In this document: piece by piece, positions 1-64,000 of the stretch
How the letters are laid out: every line of letters starts with the position of its first letter
Position numbering within the stretch: the stretch's first letter is position 1
Assembly (NCBI GenBank): GCA_937864925.1
Contig: CALMFH010000155.1
Coordinates: 1 to 64,000 of the forward strand
DNA from: an uncultured Alphaproteobacteria bacterium
GTDB lineage: Bacteria; Pseudomonadota; Alphaproteobacteria; Rhizobiales; Ancalomicrobiaceae
Direction of reading: 5' to 3'
Length of the DNA: 64,000 bases
The notes under the pieces: model-generated
Told to the model about the DNA's origin: nothing
Database searches by the model: none
The model's input: only the letters and a program-made list of their open reading frames with translations
Program-made: the position numbers and the translations under genes

Positions 1-1028
1 ACTATTGCGAAGGCAAGGTGCTCGACAAGATCTCGGTGCACTACAACATCGGCCACCTGATGGCGATGGAGGGCGAGTCCGCCGCTCCTGCCGGCAAGTA
101 CCTGATCGCGTTGAACAAACTGGCGATCGACCGCTTCAACCCGGTCGGCCCGCTGCATCCGCAGAACCATCAGTTGATCGACATCAGCGGCGACAAGATG
201 GAACTGCTCTACGACATGCCGCTGCCGCTCGGCGAGCCGCACTATGCGACCTCGATCGCTTCGGAGAAGCTGAAGCCGCTGGTCCGCTACAAGTACGGTA
301 CCGACAGCCGTACCGGCAAGGACAGCCCCTTCGCGGTGCGTCCGGGTTCCGAGAAGATCGTCCGCACGCCGGGTAAGGTCGAGGTGTTCGGCACCGCGAT
401 CCGCTCGCACTTCACGCCGGAAATCGTCGAAGTGACCGAGGGTGACGAGGTCACCTTCCACGTCACCAACGCCGAGCGTGCCGAGGACGAAACCCACGGC
501 TTCGCCGTGTCGACCTACTCGGGCAACTTGTCGATCGAGCCGGGCAAGACCGCCTCGGTCACCTTCAAGGCGGATCGCGCCGGTGCCTTCTCCTACTACT
601 GCACCGAGTTCTGCTCGGCGCTCCATCTGGAGATGGAAGGCTACCTGATGGTCAAGCCGAAGGGTGCGGCCGACGCCACCCCGGCGGCGGTCAAGGACGC
701 GGTGGCCTATTCGAAGGCCGACTTCGACAAGCAGTACAAGACCAACCTCGACACGCAGGTCGTGATCGACTCGGTGGTCAAGTACATCCTGTCGACCAAC
801 TACAAGGACTTCCCGACCGTCGTCGCCCTCGTCGAGGACGCCGTCGACCAGCTCAACTTCGCCAAGGACGCCAAGGACAAGACCGACGCGGCCGCGGCCA
901 AGCAGGACTGGCAGCAGGGAACTCTGTGGGCGAACCAGTGGTGGCAGTACCAGGTCAAGGCGGCGGACATCGGTCTGCGCGTCAAGACCTACCTCGAACA
1001 GAACGGCGCCAAGGTCATCGCCAAGTGA
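1..1028 (+). CDS. nosZ: nitrous oxide reductase, C-terminal part (5' end outside window)
   Basis: The final enzyme of denitrification, a periplasmic multicopper protein that reduces N2O to N2. Only the 3' part is present; the reading frame is open from base 3. It covers the end of the beta-propeller (which carries the CuZ cluster) and the whole CuA cupredoxin domain. The CuA ligands are visible around bases 594-650 as YYCTEFCSALHLEMEG, with the two Cys, the His and the Met in the expected spacing. After the cupredoxin fold, about 120 further residues rich in Lys, Ala and Asp run to the stop, with no CXXCH heme motif. Downstream cytochromes, nosB, nosG and nosH mark it as clade II (atypical) NosZ by context. 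Whether its export signal is Sec or Tat cannot be seen here. Confidence 0.95.
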   Translation, partial: YCEGKVLDKISVHYNIGHLMAMEGESAAPAGKYLIALNKLAIDRFNPVGPLHPQNHQLIDISGDKMELLYDMPLPLGEPHYATSIASEKLKPLVRYKYGTDSRTGKDSPFAVRPGSEKIVRTPGKVEVFGTAIRSHFTPEIVEVTEGDEVTFHVTNAERAEDETHGFAVSTYSGNLSIEPGKTASVTFKADRAGAFSYYCTEFCSALHLEMEGYLMVKPKGAADATPAAVKDAVAYSKADFDKQYKTNLDTQVVIDSVVKYILSTNYKDFPTVVALVEDAVDQLNFAKDAKDKTDAAAAKQDWQQGTLWANQWWQYQVKAADIGLRVKTYLEQNGAKVIAK

Positions 1029-1085
1029 CGGAAACCTCGGGCTTCCCGCCGGGCGACCGACGGGAGGTTCCGCGACGAAAACCGG

Positions 1086-1105
1086 GAGGGCGGCGGGCCG
1101 CCCTC
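1086..1105 (+). terminator. GC-rich hairpin after nosZ (attenuator or mRNA 3' stabiliser)
   Basis: A perfect 9-bp stem (GAGGGCGGC / GCCGCCCTC) with a two-base loop lies 58 bases after the nosZ stop and is followed by a weakly T-rich stretch. It could end most nosZ transcripts while letting some continue into the cytochrome genes. The rest of the 217-base gap holds no gene. Confidence 0.4.
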
Positions 1106-1245
1106 TCTTCGTTCCCGGATCAACCGGGACGAATCAGGGCCCGGGTACGACGACGAACCACGCGGCACGGCCGATCCCCAGGGCCGAGGAGCCGCGATCG
1201 ACGACATCGGCACGCACGTGCGTCGCCGCTTCGAGGAAGACCGAC

Positions 1246-1935
1246 ATGTTCCGCAATGCCATCGGCCTCGTCGCCGCTCTCCTGATCTCCACGACGGTCG
1301 CTTCGGCGCAGACCGCGGCGCCGCCGCCGGCCGCCGAGGGTGCGCCGGCCGCCGCTGCCGCCGCACCGGACGGCAAGGCGCTGTTCGCCTCCAAGACCTG
1401 CGTCGCCTGCCACGGCCGCGGCGGGGCGAAAGCGATCCAGATGTATCCCGACCTCGCCGGTCAGGACGCCAAATACATGCTTGAGCAGATGACCGACATC
1501 GCCGAGGGCAAGCGCGTCTCCGGTCCGGACGCCCGCGGCTATCCCCGCACCCAGGGCATGAAGGACGTCATGCATCTGGTCAACGCCGACGAACGCAAGG
1601 CGATCGCCGACTATCTCGCCAAGGAGCCGACCCCGAAGCCGCGCAAACTCGATCCCGCCCCGGATGCGGCGCGCCTGGCCGAGGGCAAGGACCTCTATGC
1701 CAAGGGCGGATGCGTCACCTGCCACGGCGTCGACGGCGCCAAGCCGCTCGCCGCCCATCCCTATCTCGCCGCGATGAAGCGCGAATATCTCGTCCTGCAG
1801 ATGACGGAAATCAGGGACGGCATCCGCCAGGGCGCTAAAGTCAAGACGATGCTGCCCTTCGCCAAGAAGCTCGACGATGCGAAGATCGCGGCGATCGCCG
1901 ATTACCTGTCCCAGATCGAGCGTCCGGCCAAGTGA
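1246..1935 (+). CDS. diheme cytochrome c (c553 type), nos-associated
   Basis: A 229-residue periplasmic electron carrier. Residues 1-21 form a Sec signal peptide, followed by an Ala/Pro-rich spacer. Two class I cytochrome c domains then follow, with heme motifs CVACH (about residue 54) and CVTCH (about residue 159), each with a downstream Met that can be the sixth ligand. The ATG is preceded by a GAGGAAG ribosome site. It lies directly after nosZ and before a second diheme cytochrome, the place where clade II nos clusters carry cytochromes thought to pass electrons from the quinol-oxidising NosG/NosH unit to NosZ. That specific partnership is inferred from position. Confidence 0.85.
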   Translation: MFRNAIGLVAALLISTTVASAQTAAPPPAAEGAPAAAAAAPDGKALFASKTCVACHGRGGAKAIQMYPDLAGQDAKYMLEQMTDIAEGKRVSGPDARGYPRTQGMKDVMHLVNADERKAIADYLAKEPTPKPRKLDPAPDAARLAEGKDLYAKGGCVTCHGVDGAKPLAAHPYLAAMKREYLVLQMTEIRDGIRQGAKVKTMLPFAKKLDDAKIAAIADYLSQIERPAK

Positions 1936-1969
1936 CGCCTGTGCGGATGGATTGAACCGGAGACATCAG

Positions 1970-2716
1970 ATGAAGAAGTTCCTCTCCACCACGGTCGCCG
2001 TCGCGACCCTGTTCTGGGCCGGTGCGGCCTTCGCCGCCGGTCCGGCCGTGGACAACGCCACCTTCGAAGCCAACAAGCAGAAGAAGGAATGGATGAGCCA
2101 GGGCGGCGAACGCGAAGAAGCCCTGACGCTCAAGCCCGATGCCAAGAACGGCCGCGAAGTCTACGAGGTCTGCTCGGCCTGCCACATGCCGGAGGGCTGG
2201 GGCCTCGCCGACGGCACCTTCCCGCAGCTCGCCGGCCAACATCGCACCGTCATCATCAAGCAGCTCGCCGACATCCGCGACGGCCACCGCGACAACCCGA
2301 CCATGTATCCTTTCGCCCTGCCTTCCGAGATCGGTGGCACCCAGGCGATCGCCGACGTGTCGGAATACATCGCCGTGCTGAAGATGAATCCCGACAACGG
2401 TGTCGGTAAGGGCGACGACCTCGAGCACGGCAAGAAGCTCTATGCCGACAACTGCGTCCGCTGCCACGGCGAGACCGGCGAAGGCAATGCCGAGAAGTAC
2501 TATCCCCGCATCCAGGCGCAGCACTACGAATATCTCGTTCGTCAGTATCGTTGGATCAAGGAAGGCAAGCGCCGCAACTCCAACCCGGAGATGGTCGAGC
2601 AGATCAAGAACTTCTCCGACAAGGACACGCTCGCGGTGCTCGACTACGTGTCGCGGCTGAAGCCGTCGCCGGAGCTCGTCGCGCCGAAGGGGTGGAAGAA
2701 TCCGGACTTCCAGTGA
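1970..2716 (+). CDS. diheme cytochrome c, nos-associated
   Basis: A 248-residue secreted cytochrome with a signal peptide (about residues 1-20) and two c-type heme motifs, CSACH (about residue 67) and CVRCH (about residue 163). It starts 34 bases after the preceding diheme cytochrome, and a rho-independent terminator follows its stop, so the nosZ transcript probably ends here. It resembles cytochrome c4/c553 proteins and probably works with its neighbour as an electron donor to NosZ. The sequence does not show which of the two docks with NosZ. Confidence 0.85.
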   Translation: MKKFLSTTVAVATLFWAGAAFAAGPAVDNATFEANKQKKEWMSQGGEREEALTLKPDAKNGREVYEVCSACHMPEGWGLADGTFPQLAGQHRTVIIKQLADIRDGHRDNPTMYPFALPSEIGGTQAIADVSEYIAVLKMNPDNGVGKGDDLEHGKKLYADNCVRCHGETGEGNAEKYYPRIQAQHYEYLVRQYRWIKEGKRRNSNPEMVEQIKNFSDKDTLAVLDYVSRLKPSPELVAPKGWKNPDFQ

Positions 2717-2758
2717 TCAGGACCGGGGGGAGGCGGAGGTCTCCCCATCGGCCCGCCC

Positions 2759-2806
2759 GAGAGCCGCCACGCGCGCCGCGAGCGTCCGTGCGGCTCTCTT
2801 CGTTTT
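2759..2806 (+). terminator. rho-independent terminator after the nosZ-cytochrome unit
   Basis: A perfect 9-bp stem (GAGAGCCGC at 2759-2767 pairing with GCGGCTCTC at 2790-2798) is followed by TTCGTTTT. It divides the cluster into nosZ plus cytochromes, and nosB onward. Confidence 0.7.
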
Positions 2807-2841
2807 GCCCTCGTCGGCCACGCGGCCGGCGCAGGGCTCAC

Positions 2842-2855
2842 TTGCCTCATCTCAA
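2842..2855 (+). promoter_or_regulatory. weak FNR/NnrR-like box before nosB
   Basis: TTGCC-TCAT-CTCAA keeps the outer TTG and CAA of an FNR-family site at the correct 14-base span but lacks the inner consensus bases. It sits in the 225-base gap between the terminator and nosB, where a promoter is expected. Confidence 0.2.
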
Positions 2856-2941
2856 GGAACGGGCGCTCGACACATGGAATATGGATTTCCGATCGATGAT
2901 ATCGTGCGTCGCGCGCCGCCGCCATCCAGGAGACCCGACCG

Positions 2942-4147
2942 ATGACGTCCACCCCCTCGGCTTCGCCGGCCCCCGCCGCGTCCGGCGCCGGCCCGGCCGC
3001 TCTGCTCTTCCGTGTTCTGTGCCTGGTGGCGCTGGTGGCGCTCGGCGCCTCCTATTTCCAGCCCGCTTGGTGGGTGTCGCTGAAGGCGCCGAACTATCCC
3101 GAGCAGACCTTTCCCGACGGCGTGAAGATCCACTTCCACGTCGATCGCGTCGCCAACGGCTGCCAGATGCGTGTGTCGGCCGAGGTGCTGGAGAAGGAAG
3201 CGCTCGACTGTGTGCACGAGATGGACACGATCAACCATTTCGTCGGCATGTATCCGATCGCGTCGGGTGGTCCGGTGGAGAAACTGCTGTCGCCCTTCCT
3301 GTTCTCGTTCATCGGCGTGTGCATCCTCGGCTTTGCGATCCCGGGCGTGAGGTTGCGACTGATCGCCATGGGGCTCGGCTTCGCCGCGATCGCGGTGTGG
3401 ATGACGCTGGCGCTCTATACGGCGAACGGGGTGCAGTACATCGGCAAGGGCTGGGTCACCGGCCTCGTCGACAGCCTCGGTCGCTCGGAGGACGAGACCA
3501 AGGAGGAGAACCTCCATCCGATCGTCAAGCAGCTGAAGGAATCGCTCGCCAAGTCGGGCATCGTGGTCGGCAACGAGGGGCCGAAACTCGCGGCCGCCGC
3601 CACCAAGGCGCAGCTGGTGGAGGTGCTCAAGGCGGTGCACGACATGAAGGCGCCGGTCAGCCTGACCGATCCGACGGTGGGAAAATGGACCGGGCGCGGC
3701 ATCGACGTCATGGCTTGGCACTACGAGGAGAGCCTCGGGCGATGGTTCAACGAACCGGCCAAGAACCAGCGGCTGGTGGCGATCATGAAGACCGCGACCC
3801 ATGTGGTCTTCGGTGCGGTGCTCGCCGCCATGGTGGTGTTCCTGTGGGTGGCGGCGCGGCCCCGTTCGCCGCTGTTCCTGGCGCTGGCGCTGGTGCCGAT
3901 GATCCTGCCGATCGGCTTCCTGGTCGAGTATTCGGCCTGGCTCTGGTGGTACGGGCACAGCCTCAACGCCATGGGCGCCTTCACGTTGAAGCCGTTCATG
4001 CCGACGGTGTTCGGCGACGGAAAGGTGGCGCAGTTCTCGACCCACTCCTATCCTGCGATCGGCTTCGGCCTGATGTGCGTGGTGGGGGCGTCGATGGCGG
4101 TCGCGACCCTGGTCCGCCGGTCGCTACCGGCTTCGGCGAAGGATTGA
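2942..4147 (+). CDS. nosB: NosB-like polytopic membrane protein
   Basis: A 401-residue inner-membrane protein with about six hydrophobic segments: one near residues 22-42, two near 113-160, two near 280-325 and one near 370-390. The loop between the first and second segments carries two Cys, and a large hydrophilic loop separates the third and fourth. Clade II nos clusters have a membrane protein of this kind (NosB) near nosZ, before nosD, as here. Its biochemical role is not established, and the assignment rests on topology and position rather than a catalytic motif. The ATG follows a GGAGACCCGACCG stretch that gives an acceptable ribosome site. Confidence 0.7.
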   Translation: MTSTPSASPAPAASGAGPAALLFRVLCLVALVALGASYFQPAWWVSLKAPNYPEQTFPDGVKIHFHVDRVANGCQMRVSAEVLEKEALDCVHEMDTINHFVGMYPIASGGPVEKLLSPFLFSFIGVCILGFAIPGVRLRLIAMGLGFAAIAVWMTLALYTANGVQYIGKGWVTGLVDSLGRSEDETKEENLHPIVKQLKESLAKSGIVVGNEGPKLAAAATKAQLVEVLKAVHDMKAPVSLTDPTVGKWTGRGIDVMAWHYEESLGRWFNEPAKNQRLVAIMKTATHVVFGAVLAAMVVFLWVAARPRSPLFLALALVPMILPIGFLVEYSAWLWWYGHSLNAMGAFTLKPFMPTVFGDGKVAQFSTHSYPAIGFGLMCVVGASMAVATLVRRSLPASAKD

Positions 4148-4240
4148 TCCGCCCCTCGTGGGTCGGCCCGTCGGGGCCGCTCCGACGTCGCGGGTGATCG
4201 CGGCGTCGGGACCCACGCGATCGAGACGAGGAAGGACGTC

Positions 4241-5665
4241 ATGACCGGGTCTCACCGGGTGATGCGGTGGCTGAAGGGGATCGTCGCCGGCGGAGTGGTC
4301 GTCGGCGTGGTCGGGCTGATCGGGGTCGCCGTGGTTCGCTACGCCGAAATGCGTGGCATCGACGATCTGACCCGCGACGCCGGTTTCGCTGATCACCATC
4401 CGCCGGCCCCCGATCCGCGCTCGGAGGCGGAGCTGGAGAACCTCAGGCGCTTCCCCGTCGGTGCGGTACCCCTCCAACCGCTCATCGACGCCACGCCGGC
4501 CGGCGGGACGCTCAGGCTCGAGCCGAAGATCTATGCCGCGCCCGGGCGGGTACAGCAGCCGATACGGATCGAGGGCGTGCCGGGGACGGTGGTCGACGGC
4601 GGCGGCATCGGGTCGATCGTCACGGTCGAGGCCGACGACGTGGCGATCTCCGGCATCACCTTCCGCAATTCCGGCGATCGCCACGAGACCACCGACAGTG
4701 CGGTGCGGCTGCGCGGCAAGCACGGCTCGTTCAAGGACAACGTCATCGAGGACTGCCTGTTCGGCTTCGAACTCAAGCAGGCGGATCGCAACATCATCCG
4801 TCGCAATCGCATCGGCTCGAAGGATCTGCCCGAGGCGCTGCGCGGCGATGCGGTCCGGGTGTGGTACTCGAACGGCAACATCATCGAGGACAACGACATC
4901 GCCCACAGTCGCGACACGGTGATCTGGTACTCGATCGACAACATCGTCGGGGGCAACCGCATCACCGACAGCCGCTATGGCATCCATCTGATGTACGCCC
5001 ACAAGAACCGCCTGCTGCGCAACAGCTTCCTCGGCAACACGGTCGGCATCTTCCTGATGTACGCCAACGACAACGACGTGATCGACAACGTCATCCACTA
5101 CAGCCAGGGGCCATCCGGCATCGGCCTCGGCTTCAAGGAGTCGTCGAACACGCGGGTCGAGCACAACGACTTCTTCGCCAATGCCCGCGGCGTGTTCATG
5201 GATGCCTCGCCCTACGATCCGGAAGGGTTCAACATCTTCCGCTCGAACCGCATCGCCTACAACGGAACGGCGGTCGCCTTCCATTCCGACTGGGAGGGCA
5301 ACACCTTCGAAGACAATGCCTTTCTCGGCAACCACAGCGGCGTCACCGTCTACGGCACCGGGTCGGCGAACCGCAACCGCTGGACCGGCAATCTTTGGGA
5401 CGATTGGGTCGGGTTCGATCGTGACGGCGACGGCATCGGCGACACGCCGCACGAGAGCTGGAGCTGGGCCGATCGGCTGTGGATGGACGTCCCCGATGCC
5501 CAGTTCTTCCGCACTTCGCCGTCGCTCGAACTCATCGACTTCGTCGAGCGGTTGGGATCGCTCACCGAACCGCGCCTGATCATGCGCGACGAGCGTCCCC
5601 GCCTCCGACTCCCTGCGCCCGACGTCGGTGCCCGCGGCACCAAACGGCCGGAGAAGACCTCATGA
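4241..5665 (+). CDS. nosD: NosD, periplasmic beta-helix copper-site maturation protein
   Basis: Needed with NosF and NosY to assemble the CuZ cluster of nitrous oxide reductase. The 474-residue protein begins with a hydrophobic export signal or anchor (about residues 13-32). Most of the rest (about 65-420) is a right-handed parallel beta-helix, visible as repeated short segments such as NxIxxN, RNRI and NxFxxN (CASH/carbohydrate-binding type repeats). ATG at 4241 follows GAGGAAGGACGTC. Its stop overlaps the start of nosG (ATGA), so the two genes are translationally coupled. Confidence 0.92.
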   Translation: MTGSHRVMRWLKGIVAGGVVVGVVGLIGVAVVRYAEMRGIDDLTRDAGFADHHPPAPDPRSEAELENLRRFPVGAVPLQPLIDATPAGGTLRLEPKIYAAPGRVQQPIRIEGVPGTVVDGGGIGSIVTVEADDVAISGITFRNSGDRHETTDSAVRLRGKHGSFKDNVIEDCLFGFELKQADRNIIRRNRIGSKDLPEALRGDAVRVWYSNGNIIEDNDIAHSRDTVIWYSIDNIVGGNRITDSRYGIHLMYAHKNRLLRNSFLGNTVGIFLMYANDNDVIDNVIHYSQGPSGIGLGFKESSNTRVEHNDFFANARGVFMDASPYDPEGFNIFRSNRIAYNGTAVAFHSDWEGNTFEDNAFLGNHSGVTVYGTGSANRNRWTGNLWDDWVGFDRDGDGIGDTPHESWSWADRLWMDVPDAQFFRTSPSLELIDFVERLGSLTEPRLIMRDERPRLRLPAPDVGARGTKRPEKTS

Positions 5666-6474
5666 CCGACGTGATCAACGACGAGAACGGTGGCCGCTCC
5701 AACGGCCAACCGAACGGCCAACCGAAGCGCTCGCGCAAGGTGGACGAAGAACGGCGTCGCCTGCTCAGATCGATGGCCGTCGGCGGCGTCGTCACCTGTG
5801 CGGCGCTGGCCGGCCTGCTGCAACATCGCATGGCGCACGCCGAGTCGCGACTGAGACCGCCGGGCGCCCTCGACGAGGAGGCGTTCCTCGCCGCCTGCAT
5901 CAAATGCGGCCAGTGCGTTCAGGTCTGCCCGATCCGCGCCATCCACCTCGGCGATCTCGACGAGGGGCTCGGCAACGGCGTGCCCTACATCGTGGCGCGC
6001 GACCAGGCCTGCGACTTCTCCTGCGATGCCACCCAATGCATCCTCGCCTGCCCGACCGGGGCACTCTCCCACCTGATCGACAAGAAGGAACAGGTGAAGA
6101 TGGGCGTGGCGAAGCTCGCCGCCCCCGACGCCTGCCTGGCGCGCAAGGGGCTCGGCCACAAGGGCACGGCGCGCGGCGGCGGCTTCTCCGGTGTGCTGCG
6201 CTATCCGGAGGTCGATCGCTGGAAGGCGCAACGGGTGGCGGGCCGCACCTACGAACTCGATCTCTGCGACCTCTGCGTCCGGCACTGCCCGATCGAAGGG
6301 GCGATCGCTCTCGAGCCGGTGTCGCCCGATCCGGCCGACAAGCGCCGCACGCCGGTCGTCGAGGCTTCCTGCGTCGGCTGCGGCGTCTGTGAGATGATGT
6401 GTCCGAGCGAGCCGGTGGCGATCCGCATCGAGGTCCTGACCACCGATCGCGAGCCGAAGGGGAGGCACGCATGA
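5662..6474 (+). CDS. nosG: NosG, NapG-like periplasmic ferredoxin (quinol dehydrogenase subunit)
   Basis: A 270-residue iron-sulfur protein predicted to carry four [4Fe-4S] clusters. Cys groups appear as CIKCGQCVQVCP, CDFSCDATQCILACP, a group around CDLCVRHCP, and CVGCGVCEMMCP. The N-terminus has a twin-arginine type signal (RRRLLRSMAVGG, about residues 27-38) after a hydrophilic Asn/Gly-rich leader. With NosH it should form a quinol dehydrogenase homologous to NapGH, which in clade II bacteria is proposed to feed electrons to the cytochromes and NosZ. ATG at 5662 overlaps the nosD stop, and its own stop overlaps nosH. Confidence 0.9.
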   Translation: MTDVINDENGGRSNGQPNGQPKRSRKVDEERRRLLRSMAVGGVVTCAALAGLLQHRMAHAESRLRPPGALDEEAFLAACIKCGQCVQVCPIRAIHLGDLDEGLGNGVPYIVARDQACDFSCDATQCILACPTGALSHLIDKKEQVKMGVAKLAAPDACLARKGLGHKGTARGGGFSGVLRYPEVDRWKAQRVAGRTYELDLCDLCVRHCPIEGAIALEPVSPDPADKRRTPVVEASCVGCGVCEMMCPSEPVAIRIEVLTTDREPKGRHA

Positions 6475-7475
6475 GACCCGGTTTCGTCGGCCGTACCCTG
6501 GACGGTCTCGGTCTGCTCTTCGGGCGCCCCCCGGCCAAGCCGGCGGCGGAGGAGATCACCGAGGAGGCGCGCGCCATCCACGTCTTCAAGAAGACGCCGG
6601 ACGAGCGCAAACGCCGCAAGGCGGCGATCTTCGCCGAATTCGAAGATCCGAAGGCGTCGAACAAATGGCGGATCCGGCGCTGGATCTCCATTCTCGTGCT
6701 CAACGGCATCTTCATCGCGTCCTATTGGAGCGATCTGCAACTGGTCGAAGGCGCGCTGACGGCGAGCCGGGTTCTCGGCTTCCATTTCGCCGATCTGAAT
6801 TCGTCGCTGCAGTTGATGCTCGCCCACAAGCACGTGGTGCTCAATCTGCTGATCGGCATCACCACGGTGTTCCTCATCTACTGGGTGATCGGTGGGCGGA
6901 CCTTCTGCTCCTGGGTCTGCCCCTACCACCTGCTCTCGGAACTCGCCGAGATGCTGCATCTGAAGCTGGTGAAGAAGCGGGTGGTGAAGGACCATCCGCT
7001 CGATCGACGGCTGAGGACGGTGATGTTCTTCGTCTTCGCGGTGCTCGCCTTCGTCTCCGGCTACACCCTGTTCGAGACGATTTCGCCGGTCGGCATCCTG
7101 TCGCGCTTCCTCACCTACGGCACGGCGATGGCGCTGATCTGGGTCGGGGTACTGCTGCTGATCGAGGTGTTCTGGTCGCGGCGCATGTGGTGCCGCTACC
7201 TCTGCCCGGTCGGCTTGACTTATGGCATGGTCGGCACGGTCACGCCGGTTAGAGTCGTCCACGACGTCAGGAACTGCTTCCACGAGGGCAAGTGCCGTGA
7301 AGTGTGTCTGGTGCCACATGTGCTGGACATGACCAAGCTGGGCTATTCCACCGAGGTGGAGACGCCGATCGGACCGGATTGTACCCGTTGCGGCATGTGC
7401 CTCGACGTCTGCCCGACCGGTGCGCTGCGCTTCGACATCAAGGGGATCTCGCGGCACGAGCCGACGTCGCACTGA
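6471..7475 (+). CDS. nosH: NosH, NapH-like membrane ferredoxin (quinol dehydrogenase subunit)
   Basis: A 334-residue inner-membrane protein. After a charged N-terminal region come about four to five membrane spans (about residues 65-245) bearing the two CX3CP motifs typical of NapH and NosR C-termini (CSWVCPYH and CRYLCPVG). The C-terminus holds [4Fe-4S] ferredoxin motifs, including CTRCGMCLDVCP. NapH-type proteins oxidise quinol, preferentially menaquinol in the studied systems, and pass electrons to NapG-type partners. It is coupled to nosG by an ATGA overlap. Followed by 217 bases without a gene before nosF. Confidence 0.9.
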   Translation: MRPGFVGRTLDGLGLLFGRPPAKPAAEEITEEARAIHVFKKTPDERKRRKAAIFAEFEDPKASNKWRIRRWISILVLNGIFIASYWSDLQLVEGALTASRVLGFHFADLNSSLQLMLAHKHVVLNLLIGITTVFLIYWVIGGRTFCSWVCPYHLLSELAEMLHLKLVKKRVVKDHPLDRRLRTVMFFVFAVLAFVSGYTLFETISPVGILSRFLTYGTAMALIWVGVLLLIEVFWSRRMWCRYLCPVGLTYGMVGTVTPVRVVHDVRNCFHEGKCREVCLVPHVLDMTKLGYSTEVETPIGPDCTRCGMCLDVCPTGALRFDIKGISRHEPTSH

Positions 7476-7616
7476 CACCATCGGTCGAAGGCGCCGACGC
7501 GTCGGACCGGTGGGCAATTGCGGGTTTCTCATGTGCGACAACGGCACGAGACATCCGCAGCCGGAATGCCGAGGGTCGTCTTCGATGCCTCTCGGCCTGG
7601 GCGCTCGTGAAGAAGG

Positions 7617-7672
7617 GCCTCGCCGGGCTCCGAGGGGGAGATCGGCGAGGCGGGGCGGGTGGCGACCCGCCC
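7617..7672 (+). repeat. two consecutive hairpins between nosH and nosF
   Basis: GCCTCGCCG (7617-7625) pairs with CGGCGAGGC (7643-7651), and immediately after it GGGCGGGT (7653-7660) pairs with ACCCGCCC (7665-7672). No T-run follows, so these look like RNA processing or stability structures, not a terminator. The rest of the gap 7476-7692 shows no gene. Confidence 0.4.
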
Positions 7673-7692
7673 GAGAAGGACGGACGACGCGC

Positions 7693-8586
7693 ATGATCTC
7701 GCTGAAAGGGCTCACCAAGAGCTTCGGAGCCGCCCGCATCCTGAACGGGATCGATCTCGACGTGCCGGTCGGCCAGCGCATCGCGCTGATCGGGTCGAAC
7801 GGGGCCGGTAAGACGACGCTCTTCCGCTGTCTGCTCGGGGAATACATCCACGAGGGCAGAGTGGCGATCGACGGTCGTGATCCGCGCCGCGATCGCACCG
7901 CGGTGCTGCGTCTCGTCGGCTTCGTGCCGCAGATCGCGCCACGCCTCGAGATGCCGGTCGCCGCGCTGATGCGCTACGTCGCCGACGTCACCGGCGGTCG
8001 GGTCGAGGAGATGGAGGCGATCGCTGCCCGCATGGGCCTCGACGTGGCGCCGATCCGCGGGCGCGCCTTCGTCAAGCTCTCCGGCGGCATGAAGCAGAAG
8101 CTGCTCATCGCCATGGCGCTGGGCCGACCGACGCGGCTCCTGATCCTCGACGAGCCGGCGGCCAATCTCGACCCGGCAGCGCGGGCGGTGCTGTTCGACC
8201 TGTTGGCCGAACGGCCCGAGGTGACGATGATCATCTCGTCGCACCGCATCGACGAGATCGCGGCGCTGGTCAACCGGGTGATCGAGCTCGAGCACGGCCG
8301 CGTCATCCTCGACGACACCGTCTCCGACGCCGGGGCGCTCGGATCGAGTTTCGCCATCCGCCTCGCCACGGCGCGCGCAGAGCCGAGCTTCGCACGGGCG
8401 GCGGGCGAATGGGGGCTCACCGAGACGGAACCGGGGGTGTGGATCGGGTCGATCGCCGGACCCGACCGACTGCGCTTCCTCGGGTTCGTCGCCCGTCATG
8501 CCGGGCTCGTCGCCGGCCTGTCGATCGACGAGGAGACGGCTGCGGCCGGGGGAGGGCGAGATGTCGTCGTCACCGCGTCTCGATGA
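7693..8586 (+). CDS. nosF: NosF, ABC transporter ATPase for CuZ maturation
   Basis: A 297-residue cytoplasmic ATPase that with NosY forms the ABC machine needed for sulfur or copper-site maturation of NosZ. Walker A is GSNGAGKTT (about residues 34-42), the signature is LSGGMKQK, Walker B is LLILDEPAA, and the switch His is in SSHRIDE. The ATG at 7693 is chosen because it begins the conserved ABC fold; the open frame extends upstream without homology. Its last 26 bases overlap the start of nosL. Confidence 0.92.
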   Translation: MISLKGLTKSFGAARILNGIDLDVPVGQRIALIGSNGAGKTTLFRCLLGEYIHEGRVAIDGRDPRRDRTAVLRLVGFVPQIAPRLEMPVAALMRYVADVTGGRVEEMEAIAARMGLDVAPIRGRAFVKLSGGMKQKLLIAMALGRPTRLLILDEPAANLDPAARAVLFDLLAERPEVTMIISSHRIDEIAALVNRVIELEHGRVILDDTVSDAGALGSSFAIRLATARAEPSFARAAGEWGLTETEPGVWIGSIAGPDRLRFLGFVARHAGLVAGLSIDEETAAAGGGRDVVVTASR

Positions 8587-9052
8587 GCTCTTCGTTCGGC
8601 CGTCGCGGCGCGGTTTCCTCGGCGCCGGGGTCACGGTGGCGGTGGCGTCGTTGCTACCGGCCTGCTCGGAGGTGACGCCCGAGCCGCGCAAGATCAAGTG
8701 GGGCCGCGACGTCTGCGAGCACTGCCACATGGTCTTCGGCGACAAGCGTTTCGCCGCCCAGATCTGGGACGTGTCGCTGCCGCGGGCGCGGATCTACGAC
8801 GATTTCGGCTGTGCCGTGCTGGCGGCGGCCGAGATGGAGGTGTTGGAGCGGGCCGAGGTCCGCTTCTGGGTGAGCGACGATCTCGATCCGGCCCGCTGGA
8901 TCGATGCCCGCACCGCCCATTATCGCGACGGGGTGGTGACACCGATGGGCTACGGCCATTCCGCCGCCTCCACCGCCGCCGACCATCCGTTGAGCTTCGC
9001 CGCCGCCGCGACCGCGATCCGCGACAAGGCGGCCTGCGAGCACAAGACCTGA
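8561..9052 (+). CDS. nosL: NosL, copper chaperone lipoprotein
   Basis: A 163-residue outer-face lipoprotein that binds Cu(I) and delivers copper to the NosDFY-NosZ assembly. The N-terminus combines a twin-arginine motif (SRRGFLGAG, about residues 15-23) with a lipobox (LLPAC), suggesting Tat export followed by lipidation. The copper-binding core is CEHCHMVFGD, where the Cys and Met residues match the NosL family. ATG at 8561 follows GGAGGGCGAG, so the gene starts inside the end of nosF. Here nosL lies between nosF and nosY, not at the end of the cluster. Confidence 0.92.
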   Translation: MSSSPRLDELFVRPSRRGFLGAGVTVAVASLLPACSEVTPEPRKIKWGRDVCEHCHMVFGDKRFAAQIWDVSLPRARIYDDFGCAVLAAAEMEVLERAEVRFWVSDDLDPARWIDARTAHYRDGVVTPMGYGHSAASTAADHPLSFAAAATAIRDKAACEHKT

Positions 9053-9062
9053 GGAGAGAGAG

Positions 9063-9941
9063 TTGCGCGCTCCCGACACGGCCCCGGCCGCGGCGCCTGC
9101 CGCTTCACCCTTCTGGACCGGCTTCGCCGCGACCTTCCGGCTGGAGGTGGCGGAGGCGTTCCGGGCGCGTTGGTTCGCCTTCTACGCGGCGGTGTTCTTC
9201 GGTCTCGTCGGCCTGCTGCTGGTGTTCGGACTGACCGAGAGCCGGGTGCTCGGCTTCACCGGCCTGTCCCGCACCCTCGTCACCTACATCCAACTCACCA
9301 TGGCGATCCTGCCGGTGTTCATCCTGATCACCACGGTGCGCTCGCTCGCCGGTGATCGCGAGGCCGGCGTCTTCGAATACATCCTCGGCCTGCCGGTCGG
9401 GATCGGCGCCTGGTACGCCGGGCGCTTCCTCGGCCGCTATCTCTTGGCGAGCGCGCCGGTGGTGGCGGCGCTGATGGCGGCGGTGGTCTACGGGGTGGTG
9501 CGCGGGGTGAAGGTGCCGTGGCTCGAACTCGGCTTCGACATCGGGCTCTTGCTGGTCATGATCTTCGCCTTCGTCGGCCTCGGCTTCCTGATTTCGGCGC
9601 TGACCCGTTCGGTCGATACCGCCCAGACGCTCGCCTTCATCATCTGGCTCGTCCTGGTGTTGGGGCTCGATCTCGTCCTGCTCGGCGCTCTGATCCGCAG
9701 CCGTCTGGCGATCGAGGGCGTCGTCGCCATCGCCATGCTCAATCCGCTGCAGGTGTTCCGCACCGGCTCGATGCTGTTGTTCGACCCGCAGCTGGTGCTG
9801 CTCGGTCCGACCGCCTTCACCGTCTTCGACATCTTCGGACGCGCCGGTTTCATGGTGTGGTCGTTCGTCTATCCGCTGGTGCTGGGTCTCCTGACCGCCG
9901 GAGCAGGCTGGGCGATCTTCCGCCGGGGCGATCTGCCGTGA
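9063..9941 (+). CDS. nosY: NosY, ABC transporter permease for CuZ maturation
   Basis: A 292-residue inner-membrane protein with six predicted spans and the ABC-2 permease pattern, including the conserved GDREAGVFEYILGLP-like segment after the second span. It is the partner of NosF. The start is TTG at 9063, chosen because a clear GAGGAGAGAG ribosome site precedes it and the N-terminal membrane span requires it. Ten bases separate it from nosL. Confidence 0.88.
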   Translation: MRAPDTAPAAAPAASPFWTGFAATFRLEVAEAFRARWFAFYAAVFFGLVGLLLVFGLTESRVLGFTGLSRTLVTYIQLTMAILPVFILITTVRSLAGDREAGVFEYILGLPVGIGAWYAGRFLGRYLLASAPVVAALMAAVVYGVVRGVKVPWLELGFDIGLLLVMIFAFVGLGFLISALTRSVDTAQTLAFIIWLVLVLGLDLVLLGALIRSRLAIEGVVAIAMLNPLQVFRTGSMLLFDPQLVLLGPTAFTVFDIFGRAGFMVWSFVYPLVLGLLTAGAGWAIFRRGDLP

Positions 9942-9952
9942 AGGAGCCGTCG

Positions 9953-10867
9953 ATGTCCGAAGTTTCCTCCGTCACGGAACTCTCACGCCTCTCCTTGTGG
10001 ATCCGGGCGGTGAGGCCACGGACGTTGTCGATCTCGTTGGCGCCGATCGTCGTCGGGGTGGCGCACGCCTGGGCGACCTTCGGGCGAGTAGCGTTGGTGC
10101 CGGTGATGGCGGCGACGATTTCGGCGTTGGCCATCCAGATCGCCACCAATCTCGCCAACGACGCCGCCGATGGCGAACGCGGCCACGACGGTGCGGCGCG
10201 GCTCGGTCCGGAGCGGGTCACCGGCTCGAAGTTGATGTCGGCGGTGGAGGTGAAGCGCGGGGCGGTGGTCGCCACCCTGATCGCGGCGCTCTTCGGTCTG
10301 GTGGCGGTCGTCCACGGTGGGATGCCGATCCTGATGATCGGTCTCGCCTCGATCCTCGCCGGCTGGGCCTATTCCAACGGGCCGCTGCCGATCTCGGCGA
10401 CGCCGACCGGTGAGGCCTTCGTCGTCGCCTGTTTCGGCGTCGCCGCGGTCACCGGCATCGAATGGTTGGCGAGTGAAGCGGTGGGGGCGACGGCGGCGGC
10501 GCTGGGCATCGCCATCGGTCTACCGGCCGCGGCGGTGCTCACCGTCAACAACCATCGCGACCGCGACGAGGATCGGCGCAACGGGCGCCGCACCCTGGCG
10601 ATCCTGATCGGGACGCGTGGATCGAAGGTGCTCTACGCAGCCGAGCTTCTCGCCGCGGTGGCGATCGCTGCCCTGGTGGTGGCGCCGGGCGGTGTCGCCG
10701 TGACGCTGCTGGTCGGGGCCTGTGCCATCCCGGCGACGGTGCTCGCGGTCAAGCTGGCACAGATGCCGGTGGGACGGGCGCTGAACGGTCGGCTCGCGGC
10801 CACCGCCGGCTTCCAGACGATGCTCGCCATGGTGATCGCCGTGGCGTTGATCGGAGGGGTGTTCTGA
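9953..10867 (+). CDS. MenA-like 1,4-dihydroxy-2-naphthoate prenyltransferase (UbiA superfamily)
   Basis: A 304-residue integral membrane prenyltransferase with eight to nine hydrophobic segments. The first Asp-rich site reads NLANDAADGERGHD and the second NNHRDRDEDRRNGRRTLA, which matches the MenA pattern (NN-x-RD-x3-D-x3-G-x-RTLA) better than UbiA, COX10 or ChlG. The expected reaction joins a polyprenyl diphosphate to dihydroxynaphthoate to give demethylmenaquinone. It follows nosY by 11 bases with an AAGGAG ribosome site at ATG 9953, and its stop overlaps the next gene (TGATG), so it belongs to the nos operon. No other men pathway gene is in the window except a UbiE/MenG methyltransferase nearby. 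Confidence 0.75.
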   Translation: MSEVSSVTELSRLSLWIRAVRPRTLSISLAPIVVGVAHAWATFGRVALVPVMAATISALAIQIATNLANDAADGERGHDGAARLGPERVTGSKLMSAVEVKRGAVVATLIAALFGLVAVVHGGMPILMIGLASILAGWAYSNGPLPISATPTGEAFVVACFGVAAVTGIEWLASEAVGATAAALGIAIGLPAAAVLTVNNHRDRDEDRRNGRRTLAILIGTRGSKVLYAAELLAAVAIAALVVAPGGVAVTLLVGACAIPATVLAVKLAQMPVGRALNGRLAATAGFQTMLAMVIAVALIGGVF

Positions 10868-11364
10868 TGCGTGGTGCCGTCCTCGCTCTCGCCCTGCTCG
10901 CGGCGGCGCCGGCGGTGGCGGCCGATCTGGTCGAGAGCACGCCGAAGCCGGTGGCGATCACGGTGCAGGATCGCGACGGGCGCGACACGACGCCGGCGGC
11001 GCTCGGTGGCAAGCTGACGCTCGTCCATTTCTGGGCGTCGTGGTGCGGCACCTGCCGCACCGAGTTCCCGGCGATCGACGCGTTGCAGAAGGACATGCGG
11101 GCCGAAGGGCTGCAGGTGGCGGCGGTGTCGCTCGACCGGCTCGGATGGCCGGCGATCGACCGCACCATCACGGCGCTGGAGATCCGCGAGGTGACGCTGC
11201 TGCACGACCGCAATCGCGCGGCGGCGGCGGCGCTGGCGCTGCCGGGCCTGCCGACCACGGTGGTGCTCGACGCCGAAGGTCGCGAGGTCGGCCGCATCAT
11301 CGGCGCCGGCGACTGGGCCGACGAGAGGCTCAGGGCGAAGCTCCGGGCACTCGCGACGAAGTGA
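10867..11364 (+). CDS. TlpA-like periplasmic thiol-disulfide protein
   Basis: A 165-residue secreted thioredoxin-fold protein: signal peptide (about residues 1-19), active site WCGTC (about residues 58-62) and a cis-Pro segment LPGLPTT. TlpA/ResA proteins reduce apocytochrome Cys pairs or CuA-site Cys before metal insertion. With NosZ CuA and many c-type cytochromes encoded nearby, a maturation role is likely; the client is inferred. Start overlaps the preceding stop. It ends three bases before the convergent methyltransferase gene. Confidence 0.82.
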   Translation: MRGAVLALALLAAAPAVAADLVESTPKPVAITVQDRDGRDTTPAALGGKLTLVHFWASWCGTCRTEFPAIDALQKDMRAEGLQVAAVSLDRLGWPAIDRTITALEIREVTLLHDRNRAAAAALALPGLPTTVVLDAEGREVGRIIGAGDWADERLRAKLRALATK

Positions 11365-11367
11365 ACT

Positions 11368-12114
11368 TCACCCCGCTCTGCGGCCGTGGTGGATGGCGGC
11401 GATGCCGAAGGAGAGGTCGGACCAGCCGACCGCCTCGAAGCCGTTGCGCGCGATGATCGCGGCGAAACTCGACTGATCGGGGAAGCGGCCGATCGATTCG
11501 ATCAGGTAGCGGTAGGCCTCCGTCCGTCCCGACACCACGGTGCCGAGGACGGGAATGGCGGTGCGCGACCACACCTCGTAGAACGGGCGCAGCCACCAGC
11601 GGGCGCGGGAGAACTCCAGGCAGACGAAGCGACCGCCGGGCTTCAGCACGCGATGGATCTCGGCGAGCGCCGCGTCGAGCCGGGTGACGTTGCGGATACC
11701 GAAAGCGATGGTGACGAGGTCGGCCGAGGCGTCGGGAAACGGCAGGCGCTCCGCTTCCGCTTCGATCCAGGCGACGCGGTCGCCGTCCGGCCGCGCCCGG
11801 CCGACGTCCATCATCGCGGCGCTCGGATCGACGACGGTGACGGTGGCGCCGGCCTTCGCCAAGCGGAAGGCGACGTCGCCGGTGCCGCCGGCGAGATCGA
11901 GGGCGGCCTCTCCGGAGCGCGGGGCGGCATCGCGGACGAGGCGATCCTTCCAGGCGCGGTGGATCCCCAGGCTCATCAGGTCGTTCATCAGATCATAGCG
12001 TCGGGCCACGCCTTCGAAGGTGGCGCGGATCAGGGTGCGACGCTCTTCCGGGTCGACGTCGGCGCGGCCGAAGGTACCGGCTAGCGGGTCGTGGGAGCCG
12101 TCGACGCCGCTCAC
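11368..12114 (-). CDS. UbiE/MenG-type quinone C-methyltransferase
   Basis: A 248-residue SAM-dependent methyltransferase. The SAM motif DLAGGTGDVAF (about residues 91-101), the FGIRNV segment and the C-terminal YRYLIESIGRFPDQ segment identify the UbiE/MenG/COQ5 family, which methylates demethylmenaquinone and an ubiquinone precursor. It is the last gene of the nir operon and its start overlaps the SCO stop by four bases. The MenA-like gene on the facing strand makes a quinone-modifying pair plausible. The sequence alone cannot say whether the substrate is a naphthoquinone or benzoquinone. Confidence 0.85.
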   Translation of the reverse strand: MSGVDGSHDPLAGTFGRADVDPEERRTLIRATFEGVARRYDLMNDLMSLGIHRAWKDRLVRDAAPRSGEAALDLAGGTGDVAFRLAKAGATVTVVDPSAAMMDVGRARPDGDRVAWIEAEAERLPFPDASADLVTIAFGIRNVTRLDAALAEIHRVLKPGGRFVCLEFSRARWWLRPFYEVWSRTAIPVLGTVVSGRTEAYRYLIESIGRFPDQSSFAAIIARNGFEAVGWSDLSFGIAAIHHGRRAG

Positions 12115-12668
12115 GAGCGGGACTCCAGGACGGTGCGGATCTTTTCCGCCATGCGGTCGGCGGGCAGATTGTGGCTGAGGCGTCCGGCGATTTCGCCGTT
12201 CGGGTCGACGAGGAAGATCGTGGCGGTGTGGTCCATGAGATAGGGCCGGCCCTCGCCGACCTCGACCCGGGCGTATTTCACCCGCCAGGCGGCCGCCATC
12301 TGCTTCAACTCGTCCTGGCTCGGGCTGAGGCCGACCAGCCGGGGATGGAAGAAGGTGACGTAGTTGGCCATCACCTGCGGCGTGTCGCGCTCGGGGTCGA
12401 CGGTGACGAAGATCGGCGTGACGCGATCGGCGACGGGGCCGAGGGCGTCGAGGGCCTCGGACATGGTCTGCAGGCCGAGGGGGCAGACGTCGGGACAGAA
12501 GGTGTAGCCGAAATAGACGAGGCGCCAGCCGGTCTGCAGCGTCTCGGCGACCGGCTCGCCGGTCTGGCTGGTGCCGAGCAGGCGCTGACCGGCGACGGCC
12601 GGGGCGACGGCGCCGAGGAAGAGGGTGGCGGCGAGGGCGCCGAGAAGGGCGCGACGCGTCGTGGCCAT
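12111..12668 (-). CDS. SCO1/SenC family copper chaperone
   Basis: A 185-residue periplasmic thioredoxin-fold copper chaperone. It has a signal peptide (about residues 1-26), copper-binding CPDVCP (about residues 58-63) and the distal His in MDHTAT. SCO proteins load CuA sites of cytochrome oxidase and some nitrous oxide reductases. Its place in the nir operon, opposite the nos genes, suggests service to the NosZ CuA centre. ATG at 12668 follows GGGAGTCC on this strand; the open frame continues far upstream but is antisense to nirN codons there. Confidence 0.87.
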   Translation of the reverse strand: MATTRRALLGALAATLFLGAVAPAVAGQRLLGTSQTGEPVAETLQTGWRLVYFGYTFCPDVCPLGLQTMSEALDALGPVADRVTPIFVTVDPERDTPQVMANYVTFFHPRLVGLSPSQDELKQMAAAWRVKYARVEVGEGRPYLMDHTATIFLVDPNGEIAGRLSHNLPADRMAEKIRTVLESRS

Positions 12669-12700
12669 GGAGGACTCCCGTCGTCGGCGAAGGCGGCCGA

Positions 12701-14287
12701 TCAGTGGCTGGTGCCTTCGGAGAAGGTGATCTTGTTGAAGACGTTGTACTTGCCGACCGGCTTCTTCATCGCCAGGCGCTTGACCGGCTTCAGCGTCTCG
12801 GCGTCGTAGACGACGAGGGCGCCGTCCTGCTCCCACACCGAGACGAGGGCATGGCGGCCGGAGCGGTCGAATTCGGTATGTGCGGCGATCCTGCCGGGCT
12901 CGGGGGTCAACACGGTCGAAACCTGGAGCGTCCGCTTGTCGATGATCTGCATACCGTCCTTCTTCGGCCCCATCATGGCATCGGCCCAGACGTAGGGCGT
13001 CTTCTCGTGGCTGCGTAGGAAGAAGCCGGGGCCGGAGGTGGCGATGGTGCCGGTCACCGCCCAGGTTTCGGCGTCGATGATCGAGATCTTGCCTTCCTTC
13101 AGGTGCGGCGCGGCGATGACGCGGCGGCCGTCCTTCATGAAGGAGATGCCGGAACCGAGATGCGGCATCCCGGGCAGCGGCAGGGTGGCGACGGTCACGC
13201 CGTCGTCGAGGCGGACGACGAGCGCGCTCGCACCGTCGCGCGAGGCGCCGAGCAGGTGGCGGTAGCCGTGATCGAAGAAGAAGTCGTCGATGGCATCGGC
13301 GACGGCGATGCGGCGCAGCGGGAAATCGGGCGCGCCGGCGGTCGGGATCTCCCAGACCTCGGGTACGTCCTTCAGCGCTGCGACGAAGCTCTTGCGGTCG
13401 GGGGCCTGATAGACCGCCGAGACCCGCGACGACATGCCCTTGGTGTCGGTGACGTCGAACAACTTCGCCGGCGAAAGATCGTCGGCCGACAGGATGACGA
13501 GGCTCGACGGCAGGTAGTTGGCGGCGGCCACCCACTTGCCGTCCGACGACAGCGCGATGTTGCGCATGTTGAGGCCGGCGCGCACCTCGGCGACGACGGT
13601 GAGCGTCCACAGGTCGTATTTGGTGATCCAGCCGTCGCGCGAGCCGAAGAAGACGTGACGGCCGTCGGGGGTGAACTTCGGACCGCCGTGCAGGGCGAAA
13701 CGCGAGGGGAAGCGGGTGATCGGCTCGAAGCTGTCGCCGTCGAGCAGGGTGACGTGATGGTCGCCGGCCTCGACCACGACGAAGAGATTGAGCGGATCGG
13801 CGGACCACACCGGCGCGGTCGCGACGGGGGCGGGGTGGAGCTCGCGGCTGGCGGCGACGTCGGCGAGGGTCCAGCTCGGTCGAACCGGTGGCTCCTTCAG
13901 CACGAAGGCGGCGAGTGCCTCGATCTCGGGGGCGGAGAGGCGGTCGGCGAAGCCTTCCATCTGAGTGGCGGCGCGGCCCTCGCGGATGGTCTTGGCCACT
14001 TCGGCCGGACGGATACGACCGAGCGACACCGGCAGCAGCGCCGGTCCCTGCCCGCCGAGGCGGGCCTCGCCGTGGCAGGCGGCACAGTGGTCGGCGTAGA
14101 GCTTCGAAGCGTCCGTTTCGGCGCGGGCGGCCCCGGCGACGATGACGGCGCCGAGGAAGCCTGCGATACCGATCGCACCGGCGAGGGTGCGGTCGAGACG
14201 GGAGAGGCGGTGCGGCGGCCGGCGACGCTCGGTGCGCAGCCAGCGATCGATCCGCAGGGCGAGGTCACGCCACGCGGTAGGGTTCAT
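12701..14287 (-). CDS. nirN: NirN, c-type dihydroheme d1 dehydrogenase
   Basis: A 528-residue paralogue of NirS that performs the last step of heme d1 synthesis, oxidising the propionate side chain of dihydro-d1. A signal/anchor segment lies at about residues 34-55, the c heme motif is CAACH (68-72), and the eight-bladed d1-type propeller fills the rest, ending YNVFNKITFSEGTSH, typical of NirN. The start overlaps the end of nirJ. The annotated N-terminus is unusually long and basic; a shorter start is possible. Confidence 0.88.
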   Translation of the reverse strand: MNPTAWRDLALRIDRWLRTERRRPPHRLSRLDRTLAGAIGIAGFLGAVIVAGAARAETDASKLYADHCAACHGEARLGGQGPALLPVSLGRIRPAEVAKTIREGRAATQMEGFADRLSAPEIEALAAFVLKEPPVRPSWTLADVAASRELHPAPVATAPVWSADPLNLFVVVEAGDHHVTLLDGDSFEPITRFPSRFALHGGPKFTPDGRHVFFGSRDGWITKYDLWTLTVVAEVRAGLNMRNIALSSDGKWVAAANYLPSSLVILSADDLSPAKLFDVTDTKGMSSRVSAVYQAPDRKSFVAALKDVPEVWEIPTAGAPDFPLRRIAVADAIDDFFFDHGYRHLLGASRDGASALVVRLDDGVTVATLPLPGMPHLGSGISFMKDGRRVIAAPHLKEGKISIIDAETWAVTGTIATSGPGFFLRSHEKTPYVWADAMMGPKKDGMQIIDKRTLQVSTVLTPEPGRIAAHTEFDRSGRHALVSVWEQDGALVVYDAETLKPVKRLAMKKPVGKYNVFNKITFSEGTSH

Positions 14288-15473
14288 GGGACAGCCCCCG
14301 GAACGGTGTCACGGCGAGACGGTCGCGGCTCCCGGCGAGCCCGATCTCGGCGTCGGTCAGATAACAGGCGGGATCTTCGGCGAAGGCGTCGCCGGTGAGG
14401 CGATAGGCGCGGACACGAGTGTTGCCGCCGCAGACGTCGAAGAAGGAGCAGTCGCCGCAACGACCCGAAATGGTGCGCGGCCGCGCCTTGAACCCGGCCA
14501 TCAGCGGATCCGAGGTGTCGGCCCAGATTTCACCGAAGCGCCGCAAGCGGACGTCGCCGAGCGAGTAGTCCCACCAGAAAGTGTCGGGATGGACATGACC
14601 GAGGTTGTCGATGTTGGCGACGTTGACGCCGGAGGCGTTGCCGCCCCATTCGGCGAGCTTGCCGCGCATGTGTGCGGCCCTGTCGGGGAAATTCTCCTGC
14701 ACCCACATCCAGAGGAAGGCACCGTCGGCGTCGTTGTTGCCGGTGACGTATTCGCGCTCCGAGCCGGCGAGGACATCGGCCCGGGCCACGGCGAAGAGGC
14801 GGCGCATGGCGTCGCGGGTGACGGCGAATTCGGCGTCGGTGGTGCGGTTCTTGTTGCCACGGCCGGAATAGACGAGATGGGACAGGTAGAACTTGGTCGC
14901 CCCTTCGGCTCGCATCAGATCCAGGAGAGCGGGGAAGCTCTCCTGGTTGTCGGTCGTCATGGTGAAGCGCAGGCCGACCTTGACGCCACGGGCGCCGAGG
15001 CGGCGGATGCCGGCGATCGAGGCGTCGAACGAGCCGACGCGACCGCGGAAGCGGTCGTGGACGGCGCCGATCCCGTCGAGACTGACGCCGACGTAGTCGA
15101 AGCCGGCGGCGGCGATGCGGTCGGCATGGGCATCGTCGATCAGCGCGCCGTTGGAGGAGAGCGACATCGAGAAGCCGAGCGCCTTGCCGCGTTCGGCGAT
15201 GGCATAGATGTCGGGTCTGAGCAGGGGTTCGCCGCCGGAGAGGATGATCGCCGGAACACGCGCCGCCTTCAGATCGTCCATGACGCTGAAGACCTCGTCG
15301 GTCGTCAGCTCGCCGGGGAAGTCGACGTCACCGGAGATCGAATAGCAGTGCTTGCACAGGAGGTTGCAGCGGCGGACCAGGTTCCAGATGACCACCGGGC
15401 CGGGCGGATCACGGCGTGGCCGTACCGGTGTCGGCTCCACCAGCTCGCGCATGAAGCGTGTCAATCGAAACAT
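14265..15473 (-). CDS. nirJ: NirJ, radical SAM enzyme of heme d1 synthesis
   Basis: A 402-residue radical SAM protein that replaces two propionates of didecarboxysiroheme by oxo groups. The cluster motif is CNLLCKHCY (Cys 36, 40, 43), followed by the SAM-binding ILSGGEPLLR. A C-terminal SPASM-type Cys set (CGDCSFFDVCGG) binds a second cluster. ATG at 15473 follows GAGGGGGACGTCG; an in-frame upstream extension lacks homology. It is separated from nirH by 149 bases, so it may have its own promoter. Confidence 0.93.
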   Translation of the reverse strand: MFRLTRFMRELVEPTPVRPRRDPPGPVVIWNLVRRCNLLCKHCYSISGDVDFPGELTTDEVFSVMDDLKAARVPAIILSGGEPLLRPDIYAIAERGKALGFSMSLSSNGALIDDAHADRIAAAGFDYVGVSLDGIGAVHDRFRGRVGSFDASIAGIRRLGARGVKVGLRFTMTTDNQESFPALLDLMRAEGATKFYLSHLVYSGRGNKNRTTDAEFAVTRDAMRRLFAVARADVLAGSEREYVTGNNDADGAFLWMWVQENFPDRAAHMRGKLAEWGGNASGVNVANIDNLGHVHPDTFWWDYSLGDVRLRRFGEIWADTSDPLMAGFKARPRTISGRCGDCSFFDVCGGNTRVRAYRLTGDAFAEDPACYLTDAEIGLAGSRDRLAVTPFRGLSHEPYRVA

Positions 15474-15622
15474 CGACGTCCCCCTCGAGACGATTTCGCC
15501 GGTGACCATAGGTCGGGGTCGGGGGCGCGGCCTTGACCGATGTCGGGTGCCGAAATCCCACGTAGGCGCGGGGATCATACAAGGGACCGCAGGCGCGTGG
15601 ACACGAATTCGCGTGCGGCGCT
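15474..15622. other. 149-base gap between nirH and nirJ
   Basis: The only sizeable gap in this part of the nir operon. It contains TTGAC-CGAT-GTCGG at 15533-15546, half of an FNR-type box, which is too degenerate to call a site. No gene or clear terminator is seen. Confidence 0.4.
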
Positions 15623-16111
15623 TCAGCCGGTGATCCTCAGGCCCGTCTTCTTCAGGATACGGGTCGAATAGAGGATGTCGGCGGCGCGGATCGCCGGGCC
15701 GAGGAGATCCGCGATCTCGGCGCGCTTGGCCTCGACCTCGTCGCGGCTCCTGCCGTGGACCATGGCGAAGAGATTGTAGGGCCAGTCGGGCAGAGCGCGC
15801 GGGCGGCGATAGCAGTGGGTGACGAAGTCGAGGGCGCCGATCAGGGCGCCGAGACGGTCGACCTCCGCGTCGTCGACGTCCCAGACGGTCATGCCGTTGT
15901 GAGAGAGGCCGAGCCGGTAGTGGTTGGGTACGGCACCGATGCGACGGACGACGCCGGCTTCCAGCATCCGGCCGAGGCGGGTGATGACCTCCGCCTCGTC
16001 GCAGCCGACGGCGGCGGCGACGTCGGCATAGGGGGTGGGCGTCAAAGGCAGGCCACTCTGGGTCGCGGCGACGATGGCACGGTCGAGGGCGTCGAGACTC
16101 GTCACCGTCAT
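15623..16111 (-). CDS. nirH: NirH, siroheme decarboxylase subunit (Lrp/AsnC-like)
   Basis: A 162-residue single-unit member of the AsnC-like siroheme decarboxylase family, which acts with NirDLG to form 12,18-didecarboxysiroheme. An N-terminal winged-helix-like part is followed by the family signature around VPNHYRLGLSHNGM and the PYNLFAMVHG strand. ATG at 16111 overlaps the nirG stop by four bases. Naming it nirH follows gene order (DL-G-H); the paralogues are similar. Confidence 0.85.
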   Translation of the reverse strand: MTVTSLDALDRAIVAATQSGLPLTPTPYADVAAAVGCDEAEVITRLGRMLEAGVVRRIGAVPNHYRLGLSHNGMTVWDVDDAEVDRLGALIGALDFVTHCYRRPRALPDWPYNLFAMVHGRSRDEVEAKRAEIADLLGPAIRAADILYSTRILKKTGLRITG

Positions 16112-16578
16112 GCTTCGACCCTCATGCCGACGAAGTACTCGCGGATCTTGGGAAAGAGCAGGACCTTGAGCCCGGTCTTCGCCTCGATCACCCGTTGGGC
16201 GGCGCCGATGCCGGCGCGGGTCTCGGTGGCGATGACGAACCACATGTTGAGTGGATGGCGGCGCTCGTAGTTGTGGGCGATCTCGGGCATGGCGTCGAGC
16301 ACGGCGGCGACGGCGTCGAACCGATCGACGGGTACCGCCATGGCGGCGAGCGACACGGCGCCGCCGAACCTCTCGGCGTCGAACATCGGGCCGAAGCGGG
16401 AGAGGACGCCGGAAGCGGTGAGCGTGTCCAAGCGGGCGAGGAGCTCGTCCTCGGCGAGGCCGAGGCGCTCGGCGACCGCCGCGTAGGGCCGCGGTACCAG
16501 AGGGAAACCGCCCTGCAACGCGTTGACGATGCGGCGGTCGATGTCGTCGAGCACCGCCGGTTCCCGGGCCGATCTCAC
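16108..16578 (-). CDS. nirG: NirG, siroheme decarboxylase subunit (Lrp/AsnC-like)
   Basis: A 156-residue AsnC-like subunit with the HNYERRHPLNMWFV segment typical of NirD/NirG-type proteins, in contrast to the YRR..PYNLFAMVHG form of NirH/NirL. It overlaps nirDL upstream and nirH downstream by ATGA junctions, indicating coupled translation of a multi-subunit enzyme. Confidence 0.85.
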   Translation of the reverse strand: MRSAREPAVLDDIDRRIVNALQGGFPLVPRPYAAVAERLGLAEDELLARLDTLTASGVLSRFGPMFDAERFGGAVSLAAMAVPVDRFDAVAAVLDAMPEIAHNYERRHPLNMWFVIATETRAGIGAAQRVIEAKTGLKVLLFPKIREYFVGMRVEA

Positions 16579-17546
16579 CTGTCCATCCTCGCGCCGGTCT
16601 GCTTGAAGCAGCGAGTGGAGAAGAGGATACGGTGCGGGATCGGTTGGCTCCAGCGCGCGAGGAGGGCCGCCGCCTCGCCTTCGACGGTGGCGCGGTCACG
16701 GCCATGGATCATGGCGTAGAGCCGATAGGGCCAGCGCTCGCCCGCCGGACGGCGGCGATAGAGCAGGGTGACGGTCGGAGAGCCGAGGAAGGCCTCGGCG
16801 AGGGCGTCGACCCGGGTCTCGTCGATGTCGCAGACCACCATGGCGTTGGCGGAGAAGCCGAGTGGGCGATGGCGGACGATGTAGCCGACGCGCTTGACGA
16901 TGCCGGCGGCGAGAAGGTCGTCGAGCATGGCCGGGACGTCGGCTTCCGCAAGGCCGAGGTCGGCGGCAGCGGCGGCGAAAGGCCGCGAGACGAAGGGCAG
17001 GCCGTCGGCGAGCGCTGCGATCAGACTCTTTTCCGCCGCGGTGGCGGGACGCTTCGCCGTCGAATGATCGTGTGGCCGATAGGGACCGTCGAGGGCGAAG
17101 CCGAGGTCGATGCGATACTCGCGCTCGAGCCGGAGATCGAGGATGTCGCAGCCGGTGGCGATCCGCAGCCGGTCGAGGGCGGCGTCGACCGCCGGTCGGT
17201 CGGCGCCGGTGGCGACGAACCAGATCGGCAGCTCGGGGTGTTCGCGCTCGTAGTTGTGGTTGACGCCGGGTTCGGCCGAAACGATCTCGGCGACTTCGTC
17301 GATGCGGGTGGCGGGGCAGGCGACGGCGGCCAGCGTCGAGGCGCCGGCGGTGTTGGGCCGCACCACCAGGCCGAGACGCGAGACGACGCCGCGGGCGTGC
17401 ATCTCGATCGAGGCCTCGATCACCGTCGCCTCGTCGACACCGAGTTCGGCGGCGATCGCCGCGAACGGGCGGGTGGCGAGCGGCAGGCCGCGTTGCCAGC
17501 CGTCGAGGAGGCGTTTCTGCAGCGGCGAGAGCAGGGGCGCATGCAT
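16575..17546 (-). CDS. nirDL: NirDL fusion, siroheme decarboxylase
   Basis: A 323-residue protein formed by two AsnC-like units in tandem. The first (about residues 5-150) carries HNYEREHPELPIWFV (NirD type), and the second (about 165-323) carries VRHRPLGFSANAM and PYRLYAMIHG (NirL type). The fused DL form is common in alphaproteobacteria. It catalyses decarboxylation of siroheme with NirG and NirH. Just four bases separate it from nirF. Confidence 0.88.
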   Translation of the reverse strand: MHAPLLSPLQKRLLDGWQRGLPLATRPFAAIAAELGVDEATVIEASIEMHARGVVSRLGLVVRPNTAGASTLAAVACPATRIDEVAEIVSAEPGVNHNYEREHPELPIWFVATGADRPAVDAALDRLRIATGCDILDLRLEREYRIDLGFALDGPYRPHDHSTAKRPATAAEKSLIAALADGLPFVSRPFAAAAADLGLAEADVPAMLDDLLAAGIVKRVGYIVRHRPLGFSANAMVVCDIDETRVDALAEAFLGSPTVTLLYRRRPAGERWPYRLYAMIHGRDRATVEGEAAALLARWSQPIPHRILFSTRCFKQTGARMDR

Positions 17547-17550
17547 GGCG

Positions 17551-18759
17551 TCACACTCCGAGCCGGTGGGCGCGCGGGGTGAAGAAGATGCCGGACGGGC
17601 TCTTCGCGGAGATTTCGGCGATCTTGGCGAAGGTCCGCGTTTCGTGGATGTCGATGCGGTTCCGGTCGCGCACCGAGATCCAGACCTCGTGGCCGCGCGG
17701 GGTGAATTCGAGATGCAGCACCGCCGGGCCGGGCACGAACGCGTGCACCACCTTCAGGCTCGGCACATCGATCACCTCTACGGTGTCGTTCACCGGGTGG
17801 GCATAGTTCACCCAGACCTGACGGCCGTCGGGGCGGGCGACGCAGAAGACCGGCTGGCCGTGGACGGGAATGCGCCCGACCTCGCGGAAGCTGTTGCGAT
17901 CGACCGCGAGCACCTCGTGGCGGCCGACGGCGGGGATGAGCAGCAGATCACCGGCCGTGCCCCAGCCTTCCATGTGCGGCATCTTGTAGACCGGCAGCGG
18001 TTGTTCGCCCTTGCCGTAGCCGGCGAGGACCTTCTCGGGGCGCGCCCCGGCGGTCCACAGGTCGAGGCGGGTCAGGGCATCTTCGCCGAACAGACCGGCG
18101 ATGTACCAACGCCCGTCCGAGGTGGCGACACCGTCGTAGGGCAGGCGGCCGATGCCGGGGTACCTGGTCAGTTTCGGGGCGCGGGCGTCGGTGAAGTCGC
18201 CGATCCAGATCTCGTCGCCGTCGAGCAGCGACCAGGCGAAGGTGCGGAAGGGCAGATCGACGAGGCCGACGGTCTTCGAGGGCGCGCCCTTGGCATCGAT
18301 CGCCGGCACGTCGGCGACCATTTCCAGCGTCTCGGTGTCGAAGACACGGACGCCGCCGGGGGTGTAGTTCGACACGGCGACGAGCTTGCCGTCGTCGGAG
18401 ATGGCGCCGCCGATGGCGTTGCCGCCCTGAACGATGCGCTTGACGATCGAGGCGGTGAGCAGGTCGACCTTGGTGAGACCGCCGTCGCGGCCGAAGACGA
18501 AGGCGTAGCGCTCGGAGCGATCGAAGACCAGCGAGGCGTGGCTCATGTCGCCGAGGCCGTCGATGCCGGCGAGAACGGCACGAGCGGTGGTGTCGACGAG
18601 GAGGAGCGAGCCGGTGGCGCGCTCGACGACGAGGCCGAGGTCGCCGGTGCCGCGCAGCAGCGGTTCGGCGGCGGTCGCGGCGGTGGGCACGAGGCCGGCG
18701 GCCAACCCCGCACCGGCGGCGCGGAAGAGACCGCGGCGGGAGGTCGAGGCGGAGGTCAT
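17551..18759 (-). CDS. nirF: NirF, heme d1 biosynthesis protein
   Basis: A 402-residue propeller protein, a paralogue of the NirS d1 domain without the c heme. The N-terminus carries a twin-arginine-type signal (SRRGLFRAAGAG, about residues 7-18), so it is likely periplasmic, where it binds dihydro-d1 on the way to NirN. Propeller strands such as VSNYTPGGVRVFD and MPHMEGWGTAGD match the family. It overlaps the end of nirC by four bases. Confidence 0.9.
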   Translation of the reverse strand: MTSASTSRRGLFRAAGAGLAAGLVPTAATAAEPLLRGTGDLGLVVERATGSLLLVDTTARAVLAGIDGLGDMSHASLVFDRSERYAFVFGRDGGLTKVDLLTASIVKRIVQGGNAIGGAISDDGKLVAVSNYTPGGVRVFDTETLEMVADVPAIDAKGAPSKTVGLVDLPFRTFAWSLLDGDEIWIGDFTDARAPKLTRYPGIGRLPYDGVATSDGRWYIAGLFGEDALTRLDLWTAGARPEKVLAGYGKGEQPLPVYKMPHMEGWGTAGDLLLIPAVGRHEVLAVDRNSFREVGRIPVHGQPVFCVARPDGRQVWVNYAHPVNDTVEVIDVPSLKVVHAFVPGPAVLHLEFTPRGHEVWISVRDRNRIDIHETRTFAKIAEISAKSPSGIFFTPRAHRLGV

Positions 18760-19103
18760 CGCGGTAGTCCCCGCTTCAAGGTTTCGGCGATGAACAGTGC
18801 GTCGTCCTGGGAGATCAGCCCTTTCCAGGGCGGCATCGGCGTGCCGGCGATGCCGTCGAGGATGATCTCGGCCAGCACCTCGACCGAACGATCGGACACG
18901 TTCTCGGGCAGCAGCGGCTTGCCGAGGCCGCCCTGGAGGGTGAGGCCGTGGCAGGAGCCGCAATCCTGGATCAGGAGATGGGTCAGGCGCTCGCGCGTCG
19001 CCGGATCCGGTTCGGAGCGGGCGGCGGAGATCGGCGTCGCGGCGAGAGACGCGGCGACCGCGAGGATGGCGAGGCCGGTCGGCAGGGTGGCGCGGCGGAT
19101 CAT
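18756..19103 (-). CDS. nirC: NirC, small periplasmic monoheme cytochrome c
   Basis: A 115-residue cytochrome with a signal peptide (about residues 1-28), heme motif CGSCH (48-52) and a distal Met in GTPMPPW. NirC can donate electrons to NirS and has been linked to the last steps of d1 maturation. Overlaps both neighbours by four bases. Confidence 0.88.
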   Translation of the reverse strand: MIRRATLPTGLAILAVAASLAATPISAARSEPDPATRERLTHLLIQDCGSCHGLTLQGGLGKPLLPENVSDRSVEVLAEIILDGIAGTPMPPWKGLISQDDALFIAETLKRGLPR

Positions 19104-19582
19104 TTCGGCGCGCCCTCCACGGTGAGGCGGCCACGCATCCAGGGATGGGGGCCGCAGACGTAGTCGTGGTCGCCCTCGGCGAGGTCGGCCGGCTGCTCGA
19201 AGGTCTCGTCGGGGAAGAAGCGCGGGCTCTCGGGGCGGCCGTCGGTGCGGAACCAAACCGAATGGGAGGTGCGCTTCTCGACGTTGACGAAGACGACCTT
19301 CCGACCGGCCTTCACGGTGAGCCGCTCGGGGCAGAAGACTTCCTTCCAGATCGCGACGGCGACCGTGCCTTCGCCGATCGGGTGGTCGGCGAGCCAGTCC
19401 TTCAGCCGGGGCTCGGCCTCGGCGCAGATCGCGGCGCGCTCCTCGGGGGAGAGCTTCGCTTCCTGGCCCGAGGCGGGGACGCCGGCGAGAGCGAGGAGGC
19501 CGAGGCCCGCCATGACCGCCACTCGTGAGCGCTGCGACCGCTGGGGGTGGTCGTGACGCCGGAGCCTGATGAGGGCGGTCAT
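19100..19582 (-). CDS. secreted cupredoxin of the nir operon
   Basis: A 160-residue protein with a basic N-terminus, a hydrophobic export segment (about residues 21-38) and a C-terminal plastocyanin-like fold. Likely type 1 copper ligands are the His in RTSHSVW and the Cys, His and Met in YVCGPHPWMRG. Its place between the NirT fusion and nirC suggests a mobile copper electron carrier or a copper-storing accessory for the cytochromes. A GTG at 19597 overlapping the upstream stop is an alternative start, but ATG 19582 has the better ribosome site (GAAGAGA). No standard nir symbol fits. Confidence 0.75.
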   Translation of the reverse strand: MTALIRLRRHDHPQRSQRSRVAVMAGLGLLALAGVPASGQEAKLSPEERAAICAEAEPRLKDWLADHPIGEGTVAVAIWKEVFCPERLTVKAGRKVVFVNVEKRTSHSVWFRTDGRPESPRFFPDETFEQPADLAEGDHDYVCGPHPWMRGRLTVEGAPK

Positions 19583-19593
19583 GGCGGATCTCT

Positions 19594-21426
19594 TCACTTC
19601 TTGGTGGCGACGATCTCGGCATCGCCGACGTCGAGGCCGAACTTCAGCGCCAGCGACACATGGTGGAAGCGGGCGGCAGCGTGGTCGTCGTGCAGAGCGA
19701 TGCCGATGATGTAGGTCTTGCCGGGTTCGATGGCCAGTTCCTTGTCGGTGCCGGCCTTGAGCGAGCGCGACATGGTCACGGTCCAGGTGTCGCCGTCGAG
19801 CGTGCCGGTGGCGTCGATCGGGCTGCCGCCCTCCATGATGCGATCGGCCAGCACGTAGCCGTGTTCGGGCGCGGCGCCGGAGCGGAAGCGCATCAGGTCG
19901 AGGAAGGAACCGGCCTTCAGCAGGGCGTCGATCTCGGCGGCCGGCTTCAGCTTGTTCCAGCCGCCGCGGGTGCCCGAATCACCCTTGAGGTCGACTTCGG
20001 TACGGGTGTCGGCGAGGTACTTGCGGACGCCGTCGGTGAGATTGAGCTCGGCCGGGCCGGCCTTCAGGGCGTCACCCTTTGGGGTGTCGGGCATGGAGCG
20101 GGCGTCGGAGTGGCACGAGGTCCAGCAGCCGGCCTGGTCGATGCGCTCGATGCCTTCGGCCTTGGAGAGCGTCACGGCGAGCTTGACCTGATTGGTCGGA
20201 TCGAGCTTGCCACCCTCGGCGAAGGGCGCCGGTGTGTGGGCGGCGTTCTTCCACTGGAAGCGGAAGTGCAGTTTGTCGGCGTCGTAGACGACCTGGACAC
20301 CGACATCGACGTTGCCGCGCTTGCCGGGAATGGGGGTCGGCTCGGCCTTCTCACCGGAGACGATCTTGGCGCCCATCTCGCGGGTTTCCTTGAGATGGCA
20401 CTCAGCGCAGCGGTCGCCGGACTTCAGATAGGTGCGGGCGCCGCCGTGGTCTCGGCCGGTCTGGACCCACTCGTAGGAAGCGATGCCGGGGTAGAAGAGG
20501 TTGACCTTCTGAACCTTGACGCCGGCCCAGTCGATGCCGCCGGTCGCGGCCGGAGCGGCAGCGGGGGCCGGAGCCGCGGCGGCAGCGGGGGCTGCGCCAT
20601 CGGCCGGCTTGGCGGCGGCGACGGCGGCGGCGATCTTGGCCTGCGCCGCCTTCTCGATCTCGGCCCTGGCCTCGGTGATCTTGTTGGAGGCCAGTGTCTC
20701 GGCGGCGGCGGCGATCTCGGCGTCCTTGGCCTTGGCGGCGGCGGCCTCCTTGGCTTCGGCGCGGGTGAGGCCGTCCTTGTAGGTCGCCGGGATCGGGCGG
20801 GCGAAAGCGGCGACCGGCTTCTCCAGCGCTTCCATCTCGGCGTCGGTCAGGCGGTCACGGACGTTCTTGTGGGCGATGCCCTTGTGGCAGTCGATGCAGG
20901 TGTTGCCGGATTCCATCGCCGCCATGTGCTGCTTGCGGGCCCGCGGGCGCTGGTTCTCCGGGTTCATGCCCTCGAAGGTGTGACAGTTGCGGCACTCCCG
21001 GCTGTCGGAGGCCTTCATCCGGTCCCACTCGTGTTTGGCGAGGGTGAGACGCTTGGCGTCGAACTTCTCGGGTGTCGAGATCGAGCCGGTGAGCTTGCCC
21101 CAGACCTCCTGGGACGCCTGGATCTTGCGCAGGATCTTGTGGGTCCAGTCCTTCGGAACGTGGCAGTCGGAGCACACGGCGGAGACGCCGGTGCGGTTGG
21201 CCGCGTGGATGGTGCCCTCGTACTCCTTGAACACGGTGTCGCGCATCTCGTGACAGGAGATGCAGAACTCCTTGGTGTTGGTCGCTTCCATCGCGGTGTT
21301 GAAGCCGCCCCAGAAGACGATACCGGCGATGAAACCGCCGACGGTCAGCGTCAGGATGGACCAGGAGACGCTCGGCCGACGCAGGGTGGCCCAGAGCGAC
21401 GACAATGTTCCGAAGAGGCCCGCCAT
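19594..21426 (-). CDS. NirT/NapC tetraheme quinol dehydrogenase fused to an ethylbenzene-dehydrogenase-like heme domain
   Basis: A 610-residue fusion. Residues 1-190 are a NapC/NirT cytochrome with one N-terminal membrane anchor (about 22-42) and four hemes (CISCH 55, CSDCH 85, CRNCH 145, CIDCH 177). An Ala/Lys/Glu-rich helical linker and Ala/Pro hinge (about 220-297) lead to a periplasmic domain (about 298-610). That domain has CAECH (340), the unusual CX3CH site CWTSCH (434), and beta strands like the heme b/c domain of DMSO-reductase-family gamma subunits. NirT-type proteins carry electrons from quinol to periplasmic reductases, so it likely feeds NirS directly or via the cupredoxin and NirC. 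Confidence 0.85.
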   Translation of the reverse strand: MAGLFGTLSSLWATLRRPSVSWSILTLTVGGFIAGIVFWGGFNTAMEATNTKEFCISCHEMRDTVFKEYEGTIHAANRTGVSAVCSDCHVPKDWTHKILRKIQASQEVWGKLTGSISTPEKFDAKRLTLAKHEWDRMKASDSRECRNCHTFEGMNPENQRPRARKQHMAAMESGNTCIDCHKGIAHKNVRDRLTDAEMEALEKPVAAFARPIPATYKDGLTRAEAKEAAAAKAKDAEIAAAAETLASNKITEARAEIEKAAQAKIAAAVAAAKPADGAAPAAAAAPAPAAAPAATGGIDWAGVKVQKVNLFYPGIASYEWVQTGRDHGGARTYLKSGDRCAECHLKETREMGAKIVSGEKAEPTPIPGKRGNVDVGVQVVYDADKLHFRFQWKNAAHTPAPFAEGGKLDPTNQVKLAVTLSKAEGIERIDQAGCWTSCHSDARSMPDTPKGDALKAGPAELNLTDGVRKYLADTRTEVDLKGDSGTRGGWNKLKPAAEIDALLKAGSFLDLMRFRSGAAPEHGYVLADRIMEGGSPIDATGTLDGDTWTVTMSRSLKAGTDKELAIEPGKTYIIGIALHDDHAAARFHHVSLALKFGLDVGDAEIVATKK

Positions 21427-21466
21427 GGGTCCGGCTCCTAGCGATGGGCGACGAACAGAGGAGTGG

Positions 21467-21494
21467 TCCCCCGGGGGCCTGGGCCCCCGGGGGA
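21467..21494 (-). terminator. 28-base near-perfect palindrome after nirS
   Basis: TCCCCCGGGGGCC and GGCCCCCGGGGGA form a 13-bp all-GC-rich stem with a two-base loop in the 78-base gap after the nirS stop. It lacks a following T-run. It most likely caps abundant nirS mRNA and reduces read-through to the lower-demand downstream genes. Confidence 0.55.
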
Positions 21495-21504
21495 GAGCAA
21501 GGCA

Positions 21505-23208
<1,704 letters not shown>

Positions 23209-23258
23209 CTACAGGGACCGAACGACCCGACAGTTGGTCACGAATCCGTGAGTCCGCC

Positions 23259-23272
23259 TTGAGAACCGTCAA
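23259..23272 (-). promoter_or_regulatory. FNR/DNR/NnrR-type box upstream of nirS
   Basis: On the minus strand this reads TTGAC-GGTT-CTCAA, matching TTGAT-N4-ATCAA at eight of ten positions with the correct symmetry. Its centre lies 66 bases before the nirS ATG, consistent with an activator at about -41.5 and a 25-base leader. It is also 40 bases before the divergent gene at 23306. Confidence 0.65.
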
Positions 23273-23305
23273 GACTGCGTCTCTACGGAAGGCGAAGATC
23301 GGAAA

Positions 23306-23770
23306 ATGACGTCGGAACGTTCCAAAGCCCTGAGGATCGGCGCGATCGCGGCTTCGTTGGCCGCGGTCGTCGTCGCCGTCCCGGGGGCCGGAGCCGAAAC
23401 TACGACACTCGGCGCGCTCGAGAAGGCGGCGGCGAGCGCGCCCGCCATGCAGGGACACGATGCCGAAGCGCGGATGCGCGATCCCGACGCCGAAGACCGC
23501 TGGCGACGGCTGTTCTTCGAGCCGGCGGGGCGGGAGGAGGGCGAGGCACAGGTTTCCTGCGACCACCGCATCGCCAAACGGCCCGACGTCGACGGCGGGG
23601 CGGCGGCGGTGGTGATCGCGTGGGATCCGGCGACCGGCCGGGTTCTGTTGCGCCGCTGGGAGATCGCGGCGGGTGCGTCGATCGACCTCGACGCGATCAC
23701 CGAACGGCTGGTCGCCGCGGCACCGGCGGGATCGGCCGTCGACGGGCTCGCCTTCCGGCGCTGCCGATGA
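23306..23770 (+). CDS. secreted protein of unknown function, divergent from nirS
   Basis: A 154-residue protein with a clear signal peptide (residues 1-30, cut near GAGAETT) and no recognised domain. Its mature part has two Cys (one in VSCDHR, one near the C-terminus) that could form a disulfide. The ATG follows GGAAGGCGAAGATCGG. It diverges from nirS across 106 bases that contain the FNR-type box, so anaerobic co-regulation is possible. I do not recognise the family. Confidence 0.65.
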   Translation: MTSERSKALRIGAIAASLAAVVVAVPGAGAETTTLGALEKAAASAPAMQGHDAEARMRDPDAEDRWRRLFFEPAGREEGEAQVSCDHRIAKRPDVDGGAAAVVIAWDPATGRVLLRRWEIAAGASIDLDAITERLVAAAPAGSAVDGLAFRRCR

Positions 23771-23828
23771 CAGGATCGCCGGCGGAGAGGTGTGCCTCCG
23801 GCCGCCTCGGGGTCGGGAGACCGCGACG

Positions 23829-24128
23829 ATGCTGTTCATGGTGATCGAACGGTTCCGGGACGCCGACATGATCCCGGTCCACCAGCGGGTCCGATCGGCC
23901 GGCCGGATGTTGCCGGAGGGGCTCGAGTACATCGACAGCCGGGTCGAGCCGAACTTAGCCCGCTGCTTCCAACTGATGCGCTGCGACGATCTGCGGCTCC
24001 TGCAGGACTGGGTGCTGCAGTGGCGTGGGCTCGGGGTGTCGTTCGAGATCGTGCCGGTGGTGGGCAGCGCCGAGACACGGGCGGTGGTGGCGCCGCTGCT
24101 CGATCGGCTGGAGGCGGAGAAGGGCTAG
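23829..24128 (+). CDS. DUF3303 family small protein
   Basis: A 99-residue cytoplasmic protein with the family pattern MLFMVIERFRD, GRMLPEGLEYIDS and RCFQLMRCDD, which predicts a compact ferredoxin-like alpha/beta fold. DUF3303 proteins are widespread and have no established function. It follows the secreted protein gene by 58 bases on the same strand and may be cotranscribed with it. Confidence 0.75.
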   Translation: MLFMVIERFRDADMIPVHQRVRSAGRMLPEGLEYIDSRVEPNLARCFQLMRCDDLRLLQDWVLQWRGLGVSFEIVPVVGSAETRAVVAPLLDRLEAEKG

Positions 24129-24228
24129 GTGAGGCGCGGCGACGTTCGATCGAGCGGTTTTCTCGGGGATCGATCATGGTCTAGTCTGCCGCCTTCCCGT
24201 GACCCGATCCCCGCCACCGAGAGACCCC

Positions 24229-25398
24229 ATGTTCGAGACCCTCGCCGAGCAACCCGCCGACGCCCTTCTCGCCCTCATCGGCCTCTTCCGCGACGATCCG
24301 CGGCAGGGCAAGCTCGATCTCGGCGTCGGGGTCTATCGCGACGAGACCGGCGCCACGCCGATCATGGCGGCGGTGAAGGAGGCCGAGCGCATCCTGCTCG
24401 AGACCCGCACCAGCAAGTCCTATCTCGGGCCGGAAGGTGACCTCGCCTACGTCGATCTCCTCAAGCCGATCGCCTTCGGTGCCGATCCGGGGCCGCGGCT
24501 GACGGGCGTGCAGACACCGGGCGGCACCGGCGCGCTGAGGCTCGGTGCGGAACTGATCGCCATGGCGAAGCCGGGCGCGCGGGTGCTGGTCGGGACGCCG
24601 ACCTGGCCCAACCATGCGCCGATCATCAAGGCGACCGGGCTCACCCTCGTCGCCCACCCGTTCTTCGACGTGGCGACGCAGACCCTCGATTTCGCGGCGT
24701 TGACTGCGGCGATCGCCGCCTCGGCTCCGGGCGACGTGGTGCTGCTGCACGGCTGTTGCCACAACCCGGCCGGCGCCGACCTCTGCGATGCGCAATGGGA
24801 CGACCTCGCCCGCCTGCTGGCGGAACGCGGCGTGACCCCCTTCGTCGATCTCGCCTATCAGGGGTTGGGGCGCGGCCTCGACGCCGATGCCTACGGCACC
24901 CGCCGGTTGATGACGACACTGCCGGAGGTGCTGGTCGCCTATTCCTGCGACAAGAACTTCGGCCTCTATCGCGAGCGGGTAGGGGCGCTCTATGCGCTCG
25001 CCGCCGACGAGGCTTCGGCGGCGGCGGTGAAGTCCAACATGGCGGCACTCGCCCGGGTGAACTGGTCGATGCCGCCGGATCACGGCGCGGCGATCGTGCG
25101 CACCGTGCTGGAGAGCGCCGAGCTGACCGCGATCTGGCGCGACGAACTCGACCGTATGGGAGCGCGGGTCCGGGCGGTGCGGGCCGCGCTGGCGGACGCG
25201 GAGCCGAAGCTCGCCTGGATCGCCGACCAGCAGGGCATGTTCTCGACCCTGCCGCTCGCCAGATCGCAGATCGAGCGCCTGCGCCTCGACCACGGGGTCT
25301 ACATGGCGGGTTCGGGGCGGATCAATCTCGCCGGTCTCCGGGTCGGCGACGTGCCTGCCTTCGTCGAGGCACTGGCGGCGGTCGGGTTCCCGGGCTGA
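24229..25398 (+). CDS. aromatic amino acid / aspartate aminotransferase (class I)
   Basis: A 389-residue PLP-dependent aminotransferase of the AspC/TyrB group. Landmarks are LDLGVGVYRDE, the GGTGALRLG phosphate-binding turn, HGCCHNPAGAD, and the PLP lysine in SCDKNFGLYRERVG. The usual Ser before the Lys motif is partly replaced (SCDK instead of SxSK). Substrates are probably aromatic amino acids or aspartate with 2-oxoglutarate. It has no evident tie to denitrification and is probably a housekeeping gene beside the cluster. Confidence 0.88.
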   Translation: MFETLAEQPADALLALIGLFRDDPRQGKLDLGVGVYRDETGATPIMAAVKEAERILLETRTSKSYLGPEGDLAYVDLLKPIAFGADPGPRLTGVQTPGGTGALRLGAELIAMAKPGARVLVGTPTWPNHAPIIKATGLTLVAHPFFDVATQTLDFAALTAAIAASAPGDVVLLHGCCHNPAGADLCDAQWDDLARLLAERGVTPFVDLAYQGLGRGLDADAYGTRRLMTTLPEVLVAYSCDKNFGLYRERVGALYALAADEASAAAVKSNMAALARVNWSMPPDHGAAIVRTVLESAELTAIWRDELDRMGARVRAVRAALADAEPKLAWIADQQGMFSTLPLARSQIERLRLDHGVYMAGSGRINLAGLRVGDVPAFVEALAAVGFPG

Positions 25399-25401
25399 GG
25401 C

Positions 25402-25454
25402 GGTCGACCACCGGCCGCGATGGGTGGTGAACGACGACCGGGGCGTGGTCGACC
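25402..25454. repeat. 10-bp inverted repeat between convergent genes
   Basis: GGTCGACCAC (25402-25411) pairs with GTGGTCGACC (25445-25454) across a 33-base loop, in the gap between the aminotransferase and the convergent cytochrome b gene. It may act as a weak bidirectional terminator. Confidence 0.3.
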
Positions 25455-25510
25455 CGCGCCCCCGGTTCCGAAGGGTGTTCCGATTCATGGCGGAGCTCCC
25501 CCGGCGCAGC

Positions 25511-26206
25511 TCACTTGCCGAGCAGGCCGGACCTCTCCTCTTCGAGGTAGGCGATCTCGGCCGGGGTCAGTTCGATCGAATCGTAGCCGGTGATCATCGT
25601 CCGGACGTAGTGGGTCACCGTCTTGCCGGTGGTGGTCATGTAGACGTGGATGACGACGAAGGTGATCATCAGGAAGGCCGCCGCGGTGTGGACGAAGGCG
25701 ACGATCGGCAGGCCGAGGGTGCCGATCGCCCAGGACGCCCACCACGGATAGGTCAGATAGACGATACCCGACGACCACAGCGCCGGGCCGATCATCACCA
25801 TGAAGAACAGATAGGCGAGGGACTGCAAAGCGTTCTGCTTGCGCCGGAGCGTCTTCGAATAGGGATGAGGGGCGCCGGTGAGGATGCCCCAGGCGTAGAA
25901 GCGGATCACCGCCGGAAGCCCCGAGATCTGGGGCAGGTACTGTTTCCACTGGCCGGTGGTGAAGTGCCAGAAGGTGGTGAAGATCCACAGCACGATCAGT
26001 GCGATCGCCGCCCACGAGTGGATCGTCACCGCGGTCGAGAACTTCACGAACGGCAATGTGCCGTGGACCGCGAAGCCCGATAACGCCAGGACGAAGATCA
26101 GGATCGCCTGTGACCAGTGCCAGAAGCGCTCGTAGCGGGAATAGATCATCACCGAGCGCTTGGTCTTGACCGGAGGGGTGCCGGCCGCCATCGAAAGATC
26201 GGTCAT
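25511..26206 (-). CDS. cytochrome b561-type membrane subunit partnering the octaheme cytochrome
   Basis: A 231-residue integral membrane protein with four main spans (about residues 33-50, 62-82, 125-150 and 165-190) and His residues placed to bind two b hemes (ERFWHW, TIHSW, FWHF, VHTA, IHVY). It resembles the cytochrome b subunits of thiosulfate reductase and Ni-Fe hydrogenase. Its start overlaps the stop of the octaheme cytochrome gene by one base, so the two form an operon. It would connect the membrane quinone pool with the periplasmic octaheme protein. Confidence 0.85.
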   Translation of the reverse strand: MTDLSMAAGTPPVKTKRSVMIYSRYERFWHWSQAILIFVLALSGFAVHGTLPFVKFSTAVTIHSWAAIALIVLWIFTTFWHFTTGQWKQYLPQISGLPAVIRFYAWGILTGAPHPYSKTLRRKQNALQSLAYLFFMVMIGPALWSSGIVYLTYPWWASWAIGTLGLPIVAFVHTAAAFLMITFVVIHVYMTTTGKTVTHYVRTMITGYDSIELTPAEIAYLEEERSGLLGK

Positions 26207-27864
26207 CACACTTCTCCGTGGGTCTTCTTCTTGCCCATGACGACGCGGGCGAGGCCGTGCAGAACGACACCACCGATGGTGGTGACGAACATGGCGTAGC
26301 CGAGCAGGTCGAGCCAACGCACGGTGCTGTGGGCCGGCATGTAGATGCCCGGCAGACCGGCGAGGCGGCTCTTCTCGGTGTGGCACTCGCCGCACTTCAC
26401 CGCATCGGTCTTGGGGGCCACCATGTGGGTGATCGGCCAGTTGGAGACGGTGGGCAGGAAGCCGACTTCGCCGGAGAACGGACGGTTCTCGATCTTCATG
26501 CCGGCGGCGACCGACTTGACCATGTCGAAGTTGCCCCAGAAGGCGGTGTCGTCCTTACCCCACAGGTGGTTGTAGACGAGCGACTTGTTCTTCGGATCCC
26601 ACGGCAAGCGGGTGTGCATCTCCTTGAACGGCCAGATGCGCGCCTTGGGATCGTTCGGCCCGCCCATCACCGCGTTGATCGGTACGGGCTGCTCGGAGTC
26701 GTCGATCTTGGTGTCGATGGTCGTGTACATCATCCGACCGTCGAACCACTTGTAGGTGGGGGCGAAATTCTCGTTCCACTTGAAGTCGCCCTTGATCGTC
26801 CAGTAGGTGTGACGTTCCTTGCCGTCACCCTGCTTGTACTCCTCCAGCGCATAACCCTTGCCGTCGATGAACTTACCGGCGGTGGACCAGTCCCAGTCGA
26901 CCATGGTGGCGACGCCGCCGCGGGCGATCTCGGGGATGTGGCAGGTCTGGCAGGCGATGCGTTCGGCGTGGGTGTCGAGCTGGAAGCCGATGAGGCTCGG
27001 CTTGTCGTGCGGCTTCGACGAATGACAGGATTCGCAGGTGGCGATGTCGCGACGGGAGCCGGGCGCGCCGGGGCCCTTCTCGTCCTTGGCGATCATGTCG
27101 TAGCGGCTGCCGGACACGATGTGCTTGTCGGAGACGTGGCAGTTGGTGCAGGCGAAGTTGCCGCCGTCGGGCGACATGTGGACGTCGAGAGCCTTGGACG
27201 GCGCATTGAGGCTCGAGTCGAGGTCGCCGTGCTTGACGCCGTCGCCGCCGCCGCCGTTGTAGTGGCAGGTGCCGCAGTTCTGACGGCCGGGCAGGCCGAC
27301 GTGCTGGGCGACTTTCGGCAGATCGATCGGCTTCTTGCCCTCGAACATCACACCGCAGGCGTCGTGTCCGCGGGAGTTCGGCAGACGGTAGTAGGTCGCG
27401 GTGGTGTCGTGGCAGACCAGACAGTCGATGTTGTTCTGGTTCGAAAAGTCGAAGGTGTCGTCCTTCCACCCGTAACCGGCGTGACACTGGGCGCACATGC
27501 CCTCGTTGCCGCGAGCGTTGGTGCAGAAGTTGTTGATGACGTTGTGCTTGCCGAGCTTCTGACCGGTCTTGGGATTGGTGTAGTCCCAGGTCCAGTGGAT
27601 CGACTTCATGAAGTGCTTGCCCGCCTCGGTATGGCAGGAGAGGCACGCCTTGGTCACCTCGGAACCGTCGGCGAACGGTCCCTTCAGCGCCTCGAACTTG
27701 GAATGGTCGGCGGTGCCGCCCTTCAGTCCGCTCGACTTCTGCGCCGCCACCGGCTTCGCCGGCGCCGACGAGAGTTGCTCGGCGACATCCTCCGCACGCG
27801 ACACGCCGGAGAACAGCAGTGCCACGGCGAACAACGCACCGGCCACACCAAGAGACGATCGCAT
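26206..27864 (-). CDS. octaheme cytochrome c, tetrathionate reductase (OTR) family, with C-terminal membrane anchor
   Basis: A 552-residue protein with a signal peptide (residues 1-24) and eight CXXCH sites (CLSCH 74, CAQCH 124, CLVCH 148, CGTCH 197, CTNCH 239, CESCH 277, CQTCH 305, CGECH about 503). Heme order and overall length match the octaheme tetrathionate reductase family, known from Shewanella to reduce tetrathionate, nitrite and hydroxylamine in vitro. Unlike that soluble enzyme, this one has a C-terminal transmembrane helix (about 520-540) followed by a basic tail. Together with the cytochrome b gene it probably forms a quinone-linked complex. The physiological substrate is unknown. 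Confidence 0.87.
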   Translation of the reverse strand: MRSSLGVAGALFAVALLFSGVSRAEDVAEQLSSAPAKPVAAQKSSGLKGGTADHSKFEALKGPFADGSEVTKACLSCHTEAGKHFMKSIHWTWDYTNPKTGQKLGKHNVINNFCTNARGNEGMCAQCHAGYGWKDDTFDFSNQNNIDCLVCHDTTATYYRLPNSRGHDACGVMFEGKKPIDLPKVAQHVGLPGRQNCGTCHYNGGGGDGVKHGDLDSSLNAPSKALDVHMSPDGGNFACTNCHVSDKHIVSGSRYDMIAKDEKGPGAPGSRRDIATCESCHSSKPHDKPSLIGFQLDTHAERIACQTCHIPEIARGGVATMVDWDWSTAGKFIDGKGYALEEYKQGDGKERHTYWTIKGDFKWNENFAPTYKWFDGRMMYTTIDTKIDDSEQPVPINAVMGGPNDPKARIWPFKEMHTRLPWDPKNKSLVYNHLWGKDDTAFWGNFDMVKSVAAGMKIENRPFSGEVGFLPTVSNWPITHMVAPKTDAVKCGECHTEKSRLAGLPGIYMPAHSTVRWLDLLGYAMFVTTIGGVVLHGLARVVMGKKKTHGEV

Positions 27865-28177
27865 CCCTTCCTCCCTCCCAAGGAACCGATCACTCCGGGA
27901 GCGTCGGCGCCGCAGGCGCTTAAATTATATTTATGATGAATATTATATTCGGCCTCCAAGTTTCCCGGATGCGACGGAATCTGCGGCGGATCGTCACCGC
28001 CGAGACTGGCAGGGACGGGTGTGGCGTCGGACGGACCTTCGGGCGGATTTTCGCCACGCGCGCCGAAACTCCCGGCCGAAGCGGATCGGCTTCCGGGAGT
28101 GTGGAAAAAGTCTGCGATCCAGAATTTTTCGGGTGCGCTCTCGGAGACCGGCCCAGCGGTTCGGAAAGCGCTCGCCG
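27865..28177. other. 313-base intergenic region with a very AT-rich promoter segment
   Basis: Separates the octaheme operon (leftward) from the end of the ferredoxin reductase gene. It contains the AT-rich block at 27920-27949 and a smaller T-rich patch near 28125. I see no gene that stands up: open frames here have no ribosome site or homology. Confidence 0.6.
27920..27949 (-). promoter_or_regulatory. AT-rich operator/promoter block of the octaheme operon
   Basis: A 30-base stretch made almost only of A and T in otherwise GC-rich DNA, with TATAAT-like hexamers on the minus strand and repeated TTATATT units around TATGATG. It lies 56-85 bases before the octaheme ATG. It may be the promoter and a site for an Rrf2-type or similar regulator; the factor is not identifiable by eye. 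Confidence 0.35.
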
Positions 28178-29401
28178 TCAGCCGGCACGGGCGCGGGCGG
28201 CGAGGTCGAAGGCCGGGTCGGCGGCTTCGGCCGCCGTCAGGTCGGTGCCGCGGTCGAGGAGTTTACGGGCCGCCATGTGGTCGGCGGGACGGTTGATGCT
28301 GTCGCAGCCGACGAAACGGCCGTCACGCCAGTGGAGCAGGGAGAAGCGTGCCTCCTCGGGCGATCCGAGCGTGACGCTGGTATCGGCGCCGGCGGAGAGG
28401 CCGGCCATCTGAAGTTTGACGTCGTACTGATCCGACCAGAACCACGGGGTGGCGGTGAACGGCCGTTCCTTGCCCATCAGCCGGGCGGCGCCGGACTTCG
28501 CCTGTTCGACGGCGTTCTGCACCGATTCGAGCCGCCGGAGCGTGCCGTCGGGAAGGCGCCGGGCGGTGCAGTCACCGAGAGCGACGATCGTCGGATCGGA
28601 GGTGCGCGAGAAGTCGTCGACGATGACGCCACGATCGCAGTCGAGGCCGCAGGCGCGGGCGAGCGCGTCGTCGGGGATCACGCCGACACCGACGATCACC
28701 AGATCGGCGGCGATCGGGCCGGCCGAGGTCTCGACCCCGGTGACGCGGCCGTCGACGCCGGCGAAGCCGGTGACCCCGGTCGACAGGAGGAGGCGAACGC
28801 CGCGGCGGGTGTGGAGGTCGGCGTACCAGTCCGAGATGGCCGGCGAGACGGCGCGGGCCATCAACCGCGGCAGGGCCTCGATCAGCGTGACCTCACGGTC
28901 GAACTTGCGGGCCGAGGCCGCCACCTCGAGGCCGATGAAACCGCCGCCGACGACGGCGATCGCGCGGGCCTCGGCCATACGGCGGCAGAGCGCCTCGGCG
29001 TCGTCGAGGGTGCGCAGCACCATGATGCCGTCGAGGTCGGCGCCGGGCAGGGGAAGGGTGCGGGCACGCGAACCGGTGGCCAGCGCCAGGCCTTCGTAGG
29101 CGACGCGACCGCCGTCGGCGAGCACCACCTCGCGAGCGGCGCGGTCGATCGCGGTGACGCGGGTGCCGGTGGAGAGTTCGATGGCTTTCTTGGCGAAGAA
29201 GTCCGGGCCGCGGATGGTGAGATGGTCGGCGCTCTGGTCGCCGCAGAGGACGGCCTTCGACAGCGGCGGGCGGTTGTAGGGGGCGTAGGGCTCCTCGCCG
29301 AAGAGGCGGATCGGCCCGGTCCAACCTTCGCTTCTCAGGCTCTCGGCCAGCTGCAGACCGCCCTGGCCGGCGCCGACGATCACCATCGCCCGTTCGCTCA
29401 C
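28178..29401 (-). CDS. FAD-dependent ferredoxin reductase (P450 redox partner)
   Basis: A 407-residue flavoprotein of the putidaredoxin reductase type. It has FAD-binding VIVGAGQGG at the N-terminus, the NAD-binding VVGGGFIGLEVAA in the middle, the IVALGDC FAD segment, and a C-terminal reductase domain. It transfers electrons from NADH to the [2Fe-2S] ferredoxin encoded just upstream. The start is taken as GTG 29401, which overlaps the ferredoxin stop (GTGA) and has a GGAG site eight bases away; ATG 29386 is the alternative. Confidence 0.9.
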   Translation of the reverse strand: MSERAMVIVGAGQGGLQLAESLRSEGWTGPIRLFGEEPYAPYNRPPLSKAVLCGDQSADHLTIRGPDFFAKKAIELSTGTRVTAIDRAAREVVLADGGRVAYEGLALATGSRARTLPLPGADLDGIMVLRTLDDAEALCRRMAEARAIAVVGGGFIGLEVAASARKFDREVTLIEALPRLMARAVSPAISDWYADLHTRRGVRLLLSTGVTGFAGVDGRVTGVETSAGPIAADLVIVGVGVIPDDALARACGLDCDRGVIVDDFSRTSDPTIVALGDCTARRLPDGTLRRLESVQNAVEQAKSGAARLMGKERPFTATPWFWSDQYDVKLQMAGLSAGADTSVTLGSPEEARFSLLHWRDGRFVGCDSINRPADHMAARKLLDRGTDLTAAEAADPAFDLAARARAG

Positions 29402-29721
29402 GACTGTGTCTCCGCAACCCTGAGGATCAATCCGTCGATCATCGGCTCCGCCTTGATCTGGCAGGAGAGGCGACTGTTGGGGCGACGCTCGGCGACGACG
29501 TGGTCGAGCATGGCGAGTTCGGACTCGCTCGGTGGCGGCACCGCTTCGGCCGCCTCGCCCTCGATGTAGCAGTGGCAGGTGGCGCAGGCACAGGAGCCAC
29601 CGCATTCGGCGTCGATGCCCTCGACACCCTGCGACGTCGCCACCTGCATCAGCGACCAGCCTTCCGCGGCGTCGATTTCCACTTCGGCGCCGGCCGGCTC
29701 GATGAACACCACCTTGACCAT
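29398..29721 (-). CDS. [2Fe-2S] ferredoxin (adrenodoxin/putidaredoxin type)
   Basis: A 107-residue ferredoxin with the adrenodoxin-type Cys pattern C-X5-C-X2-C (Cys 40, 46, 49) and a fourth ligand at Cys 87 (RLSCQIK). It carries electrons from the downstream-encoded reductase to a cytochrome P450. Coupled to the reductase gene by overlap. Lies 306 bases downstream of the P450 gene on the same strand. Confidence 0.92.
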   Translation of the reverse strand: MVKVVFIEPAGAEVEIDAAEGWSLMQVATSQGVEGIDAECGGSCACATCHCYIEGEAAEAVPPPSESELAMLDHVVAERRPNSRLSCQIKAEPMIDGLILRVAETQS

Positions 29722-30027
29722 TCCGTTCGTCCTCCTCGGGTCACCGTCGTCGTTCGTCGCGGCGGAACCGCGATGGTCCCGTCGCGACCGATCATCGGGC
29801 GGTTCGTCGCGTCGGTCCATGCGGCATCGCAAGCGTGGGAGCGCTTCTTCTGCGGCCCTCCCGATCGACGCCGTTCGGCCGCTCCCGCCTCGCAACGGGC
29901 CCGCTCACTCCCCTCGCGGGAGAAGGGGGGGCTCGCGCCCGGCGGACGGGCGGGTCGGGGGAGGATGGACCCTCCGCCGCCCGACCACGATCATCACGGC
30001 CGCCACCGCACCGACCTTCGCCGCGCC
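29722..30027. repeat. 306-base spacer with a copy of the dispersed palindromic repeat
   Basis: Between the P450 and ferredoxin genes. Bases 29904-29935 contain CTCACTCCCCTCGCGGGAGA followed by a G-run, related to the inverted pair at 42923-43060. No gene is seen. The element interrupts what would otherwise be a compact P450-ferredoxin-reductase operon. Confidence 0.5.
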
Positions 30028-31191
30028 TCACTGCACCGCCAGATCCAGCCGCAGCGGCGAGCGGAAGGTCGAGGACGGCATCCACGGGAGCTGTTCCTGG
30101 ACGCGGACGTAGTCCGGGACCAGCTTGTGGAACTCCTCCATGGCGATCTTCACCGACATGCGCGCCACCGCCGTGCCGAGACAGGCATGGACCGAGCCGC
30201 CGAAGCCGAGATGCCCCTTGGGCTTGCGCTTCAGGTCGTAGAAGTCGGGGTTCGGGAACTGACGCTCGTCGCGATTGGCGGCGCCGTAGGCGAGGCAGAC
30301 GAAGTCGCCCTCGCGCATGGTCTGGCCATGGAGTTCGGTGTCCGTGGTCAGGCAACGGCGGAAGCGCTGGGCCGAGGTGTTGTAGCGCAGCGACTCCTCG
30401 ATCGCGTCCGGCACCAGGCTCGGATCGGCGACGACGGCACGGCGGACGTCGTGGTGATCGGCGAGGTTGAGCGCGAACATCGACATGAAGCCGCCGAGCG
30501 ATTCGACGCCCGCCATGATCAGCGTCGTGGTGGTGAGCAGCACCTCGCGTTCGTCGAGCTTGTCGCCGTCGATCTCGGCCTGGGAGAAGTGCGAGATCAG
30601 GTCGTTCAGCGGGTTCTTGCGGCGCTCGGCGATGACGCCCGCGGCATAGTCCTGCATCCAGTTGTAGGCGGCGATGTGCTCGGGGCCCTTGGCCCGGCTG
30701 TGCGGGTCCGACTGGACCATCAGCACCGCCTTCTCGCGCACCGTCGCCTCGTCGCCCATCGGCAGACCCAGTGCGGCGAAGAGCACGCGGACGGTGAACT
30801 TGGCCGAGAAGTCCTCGATGAAGTCGAAGGTCTTCTCACCGGCGATCTCGGCGACGGAGGCCTTGGCGATGTCGCGGATCGGGTCGGCGAGCGACTCGAG
30901 ATTGCGCTTCATGAAGGCGTGCTGGATCAGGCCGCGCAGACGGTCGTGACGCGGTGGATCGGTGGTGCCGAGAGTGGCGCCGGCGCGGTTGGGCAGCTCG
31001 GTCATCAGGTTGCCCTTGGCCGAGGAATAGGTCTGCCAATTGCCCAGCGCCGAGACCACGTCGGCATAGCGGGTGAGCACCCACATGCCGGCCTCGCGGC
31101 TCCAGAAGCAGGGGAACTCGTCACGCAGGCGCTTGTAGTAGGGGAAGGGATCGGCGTCGACCGCCGGCGAATATGGATCGAAGCTGAACAT
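30028..31191 (-). CDS. cytochrome P450 (class I, bacterial)
   Basis: A 387-residue soluble P450. The heme loop reads FGGSVHACLGTAVAR with the thiolate Cys, the ExxR motif is EESLR, and the I-helix motif is AGVES, where Glu-Ser replaces the common Asp/Glu-Thr acid-alcohol pair. It needs the ferredoxin and reductase encoded downstream. Located beside protocatechuate 4,5-cleavage genes and divergent from a PobR-like regulator, so hydroxylation or O-demethylation of an aromatic acid is a fair guess. The substrate cannot be read from the sequence. Confidence 0.92.
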   Translation of the reverse strand: MFSFDPYSPAVDADPFPYYKRLRDEFPCFWSREAGMWVLTRYADVVSALGNWQTYSSAKGNLMTELPNRAGATLGTTDPPRHDRLRGLIQHAFMKRNLESLADPIRDIAKASVAEIAGEKTFDFIEDFSAKFTVRVLFAALGLPMGDEATVREKAVLMVQSDPHSRAKGPEHIAAYNWMQDYAAGVIAERRKNPLNDLISHFSQAEIDGDKLDEREVLLTTTTLIMAGVESLGGFMSMFALNLADHHDVRRAVVADPSLVPDAIEESLRYNTSAQRFRRCLTTDTELHGQTMREGDFVCLAYGAANRDERQFPNPDFYDLKRKPKGHLGFGGSVHACLGTAVARMSVKIAMEEFHKLVPDYVRVQEQLPWMPSSTFRSPLRLDLAVQ

Positions 31192-31423
31192 CGGACCTCC
31201 CTGGGGAGCACGCGTGCCGATGGTTCGGCGCGGCCTCCGCTCTCGTCGTTTCCGCAGTCGGCGCGATGTGTCGCGGCCGTGCGGGCGGCTCCTCTGCCGG
31301 CGCGAGACGCCGGACCTTCGGGAGCGAGGCGACGGTGCCATCGATCGGGATGCGACAAAATGGACGATAGGGGATAAATTCTGTACTTTTCCGATATGTT
31401 CGGCAGGTCGGACGGACTTCGAA
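31192..31423. promoter_or_regulatory. divergent promoter region of P450 and AraC-type regulator
   Basis: A 232-base gap between divergent starts. The part from 31355 to 31410 is AT-richer (for example GGGATAAATTCTGTAC) and probably holds both promoters and the regulator's site. No clean inverted repeat was found. Confidence 0.4.
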
Positions 31424-32371
31424 ATGTGCGCTGCAACAAATGAATGCCTTGAGAGTGCAGGCCGTCACCGTTCAACGGGTGGACGCCGCGTCCCTGTATT
31501 TTCTCTCTATGGTGAGGCTTCCGAGGCGCCGGACGACGAATTCGTCCACATCGAGGCGATCGCCGATCGCTCGGTGCGTTACGACTGGGAGATCGATCGG
31601 CATGCGCACCACGGGTTGGCGCAGGTGCTGATGGTGTTCGCCGGCGGGGTGACGGCGCGGCTCGACGACGTGGTGACGAGCCCCGTCGCGCCCTGCGCGG
31701 TGCTGGTGCCGGCCGGCACGGTGCACGCTTTCCGCTTCGCGCCGGGCACCGAAGGACGGGTGCTGACCTTCGCGGAGGGCCGGCTCGGGCTCGGCGGAAC
31801 GGAGCGGGCGGCGCTGGTGACGTCGCTGTTCGCGGCGCCGGCGGTGGTCGATCTGACCGACGTGGGGGCGGCGCGCGAGCGCCTGGAGCGCCACTTCGTC
31901 GACATCGACGAGGAGTTTCGCGACCGCCGGCCGGGCTGGACGACGGCGATCGAGGCATCGGTCGTCGGAGCTCTGGTGTGGCTGGCGCGCCGGCACGCCT
32001 CGACGGGGCGAGCGGAAACGGCGGTGCGGCCGGAGGCGGATCTCCATGGCCGGTTCCGCGCCCTGGTGGAGCGGCGGTTCGCCGAGCATCGGCCGATCGG
32101 TGTCTATGCAGCGGAGCTGGGGGTCACGGAGAGCCGGCTCGACCGGGCGGTCCGGACGGTGACCGGGCGGTCGGCCTTCGAGGTGGTGCAGGAGCGGCTC
32201 TTGCTCGAGGCGCGGCGAAAGCTGGTCTACATCGCCGCGCCGGTGTCGAAACTCGCCTACGAACTCGGGTTCGAGGATCCGGCCTACTTCTGGCGCTTCT
32301 TCCGCCGGCGCACGGGCATGACCCCGACCGAGTTCCGCAGGGCGCAGCGGGAACGGGCGGAGGAGGGGTGA
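31424..32371 (+). CDS. PobR-like AraC family transcriptional regulator
   Basis: A 315-residue regulator. The N-terminal cupin-type ligand domain begins with VPVFSLYGE, a hallmark of PobR/HpaA-type activators of aromatic acid catabolism. The C-terminal AraC DNA-binding domain (about residues 215-315) contains VSKLAYELGFEDPAYFWRFF and RTGMTPTEFR. The divergent position suggests that it activates the P450 operon in response to an aromatic acid. The start is uncertain: ATG 31424 has no strong ribosome site but fits the family length. Confidence 0.85.
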   Translation: MCAATNECLESAGRHRSTGGRRVPVFSLYGEASEAPDDEFVHIEAIADRSVRYDWEIDRHAHHGLAQVLMVFAGGVTARLDDVVTSPVAPCAVLVPAGTVHAFRFAPGTEGRVLTFAEGRLGLGGTERAALVTSLFAAPAVVDLTDVGAARERLERHFVDIDEEFRDRRPGWTTAIEASVVGALVWLARRHASTGRAETAVRPEADLHGRFRALVERRFAEHRPIGVYAAELGVTESRLDRAVRTVTGRSAFEVVQERLLLEARRKLVYIAAPVSKLAYELGFEDPAYFWRFFRRRTGMTPTEFRRAQRERAEEG

Positions 32372-33129
32372 GAAGTCATGAAGATGAGAAAGGTCCGACG
32401 CGGGAGGCGCCGCCTACTTCGACACGAAATTGTGACGGGGTACTCGCTGGCCGTCGCTGTCAAGTTGCCATTGTTGCAAATACAACCATAGCAATGATGG
32501 CAATGACGACTCAGCCCCTTACAAAAGAAATGCTGATCAAGGGTGGTATCAGCTACTCATCATATATTCCGATGGTATCAGTGCCGGGCGCAGCCGATCA
32601 TCGTGTCGCAGAATTCTGTCTTCCGGCGATGATGTCGTGCCCGTCTGTCAGTTGTCAAATTCTACCCTTGGGGAATAATGCTTCTGTTCTTGCTGTCGAC
32701 TCGATGAAAATCCGTGAAGGTCCGGCAGACTGCGCGACTCGCGTGATCATGGATGCCGCCAATGTCGAGCGGAAGTCGAATGGTGACATCGAGCCCGTCA
32801 AGGGGAAGCATTTCTGTTCCATAGTCGTAGTGGATCAGGCACCTGTTTCAATGCCTGCAGCACCACGCGAGATCCGATCGGGTGTTTATAATGTGCCGAA
32901 GGGGACGTCCGGCGGGGTGAAGACGGTCACCTTCGAGTCGAGTTTGCCCAATTTGGCCGGTCACGTCCCGGTCGGGATGGCGATGGGGAGAAACAACGAT
33001 CCCGACAAGCCATATCAAGTGGACGTACAGATAGTTTGGTACGATCACATGGTGATCAATATTCCGTATGCCGAGGTCGATGTCGATGTGCACTATTTCG
33101 CGACATTGGGTGTCGAAACGCCGCCGTGA
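32368..33129 (+). CDS. low-GC gene of unknown function
   Basis: Unrecognised protein. Two starts are possible: GTG 32368, which overlaps the AraC stop (GTGA) and has GGAGG just before it (253 residues), or the ATG cluster at 32494 (211 residues), from which base composition is clearly more AT-rich than all neighbours. The product is probably soluble, rich in Val, Pro and Met, with Cys pairs in MMSCPSVSCQI, and ends in alternating beta-strand-like segments (DVQIVWYDHM, AEVDVDVHYF). Codon use and composition indicate recent horizontal acquisition. A terminator hairpin follows it. Confidence 0.55.
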   Translation: MRSHEDEKGPTREAPPTSTRNCDGVLAGRRCQVAIVANTTIAMMAMTTQPLTKEMLIKGGISYSSYIPMVSVPGAADHRVAEFCLPAMMSCPSVSCQILPLGNNASVLAVDSMKIREGPADCATRVIMDAANVERKSNGDIEPVKGKHFCSIVVVDQAPVSMPAAPREIRSGVYNVPKGTSGGVKTVTFESSLPNLAGHVPVGMAMGRNNDPDKPYQVDVQIVWYDHMVINIPYAEVDVDVHYFATLGVETPP

Positions 33130-33169
33130 TGGGCGAAGACTCACCAAATAGGTTGCACCGGATGTTCGT

Positions 33170-33204
33170 CTCAGGGGATCCGAATATTCATCCGATCCCC
33201 TGAG
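33170..33204. terminator. bidirectional terminator-like hairpin
   Basis: CTCAGGGGATC (33170-33180) pairs perfectly with GATCCCCTGAG (33194-33204) around a 13-base AT-rich loop, followed by ATTTGG. It lies between the low-GC gene and the convergent ligC gene. Confidence 0.7.
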
Positions 33205-33220
33205 ATTTGGTCGGCGGGCT

Positions 33221-34168
33221 TCAGCTCCCGAACGACTTCTCGATCCGGTCGAGGGTCCGCATGGCGTCGAGGCACTGGGCGACGGAGCCGTTGGGCTCGC
33301 GGCCTTCGCGGATCGCCGCGAAGAACTCGCGGTCGATCAGTTCGATACCGTTCGACGACACCGCCACGCCGGTGAGGTCGATCTTCTTGTCGTCGCCGTC
33401 ATAGAGGTCGTCGTAGCGGGCGATGTAGGTGCCGTTGTCGCAGATGTAGCGGAAATAGGTGCCGAGCGGCCCCTTGTTGTTGAAGCTGAGCGACAGGGTG
33501 CAGATGGCGCCCGACGGCGTCTTCATGCCGATCGACATGTCCATGGCGATGCCGAGCTCCGGGTGCTCGGGTCCCTGGAGGCCGAAGACTTCCGAAGCCA
33601 CTTCGCCGGTCTGATACTGGAAGAGATCGACGGTGTGACAGGCGTGGTGCCACAGCAGGTGATCGGTCCAGGTGCGCGGCTGGCCGAGGGCGTTGAGATT
33701 CGAGCGGCGGAAGAAGTAGGTCTGGACGTCCATCTGCTGGATCTTCAGCTCACCGGACGCGATTCGGTTGTGGACCCACTGATGGCTCGGATTGTAGCGG
33801 CGGACGTGGCCGGCCATGGCGACGAGGCCGGTCTCTTTCTGGACCCGCACCAGTTCCTCGCTGTCGGCGAGATTGTCGGCCATCGGGATCTCGACGAAGA
33901 CGTGTTTGCCGGCCTTCAGGCATTGGATCGCCTGGGACGCGTGCACCTGTGTCGGCGTCGCCAGGATCACCGCCTCGACCTCCGGTCGGGCCAACGCCTC
34001 GGCGAGGTCCTTGGTGGCGTGGGGGATGTTGCGGGCACGGGCGAAACCTTCGATGTCGTCGGGGCCGCCGCCGACCACCGAGACCACCTCGATGCCGTCG
34101 ATCGCCTTGACGGCGTCGAGGTGCTTCATGCCGAAGGCGCCGGCGGCGCCGGCCACGCAGATCTTCAT
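33221..34168 (-). CDS. ligC: 4-carboxy-2-hydroxymuconate-6-semialdehyde dehydrogenase
   Basis: A 315-residue Gfo/Idh/MocA-type NADP-dependent dehydrogenase that converts the ring-cleavage product of protocatechuate, in hemiacetal form, to 2-pyrone-4,6-dicarboxylate. The N-terminal Rossmann motif is GAAGAFG, the catalytic segment is HVFVEIPMAD, and segments such as MDVQTYFFRR, TDHLLWHHACHTVDLF and FRYICDNGT agree closely with Sphingobium LigC. It follows the ligB gene by 12 bases in the leftward operon. Confidence 0.92.
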   Translation of the reverse strand: MKICVAGAAGAFGMKHLDAVKAIDGIEVVSVVGGGPDDIEGFARARNIPHATKDLAEALARPEVEAVILATPTQVHASQAIQCLKAGKHVFVEIPMADNLADSEELVRVQKETGLVAMAGHVRRYNPSHQWVHNRIASGELKIQQMDVQTYFFRRSNLNALGQPRTWTDHLLWHHACHTVDLFQYQTGEVASEVFGLQGPEHPELGIAMDMSIGMKTPSGAICTLSLSFNNKGPLGTYFRYICDNGTYIARYDDLYDGDDKKIDLTGVAVSSNGIELIDREFFAAIREGREPNGSVAQCLDAMRTLDRIEKSFGS

Positions 34169-34180
34169 GGGAACCCTCCC

Positions 34181-35470
<1,290 letters not shown>

Positions 35471-36394
35471 TCATTCGGCGGTCTGGGCGTGCTTGCCCAG
35501 CGCGGCGAGGATGGCGTCGGCGCGCGAGCGGTAGTCGGCGCCGTGGTCGGAGGCTTTCAGGCGCAGATCGCCGATCTCTTGTTGCCAGTCGACGGTGGCC
35601 CGCGCCATGCGGCCGTCGAGACCGAGGAGGTCTACGGTCAACGCCACCTCGCGTAGCTCGGAGGCGCGGCGGATGCCGTGGGTCATCACCCGCTCCAGCA
35701 TGTAGGCGGCGCGCTTCGGCCAGTCGAAGCCGGGGAAGGTGTCCTCTAGCGTGGCGAGCACGATGTCGTCGACGCCCGCCAGCCGACCGGAGAGGACGCA
35801 TTCGCAGATCAGCGCCTCCAGCCCCTTGATCATGATCGAGCGCACCATCTTGATCGACGACGAGGCGCCGACCGGGCCGGGTTGGATCTCGGCCGACATG
35901 CCGAGCCCGGCGAGCACCGGCGCTGCCGCCTCGGCGTGCGGACCGGAGATCAGCAGCGGCGTCCTGTGCAGGCGCGGATGGACCGGAGCCATCACCGCGA
36001 CGTCGACGTAACGCCCGCCGCTCGCATCGATCCTCTCCGCCGACTTCACCTTCATCTGCGGGGCGCAGGAGTTGCAGTCGAGAAACAGGGCGCCGGGGGC
36101 CAGCGCGCCGACGACCGACAGCGCCGCGGCGTGGGCCTGATCGGCGGTGACCACCGAGACGACGAGGGTCGCGCCGGCGACCGCCTCGTGAGCGGTCATG
36201 GCGGCGCCGACGCCGTCGGTGGCGTAGTCGGCGAGCTTCGCGGCGCGGGTCGCGTCGGGACCGTCGGTCTTGAGGTCGTAGGCGACGACTTGCGCCGCGA
36301 AGTCGGGTTCACTCCGCCAACCGGCGAGGAAGGCGCGGGCGGCTTCGCCGTAGCCGATGAAGGCGATGCGTGGCGGACGGGCGTCGGCGGCCAT
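35471..36394 (-). CDS. NAD(P)-binding 6-phosphogluconate-dehydrogenase-like protein (DUF1932 type)
   Basis: A 307-residue protein with an N-terminal Rossmann domain (IAFIGYGEAARAF) and a helical C-terminal domain of the DUF1932 kind (ASSSIKMVRSIMIKGLEALI includes the conserved Lys of beta-hydroxyacid dehydrogenases). It heads the leftward lig operon, 37 bases before ligA. A role in the 4,5-cleavage pathway is implied by position, but the substrate is unknown. It might act on a side product or a related hydroxy acid. Confidence 0.7.
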   Translation of the reverse strand: MAADARPPRIAFIGYGEAARAFLAGWRSEPDFAAQVVAYDLKTDGPDATRAAKLADYATDGVGAAMTAHEAVAGATLVVSVVTADQAHAAALSVVGALAPGALFLDCNSCAPQMKVKSAERIDASGGRYVDVAVMAPVHPRLHRTPLLISGPHAEAAAPVLAGLGMSAEIQPGPVGASSSIKMVRSIMIKGLEALICECVLSGRLAGVDDIVLATLEDTFPGFDWPKRAAYMLERVMTHGIRRASELREVALTVDLLGLDGRMARATVDWQQEIGDLRLKASDHGADYRSRADAILAALGKHAQTAE

Positions 36395-36492
36395 GGCTCT
36401 TCCTCCCTCTTCGGATGTGCGGGTCCCCTCCGTCTTAGGCGCGAAGCATTCGCAACACGACGTCGAAGCCTGTGGCGCGGCATTCGAAATTG

Positions 36493-37737
36493 CTATAGGC
36501 CCGGTTCCGACGCGGTGCTTCCATAGGTCTCTCGGGCGCTGCGCAGGTGGTCGAGGAGGATCGCCTGGGTGGGTGTCGGGCGCCATCCCCGGCGATAGGT
36601 GAGGCCGATGCGGCGGCTGCCGAGGGAGACCGGATAGGGCACGACGGCGAGCAGGCCCTGGTCGATCTCGAAGAGGGCCTGGCGGGCGGAGAGCAGGGTG
36701 AGACGATCCGAACCGGTCAGGACGCCGCGCAGCAGGACCAGCGAGCTGGTCTCCAACATGCCGCCGGGCATGCGTCTTTCCGCCTCGGGCGGGAACATCT
36801 GGTGGAACACGGCACGGGTCGGAGTGTCGTCGCCGGGCACCGCCCAGGGGTAGGCGAGGAGGTCGTCGTAGTCGACGTCGGGCTTGGTCACCAGGGGATG
36901 TCCGGCCCGCGCGACGATGGCGAGCGGGTCGTCGAGGAGCGGCTCCTGGACGACGTCGTCGATCGGCGGCGGGTCGCGCAGGGCTCCGAGCAGGACGTCG
37001 ATGATGCCGTAACGCAGGCGACCGAGAAGGCCGTCGTAGGGGGCGGAGATCACCCGGACGCGGGCGAGCGGGCGCTCGCGGGTCAGGTGATTGAGGGCGT
37101 CGGGCAGGATCTTGGTGCGGCCGAAGGGCATGGCGCCGACGACGATCATGCCGGGGTCGCGGCCGAGGCTCTCGGAGACCTCGGCGAAGCCCTGCTGCAA
37201 CTCGGCATGAGCCAGGGCCGCGTGGCGGGCGAAGATTTCGGCGGCCGGGGTGAGGTCGACGCCCTGCTTGGTGGTGACGAACAGGGCCATGCCGGTGAGC
37301 CGTTCGAGATCACGCGCGGCGCGGTGCACCGACGGCTGGGAGAGGCCGAGTTCGCGCGCGGCGAGCGAGAAGTTGCGGGTGGTCGCCATGGCGGCCAGCG
37401 CCCGGAGTTGCGCCACGGTGATGAGGTGTTCGAAGTTGGCGAAGCCGCCACCCGCCCGCCGCGCCTCGCCGCGCAGCGCCTCGCGGGCGCCGGTCTCGAT
37501 CAGTTCGAGGGCGCGATCGACGCGGTCGCGCAGCAGGGCGCCGGCGGTGGTCAGGGTCACACCTTCCGTGCCGAATTCCAGGAGCTTGGTGGCGAAGCGT
37601 TCCTCCAGCTTGGCGAGGGCCTGGGTGATCGCCGGCTGAGAGAGGTGGATGCGCCGGGCGGCACGGGTGATGCCACCGCATTCGGCGACCAGCACGAAGG
37701 CACGTAGGTGGCGAAGGTTGGGTACGTCGGTCCACAT
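36493..37737 (-). CDS. LysR-type regulator with two N-terminal HTH domains
   Basis: A 414-residue regulator, about 100 longer than normal for the family. Residues about 7-65 form one LysR HTH (LVAECGGITRAARRIHLSQPAITQALAKLEE), and residues about 105-165 form a second (RALAAMATTRNFSLAARELGLSQPSVHRAARDLE). A substrate-binding domain (about 190-400) follows. Located between the leftward lig operon and the divergent galB-ligK-ligI operon, it is the probable regulator of both. Confidence 0.88.
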   Translation of the reverse strand: MWTDVPNLRHLRAFVLVAECGGITRAARRIHLSQPAITQALAKLEERFATKLLEFGTEGVTLTTAGALLRDRVDRALELIETGAREALRGEARRAGGGFANFEHLITVAQLRALAAMATTRNFSLAARELGLSQPSVHRAARDLERLTGMALFVTTKQGVDLTPAAEIFARHAALAHAELQQGFAEVSESLGRDPGMIVVGAMPFGRTKILPDALNHLTRERPLARVRVISAPYDGLLGRLRYGIIDVLLGALRDPPPIDDVVQEPLLDDPLAIVARAGHPLVTKPDVDYDDLLAYPWAVPGDDTPTRAVFHQMFPPEAERRMPGGMLETSSLVLLRGVLTGSDRLTLLSARQALFEIDQGLLAVVPYPVSLGSRRIGLTYRRGWRPTPTQAILLDHLRSARETYGSTASEPGL

Positions 37738-37768
37738 CGAGCGGCTCTCCGGCGATCGTGTGGCGCAG

Positions 37769-37789
37769 CTTATAGCAAGATCTTATGAG
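37769..37789. promoter_or_regulatory. candidate LysR operator between the LysR gene and the hydratase gene
   Basis: CTTATAGCAAGATCTTATGAG is an imperfect AT-rich dyad in a GC-rich 147-base divergent intergenic region, close to the LysR start. It resembles the T-N11-A type arrangement, but symmetry is imperfect. Confidence 0.3.
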
Positions 37790-37884
37790 AAGGTGGAGAC
37801 TTCGAACTGGTGTCTGGACGGTCGGCGGCGTTTGATCGCCTCATCGACGAGGCGGGAGACCACCCGCGGCCGAGGAGGGCGTCC

Positions 37885-38616
37885 ATGAGCAAGAAGACCG
37901 CACTGGTGATCAGCGCACACGCCGCAGACTTCGTCTGGCGCGCCGGCGGGGCGATCGCGCTGCATCAGGCCAAGGGATACGAGGTGACGATCGTCTGCCT
38001 CTCCTACGGCGAACGCGGCGAGAGCGCCAAGATCTGGAAGGAGCCCGGCGTCACCCTCGACAAGGTCAAGACGGCGCGCCGCATCGAGGCGGAGAACGCG
38101 GCCAAGGCGCTCGACGCTCACGACATCCGTTTCTTCGACCTCGGCGACTATCCGCTGGAGATGGACACAGACGCCAAGTTCAGGCTGGTCGACGTCATCC
38201 GCGAGACGATGCCCAGCTTCATGATGAGCCACTCGCTCTGGGACCCCTACAACACCGACCACATGAACGCGACCCGCTGGGCGCTGGAGTGCCGGATGAT
38301 CGCCCAGGCCTGGGGCCACAACCCGCACCAGAAGGTGCTCGGGGCGCCGCAGCTCTACCTGTTCGAGCCGCATCAGACCGAGCAGATGCAGTGGAAGCCG
38401 GACGTGTTCCTCGACATCACCGAGGTGTGGGACAAGAAGCTCGCGGCGATCCGCTGCATGGAGGGCCAGGAGCACCTCTGGCACTACTACACCAACCTCG
38501 CCGAGAACCGCGCCAACCACTTCAAGCGCAATTCGGGCGGTCAGGCGGGCGGGCGTGCCGCGAAGTATGCGGAGGGCTTCCAGTCGATGTTCCCGCGCAC
38601 CGTCGACGAACTGTGA
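37885..38616 (+). CDS. galB: 4-oxalomesaconate hydratase, PIG-L (GalB) type
   Basis: A 243-residue zinc-dependent PIG-L/LmbE-fold enzyme. The metal-binding motif is the variant [12 protein letters not shown] near the N-terminus, and other family segments are SYGERGES and [10 protein letters not shown]. GalB-type enzymes hydrate 4-oxalomesaconate to 4-carboxy-4-hydroxy-2-oxoadipate in gallate and protocatechuate degradation, replacing the unrelated LigJ hydratase. ATG 37885 follows GAGGAGGGCGTCC. The next gene is the aldolase that consumes its product. Confidence 0.88.
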
Positions 38617-38626
38617 GGGTGGGACC

Positions 38627-39298
38627 ATGAACGTCGTCGTCCAGTCGATCGAGCGGGCCGATGCGGCCGTCATCGCCGGCCTCGCCGAGTGCGGGGTTGC
38701 GACCGTCCACGAGGCGCAGGGGCGTATCGGGCTGCTCGCCGCCTACATGCGGCCGATCTATCCCGGCGCCCGGGTGGCGGCATCGGCGGTCACCGTGTCG
38801 GTGCCGCCGTGCGACAACTGGATGATCCATGTCGCGGTCGAGCAGATGAAGGCCGGCGACATCATGGTGGTGGCGCCGACCTCGCCGTCGGACGCCGGCT
38901 ATTTCGGCGATCTGCTCGCCGGTTCGGTGATGGCGCGCGGCGGTGTCGGCCTCGTCATCGACGCCGGCGTCCGCGACATCCGCGACCTCACCGAAATGGG
39001 CTTCCCCGTCTGGTCGAAGTGCGTTTCGGCGCAGGGGACGGTCAAGGAGACGCTGGGCTCGGTCAACGTGGCCGTCGTCTGTGCCGGGGCCCACATCGAG
39101 GCGGGAGACGTGATCGTCGCCGACGACGACGGCGTCTGCGTCGTGAAGCGCGCCGATGCGGCGGCGGTGTTGAAGAAGGCGCAGGCACGCATCGCGGCGG
39201 AAGGCGAGAAGCGCGAGAAGCTCAATTCGGGTGTCCTCGGGCTCGATCTCTACGGGATGCGCGAGGCGCTGGCGAAGAAGGGGCTGAGGTACGTCTGA
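38627..39298 (+). CDS. ligK: 4-carboxy-4-hydroxy-2-oxoadipate aldolase
   Basis: A 223-residue RraA-like aldolase that splits 4-carboxy-4-hydroxy-2-oxoadipate into pyruvate and oxaloacetate. Family segments are TVHEAQGR near the N-terminus, [25 protein letters not shown] in the middle (including the catalytic Arg/Asp), and ADDDGVCVV. It follows the hydratase gene by 10 bases. The name ligK/galC refers to the same reaction in different organisms. Confidence 0.88.
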
Positions 39299-39397
39299 GG
39301 CACCGCCCGCCCGGTCCGGAGGATCTCTCCGGCGCGGGTGCCGGAAGGAGCCTCGGCGAGCGTCGTCGGGCGCGAGTCCGAGCGAGAGGATGGAGTG

Positions 39398-40273
39398 ATG
39401 GATCCCAACTACATGCCGTTCCACCCGAACCCGTCGAAGCCGGCCTACGTGCCGCCGCCCGGCGCGGTGGACGCGCACTGCCACGTCTTCGGGCCCGGCG
39501 ACGTCTTCCCCTACGCGCCGCAGCGCAAGTACACGCCGTGCGACGCTCCGAAGGAGAAGCTGTTCGAACTCAGAGACTTCCTCGGTTTCTCGCGGAACGT
39601 CATCGTCCAGGCGACCTGCCACGGCCACGACAACCGGGCGCTCATCGACGCGCTGAAGGCGTCGGGCGATCTCGCCCGCGGCATCGCCTCGGTCGGGCCA
39701 CAGGTCACCATGGCCGAGCTCGAGGAGATGGACGCGGCCGGGGTGCGCGGGGTGCGCTTCAACTTCGTCAAGCGGTTGGTCGATGCGACGCCCAGGCAGG
39801 TCTATTTCGGCATCGCCGAGAAGATCGCGCGGCTCGGCTGGCACATCGTCGTCTACTTCGAGGCGCAGGATCTCGCCGATCTGGTGCCGTTCCTGGAGGC
39901 GCTGCCGGCGCCGATCGTGGTCGACCACATGGGTCGGCCGGACCTGACCAAGGGCGTCGATCACCCCGACTTCCGGCGCTTCGTCGACCTGATGACGCGC
40001 AATCCGACCATCTGGTCGAAGGTGACCTGCCCCGAGCGGCTCTCGGTGGTCGGTCCGCCGACCTATGACGACTTCGTTCCCTTCGGCCGGGAGCTGGTGA
40101 CACGCTTCCCCGATCGGGTGCTGTGGGGCACCGACTGGCCCCATCCCAACATGACCACCCACATGCCCGACGACGGGTGGTTGGTGGGCATGATCCCGCG
40201 CATCGCTCCGTCGATGGAGGCGCAGAGGGCGCTCCTCGTCGACAATCCGATGCGCCTCTACTGGTCGCGGTGA
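39398..40273 (+). CDS. ligI: 2-pyrone-4,6-dicarboxylate hydrolase
   Basis: A 291-residue amidohydrolase-superfamily enzyme that opens 2-pyrone-4,6-dicarboxylate to 4-oxalomesaconate. Family landmarks are VDAHCHVFGP (metal or substrate His pair region), VVDHMGRPD and WGTDWPHPN with the catalytic Asp. ATG 39398 follows GAGAGGATGGAG. Third gene of the rightward operon, linking LigC product to the hydratase. Confidence 0.9.
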   Translation: MDPNYMPFHPNPSKPAYVPPPGAVDAHCHVFGPGDVFPYAPQRKYTPCDAPKEKLFELRDFLGFSRNVIVQATCHGHDNRALIDALKASGDLARGIASVGPQVTMAELEEMDAAGVRGVRFNFVKRLVDATPRQVYFGIAEKIARLGWHIVVYFEAQDLADLVPFLEALPAPIVVDHMGRPDLTKGVDHPDFRRFVDLMTRNPTIWSKVTCPERLSVVGPPTYDDFVPFGRELVTRFPDRVLWGTDWPHPNMTTHMPDDGWLVGMIPRIAPSMEAQRALLVDNPMRLYWSR

Positions 40274-40307
40274 CGGCGCGGCCCAAGGAAGATCCGGGAG
40301 GAACGCT

Positions 40308-40661
40308 ATGTCCACGCATACGATCCAGGAAGAGATTCCGGGCACCGTCATCTTCGACGGCCGGATGGCGATGAAGGGCTATGCCCTCAACAAGATGTGT
40401 TACTCGTTCAACTCCGCCCCCAACCGCGAGGCCTTCCGCAGGGACGAAGAGGCCTACATGGAGAGGTTCGGGCTGAACGAGCAGCAGAAGGCGGCGATCC
40501 GTGCCCGCAACGTCCTGCAGCTCATCGATGCCGGCGGCAACATCTACTATCTCGCCAAGTTCGCCGGCATCTTCGGCCTGACGGTCCAGGACGTCGGCGC
40601 GCAGCAGACCGGTATGTCCGTCGAGGAATTCAAGGAATTCCTCCGCAAGCAGGGAGAGTGA
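40308..40661 (+). CDS. ligA: extradiol dioxygenase alpha subunit (LigA type), copy 2
   Basis: A 117-residue LigA-like helical subunit (IPGTVIFDGRMAMKGYALNK, MERFGLNEQQ, LIDAGGNIYYLAKFA), 14 residues shorter at the ends than copy 1 and clearly divergent from it. It precedes its own beta subunit. The second pair may act on a substituted catechol such as gallate or a methylgallate. Confidence 0.88.
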   Translation: MSTHTIQEEIPGTVIFDGRMAMKGYALNKMCYSFNSAPNREAFRRDEEAYMERFGLNEQQKAAIRARNVLQLIDAGGNIYYLAKFAGIFGLTVQDVGAQQTGMSVEEFKEFLRKQGE

Positions 40662-40663
40662 CC

Positions 40664-41506
40664 ATGGCCGAGATCATCGGAGGGCTGACCTCGTCGCACA
40701 TCCCGGCGGTCGGCAACGCCTATCATCGCAAGATGTTCGACGATCCCTATTGGAAGCCGTTCTTCGACGGCTATCCGCCGGTTCACGCGTGGTTGGCGGA
40801 GAAGAAGCCGGACGTCGCGGTGGTGTTCTACAACGACCACGGGCTCAACTTCTTCCTCGACAAGATGCCGACCTTCTCGATCGGTGCGGCGGCTTCCTAC
40901 GAGAACCAGGACGAGGGGTGGGGCATCCCGACCATCGGCACTTTCCAGGGGCATCCGGAGCTGTCCTGGCACATCATCGACGGCGTGGTGGCGGACGGCT
41001 TCGACGTCTGCACCTGCCAGGAGATGGCGGTCGATCACGGCTTCACCGTGCCGGTGCAGTTGTTCTGGGGCGACCGCGAGAAGACCCCGATCAAGACCAT
41101 CCCGATCTGCATCAACACGGTGCAGCATCCGCTGCCGTCGCCGAAGCGGTGCTACGAGTTCGGCAGGTCGATCGGCCGGGCGATCGCCTCGTTCGCCGGC
41201 AACGAGAAGGTGGTGGTGCTCGGTACGGGCGGCCTGTCGCATCAGCTCGACGGCACCCGCGCCGGCTTCATCAACAAGGACTTCGACCTGATGTGCATGG
41301 ACAAGATCGTCGACGCGCCGGACGAACTGGCGAAGCTGTCGATCCTCGATCTGGTGCGCGAGGCCGGAGCGCAGGGTGCGGAGTTCATCCTGTGGATGGC
41401 GATGCGCGGGGCGCTCGGCGACAAGGTCGCGGAGATCCATCGCAACTACCACATCCCGATCTCCAACACGGCCGCCGGGCTGATGGTGCTGGAGACGCGG
41501 GCCTGA
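40664..41506 (+). CDS. ligB: extradiol dioxygenase beta subunit (LigB type), copy 2
   Basis: A 280-residue LigB-superfamily catalytic subunit with SSHIPAVG, YNDHGLNFF, EMAVDHGF and GTGGLSHQL. It starts two bases after the alpha subunit stop. Overall order and length match copy 1, but many positions differ (for example an ENQDEGWGIP segment where copy 1 has [10 protein letters not shown]), so it is a paralogue rather than a recent duplicate. Confidence 0.9.
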   Translation: MAEIIGGLTSSHIPAVGNAYHRKMFDDPYWKPFFDGYPPVHAWLAEKKPDVAVVFYNDHGLNFFLDKMPTFSIGAAASYENQDEGWGIPTIGTFQGHPELSWHIIDGVVADGFDVCTCQEMAVDHGFTVPVQLFWGDREKTPIKTIPICINTVQHPLPSPKRCYEFGRSIGRAIASFAGNEKVVVLGTGGLSHQLDGTRAGFINKDFDLMCMDKIVDAPDELAKLSILDLVREAGAQGAEFILWMAMRGALGDKVAEIHRNYHIPISNTAAGLMVLETRA

Positions 41507-41655
41507 TCTCGTCGTGTCGCCGCGTTCCGTCTCGCACGGGGCGTGGTGGCGTGCGATGCTGACGGCCGAAAAGATCCGGTCGGGGGCTGCCCCGGCCGGC
41601 AAGACACGAAGGGTCCCGCGCGAGGGATCCCGCCAACGACCTCAGGGAGACGAAC

Positions 41656-42855
41656 ATGACGATTTCGAAGACCACGCGCCGCGGCGCTCTCGCCGGCCTC
41701 TCGGTCGCGGCACTGACGTTGATCACGCCCTTCGCCGCTTCGGCGCAGGAGGTGGTCAAAGTCGGCCTGATCCTGCCGATGACCGGTGCTTCGGCCTCCA
41801 CCGGACGCCAGATCGAGGCGGCGGTGAAGCTCTATCAGCAGATGAACGGTACAAAGGCCGGCGGCAAGACGGTTGAGGTGATCGTCAAGGACGACACCGG
41901 CGTCGCCGACGTCACCAAGCGCGTCGCCCAGGAACTGGTGGTCAACGACAAGGTCGCGGTGCTCGCCGGCTTCGGCCTGACGCCGCTGGCGCTCGCCACG
42001 GCGCCGATCTCGGCCCAGGCCAAGGTGCCGCAGATCGTCATGGCGGCGGCCACCGCCACCATCACCGAGGCTTCGCCCTACATCGTCCGCACCTCCTTCA
42101 CGCTGCCGCAGGCGACCGTGCCGGCGGCGAATCTCGCCACCAAGAACGGTTGGAAGAAGGTCGTCACCCTGGTCACCGACTACGGCCCCGGCATCGACGC
42201 GGAGAAGGCCTTCGGCGAGCAGTTCACCAAGAACGGCGGCACCGTCGCCGCGGCGCTGCGCGTGCCGCTGAAGAACCCGGACTTCGCGCCCTTCCTGCAG
42301 CGTGTCGCCGACGAGAAGCCGGACGCGCTGTTCGTGTTCGTGCCCTCGGGCTTCGGTGCGCTGGTGGTCAAGCAGTTCGTCGAGCGCGGCCTCGACAAGT
42401 CGGGCGTCAAGTTGTTCGGCACCGGCGACCTGCCGGACGACGATCAGCTCGACGGCATGGGCGACGTGGTGATCGGGCTGATCTCGACCCATCACTATTC
42501 CGCCGCCCATCCCTCGCCGGAGAACAAGGCCTTCGTCGATGCCTATCAGAAAGCCAATCAGGGCCAGCGGCCGAACTTCATGGCGGCCGGCGGTTTCGAC
42601 GGCATGGCGCTGATCTACAAGGCGCTGGAGAAGACCAAGGGCGATACCGACGGGACGGCGCTGGTCGAGGCGATGAAGGGGATGTCCTGGGTCAGTCCGC
42701 GTGGGCCGATGTCGATCGATCCCGAGACCCGCGACGTGATCCAGAGCATCTACGTCCGCAAGGTCGAGAAGGTCGACGGTCACCTGTGGAACATCGAGAC
42801 CGAGGCCTTCGAGAAGGTCAAGGACCCGGTCAAGGCCGCCAAGATGGGCAAGTGA
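41656..42855 (+). CDS. branched-chain-type ABC transporter substrate-binding protein
   Basis: A 399-residue periplasmic binding protein of the LivJ (HAAT) class. The signal peptide has a twin-arginine-like start (TRRGALAGLSVAALT, cut after ASA). The ligand-binding fold begins VVKVGLILPMTGASASTGRQ. It precedes two permease and two ATPase genes. Because it follows the aromatic cleavage genes, an aromatic acid rather than an amino acid may be the ligand, as known for some HAAT systems in alphaproteobacteria. Confidence 0.88.
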   Translation: MTISKTTRRGALAGLSVAALTLITPFAASAQEVVKVGLILPMTGASASTGRQIEAAVKLYQQMNGTKAGGKTVEVIVKDDTGVADVTKRVAQELVVNDKVAVLAGFGLTPLALATAPISAQAKVPQIVMAAATATITEASPYIVRTSFTLPQATVPAANLATKNGWKKVVTLVTDYGPGIDAEKAFGEQFTKNGGTVAAALRVPLKNPDFAPFLQRVADEKPDALFVFVPSGFGALVVKQFVERGLDKSGVKLFGTGDLPDDDQLDGMGDVVIGLISTHHYSAAHPSPENKAFVDAYQKANQGQRPNFMAAGGFDGMALIYKALEKTKGDTDGTALVEAMKGMSWVSPRGPMSIDPETRDVIQSIYVRKVEKVDGHLWNIETEAFEKVKDPVKAAKMGK

Positions 42856-42922
42856 CGGCGGTGGGGAGTGCGAGGCGTCGTCCTCGCCGACCCCGCCTCG
42901 TCGCGACCGGGCGGAAGCCCGG

Positions 42923-43060
42923 CTCCCTTCTCCCCTTGCGGGAGAAGGTGCCCCAAAGGGGCGGACGAGGGGTCTCGGCCTCTCCTCCGCACTTCGCCGA
43001 GGGGGCCGCCGCGCCCCCTCATCCGGCCTTCGGCCACCTTCTCCCGCGAGGGGAGAAGGG
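42923..43060. repeat. inverted pair of dispersed palindromic repeats
   Basis: CCCTTCTCCCCTTGCGGGAG begins the left arm (to 42950), and an almost exact reverse complement lies at 43035-43060. The intervening bases include further palindromic pieces (CCCCAAAGGGG; GGCCTTCGGCC). This matches the short palindromic repeats scattered in intergenic DNA of many Hyphomicrobiales. It fills the gap between the binding protein and permease genes and could form a large RNA hairpin lowering downstream expression. A related piece is at 29904. Confidence 0.75.
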
Positions 43061-43144
43061 GTCCGCGCCTCCGGCGCGGGAGGGCCGGGTGGAGGCGTCG
43101 GACCCGAAACTCGACCGCGGCAAGAAACCCCGCAGGACATCCGC

Positions 43145-44002
43145 ATGTTGACCATTCTCTTCGACGGCATATCGACGGGCATGTTGCTCTTCGTGCTGGC
43201 CTGCGGGCTCGCCGTGACGCTCGGGCTGATGAACTTCGTCAATCTCGCCCACGGCGCCTTCGCCATGGCCGGCGGTTACGTCACCGTCATCGCCATGCAG
43301 CGTTTCGGCGTGCCCTTCCTCGCCACGCTGCCGCTCGCCTTCCTGGTCGCCGCGGCGATCGGCCTGGTGCTCGAGCGCACGCTCTATGTCCACATGTACG
43401 GGCGCAGCCATCTCGATCAGGTGCTGTTCTCGATCGGTCTGGTCTTCATGGCGATGGCGGGGATGGACTGGTTCATGGGGTCGAGCCCGCAGAACGTCAT
43501 CCTGCCGGAGGCGCTCAAGGGGCGCTTCGACGTCGGTGGGATCGGCATCGGGCGCTATCGGCTGTTCCTGCTGGTGGTGTGCGGCGTCCTCGCGGTCTGG
43601 CTGCAGATGATCCTGTCGAAGACGCGGTTCGGCAGCCGGCTGCGTGCCGCGGTCGACGACCAGCGGGTGGCGCGCGGTCTCGGCATCGGCGTGCAGACGA
43701 TCTTCGCCCTGACCTTCGCCGTCGGCTCCGGCCTCGCCGGACTCGGCGGAGCGCTCGGCGCCGAGATCCTCGGCCTCGATCCCACCTTTCCGGTCAAATA
43801 CATGATCTTCTTCCTGATCGTCGTCACGGTCGGCGGTACGTCGTCGATCGTCGGCCCCTTCGTGGCGGCGCTGCTGCTCGGCATCGCCGACGTCGGCGGC
43901 AAGTACTACGTGCCGCAGCTCGGTTCCTTCGTCATCTACGCGTTGATGATCGCCGTGCTGATCGTGCGGCCGAACGGGCTCTTCGCCCGGCCGGGTCGCT
44001 GA
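43145..44002 (+). CDS. ABC transporter permease, LivH type
   Basis: A 285-residue membrane protein with about eight spans and the LivH pattern (GLAVTLGLMNFVNLAHGAF near the N-terminus, GLGIGVQTIFALTFAVGSGLAGLGGALG in the EAA-like loop region). It pairs with the LivM-type permease encoded 10 bases downstream. Confidence 0.9.
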   Translation: MLTILFDGISTGMLLFVLACGLAVTLGLMNFVNLAHGAFAMAGGYVTVIAMQRFGVPFLATLPLAFLVAAAIGLVLERTLYVHMYGRSHLDQVLFSIGLVFMAMAGMDWFMGSSPQNVILPEALKGRFDVGGIGIGRYRLFLLVVCGVLAVWLQMILSKTRFGSRLRAAVDDQRVARGLGIGVQTIFALTFAVGSGLAGLGGALGAEILGLDPTFPVKYMIFFLIVVTVGGTSSIVGPFVAALLLGIADVGGKYYVPQLGSFVIYALMIAVLIVRPNGLFARPGR

Positions 44003-44012
44003 GGAGGACGCG

Positions 44013-45044
44013 ATGACCGACACCACCGCCTCCCCGACCCTCACGCCGGTCGACCGCGCCCGCCGTTTCCTCGCCGCGGAAGCGCGCTGGAGCTGGCTCG
44101 AGATCGTCTTCTGGATCGTCGCCTTCGCGCTCGCCTTCGGCTTCCGCTCGAACCATCTGCTGTTCGCCGAGATCGCCATCCTGGCGCTGTTCGCCGTGTC
44201 TCTCGACCTGATCCTCGGCTATGCCGGCATCGTGTCGCTCGGCCATGCCGCCTTCTTCGGGCTCGGTGCCTACACCGTCGGTATCATGGCGCGCAGCGGC
44301 TGGGGCGATCCCCTGACCGGTCTCGTGGCGGCGGCGGTCACCGCCGGTATCCTCGGCTTCGTCACCTCGTTCCTGGTGCTGCGCGGCACCGACCTGACGC
44401 GGCTGATGATCACGCTCGGCGTCGCCTCGCTGCTGCACGAGACCGCCAACAAGCTCGACTGGCTGACCGGCGGCGCCGATGGCCTTCAGGGTATGATGGT
44501 CGGTCCGGTGCTCGGCCGCTTCAGCTTCGATCTCTACGGCACGACGGCCTATGTCTATGCGCTGAGCGTGCTGTTCGTCGTGGTGCTGGGGCTGCGGGTG
44601 CTGGTCCATTCGCCCTTCGGTCACACCCTGCGGGCGATCCGCGACAATCCGCTCCGGGCACGGGCGATCGGTATTCCGGTCGCCCGGCGACTGATCGCCG
44701 CCTATACGCTCGCCGCGATGATCGCCGGCATCGCCGGGGCGCTGCTCGCCCAGACTTCGGGCTTCGCCTCGCTCGACGTGTTGGAGTTCCACCGCTCCGC
44801 CGACGTCATGCTGGTGCTGGTCATCGGCGGTTCGGGTCGACTCTACGGCGGTATCCTCGGGGCCATCGTCTTCCGCCTGGCGCAGGACGGAATCGCCACG
44901 CTCACCCCGCAGTACTGGCAGTTCTGGATCGGGCTCGGCCTCGTCGCGCTGGTGCTCGCCGGTCGCGACCGGCTGGAGACGGCGGGCCGGCGACTGGTCG
45001 CGCGCGCCCTGCCGTGGCTCGCCGCCAAGGAGACGACGCGATGA
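44013..45044 (+). CDS. ABC transporter permease, LivM type
   Basis: A 343-residue permease with about ten hydrophobic segments and the LivM hallmark [19 protein letters not shown]. Its end overlaps the LivG-type ATPase start by four bases. Confidence 0.9.
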
Positions 45045-45790
45045 CCCTGGCTCTCGAGACGCGCGGACTGATGAAGTCCTTCGGCGGTCTGATCGCCACC
45101 AACGACGTGTCGCTGCAACTGCCGAAAGGTGCCCGCCACGCCCTGATCGGGCCGAACGGCGCCGGCAAGACGACGTTGATCAACCTCTTGACCGGGGTGC
45201 TGACGCCGACCTCGGGCGAGATCCTACTCGACGGGCGCGACATCGGCTCGCTCGGGGTGGAACAGCGTGTCCGCCTCGGCCTGACCCGGACCTTCCAGAT
45301 CAACCAGCTCTTCGGCGATCTCACTCCGATCGAGACGGTGGCACTCGCCGTGTCGGAGCGGCAGGGGCGCGGCGGAGACTGGTGGCGGCGGGTCGGAACC
45401 AAAGGGGCGGTGCTCGACGAACTGGTCGAAGTGCTCGACCGTTTCGACCTCACCGACCGGATGACCGAGCAGACCCGGCTCCTGCCCTACGGCAAGCAGC
45501 GGCTCCTGGAGATCGCGGTGGCGCTCGCCACCCGGCCGCGGGTGCTGCTGCTCGACGAGCCGGCGGCCGGCGTGCCCGAGGGCGAGCGCGAGGAGATCCT
45601 GGAGGCGGTCGCCGACCTGCCGAAAGACGTCACCGTGGTGTTGATCGAGCACGACATGGATCTGGTCTTCCGCTTCGCCGAGAGCATCAGCGTGCTGGTG
45701 GCCGGCGCGGTGCTGACCGAAGGCACGGTCGAGCAGATCAAGTCGGATCCGCGGGTCAAGGCGGTCTATCTCGGCGAAAGCGAAGCATGA
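45041..45790 (+). CDS. ABC transporter ATPase, LivG type
   Basis: A 249-residue ATPase: Walker [10 protein letters not shown], a [13 protein letters not shown] signature typical of LivG where the LSGG is replaced, Walker [11 protein letters not shown], and switch His in IEHDMD. Works with the LivF-type ATPase encoded next. Confidence 0.9.
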
Positions 45791-45812
45791 GCCGGACGAG
45801 AGGACAGGACTG

Positions 45813-46517
45813 ATGGGCAACCTTCTCGAGGTCGAAGGCCTCACCGCCGGCTACGGTGAGGCGGTGGTGCTCGACCGCCTCTCCTTCTCCCTGAAGGAAG
45901 GCGAGGCGGCGGCACTGCTCGGCCGCAACGGCATGGGCAAGACGACGCTGATCGACAGTATCGTCGGGGTGACGCGGCGCTTCGCCGGAACCATCCGCCT
46001 CGCCGGGGCCGACGTCTCGTCGTTCCCGCCGGAAAAGCGGGCGGCGGCGGGCATCGGCTGGGTGCCGCAGGAACGCAACATCTTCAAGTCGTTGACGGTG
46101 GAGGAGAACCTCACCGCCATCGCGCGGCCGGGGCCGTGGACGCTGAGGCGCATCTACGACATGTTCCCGCGGCTCGAGGAGCGGCGCTCCAACATGGGCA
46201 ACCAGCTCTCCGGCGGCGAACAGCAGATGTTGGCGGTGGCGCGCGCCCTGGCGCTGAACCCGAAGCTGATCCTGCTCGACGAGCCGCTCGAGGGGCTGGC
46301 GCCGATCATCGTCGAGGAACTGCTCGCCGCCTTCCGCCGCATCGTCCGCGACGAAGGGGTCGCCTGCATCCTGGTCGAGCAGCAGCCGCGCAAGGTGCTG
46401 GCGGTGACCGATACGGCGATCGTGCTGGAGCGCGGCGCCATCGTGCTGGAAGCGCCGAGCGCCGAGCTGATCGCCGATCCGGCGCGGCTGGAGAAGCACC
46501 TCGGCGTCGGCCACTGA
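45813..46517 (+). CDS. ABC transporter ATPase, LivF type
   Basis: A 234-residue ATPase: Walker A GRNGMGKTT, signature LSGGEQQMLA, Walker B LILLDEPLEGLAP. Last gene of the HAAT importer operon. Only 13 bases separate it from the convergent GntR gene. Confidence 0.9.
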   Translation: MGNLLEVEGLTAGYGEAVVLDRLSFSLKEGEAAALLGRNGMGKTTLIDSIVGVTRRFAGTIRLAGADVSSFPPEKRAAAGIGWVPQERNIFKSLTVEENLTAIARPGPWTLRRIYDMFPRLEERRSNMGNQLSGGEQQMLAVARALALNPKLILLDEPLEGLAPIIVEELLAAFRRIVRDEGVACILVEQQPRKVLAVTDTAIVLERGAIVLEAPSAELIADPARLEKHLGVGH

Positions 46518-46530
46518 GGGGGGCGCGATC

Positions 46531-47253
46531 TCACCGCGCCTCGAGCAGGCGGGCGTGGGCCGGGGCCTCGGTCGATTCGAACATGTCGGGGAACTGCCGG
46601 GTGAGCCGCGGCAGGGCGGCGAGGATCTCGCGCATGTGGCGGCGCATCGCCGCCTCGGCGGCGTCGGGCGAGCGGCTGCGCAGCGCCTCGACGATGGAGC
46701 GGTGCTGGGCGACGAGCACGTCGATCGGCGTCGCCGCCGGCAGGCTCAGGTAGCGGACACGGTCCATCTGGGCGCGGGCGCCTTCGATGACCCGCAGCGC
46801 CGGGTCGCACTCGCAGCACTCGACGATGGCGCGATGGAACTCCTCGTCGAGATCGTAGAAGCGGCCGGGGTCACCGGCAGCGGTCGCCTCCTCCTGGCGT
46901 GCGATCAGGCCGTCGAGACGTTCGAGGTCGGCCGGCGAGATCAGGGCCGCGGCGGTGCGCACCAACGCGCATTCCACCGCCTCGCGGACGAACCGGGCGT
47001 TGAGCACGTCGCGCACCGAGATCCTGACGACGAAGGTGCCGCGGCTCGGCAGGACCTGCAGCAGACCGGTCTCGGCCAACTTGATGAAGGCTTCGCGCAC
47101 CGGCTGCCGGCTCACCCCGTAACGCAGCGCGATCTCCTTCTCCGACAAGGCCTCGCCCGGCTTCAGGCGCATCTCGACGATCGCCCGGCGTAGTTCCTGG
47201 ATGATCTGCGGGACGATCGGAGCAGCGAGATTGAGCGCGAGATCGGTCGACAT
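46531..47253 (-). CDS. GntR family regulator (FCD type)
   Basis: A 240-residue regulator with an N-terminal winged helix (ALSEKEIALRYGVSRQPVREAFIKLAETGLL, about residues 35-65) and an all-helical FCD ligand domain containing DEEFHRAI and QHRSIVEAL metal-binding His positions. Divergent from the TRAP operon, with a 16-base palindrome in between, it probably represses that operon. ATG 47253 is preferred to ATG 47289 because the latter lies inside the operator. Confidence 0.88.
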   Translation of the reverse strand: MSTDLALNLAAPIVPQIIQELRRAIVEMRLKPGEALSEKEIALRYGVSRQPVREAFIKLAETGLLQVLPSRGTFVVRISVRDVLNARFVREAVECALVRTAAALISPADLERLDGLIARQEEATAAGDPGRFYDLDEEFHRAIVECCECDPALRVIEGARAQMDRVRYLSLPAATPIDVLVAQHRSIVEALRSRSPDAAEAAMRRHMREILAALPRLTRQFPDMFESTEAPAHARLLEAR

Positions 47254-47284
47254 GGCGGCTTGCAATGCCCTCTGGTTCAGTAAT

Positions 47285-47300
47285 ACCATACCGGTATGGT
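47285..47300. promoter_or_regulatory. GntR operator palindrome
   Basis: ACCATACCGGTATGGT is a perfect 16-base palindrome between the GntR gene and the TRAP operon, with an extra half-site CCATACC at 47302-47308. Position and form fit an FCD-type GntR autoregulatory operator. Confidence 0.65.
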
Positions 47301-47349
47301 GCCATACCGCAAGCGAACAAAATGCGGGTGTGCCCCGGGGAGGTAGGAG

Positions 47350-48345
47350 ATGACTCGCGTGTCTCGTCGGTTCGTCGGTTCGATGATTTCCGGGTTCGTG
47401 GCCGCGGTGGCGGTGACGACGTGCCTCGTCGGCACGGCCGCCGCCCAGACACAGCTCAACATCAACACCGCTCTGGCGCAGAGCGATCCGATCTACAAGG
47501 GACTCGAGCGGATGCGCGACCGTGTCGCGGAGCGCTCCAAGGGTCAATTGACCATTCGCATCTTCCCCGGTTCGCAGCTCGGCAAGGACGAGGACGTGTT
47601 GGAACAGGCGCGCGCCGGCGCGAACGTCGCCGTGGTCGTCGACGGCGGCCGCATGGCGGTGTTCGTCAAGGAGTTCGGCATTCTCGGCGCGCCCTATCTG
47701 GCGCAGGGTTTCCAGGGCGTGCGCAAGGTGGTGACGTCGCCGCTGTTCGAGACCTGGGTCGCCAAGCTCAGGACCACCTCCGGCCATCAGGTGCTGTCGT
47801 TCAACTGGTGGCAGGGTGAGCGCCATCTGATCACCAACAAGCCGGTCTCCAAGCCGGCCGACCTCGCCGGTGTACGGATGCGCACCCCCGGCGCGCCGGT
47901 GTGGATGGAGACGATCCGCGCCATGGGCGCCACCCCGACGCCGATGGCCTGGGGCGAGGTCTATCCGGCGATGCAGCAGAAGGTCATCGACGCGGTCGAA
48001 GCGCAGGATCCGGCGTCGGTCGGCTCCAAGCTCTACGAGGTGGCCAAGTACGTCACCCAGACCGGTCACATCAACCTGATCACCGGTATCGTGACTTCGG
48101 CGGCCTGGTTCGACGGACTGCCGCCGGAGTTGCAGAAGATCCTGCGCGAGGAGGCGCTCGCGGCCGGCGATTACGCCTCGCAGATGACCGAGGAGTCGCT
48201 CGTCGGCTTCCAGGAGACGATGAAGAAGAACGGCATGACCGTCACCGCGATCGACAAGGCGCCGTTCGTCGATGCGACCAAGGTGGTCTACGAGAAGCTC
48301 GGCTACACCGACCTGCGCAAGGAGGTCGACAAGCTCCTGCAGTGA
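47350..48345 (+). CDS. TRAP transporter solute-binding protein, DctP type
   Basis: A 331-residue periplasmic binding protein with signal peptide (about residues 1-35) and DctP family segments such as ELVEQ-like GKDEDVLEQARAGAN, the carboxylate-binding Arg region DLAGVRMRTPG, and WGEVYPAMQQKVIDAVE. It binds an organic acid, chemically unidentified here, for uptake by the DctQM proteins. GntR control and the neighbouring lig genes suggest an aromatic or dicarboxylic acid. Confidence 0.9.
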   Translation: MTRVSRRFVGSMISGFVAAVAVTTCLVGTAAAQTQLNINTALAQSDPIYKGLERMRDRVAERSKGQLTIRIFPGSQLGKDEDVLEQARAGANVAVVVDGGRMAVFVKEFGILGAPYLAQGFQGVRKVVTSPLFETWVAKLRTTSGHQVLSFNWWQGERHLITNKPVSKPADLAGVRMRTPGAPVWMETIRAMGATPTPMAWGEVYPAMQQKVIDAVEAQDPASVGSKLYEVAKYVTQTGHINLITGIVTSAAWFDGLPPELQKILREEALAAGDYASQMTEESLVGFQETMKKNGMTVTAIDKAPFVDATKVVYEKLGYTDLRKEVDKLLQ

Positions 48346-48387
48346 GCCGGCCGGCGGCGTGATCAGCCGCCGATCGATCTCACCTGC

Positions 48388-48424
48388 CGCCCGTACCGCG
48401 GCTGCCACCGCAGCGGTACGGGCG
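48388..48424 (+). terminator. hairpin between dctP-type and dctQ-type genes
   Basis: CGCCCGTACCGC (48388-48399) pairs perfectly with GCGGTACGGGCG (48413-48424). Hairpins at this place in TRAP operons usually give more binding protein than membrane subunits. No T-run follows. Confidence 0.5.
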
Positions 48425-48478
48425 CCTCTCCGGCGATCGCCCGCCGTCGGTCGATCTTCCCCGCGACAAGGTTCCGTC

Positions 48479-48985
48479 ATGTCCGACATCGTGGTTCGCC
48501 TCGAGCTCTTCGCCGCGAAAGCGCTGCTCGCCGCCATCGTTCTCCTGGTGTTCGTCGCCGCGGTCGGGCGGACCTTCGGACATCCGTTGGTGTGGTCGGT
48601 CGACGTCGCCCAGTTGCTGTTCATCTGGGTGTGTTTCCTCGGCGCCAACCGGGCCCTCCGGCTCAAGACCCACATCGGCGTCGATCTCTTCGTGCGCGGT
48701 CTGCCGCGTCGAGCGCGTCACCACGTCGAACTGGTGCTGGCGGTGGTGGCGCTCGGATTCCTCGGGGTCCTGGCGGTCTCCGGCTATCGGCTCACGATGA
48801 TGAACTGGCAGCGGGTCTACGGCGACAGCGGCATCTCCTACGCCTGGGTGACCGCGGCGGTGCCGATCGGTGCGGCGATGCTGGCGGTCACCCTGATCAT
48901 CCACGTGATGGGGGCGCTGCGTTCCGGCGGTCTCGTCTTCTATGCCGACCGGTCGATCGATCGTTCCGACAGCCAACTCGGGTGA
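48479..48985 (+). CDS. TRAP transporter small permease, DctQ type
   Basis: A 168-residue membrane protein with four spans. The second span region RSVDVAQLLFIWVCFLGANRALR-like pattern and THIGVDLF are typical of DctQ. It starts with ATG 48479 and ends seven bases before the large permease gene. Confidence 0.88.
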   Translation: MSDIVVRLELFAAKALLAAIVLLVFVAAVGRTFGHPLVWSVDVAQLLFIWVCFLGANRALRLKTHIGVDLFVRGLPRRARHHVELVLAVVALGFLGVLAVSGYRLTMMNWQRVYGDSGISYAWVTAAVPIGAAMLAVTLIIHVMGALRSGGLVFYADRSIDRSDSQLG

Positions 48986-48992
48986 GGTCGCC

Positions 48993-50270
48993 ATGTTGAT
49001 CCTCTGGGGCCTCTTCTTCGTCCTGATGTTCCTGGGAATGCCGGTCGCCTTCGCCATCGGTCTGTCGGGGTTTTCGTTCTTCGCGCTCTCCGGCACCATC
49101 CCGGTGAGCATCGCCGTGCAACAGATCGCCACCGCCTCGCAGAGTTTCCCGCTGCTGGCGGTGCCGTTCTTCGTGCTGGCCGGCCACATGATGAACAAGA
49201 CCGGGATCACCCATCGGCTGATCGCCTGTTCCAACGTGCTGGTGTCGTGGATGTCGGGCGGTCTCGCCCAGGTGTGCATCCTACTGTCGACGCTGATGGG
49301 CGGCGTATCGGGATCGGCGGTGGCGGACGCGGCGATGGAGGCGCGGATCCTCGGGCCCAACATGATCCGCTCGGGCTATTCGCGTGGCTTCACCTGCGCC
49401 TCGATCGCGGTCGGCTCGCTGATCACCGCCACCATCCCGCCGAGCCTCGGTCTCATCCTCTACGGCTTCGTCGGCAACGTCTCGATCGGCCGGCTGTTCC
49501 TCGGCGGCGTCATTCCCGGTCTGATGATGATGATGGCGCTGATGGGAGTGGTCTACGTCATCGCCCACAAGCGCGGCTATCGCGAGGCGCGCGCCGCCAA
49601 GCCGACCTGGGCGGAGATCCGGCGGGCGGTGGTGGACGCCAAATGGGCGCTGCTCTTCCCGGTGGCGCTGCTCGTCGGCATCCGTGGCGGCATCTTCACG
49701 CCGTCGGAGATCGGCGCCTTCGCCGTCGTCTACGCGGTGGTGGTCGGCGTCTTCCTGCACAAGGAACTGACGCTGGCGACGGCACTCGAGGCATTGGCCG
49801 AAGGCGTGCTCGACGTCGGCGTGATCATGCTGATCATCCTGATGTCGGGTATGGTCGGCTATGCGCTGATCTTCGAACAGGCGCCGCAGGTGGTGGCGGA
49901 ATGGATGCTGGGGTTGACCAGCAACCCGATCGCGGTGGTCCTGCTGATCCTGTTCTTCCTGCTCGTCGCCGGCTGCTTCGTCGAGAGCACCGTGCTGGTG
50001 CTGCTCCTCACCCCGATCTTCGTGCCGATCATCACCAAGCTCGGGGTCGACCCGGTGCACTTCGGCATTCTGATGATGTCGATCGTCACCCTCGGTTCGA
50101 TGACGCCGCCGGTCGGCGTGGCGATGTACACGGTGTGCTCGATCCTCGATACGCCGATCGAGGAATACACGGTGGAATCGATCCCCTTCGTCGCGGCGAT
50201 CTGTGGCGTGGTGCTGGTCCTCGCCCTCTTTCCCGGACTGGTGCTCTGGTTGCCGAATCTCGTGATGTGA
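48993..50270 (+). CDS. TRAP transporter large permease, DctM type
   Basis: A 425-residue membrane protein with about twelve spans and DctM landmarks: FLGMPVAFAIGLSG at the N-terminus, MGGVSGSAVADAA, SLITATIPPSLGLILYG, and MTPPVGVAMYT near the C-terminus. It is the transport subunit driven by a sodium or proton gradient. Confidence 0.92.
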   Translation: MLILWGLFFVLMFLGMPVAFAIGLSGFSFFALSGTIPVSIAVQQIATASQSFPLLAVPFFVLAGHMMNKTGITHRLIACSNVLVSWMSGGLAQVCILLSTLMGGVSGSAVADAAMEARILGPNMIRSGYSRGFTCASIAVGSLITATIPPSLGLILYGFVGNVSIGRLFLGGVIPGLMMMMALMGVVYVIAHKRGYREARAAKPTWAEIRRAVVDAKWALLFPVALLVGIRGGIFTPSEIGAFAVVYAVVVGVFLHKELTLATALEALAEGVLDVGVIMLIILMSGMVGYALIFEQAPQVVAEWMLGLTSNPIAVVLLILFFLLVAGCFVESTVLVLLLTPIFVPIITKLGVDPVHFGILMMSIVTLGSMTPPVGVAMYTVCSILDTPIEEYTVESIPFVAAICGVVLVLALFPGLVLWLPNLVM

Positions 50271-50446
50271 GGCGGAGCCGGACGGGTCGAGGGGCGTCGC
50301 GCCGTGGTGCCCGCGATCGGGCGGTCGTCGGCGCGGGCCGTCCGGTGCGGGAGCGCCGGTATGACGGCATTCGTAATCGGACCGCCGATTGACCCGCACC
50401 CGACGTCGCGTCAACAATCCGATATTCCGTGAAGAGGATCGGTTCG

Positions 50447-53400
50447 ATGCGCCGTCTGTTCCGTTGTGCCCTTCTCACCGCCACCATGCTCGCCGGGGTA
50501 TCGACGGTCCGTGCCGCGGACCGGGTGGCGCTGGTGATCGGCAACTCCGCCTACAAGTCGCAGAACGTGCTCGCCAATCCGGTGAACGACGCGGCCGATG
50601 TCGGCGTGATGTTCCGTGCCCTCGGATTCGAGGTGGTGGAGGGGCTCGACCTCGATGGCCCCGGCCTCAAGGCCAAACTCAAGGAGTTTCGCGACAAGCT
50701 CGAAGGCGGCACGCTGGCAGTCTTCTACTACGCCGGTCACGGCATCCAGGTGGAGGGGCGCAACTACATCATCCCGGTCGACGCCAAGATCGACAAGCCG
50801 GACGACGTGGCGCTCGAGACCGTCGACATGGATCTGGTGTTGCAGTTGATGCGGGCGGAGAACCGGGTCAACGTCATCGTCCTCGACGCCTGCCGAGACA
50901 ACCCGTTCGCCCGCTCGATCCGCCGCGCCACCAAGGGCGCCACCCGCGCCGCCGAGAGCGCCTACGGGGGGCTCGCCGAGATCAAGAGTTCGGTCGGTTC
51001 GGTGATCATCTACGCCACCGACCCCGGCAACGTCGCCCAGGACGGCGACGGCCGTAATTCCCCCTTCACCAAGGCTTTCCTCGCCAACGCGGCGCAACCC
51101 GGGATCGAGATCTCCCGGGTGATCAAGCGCGTCCGCCTCGAGGTGGTGCAGGCGACCGGATCGCGGCAGGTGCCGTGGGACAGTTCGACCCTGATCAACG
51201 ACGTCTATCTCGCCGGAGGCGCGCCGGCCGAGCTGCAACTCGCCGCCTACACCCCGGACGGAGCGACCGCGCCGGGAAACGCGCGACCGGCGTCGCCGGC
51301 GGGCGGACGGTCGCCGAGCGAACCGGCGAGCGCACCGACGCCGGTGCCCGAGCCGACGGCGGCCGATCAGTGCGACCGTCTGGCGAGCGATCCGCAGGAC
51401 ACGCTGCGCAATCGCAAGGTCGCAGTGGTGCGTTCGGTCGACGTCGCGCGCGCCATCCCGGCCTGCGAGAAGGCGGTGAGCGAAGCGCCGAAGGAGTTGC
51501 GCCTCGCCAATCAACTCGGGCGGGCCTATCTCAAGGCGCAACGTTTCGAAGAGGCGTTGCGGGTGTTCAAGGATGCCGCCGGGCGCGGCTCGCCCTATGC
51601 GACCAACGAGGTCGGATACCTCTACTACCGCGGTTTCGGCGGGGTGAAGAAGGACTACGCTCAGGCGCGGCCGTGGTTCGAAAAGGCGGCGCAGCTCGGC
51701 GTGCCGGTGTCGATGACCAACCTCGCCTTCATGTATGCCCACGGCATCGGCGTCGAGAAGAGCGAGGAGAAGGCGCTGGTCTGGATGCGCAAGGCGGAGG
51801 CGCTCGGCGATCCGGGGGCGCTGGTGCAGCTCGCCTGGTACCACGCCGATGGTTTCGCCGTACCGCGCGACCCCGACAAGGGCAAGGTGCTCATGCAACG
51901 GGCCGCCGACATGGAGGAGCCGGAGGCGATGGCCGGTCTCGGCCTCTTCGCCCAGCGCGGGCTCGGCGGACCGCAGGACTTCGATGCCGCCCGCAAGTGG
52001 TTCGAGAAGGCGGCGGCCTACGACAGCTCGTCGGGCATGTACAACCTCGGCTTCTTCTATCTCAACGGCCAGGGCGGGGCGCCGCGCGACTATGCCATCG
52101 CGCGCGACTGGTTCTCCCGCTCGGTCAAGCACGACGGCATCGACGCGATGATCGGCCTCGCCCACATGCGGCTCAACGGTCTCGGCGGTCCGGTCGATCT
52201 GCCGGGGGCGCGCGAGCTGCTCGAACAGGCCGCCGCCCACGACAACTCCCACGCCATGGTCTATCTCGCCAAGGAGTTGCGTGACGGGTCGTTCGGCGAA
52301 GTGGACGAGGCGGCGGCGCGCGCCTGGCTGGTCAAGGCGGTCGCCCTCGACGACGCCGACGCTCGCCGTCTGCTCGCCGAGATGAACCGGCCGGAGACGC
52401 CGGGGGACACCTGCGACCGGCTGGCGGCGATGGAGACCGATCCGCTGCGCCCGCCCGAGGTCAAGGGGATCACCTCCCCCGGCTCGATCGTCCACGCTCG
52501 CGCCATCCCGGCCTGCGAGGCGGCGGTGAAGGCGGCGCCCGGCACCCTGCGCTATTCGGTGCAGCTCGGCGCCGCCTACATCGCGGCCCAGCGCTGGAAG
52601 GACGCGGCCCGCGTCTTCGAGGCGGCGGCGCAGAAGAAGTCGGCCTTCGCCGCCATGTGGATGGGCAACATCCATCGTCGTGGCTTCGGCGTTCCGGTCG
52701 ATCCGGCGGCGGCGCGGAAATGGTGGGAACAGGCGAGCACGCTGGGTTCGCGCGACGCCATGTTCAATCTCGCCGTCCTCTATCACAACGGCGACGGTGG
52801 CGGCCGCGACTTCGTCAAGGCGCGTCAGTACTTCGAGAAGGCGGCGGCCCTCGGCGATCCCGCGGCGATGCGCGAGGTCGGCGAGCTCTGGTACTTCGGC
52901 CGCGGCGTGGCGGAGGACAACACCCAGGCGCGTGTCTGGTACGAGAAGGCGGCGGCGCTCGACGACATCCGGTCCAAGCGACGGCTCGGCGAGATCATGC
53001 TCAAGGGCTACGGCGTCAAGGCCGACGCGACCGCGGCGCGACTGTGGTTCCAACGGGCCGCGGCCGACGGCGACACCGACTCCATGCGAGCCCTGGCCGA
53101 TCTCTATCTCAACGGGCTCGGCGGTGATCGGGAGCCGAGCAAGGCGCGCGGCCTGCTCGAACAGGCGGCCGACGACGGCAATGCCAAGGCGATGGCGACA
53201 CTGGCGCAGCTGCTGCTCGTCGGTGCAGTCGGCGACAAGGACGAAGCGGGCGCGCGCGCCTGGTACGAGAAAGCGGCGGCGGCCGGCGAGAAGTCGGCGA
53301 TCGACTGGGTCGCCGCCCATGCGCCGACTGCGGCACCGGACGCCTCGAAGGGAGATCTCTGCGATGCCGCCGCCGGCGCCGACATCGATCCGCTGCGCTC

Positions 53401-54283
53401 GGTCGAGCATCCGCCGGTCGACAACGTCGATCCGAAGGCCGCCATTCCGGCCTGCGAGGCCGCCTACGCCGCCGAACCGAGCAATCTGCGTTGGGCCAAC
53501 CAGCTCGGTCGCGCCTATCTCGCCGGCGACCGCCATCTCGATGCGGTGCGCATCTTTCGCGAGGCGGCCGCGAACGGCTCCGCCTACGCGACCCTGTGGA
53601 TCGGCAATCTCCACGCCCGTGGTCTGGGTGGGCTCGCCAAGAACGACGAGGAGGCGCGCGGTTGGTGGGAGAAGGCGGCGGCCCTCGGCTCGCCCAACGC
53701 CATGTTCAACATCGCCTTCACCCATTGGGACAAGGCCCATCAGGGCGGCGACGAGATGGCGGAACTGCGTGAGGCGCGCGCCTGGTTCGAGAAAGCCGCC
53801 GGGCTCGGCGAGCCGGATTCCATGCTCTATCTCGCCATCCTGCATCGCGACGGCAGAGGAGGTCTCACCGCAGACCGCGGCTCCTACCTCGAATGGCTGC
53901 GCAAGTCGGCGGAGTTCGGCAATGCCGATGCCATGCGCCTGCTGGCGGTCGATCTCCACAAGGGCGAGAGCGGCCGGCGCGACGATGCGGCGGCGCGGCG
54001 CCTGTTGGAGAGGGCGGTGGAGACCGGCAACCTCGGCGCTCAGGCCAATCTGGCGCTGTTCCTCTTGGAAGGCTGGGGCGGGGCGAAGGATCTGCCGCGC
54101 GCCCGTGCCCTGCTCGAGAAGGCGACGGCGCGGCAGAACACCGAAGCCATCACCCTGCTCGCCAAGGCCCACGAGAAGGGCACCTTCGGCAAGCCCGACA
54201 AGATCGAGGCGAAGCGCCTCTATCGCTTGGCCGCCGATCTCGGCGACGACGACGCGGCAGCGGCGTTGACGCGATTGAAGTGA
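50447..54283 (+). CDS. secreted caspase-like (peptidase C14) protein with Sel1 repeats in three modules
   Basis: A 1278-residue protein: signal peptide (about residues 1-22), caspase-like p20 domain (about 23-260) with catalytic His in YYAGHGIQVEG and catalytic Cys in VLDACRDNPF, a Pro/Ala/Thr-rich hinge (about 262-305), then Sel1/TPR repeats to the end. The repeat part consists of three modules starting near Cys 309, Cys 656 and Cys 972. Each opens with a Cys-Asp motif, an AIPACE segment and a TPR, and continues with Sel1 units (for example GLGGPQDFDAARKWFEKAA). ATG 50447 has AGAGGA nine bases before it; a GTG at 50429 is possible. Likely periplasmic; targets unknown. Confidence 0.88.
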   Translation: MRRLFRCALLTATMLAGVSTVRAADRVALVIGNSAYKSQNVLANPVNDAADVGVMFRALGFEVVEGLDLDGPGLKAKLKEFRDKLEGGTLAVFYYAGHGIQVEGRNYIIPVDAKIDKPDDVALETVDMDLVLQLMRAENRVNVIVLDACRDNPFARSIRRATKGATRAAESAYGGLAEIKSSVGSVIIYATDPGNVAQDGDGRNSPFTKAFLANAAQPGIEISRVIKRVRLEVVQATGSRQVPWDSSTLINDVYLAGGAPAELQLAAYTPDGATAPGNARPASPAGGRSPSEPASAPTPVPEPTAADQCDRLASDPQDTLRNRKVAVVRSVDVARAIPACEKAVSEAPKELRLANQLGRAYLKAQRFEEALRVFKDAAGRGSPYATNEVGYLYYRGFGGVKKDYAQARPWFEKAAQLGVPVSMTNLAFMYAHGIGVEKSEEKALVWMRKAEALGDPGALVQLAWYHADGFAVPRDPDKGKVLMQRAADMEEPEAMAGLGLFAQRGLGGPQDFDAARKWFEKAAAYDSSSGMYNLGFFYLNGQGGAPRDYAIARDWFSRSVKHDGIDAMIGLAHMRLNGLGGPVDLPGARELLEQAAAHDNSHAMVYLAKELRDGSFGEVDEAAARAWLVKAVALDDADARRLLAEMNRPETPGDTCDRLAAMETDPLRPPEVKGITSPGSIVHARAIPACEAAVKAAPGTLRYSVQLGAAYIAAQRWKDAARVFEAAAQKKSAFAAMWMGNIHRRGFGVPVDPAAARKWWEQASTLGSRDAMFNLAVLYHNGDGGGRDFVKARQYFEKAAALGDPAAMREVGELWYFGRGVAEDNTQARVWYEKAAALDDIRSKRRLGEIMLKGYGVKADATAARLWFQRAAADGDTDSMRALADLYLNGLGGDREPSKARGLLEQAADDGNAKAMATLAQLLLVGAVGDKDEAGARAWYEKAAAAGEKSAIDWVAAHAPTAAPDASKGDLCDAAAGADIDPLRSVEHPPVDNVDPKAAIPACEAAYAAEPSNLRWANQLGRAYLAGDRHLDAVRIFREAAANGSAYATLWIGNLHARGLGGLAKNDEEARGWWEKAAALGSPNAMFNIAFTHWDKAHQGGDEMAELREARAWFEKAAGLGEPDSMLYLAILHRDGRGGLTADRGSYLEWLRKSAEFGNADAMRLLAVDLHKGESGRRDDAAARRLLERAVETGNLGAQANLALFLLEGWGGAKDLPRARALLEKATARQNTEAITLLAKAHEKGTFGKPDKIEAKRLYRLAADLGDDDAAAALTRLK

Positions 54284-54284
54284 A

Positions 54285-54314
54285 AGCGGACGGCGGTTTC
54301 CGCCGCCGTTCGCT
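54285..54314. terminator. hairpin between convergent genes
   Basis: AGCGGACGGCGG (54285-54296) pairs with CCGCCGTTCGCT (54303-54314) with one G-T pair. It starts two bases after the caspase gene's stop and can serve both converging transcripts. Confidence 0.55.
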
Positions 54315-54338
54315 CGACCCGCACGCCCGGCGACGCGG

Positions 54339-54815
54339 TCACTCGATGCGACGGCCGTCGGCGTCGGCGAGGCCGACGAGGAGATGTCGGCCCTCGGGGT
54401 CGACACGGAAGATGCCGAATCGTGCCTTGGCGAAGGCATCGGCGCGCCCTTCCTGGAAGAGGAAGGAATGCGGTTCGACGGTGATGCGATCTCCCGAGCC
54501 CTGCCGCTTGGCGGTGAAGGCGCGTTCGCCGGTGCCGGCGGCACCGTCCTTCGCCAGCCGCGCGAAAGTGGCGATGCCTCGTCCGTCGACGGTGAGGATC
54601 AGGGTCGGGGCGGGGTCTTCGGTGGCGATGGTCCGGCGCTCGATGGCGTAGGCGAGGCGCATGTAGTCGCCCTGCATCAGCGAGCGCGGATCGACCGGGG
54701 CCAGTTCGAGCATCACCACCTCGCCGGAGGCGATCAGCGCCTCGGCGTCGCGGACCTGCCAGCCGAGGATCGCCAGGACCGCGAAGCCGGCGACGACGAA
54801 CAGGATGCGTCTCAT
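54339..54815 (-). CDS. GDYXXLXY domain protein
   Basis: A 158-residue protein with an N-terminal membrane segment (about residues 3-20) and the family-defining GDYMRLAY motif (about residues 49-56), followed by beta strands ending near LVGLADADGRR. The family usually occurs with DUF4401 and DUF2157 membrane proteins, as here; function unknown. ATG 54815 overlaps the DUF4401 stop. Confidence 0.85.
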   Translation of the reverse strand: MRRILFVVAGFAVLAILGWQVRDAEALIASGEVVMLELAPVDPRSLMQGDYMRLAYAIERRTIATEDPAPTLILTVDGRGIATFARLAKDGAAGTGERAFTAKRQGSGDRITVEPHSFLFQEGRADAFAKARFGIFRVDPEGRHLLVGLADADGRRIE

Positions 54816-55933
54816 GCCTCGTCCTCCCGATCCCATCCCATGATCATCATGCCACCGCGGGCGGCGAGCAGCAGCAGGCCGCTGCCGATCAGGGTCGCCG
54901 ACTTGGCGAGGAAGGTCATGTCGCGCCCGTAGTACCAGAGCACCAGGAAGGCCGGCAGCGACAGGATGCCGATCACCCGCATCGGCAGGTCGTGGCGGGC
55001 GTGACCGACGGTGAGCAGCAGCAGGGCGAAGATCACTCCAGGTGCACCGGCGAAGCCGAGGGCGGTCACGCCGAGCGCGGCGGCGGCGAGTGGCGGTCGG
55101 GCGAGGCGATCGAGACCCCCCGCCGCCCAGGCGATGCAGCCGACCAGGGCGGCGGTGAGGATCGCCTCGATCGGCCGGGGATCGAGCACCTGGCGCGCCA
55201 TCGAGAAGGCGCCGTCGTGACCGATGGCGACGATGGTCGTCACCGTGCCCATGGCACCGAGGGCGGCGAGCCCGATCGGCCGGATCGCGACGGGGACGCG
55301 ATGGGAGAGGAGCAGCGCCCCGGCGATGGCGGTGACGACGGTGAAGAAGATCGTCATCGCCCCGTCGGTCGCCTGTCCGACCGCGGTGCGCGACAGGATC
55401 TCGACCAGGGCGGCGCAGGCCACCGCATAGGGTGACAACAGCCGGTCGAGCGAGGATCCGGTGACGGGATAGGTGACGATGGTGACCGCCGCCAGCGCGT
55501 AGGTCGCCACCCACGGCGTGCGGAAGTCGAAGTGCTCCAACGCTCCGGCGACGAACAGGATCTTGCCGACGGCGAGGGCCGCGAAGGTGGCCTGGGCGAG
55601 GAGATCGCCGGTGATCCCCGCCGTCTCCTCGGATTTCGCCAGGGTGAAGCCGAGCGCGATCGCGCCGGCGATGAAGATGGCGCCCCAGGCCATCATGCCG
55701 GTGCCGCTGTCGAATGAGATCAGCCCGGAGACGGCGAGGAAGGCGAGAAAGAACAGGGTCGCGACGAAGGTGCCGATCGCCGACAGGATCTTCAGATAGA
55801 GAGGCGGCTCGTAATGACGCGCCTCGACGACGACGGCCGCGGCGACCGGGCGGAGTGCCTCGGCGTCGACGAAGCCGGCCTCGCGCCAGCGGGCGAGGAG
55901 GTGGGCGGCTTCGATGGAGTGGCGTGCGGTCAT
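54812..55933 (-). CDS. DUF4401 membrane protein
   Basis: A 373-residue integral membrane protein with about ten spans after a 45-residue cytoplasmic N-terminus. It ends LWYYGRDMTFLAKSATLIGSG, a DUF4401 hallmark. Middle gene of the DUF2157-DUF4401-GDYXXLXY module. One base separates it from the DUF2157 gene. Function unknown. Confidence 0.83.
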   Translation of the reverse strand: MTARHSIEAAHLLARWREAGFVDAEALRPVAAAVVVEARHYEPPLYLKILSAIGTFVATLFFLAFLAVSGLISFDSGTGMMAWGAIFIAGAIALGFTLAKSEETAGITGDLLAQATFAALAVGKILFVAGALEHFDFRTPWVATYALAAVTIVTYPVTGSSLDRLLSPYAVACAALVEILSRTAVGQATDGAMTIFFTVVTAIAGALLLSHRVPVAIRPIGLAALGAMGTVTTIVAIGHDGAFSMARQVLDPRPIEAILTAALVGCIAWAAGGLDRLARPPLAAAALGVTALGFAGAPGVIFALLLLTVGHARHDLPMRVIGILSLPAFLVLWYYGRDMTFLAKSATLIGSGLLLLAARGGMMIMGWDREDEA

Positions 55934-55934
55934 G

Positions 55935-56948
55935 TCAGGCCCCCGTGTCGCGCGCGACGGATCTGAGCCAGGCGACCGCCACTCCGAAGATCCCGAGCGT
56001 GGCGAAGCCCATGATGAACAGGATGCCGACGTCGGTCGACCGGCCGCCCGAGCTCAGCAGTCTGAAGAGCGCGAAATCGGTCAGCACCGCCGCGCCGATC
56101 GCCGTGGCGGCGAGCACGGCGACGTCGGGTCGGAGGCGGCGGTAGACGTACCAGAAGGCGACGAAGACCGTGGGGACCACCAGCATCGCCACGCGGTCCG
56201 CCGTCGCGGCCCGCCCCCAGCGTTCGAGGAGGTCGATGCCGGTGAGTGTCGCCGCCACCAGGATCGGCACGGCGAGATAGAAGCGCGTCCAGCGCGGTGC
56301 CGGCCAGGAGAAGCCGCGTTCGACGAGGAGTTCGCGCGCCACCAGGAAGGCGCCGTCGAAGGCGATGAGGGTGAATTCGCGGCCAGCGCGGAAGTCGGCG
56401 CCCCACGGATGGGTCTGGTCCCACCAGGTGAGGATCGCCACGTTCGCCACCGCCAGCCACACCGCCCAGGCCGCCGCCGACCCGGCGAGCACGGCGAAGG
56501 CCAGGGTGAGCGCCGCCCAGCCGACGAAGAGCTGCCAGGCGTCGGCGCCGGTCTGGTAGATCTGACCGAAGACCGCCAGGAACACGCCGACCAGGATCAC
56601 CGCCGCGCTCGTCGCCGCATCCGTGACGAGGCGGCCGAAGCCGGCGATCGCGACGGCGGCGACCGCCGCGGCGATCAGCAGCGCGATGGCGGCGAGCTTC
56701 ACCAGCGGCGGGATGCGGTCCCAGTTGAAGGCGAAGAAGTAGACGATACCGGCGAGCGTCAGCGACATGCCGAGGACGGTGACGAGGCGCGACACCCAGA
56801 GGCCCCATCGCCGCGGCGGTTCGATCAGGTCGAGGGCGAAGTCACGAGCGGCGGGCGAGACCAGGCCGCGCGCCGAGAGGCGGTCGACGATGCGACGGTC
56901 GACGCGGATCCGATCGATCCCCCCGTCGTCGGTTACATCTGCGTTCAT
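55935..56948 (-). CDS. DUF2157 membrane protein
   Basis: A 337-residue protein with a hydrophilic N-terminus (about residues 1-50) and about nine spans, beginning VLGMSLTLAGIVYFFAFNWDRIPPL, which is the conserved DUF2157 start. First gene of the three-gene membrane module. A 71-base divergent region separates it from the gene at 57020. Function unknown. Confidence 0.85.
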   Translation of the reverse strand: MNADVTDDGGIDRIRVDRRIVDRLSARGLVSPAARDFALDLIEPPRRWGLWVSRLVTVLGMSLTLAGIVYFFAFNWDRIPPLVKLAAIALLIAAAVAAVAIAGFGRLVTDAATSAAVILVGVFLAVFGQIYQTGADAWQLFVGWAALTLAFAVLAGSAAAWAVWLAVANVAILTWWDQTHPWGADFRAGREFTLIAFDGAFLVARELLVERGFSWPAPRWTRFYLAVPILVAATLTGIDLLERWGRAATADRVAMLVVPTVFVAFWYVYRRLRPDVAVLAATAIGAAVLTDFALFRLLSSGGRSTDVGILFIMGFATLGIFGVAVAWLRSVARDTGA

Positions 56949-57019
56949 GACGCTCCCCTCGTCTTGTCAGCTGCGACGCGGTTCGCCAGCATCGCTCGGA
57001 AATCGCTCGAGGTCGATCC

Positions 57020-57571
57020 ATGCGCCGCGCCGTTCCGCTCGCCACCACCGTTTTCGCCACCGCAGCTCTCGTCGCGGCCGTCTCACCGGCTCGGGCGCTC
57101 GACTGCTCACTCGCCGCCGGCGTCTATACGCCCGTCGATGCCGACGACGACTGGAGCGCCGAAGAGGGCCGACCCAATTCCTGGGAGATCACCCACGTGG
57201 TGCGCTCGGACGATGCCTCCGATCGTCCCTGGGTGATCCGCCTCACCGAACATCGTCAGAAGCTCTTCGCCGAATTCGCCGTCGCCCATCCACCGGGCTT
57301 CGGCGGCGCCCATGTCTTCATGGTGAGGCGGCCGAAGCCGGGGGGACGGGCCCCGGTGAAGCGCTTCGGAGTGACCGGTGCGCCTTCGGCGACGCTCTAC
57401 TATTTCGGGGACGATCTGAAACGAGTCGACCCCGAATCCGGACCGGCGACGAAGGCGCCGCCGCTCCTCCAGCTTCCCGGCCTCTCCAAGGCCTTCTGGG
57501 ACTGGAAGCGCGACGGCCGCAGGTTCGTGCCGCCGGACGGACTGTGGAAACTGTCCGCCTGCCGTGGCTGA
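57020..57571 (+). CDS. secreted protein of unknown function
   Basis: A 183-residue protein with a signal peptide (residues 1-26, cut after ARA) and two Cys in the mature part (near residues 29 and 181) that could close the chain by a disulfide. It has Trp-rich segments (GRPNSWEITHVV, AFWDWKRDGRR) and no recognised domain. It is divergent from the DUF2157 module and convergent with the paralogue pair. Confidence 0.65.
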   Translation: MRRAVPLATTVFATAALVAAVSPARALDCSLAAGVYTPVDADDDWSAEEGRPNSWEITHVVRSDDASDRPWVIRLTEHRQKLFAEFAVAHPPGFGGAHVFMVRRPKPGGRAPVKRFGVTGAPSATLYYFGDDLKRVDPESGPATKAPPLLQLPGLSKAFWDWKRDGRRFVPPDGLWKLSACRG

Positions 57572-57634
57572 ACTCGGAGGCGGTCCGGACCGGACCATCG
57601 CGGTTCCGGCCCGGTGACCTCGATCGGACTCGGC

Positions 57635-57667
57635 TCGCGAAGGTTCGACGAGGTCGAATCTTCGCGA
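57635..57667. terminator. strong bidirectional hairpin
   Basis: A 15-bp stem with one G-T pair (57635-57649 with 57653-57667; core CGCGAAG...CTTCGCG and TTCGAC/GTCGAA) closes a three-base loop between convergent genes at 57571 and 57676. Confidence 0.6.
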
Positions 57668-57675
57668 AGTCGGGG

Positions 57676-58359
57676 TCAGTTGGTCTCAAGCCGATAGTGG
57701 GCGAGCGAGGTGCCGTTGTTGTGGACCTTGACGGTGAAGGCGCCGGTCCAGGCCGGGGTGAAGCGGCAGTAGGCCGGATCGGTGTCGCGGCAGATCAGGT
57801 GGCCGCCCTCGTCGAACACCTCGAGCATGATCGAGTTGGTGTCGGTGCCGACCGCGGCGATCTCGGCGGTCTGCTTGGCGCGGAACTCCATCGAACGCGA
57901 ATGGATGGTGCGGCCGGTGATCTGGCCGAGGCTGATGATGCCACCGCCGACCCGGCCCTTGGTGGCCGAGGCCTTCACGTCGTCGGCGAGGGCGACGATG
58001 GTCTTGTCGTTCTTCGACAGCGCCTTGGCTTCGTCGAGGAGACCGGCGACCACGTCGGTGGCGGCGACCGCCGGACCGGCGTCGCCATCGGCCTTGCGCT
58101 CCACCACTTTGATGCCGACCGACTGGCGGATCTGGGCGGCGACGATCAGCGACAGCGGATCCTTGTTGGCCCGGCCCCAGTCGGCGAGCTGCGCGGCGAG
58201 GTGCAGCCGCTCGACCGGCAGCGGTTCGGCCGGCTTCGCCGCGTCACGGGAAGCGTTCTCCTTGGACTTGTCGACCGGCGCCGCGGTCTGGGCCTGTGCG
58301 GCGACGGTGAGGGAGAGGCCGGCGGCGACGGCGAGGGGAAGCAGAAGGCGGAAGGACAT
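57676..58359 (-). CDS. secreted paralogue A with PPC-like C-terminal domain
   Basis: A 227-residue protein: signal peptide (about residues 1-24), a helical middle (LAAQLADWGRANKDPLSLIVAAQIR, KNDKTIVALADDVKASATKG) and a C-terminal beta domain with paired Cys (LICRDTDPAYCRF) ending YRLETN, reminiscent of pre-peptidase C-terminal domains. It is homologous along its length to the next gene upstream. The second ATG (58359) is taken as start because GGAG lies seven bases before it; ATG 58365 touches the ribosome site. Confidence 0.75.
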   Translation of the reverse strand: MSFRLLLPLAVAAGLSLTVAAQAQTAAPVDKSKENASRDAAKPAEPLPVERLHLAAQLADWGRANKDPLSLIVAAQIRQSVGIKVVERKADGDAGPAVAATDVVAGLLDEAKALSKNDKTIVALADDVKASATKGRVGGGIISLGQITGRTIHSRSMEFRAKQTAEIAAVGTDTNSIMLEVFDEGGHLICRDTDPAYCRFTPAWTGAFTVKVHNNGTSLAHYRLETN

Positions 58360-58449
58360 CGTCATCTCCTGTCAGCCGATCGATCGCGTCGATCGGACGT
58401 GGTGAGCGGCGGTGGAACCGCCGAACCGGGACGGTGCGGGAAGCACCGA

Positions 58450-59136
58450 TCAGTTGGTGAACATGCGATAGGGGACGGGGGCGGTGGAGCGGTTCTCCAC
58501 CTTCACGTCGAACAGCGCGGTACGCGACGGCATCCAGCCGCAATAGGCGACGCTCGACGGATTGGGGTCGCGGCAGACGAGATTGCCGGCGTCGTCGTAG
58601 ACCGAGACGTGGACGGCACCGGCGCCGGAGAGTTCGACGTAGGCCTCGGCATAGCGCGAGCCCTCGAACTTCAGCTTGCGGTACCAGTCGGTGCCGGCGG
58701 CGCGCAGCGTCGCCCGACTGACACCGGCACCGACCACCAGTCCCTTGGTGGCGGACGAGCGGATGTCGTCGGCGAGAGCCCGGATGGTCTCATCCTTGCC
58801 GGAGAGCGCGACCGCCTCGGCGAGGAGGCTCTCGACCGTCGTCTCCGTGGTGGGCGCGGGGGTGGCGCCGGGCGCGCCCTCCTGGTCCGGCGCGCGGTCG
58901 ACACCCTTGGCACCGGTGCCGGCGCGGATCTCGGCGGCGACGATCAGCGCCAGCGGGTTGCGGTCGGTGCGGCCCCAGTCGGCGATGCGGGCGGAAAGTG
59001 CGAGCCGCCCGAGTGGCGCGGAGGCGGCGACATCGGCAGCGGAGGCCGACGGCGCGCCGATACCGGCGAGGCCGAGGAAGAGGGCCAGGATCGGGCCATG
59101 TCGGAACGCCGATGGCCCTGTGGTCGGATGGTTCAT
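58450..59136 (-). CDS. secreted paralogue B with PPC-like C-terminal domain
   Basis: A 228-residue protein with signal peptide (about residues 1-34), middle segment LSARIADWGRTDRNPLALIVAA and GKDETIRALADDIRSSATKG, and C-terminal domain with LVCRDPNPSSVAYCGW ending YRMFTN. These mirror paralogue A at equivalent places. ATG 59136 has a GAGGA site. The two are 90 bases apart in one orientation and look like an old tandem duplication. Function unknown; possibly an envelope partner of the neighbouring protease or caspases. Confidence 0.75.
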   Translation of the reverse strand: MNHPTTGPSAFRHGPILALFLGLAGIGAPSASAADVAASAPLGRLALSARIADWGRTDRNPLALIVAAEIRAGTGAKGVDRAPDQEGAPGATPAPTTETTVESLLAEAVALSGKDETIRALADDIRSSATKGLVVGAGVSRATLRAAGTDWYRKLKFEGSRYAEAYVELSGAGAVHVSVYDDAGNLVCRDPNPSSVAYCGWMPSRTALFDVKVENRSTAPVPYRMFTN

Positions 59137-59272
59137 CTACGGGTCCTCGTTCGGGAAGGGCGACGCGAGTCGCCGGCATCGCCCTGCTTCGACCGTGATC
59201 TTACAGAAGGCGATCCGTCGGACAATCCTGCCGAGCATGACGATTGCCGTCATCTTCGGCAGGTCGGAATGA

Positions 59273-59332
59273 TTACGGTGAACGTAACGCGGTGAATCCG
59301 GCGAAGCGTCACATAGAAGGGAATGTTCCCTT
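59273..59332 (+). promoter_or_regulatory. candidate operators before the protease gene
   Basis: TTACG-GTGAA-CGTAA (59273-59287) is a short dyad that overlaps a direct repeat GGTGAA (59277 and 59291). AAGGGAATGTTCCCTT (59317-59332) is a perfect 16-base palindrome just before the start codon. They could be sites for the OmpR-type regulator encoded downstream; unproven. Confidence 0.35.
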
Positions 59333-59348
59333 TCGTGAGGTCGCCATC

Positions 59349-60686
59349 GTGAATTCTGCCGATATTCATAGCCGCCGGCCCGTATGGCGGATCGACACGA
59401 CGATACTCCTCCTCGGCGCCTTCGCCACGGGCCTGTTGCTCGGCGGAACGGCTCCGGCCGAACCGGTGACGCCGGATTTCGTCCGCGCCGCGGCGCGCGT
59501 CGACCCCTCCTGCGTCGGTATCGTGTCGCGGGAGAGCGGAACGGCGCGCGATCGCGGCGCCGGCTTCGTGCTCGGGGCCGGTGGTGTGGTGGTCACCGCC
59601 GCCCATGTCGTCGTCGGCGCCGGGCCGATCGCGGTCAGGTTGGCGAACGGCGAGGAGACACCGGCACGGCTCGTCGGGGTCGACGAGGTGGCCGACGTGG
59701 CGGTGTTGCGCATCGACGCCGATCCGCCGGCGATCACCGCGGCGCCGGCCGGTGCGGTCGGGCGGGGCGATCCGGTGGCGGCGATCGGCGATCCGTTGGG
59801 CTATGCCGCGACGCTCACCGTCGGCCATCTGTCGACGGCGGCCCGGCCCTATGGCGAGACGTCGCCCCACGATCTCATCCAACACGATGCGGCGCTCAAT
59901 CCGGGGTCGTCCGGGGGGCCGCTGATCGATCGCGAGGGACGGGTGGTCGGCATGAATCTCGCCATCGCCGACGGCGCGCGTCGTCACGTCGGCATCGGTC
60001 TCGCCCTGCCGATCGCGGTGGTCGAGCGTGTCGCCGGTCGGATGGCCAACGAGGGCTTCGCGCCGCGGCTGCGGCTCGGGTTGCGGTTGCGTGGTGCCGA
60101 GGCGTTGCGCGGGGCGATCCCGAACCTGCCGGCGGGCGTGGTGGTCGAGGCGGTCGAGCCGCGTTCGGCCGCGGCACGAGGCGGTCTCGCGGCCGGTGAC
60201 CTCCTGGTCGCGGCCGACGGTGTCCGCCTCACCGGCGCGCGGGATCTCGCCCGGGCGTTGGAGGCGAAGCGGGTCGGGGATCCGCTGCGTCTCGGGGTGC
60301 GGGTCGGAGACGACGAGCGCGAGGTCATCCTACGGGTCGGCATCGCCGCGGCGAATCCGGAAGAGCCGGCGGTGCCGGAGACGGTCGACCTCGGTCTCGA
60401 CATCGCCGCCGGACGTATCGCCACGGTGCGCCCGGAGGGGCCGGCCGAGAGCGCCGGTCTCGCCGTCGGCGACGAGGTGCTGGCGATCGGGATGCGGCGG
60501 CTCACCGGCGAGGAGGGGTCGTCGGCGGTGCGCGATGCGGAGGCGACCGCCGGTCCCGGCGGGGTGGCGCTGCTGGTGCGGCGCGAGGAGAAGACCCGCT
60601 GGGTGGTGTTGGGGAAGCGCGGACGCCTCGACGGCGACGCGCCTTTCGGCTCCAATGCGGAAGCCCTTTCGAGTCATCTGTTCTGA
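59349..60686 (+). CDS. trypsin-like serine protease with two PDZ domains (HtrA-like)
   Basis: A 445-residue envelope protease of family S1C. It has an N-terminal signal/anchor (about residues 17-38), protease domain with catalytic His in VTAAHVV, Asp in EVADVAVLRID and Ser in NPGSSGGPL, then two PDZ domains (about 245-340 and 355-440). Start is taken as GTG 59349 after GAGG; longer frames lack a site. Next comes a two-component system on the same strand, 21 bases later, suggesting an envelope-stress unit like CpxRA-DegP. Confidence 0.85.
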   Translation: MNSADIHSRRPVWRIDTTILLLGAFATGLLLGGTAPAEPVTPDFVRAAARVDPSCVGIVSRESGTARDRGAGFVLGAGGVVVTAAHVVVGAGPIAVRLANGEETPARLVGVDEVADVAVLRIDADPPAITAAPAGAVGRGDPVAAIGDPLGYAATLTVGHLSTAARPYGETSPHDLIQHDAALNPGSSGGPLIDREGRVVGMNLAIADGARRHVGIGLALPIAVVERVAGRMANEGFAPRLRLGLRLRGAEALRGAIPNLPAGVVVEAVEPRSAAARGGLAAGDLLVAADGVRLTGARDLARALEAKRVGDPLRLGVRVGDDEREVILRVGIAAANPEEPAVPETVDLGLDIAAGRIATVRPEGPAESAGLAVGDEVLAIGMRRLTGEEGSSAVRDAEATAGPGGVALLVRREEKTRWVVLGKRGRLDGDAPFGSNAEALSSHLF

Positions 60687-60707
60687 ACCGGAGCCCCGGA
60701 TACGCCG

Positions 60708-61388
60708 ATGCGTGCGCTGATCATCGAAGACGATGCGGTCGTGGCCGCTCACGTCGCAGGCCTGCTCGTCGGACGCGGTTTCGCGACCGAGATCGTCGCC
60801 GACGGGGCGGAGGGGCTGCGCCGCGCCGCCGCCCGGCCGCACGACCTCGTCGTCACCGACCGGATGCTGCCGGGGCTCGAGGGCCTCGACGTCATCGCGC
60901 GGCTGCGCGATCTCGGAGTGACGACGCCGGTCATGGTGGTCTCGGCGCTCGGACTTGCCGGCGACCGCGTCGACGGGCTGGAGCGCGGGGCCGACGACTA
61001 TCTCGCCAAGCCGTTCTCCGACGACGAGTTCCTGGCGCGCGTCCATGCTCTGTTGCGCCGGGCCCGACCGGAGCCGCATCCGGAGGTGATCCTGGTCGGC
61101 GACATCGAGATCCGGGTGAAGGCGCGCACCGTCCACCGCTCCGGCCGCCACGTGGCGCTGTCGCCGAAGGAATTCGAGCTGCTGCGCTGCCTGGCCGAAC
61201 ACGCCGGCCGCTTCGTGCCGCGCTCGCTGTTGCTGGAGCGGGTGTGGAAACTGCGCTTCGATCCGCAGACCAACGTCGTCGACGTGCACGTGTCGCGCCT
61301 GCGCGGCAAGATCGACGAGGGTTTCGAGGGGTCGGTGATCCGCTCGGCGCGCGGCGAGGGCTACATGCTGGCGGCGGACGAACCGTGA
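60708..61388 (+). CDS. OmpR-family response regulator
   Basis: A 226-residue regulator. The receiver domain has the acidic pair EDD near residue 7, phosphoacceptor Asp in VVTDRMLPG (about residue 51) and Lys in YLAKPF. The C-terminal winged helix has LSPKEFELLRCLAEHAG and VVDVHVSRLRGKID. The stop overlaps the kinase start (GTGA). Confidence 0.92.
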   Translation: MRALIIEDDAVVAAHVAGLLVGRGFATEIVADGAEGLRRAAARPHDLVVTDRMLPGLEGLDVIARLRDLGVTTPVMVVSALGLAGDRVDGLERGADDYLAKPFSDDEFLARVHALLRRARPEPHPEVILVGDIEIRVKARTVHRSGRHVALSPKEFELLRCLAEHAGRFVPRSLLLERVWKLRFDPQTNVVDVHVSRLRGKIDEGFEGSVIRSARGEGYMLAADEP

Positions 61389-62773
61389 AGGCGGCTGCGC
61401 GCGCTCTCGCCGATCTCGCCCGCTCCTCGACCCTGCGGCTGGTCGGGGCGGTCGCCGCGGTGTTCCTCGCTGCGGTGCTGATCCTGGCGGTCGCGGTGTG
61501 GTCGACGGTCTCGGCCTACATCGAACGGCGCATCCTCGACACCATCCGCACCGACCTCGCCGGGCTCGAAGCGGTGTGGCGCGAAAGCGGGGAGGCGGGT
61601 CTCGCCCGGGTGGTCGAGCGCCGCCACGGCGAGACCGGCCCCGAAGGCCATCGCCGGGTACGATTGGTGGTGAGCGCAGCGGGCGACAAGATCGCCGGTG
61701 ACTTCGCCGGCTGGCCCAACGACCTGCCGCCGACGGGCGAGATCGTCCGCTTCCGCGATCCCGACGACGGTGTCGCCTACACCGGCATGGTGCGTCGGGT
61801 CGCCGATGGTCCCGACCTGCTGGTGGCGCACGATCGGGCCGAACACGAGGCGGTGATGGCGAGCCTGATGCGCGATCTGGCGGTGCCGATCACCGCGGCG
61901 CTGGTGATCGCCGTCCTCGTGACCGTCGCCATCGGCCGGCGGCTGCTCGAGCGGGTCGAGCGGGTCAACGCCACGGCGCGGGCGGTGGAGGCGGGCGACC
62001 TCGGGGCGCGGGTCGGGCAGGCCGGCGACGACGAATTCGGCCGTCTGGCGCGCCATGTCGACGCCATGCTCGACCGTATCGCCACGCTGATGCGCGGCGT
62101 CCACCATCTCTCCGATCAGATCGCCCACGAGACCCGCACGCCGCTCGCCCGGCTCAGGGCCCGGCTCGAACGGGCCCGGCGCGAGGCCGAGGCCGATCCG
62201 ACGGCGCGCGGCGCGGTTCCCGCCCTCGACGACGCCATCGCCGAATCGGCCGAGCTCATCGCCGTCTTCTCCGCCCTACTCGACATCGCCCGGACCGAGG
62301 CGGCGGCGGGTGACACGCGTGGCCTCGCCCCGGTCGATCTCGCCGAGGTGGTCGGTGACGTCGTCGATCTCTACGAGGGGGTGGCAGAGGACCGCGGCGT
62401 CGGCTTCGCGGTCACGACCACCGCGGCGGTGGTGCTGGGCGAGCGGATGCTGCTCACCCGGATGCTCGCCAACCTCGTCGACAACGCGGTGAAGTTCTCG
62501 CCTGCCGGCGCCACCATCGACGTCGAGGTGGCGACGAGCGGCAGCGAATTCCGCCTCTCGGTGCGCGATCGCGGTCCGGGCCTGCCCGAGGGCTTCGAGG
62601 CCACCGCCTTCGAACGCTTCACCCGGGCCGAGACGGTGGCGGCGGTGCCGGGCCACGGGCTCGGCCTGCCGCTGGTGCGCGCCGTCGCCCTGCGCCATGG
62701 CATGAAGATCGAACTGCAACATGCCGATCCGGGGCTGCGAGCGACGGTGTGCGCGCCCCTCGCCCGGGCCTGA
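61385..62773 (+). CDS. sensor histidine kinase
   Basis: A 462-residue membrane kinase. Two membrane spans (about residues 17-40 and 168-190) flank a periplasmic sensor domain of about 125 residues. A HAMP domain (about 190-245), the phosphoacceptor His in QIAHETRTPL, and an ATPase domain with N box NLVDNAVKFS and GHGLGLPLVR follow. Start is GTG 61385, overlapping the regulator stop. The periplasmic domain is unlike those I recognise; signal unknown. Confidence 0.9.
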   Translation: MKAAARALADLARSSTLRLVGAVAAVFLAAVLILAVAVWSTVSAYIERRILDTIRTDLAGLEAVWRESGEAGLARVVERRHGETGPEGHRRVRLVVSAAGDKIAGDFAGWPNDLPPTGEIVRFRDPDDGVAYTGMVRRVADGPDLLVAHDRAEHEAVMASLMRDLAVPITAALVIAVLVTVAIGRRLLERVERVNATARAVEAGDLGARVGQAGDDEFGRLARHVDAMLDRIATLMRGVHHLSDQIAHETRTPLARLRARLERARREAEADPTARGAVPALDDAIAESAELIAVFSALLDIARTEAAAGDTRGLAPVDLAEVVGDVVDLYEGVAEDRGVGFAVTTTAAVVLGERMLLTRMLANLVDNAVKFSPAGATIDVEVATSGSEFRLSVRDRGPGLPEGFEATAFERFTRAETVAAVPGHGLGLPLVRAVALRHGMKIELQHADPGLRATVCAPLARA

Positions 62774-62782
62774 CGGTTCGCG

Positions 62783-64000
62783 TCACTTCGCTCCGTTCGG
62801 GGCCACCACGCGCCAGGCGAAGTCGAAGACGCCGGCGGCGCCGAGATTGGTCGGCGCGGCGGCCGAGCGGGTTCCGCCCGGCGCGAAGGCACTCGTCTCG
62901 AGGAAGCGACGGAAGGGGTCGGGTGCCGACGACGTGGCGGTGGAACGGGTGGTCGGTGCGACCTGCGCGAGGTAGCGGAAGTCGGCGGGAAGCGCGGTGC
63001 GGCCCTCGACTTCGACGGTGACGAAGAGCAGGCGCTCGCGGCCGATCGGAAGGGGCGCGCGGTTGCGTTGGCTCCAGGTGACGATGCGCAGCGGCACCAG
63101 ACGGCCGGGCAGGCCCGGTTCGAGCCTCAGGCCTTCCGGTGGTCCCATGTAGGCGATGCCACCGGCGCCGTCGACATAGAGCGGGGTCACGTCGATCGGC
63201 TTCGATCCGGTGTCGGTGAGGCGGAAGTAGAGCGCGTCGCAATGGCCGAGATCGGGGGCGGTGTCACCGATCGGCTCGGCCGTCTCGGGGAGCCGGTCGA
63301 GTTGCAGCGCCGGGCAGGGGCGATCGTCGGGAGCGAGTGCGGCCGGGCCTGCGGTGCCGGCATCGCGCACCACGAAGGCTTCGATCTTCAACGATGCGGC
63401 GACCGGACCGGCGCCGACGAGGCCGGCGATGCGGCTGAGATTGCGCGCCTTGGCGAAGGCGGCGAGCGCGCGCTTCACCAGAGCGGCGGTCTCCGCCGGG
63501 GTGGATGCGGTGAGCGGCAGCGACGGGGTCCGGTCACGGCCGGTGGTGACCAGTTCGGCGCCTTCGCTCGTCAGCCACAGGCGCCCGGCGACGACGTGCA
63601 GGCGCAGGTCGGCCGGTTCGCCGGCGCCGACGAGTTGGATGATCGTCTCGGGTTCGGCGGCGAGTGCGTCGAGGGCGGCGAGGAGCGCCGGGGCGGCCGC
63701 GTCTTCGCTCGCCGGCGGGCGGGCGACGGTGAGGCGCAGGTCGGCGTTGCGTTCGACCAGGGTGGCGAGGAGGCTCTCGCGCGCCAGCGCCGGGTCGAAG
63801 CGCATACCGCCGCGCTCGATCGGTTCGAGCCAGGCGCGGGCGGTCCCCGCTTCGCTGACGCGGGCGTAGGCGCGGGGTGTGTCGGGGGCGTCGGCGGTCG
63901 CCAGTGCGACGATCGCGCCGGCGCCGAGGCCATCGACGATGCCGCCGCCGACCCTGAGGGTCGAGCCGTCCGCCGTGACCGGCCAGCGCAGCCCTCCGGC
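62783..64000 (-). CDS. C-terminal part of a probable caspase-family protein (5' end outside window)
   Basis: The frame is open from the right edge for 405 codons to a stop at 62783, so the gene continues beyond the window. The visible part has Val/Ala-rich beta-strand segments near its left end in protein order (VGGGIVDGLGAGAIVALA), then segments such as ALYFRLTDTGSKPIDVTPLYVD and GIAYMGPPEGLRLEPG. These resemble the C-terminal beta domains attached to bacterial peptidase C14 proteins. The caspase domain itself is not in view, so the name is tentative. It ends nine bases from the convergent kinase stop. Confidence 0.5.
   Translation of the reverse strand, partial: AGGLRWPVTADGSTLRVGGGIVDGLGAGAIVALATADAPDTPRAYARVSEAGTARAWLEPIERGGMRFDPALARESLLATLVERNADLRLTVARPPASEDAAAPALLAALDALAAEPETIIQLVGAGEPADLRLHVVAGRLWLTSEGAELVTTGRDRTPSLPLTASTPAETAALVKRALAAFAKARNLSRIAGLVGAGPVAASLKIEAFVVRDAGTAGPAALAPDDRPCPALQLDRLPETAEPIGDTAPDLGHCDALYFRLTDTGSKPIDVTPLYVDGAGGIAYMGPPEGLRLEPGLPGRLVPLRIVTWSQRNRAPLPIGRERLLFVTVEVEGRTALPADFRYLAQVAPTTRSTATSSAPDPFRRFLETSAFAPGGTRSAAAPTNLGAAGVFDFAWRVVAPNGAK

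Follow-up and report, generated by a model that had tools for sequence, protein, structure and literature searches.

The window, by which we mean the whole 64,000-nucleotide stretch of DNA that was analysed, encodes an octahaem cytochrome c of the OTR family with a C-terminal membrane anchor, followed directly by a dihaem-type cytochrome b. We propose that the two proteins form one quinone-linked complex of the inner membrane, with an architecture like that of formate dehydrogenase-N and hydrogenase-1, a reading to which we give a probability of about 60%. The OTR proteins purified so far are of a rarer soluble form only, whereas the membrane-anchored form with a cytochrome b is the majority form of the family. 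Two predicted features of the pair are new here: an invariant His in the membrane helix of OTR, and a cytochrome b that carries four putative haem His and an N-x2-Q-x3-Y motif, as in formate dehydrogenase-N.

An octahaem protein with a membrane helix and a cytochrome b

The OTR gene is found at 26206..27864 on the minus strand and encodes 552 aa. The protein scored 594.8 bits against TIGR04315 (cut-off 375), covering model positions 1-440 of 440, and it also matches PF11783 and the sequence of Shewanella OTR, 1SP3 (E 4.6e-104). In a fold comparison, the AlphaFold model of the window OTR matched 1sp3 with an E of 4.7e-39 and a TM-score by target of 0.82. The mean pLDDT of this model is only 70.5, with the lowest values at parts of the haem region, as is expected without haems. 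Eight CxxCH motifs start at residues 74, 124, 148, 197, 239, 277, 305 and 491, the first of them being the haem 1 motif CLSCH (27631..27645, minus strand); matches to TGYNNNNNNTGYCAY number 25 in the window, where 2 would be expected. A Sec-type N-terminal signal peptide is predicted at residues ~1-24 (MRSSLGVAGALFAVALLFSGVSRA; 27793..27864, minus strand), judging the translation by eye. The family score, the eight motifs and the 1SP3 match confirm the sequence-only reading, which had called the protein OTR-like; the upper limit given there, 27949, precedes the OTR start codon by 85 bases.

The catalytic haem 2 of Shewanella OTR is Lys-ligated (Mowat 2004, as cited in PMC11024163). By alignment, Lys153 of that protein (1SP3 chain count) corresponds to Lys211 of the window OTR (27232..27234, minus strand), which is thus the predicted ligand of the active haem 2. 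This position is Lys in 121/121 aligned OTRs, and the pocket residues Asn111 (121/121), Cys114 (120/121) and Asp208 (116/121) are kept as well. Loss of the active-site Lys and its pocket had been named as what would speak against an OTR-like enzyme, and all four residues are present. Taken together, the score, the eight CxxCH motifs and the Lys predicted at haem 2 place the window protein in the OTR family of TIGR04315 as judged from its sequence. Membership of the hydroxylamine oxidoreductase (HAO), octahaem nitrite reductase (ONR) or NrfA families was also considered and rejected, as CxxCK, the active-site motif of NrfA and ONR, is absent from the window OTR and neither Pfam nor NCBIfam gave an HAO or Cytochrom_C552 match to it.

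The conservation at haem 2 bears on whether the protein has a substrate reaction of its own. It could instead serve as an electron conduit between quinone and other periplasmic acceptors or donors, as is described for MmcA, an archaeal heptahaem relative (PMC11024163), and the lack of any conserved substrate-specific partner gene would fit such a role. However, according to the same source MmcA no longer has the motif of the catalytic haem 2 or its Lys, whereas OTR members almost without exception retain the motif, the Lys and the pocket Asn and Cys, and we regard a pure conduit as improbable.

Residues 516-547 of the window OTR (26224..26319, minus strand) are hydrophobic (Kyte-Doolittle 1.65) and form a helix in the AlphaFold model, which is in good agreement with the C-terminal membrane helix that had been recognised from the sequence. 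Within it, the position of His536 (26257..26259, minus strand) is His in 115/115 membrane-type OTR tails, and Arg540 is found in 114/115. On the strength of this conservation we propose His536 as a residue of the quinone site or the haem edge. The C-terminal helix of HyaA and that of FdnH, both from E. coli, have a His at the matching place, as located by eye, and in those enzymes the region of the anchor His sits at the quinone end of cytochrome b. By the positive-inside rule, the basic tail of the OTR helix (KKK) would be on the cytoplasmic side. It is chiefly the conservation of His536 and its likeness to HyaA and FdnH that lead us to propose a quinone-linked complex and not a loose periplasmic enzyme.

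The cytochrome b gene (25511..26206, minus strand) encodes a membrane subunit of 231 aa of the FdnI/HydC family and matches PF01292 with an E of 1.6e-22. Its start codon (ATG) and the OTR stop codon (TGA) overlap by one base (26206..26206, minus strand), which is consistent with a two-gene operon of OTR and cytochrome b. The AlphaFold model has a pLDDT of 89.7, and its best fold match in the PDB is FdnI, 1kqf_C (E 1.3e-4, TM-score 0.66), followed by the cytochrome b of hydrogenase-1. A single-sequence search of the PDB with the cytochrome b gave no useful match; it was the profile and fold comparisons that did. In the profile alignment H30, H63, H173 and H187 pair with FdnI H18, H57, H155 and H169, and N125 and Q128 pair with FdnI N110 and Q113. 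These four predicted haem ligands, together with the quinone-site motif N125-x2-Q128-x3-Y132, span 25646..26119 on the minus strand, and the haem His and N/Q positions are kept in 114-115 of 116 relatives; Y132 is also invariant or almost so in this set. Among the NCBIfam models, that of thiosulfate reductase cytochrome B scores best, at 109 bits, which is below its cut-off of 204. The PF01292 score and the four His point to a dihaem cytochrome b, in accordance with the partner that the sequence-only reading had named. The quinone link suggested there is likewise supported, since the anchor-helix His and the N/Q motif, both signs of the FdnHI/HydAC type, predict a quinone site.

From these features we infer complex formation, topology and electron path as follows. 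The octahaem head would lie in the periplasm, held to the membrane by its own C-terminal helix, and this helix would pack on the four-helix dihaem cytochrome b. A quinone site would be formed near the cytoplasmic face by the anchor His536 and by Asn125 and Gln128 of the cytochrome b. The two b haems and the chain of bis-His c haems would link this site to the Lys-ligated active haem 2 and carry electrons between them.

Occurrence of the pair and exchange of the OTR gene

TIGR04315 was matched above its cut-off in 45 of 398 genomes drawn evenly from the phylum. A membrane tail is present in 39 of the 43 full-length OTRs; cytochrome b lies directly 3′ of all 39 tailed OTRs and adjoins none of the four tail-less ones. 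A scan of named GTDB genomes gave at least 557 relatives, of which 80 loci were fetched, a sample that overlaps slightly with the first (L007 is identical to L079). Tail and cytochrome b were both found in 77 of these 80 loci, two are truncated at the end of a contig and L128 has neither; thus every tailed OTR with sufficient downstream sequence in this set is followed by cytochrome b (77/77). Five full-length OTRs in the surveyed genomes have no tail, and none is followed by cytochrome b. The carriers include purple sulfur bacteria, tubeworm and clam symbionts, Thauera, Azonexus, Dechloromonas, Magnetospirillum, Rhodobacteraceae and Marinobacter, as well as MAGs labelled Nitrospirae and Chloroflexota. 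No third gene was conserved beside the pair in the 80 named loci.

The tailed OTR with cytochrome b is therefore the prevailing form in Pseudomonadota, and the soluble Shewanella type is a minority. The sequence-only reading had implied that an anchored OTR with a cytochrome b is rare, which these counts contradict, and the pairing was already noted in 2016 for Thermosulfurimonas dismutans (PMC4911364). Two loci of the survey are peculiar. A MAG labelled Stygiobacter (L091) carries a Magnetospirillum-like pair, which represents either transfer or a misbinned contig. In a genome of the same family as the window (G004, C58:185806-186437; L014, L023) the OTR is broken or frameshifted, its pieces lying in more than one frame, and the cytochrome b next to it shows 81% identity; this is either a disrupted gene or an assembly error.

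Compared with genomes of the same genus, the window's block is syntenic, with identities of 95% for nirS, 96% for a cytochrome P450 and 85% for an aminotransferase. The OTR is 52% identical to its same-genus counterparts and the cytochrome b about 80%. At the DNA level, identity drops from about 85-93% to about 60% (mostly 45-75%) within 26000..28180, a segment that takes in OTR, the promoter in front of it and codons 1 to ~65 of cytochrome b, and it rises again past this segment; the flanks are about 75-93% identical. The OTR tree places the window with G010 and next with purple sulfur bacteria, whereas the cytochrome b tree places it with its own genus, and AU tests reject the swapped OTR and cytochrome b topologies (p 1e-73 and below 1e-4). 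The drop in identity and the conflicting trees show that OTR was exchanged in situ by recombination while most of cytochrome b was retained. As G010 shares the OTR type of the window, the simpler reading of the sequences is that the replacement occurred in the lineage of the two same-genus genomes G001 and G002 and not in that of the window.

Partly different phylogenies would also be expected to arise if OTR and cytochrome b were mere neighbours that form no complex. Against this, cytochrome b stands directly 3′ of every tailed OTR with sufficient sequence, across several classes, and in the window the codons of the two genes overlap. We consider mere adjacency highly improbable and keep to the complex.

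Neighbourhood, regulation and direction of electron flow

The pair had been described as lying next to the nitrite reductase operon. Indeed, nirS (21505-23199, minus strand) and nirT (19594-21426, minus strand) are found 2.3 kb downstream, but an aminotransferase gene (24199-25398, plus strand) and another predicted plus-strand ORF lie between. These opposite-strand genes make nirS/nirT a transcription unit separate from the pair. The linkage was seen in the two same-genus genomes, while in G010, G098 and G005 the ~8-9 kb around the pair contained no nir gene. The proximity is therefore real, but of the genomes examined only those of the window's genus show it, and it says little on function. 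The window nirT product is a fusion of a NapC/NirT-type tetrahaem domain with a haem domain of the ethylbenzene-dehydrogenase type (PF09459) at its C-terminus, and this arrangement, adjoining nirS, is conserved in two same-genus genomes. Besides nirS and nirT, the window contains nirJ and part of nosZ. An FNR/NNR-like box (TTGAGAACCGTCAA, 23259-23272) with one mismatch lies ~60 bases upstream of nirS; over the window as a whole it exceeds chance only slightly. Upstream of OTR, 28178-31341 (minus strand) encodes the cytochrome P450, a 2Fe-2S ferredoxin and a ferredoxin reductase, a P450 electron-transfer set.

FNR-type boxes were found upstream of OTR in 23 of the 77 named loci, as compared to 3.6 in random windows from the same loci, and most of them are located 60-150 bases before the OTR start. 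No FNR-type box is present in the OTR promoter of the window itself, and sites of the NsrR, HcpR, ArcA and NarL types in front of OTR were no more frequent than expected by chance. NosZ occurs in 40% of the genomes with a membrane OTR and in 12% of those lacking OTR (Fisher p 3e-5); for SoxB the shares are 30% and 13% (p 0.009). Both tests ignore shared ancestry. The host genome of the window contains soxB. NrfA was found in only 1 of 40 membrane-OTR genomes, whereas all four tail-less-OTR genomes (G307, G331, G334 and G419) have it. This split, though seen with four tail-less genomes, suggests a division of roles between soluble and membrane OTR. The FNR-type boxes, the association with NosZ and SoxB and the near-absence of NrfA indirectly favour a role in low-oxygen respiration. 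In Magnetospirillum gryphiswaldense, MSR1_25550 is OTR-like and not an HAO, and the gene is unresponsive to oxygen or nitrogen source (PMC12774639). A Thioclava Tn-seq paper lists OTR and, in the text accessible to us, gives no phenotype for it.

In vitro, OTR acts as a reductase of both nitrite and hydroxylamine (Atkinson 2007, cited in PMC4484225). We put at roughly even odds that the complex uses quinol to reduce nitrite, hydroxylamine or a related N-oxide at low oxygen in hosts that lack NrfA, with tetrathionate as a possible alternative substrate. The haem potentials of OTR are described as low, similar to -100 to -450 mV (PMC11024163). Uphill transfer from ubiquinol to such haems fits poorly unless the proton gradient drives it. 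Quinol oxidation at the cytoplasmic side would spend the gradient and not build it, and gradient-spending quinol oxidation has also been proposed for the thiosulfate reductase PhsABC. More tentatively, and with some doubt on our part, this could be a widespread complex in which the proton gradient pushes quinol electrons to a low-potential octahaem reductase of nitrite, hydroxylamine or sulfur oxyanions in NrfA-less organisms.

The clues to the direction of electron flow differ: the relatives in architecture are dehydrogenases, the relatives by cytochrome b score include a thiosulfate reductase, and OTR is a reductase in vitro. Run in reverse, the complex would be a quinone-reducing dehydrogenase that oxidises reduced sulfur (e.g., thiosulfate to tetrathionate) or another periplasmic donor, and energy would be conserved as in formate dehydrogenase-N and hydrogenase-1. 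FdnHI and HyaAC, the nearest architectural relatives, deliver electrons to quinone. Purple sulfur bacteria and sulfur-oxidising symbionts are the sources of close OTR relatives, membrane OTR is associated with SoxB, the host has soxB, and in lucinid symbionts soxYZ adjoins OTR (PMC11237559). However, the in vitro reactions known for OTR are reductions, and the FNR-type boxes and the association with NosZ indicate anoxic respiration, although denitrifying sulfur oxidisers would show both. We judge the reverse direction rather unlikely and lean towards quinol-linked reduction.

Comparison with known systems

We found no paper on the purification or biochemistry of a membrane-type OTR among the open-licence literature searched, and the octahaem proteins in the Dethiobacter and Deferribacter papers are remote or apparently soluble. 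The conserved anchor His and the Asn/Gln of the cytochrome b are direct mutational targets, and the proposed complex offers a tractable route to the role of OTR in NrfA-less denitrifiers and sulfur oxidisers.

Shewanella oneidensis OTR (SO4144, 1SP3) shares with the window OTR the eight CxxCH motifs, the haem 2 Lys, the pocket Asn, Cys and Asp, about 40% identity in the core and the same predicted fold. In contrast to the window protein, 1SP3 is soluble and has no anchor helix, and the OTR genes of its clade, which co-occur with NrfA, are not adjoined by a cytochrome b gene. The membrane-linked T. dismutans pair TDIS_1882 (OTR) and TDIS_1883 (cytochrome b) resembles the window pair as far as descriptions can be compared; the accessible text of the 2016 description makes no mention of an anchor helix or its His (PMC4911364).

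PhsC corresponds to the best NCBIfam match of the window cytochrome b, but its catalytic partner is a molybdenum enzyme. The E. coli pairs FdnH/FdnI and HyaA/HyaC have the same plan as the one we predict here, with a periplasmic redox subunit, a His-bearing C-terminal helix and a four-helix, four-His cytochrome b. Identity to the window cytochrome b is about 20% in the FdnI and HyaC fold matches, and the N-x2-Q motif is common to it and FdnI. The heads differ: that of FdnH and HyaA is the iron-sulfur subunit of a larger enzyme, whereas that of the window pair is a multihaem cytochrome c.
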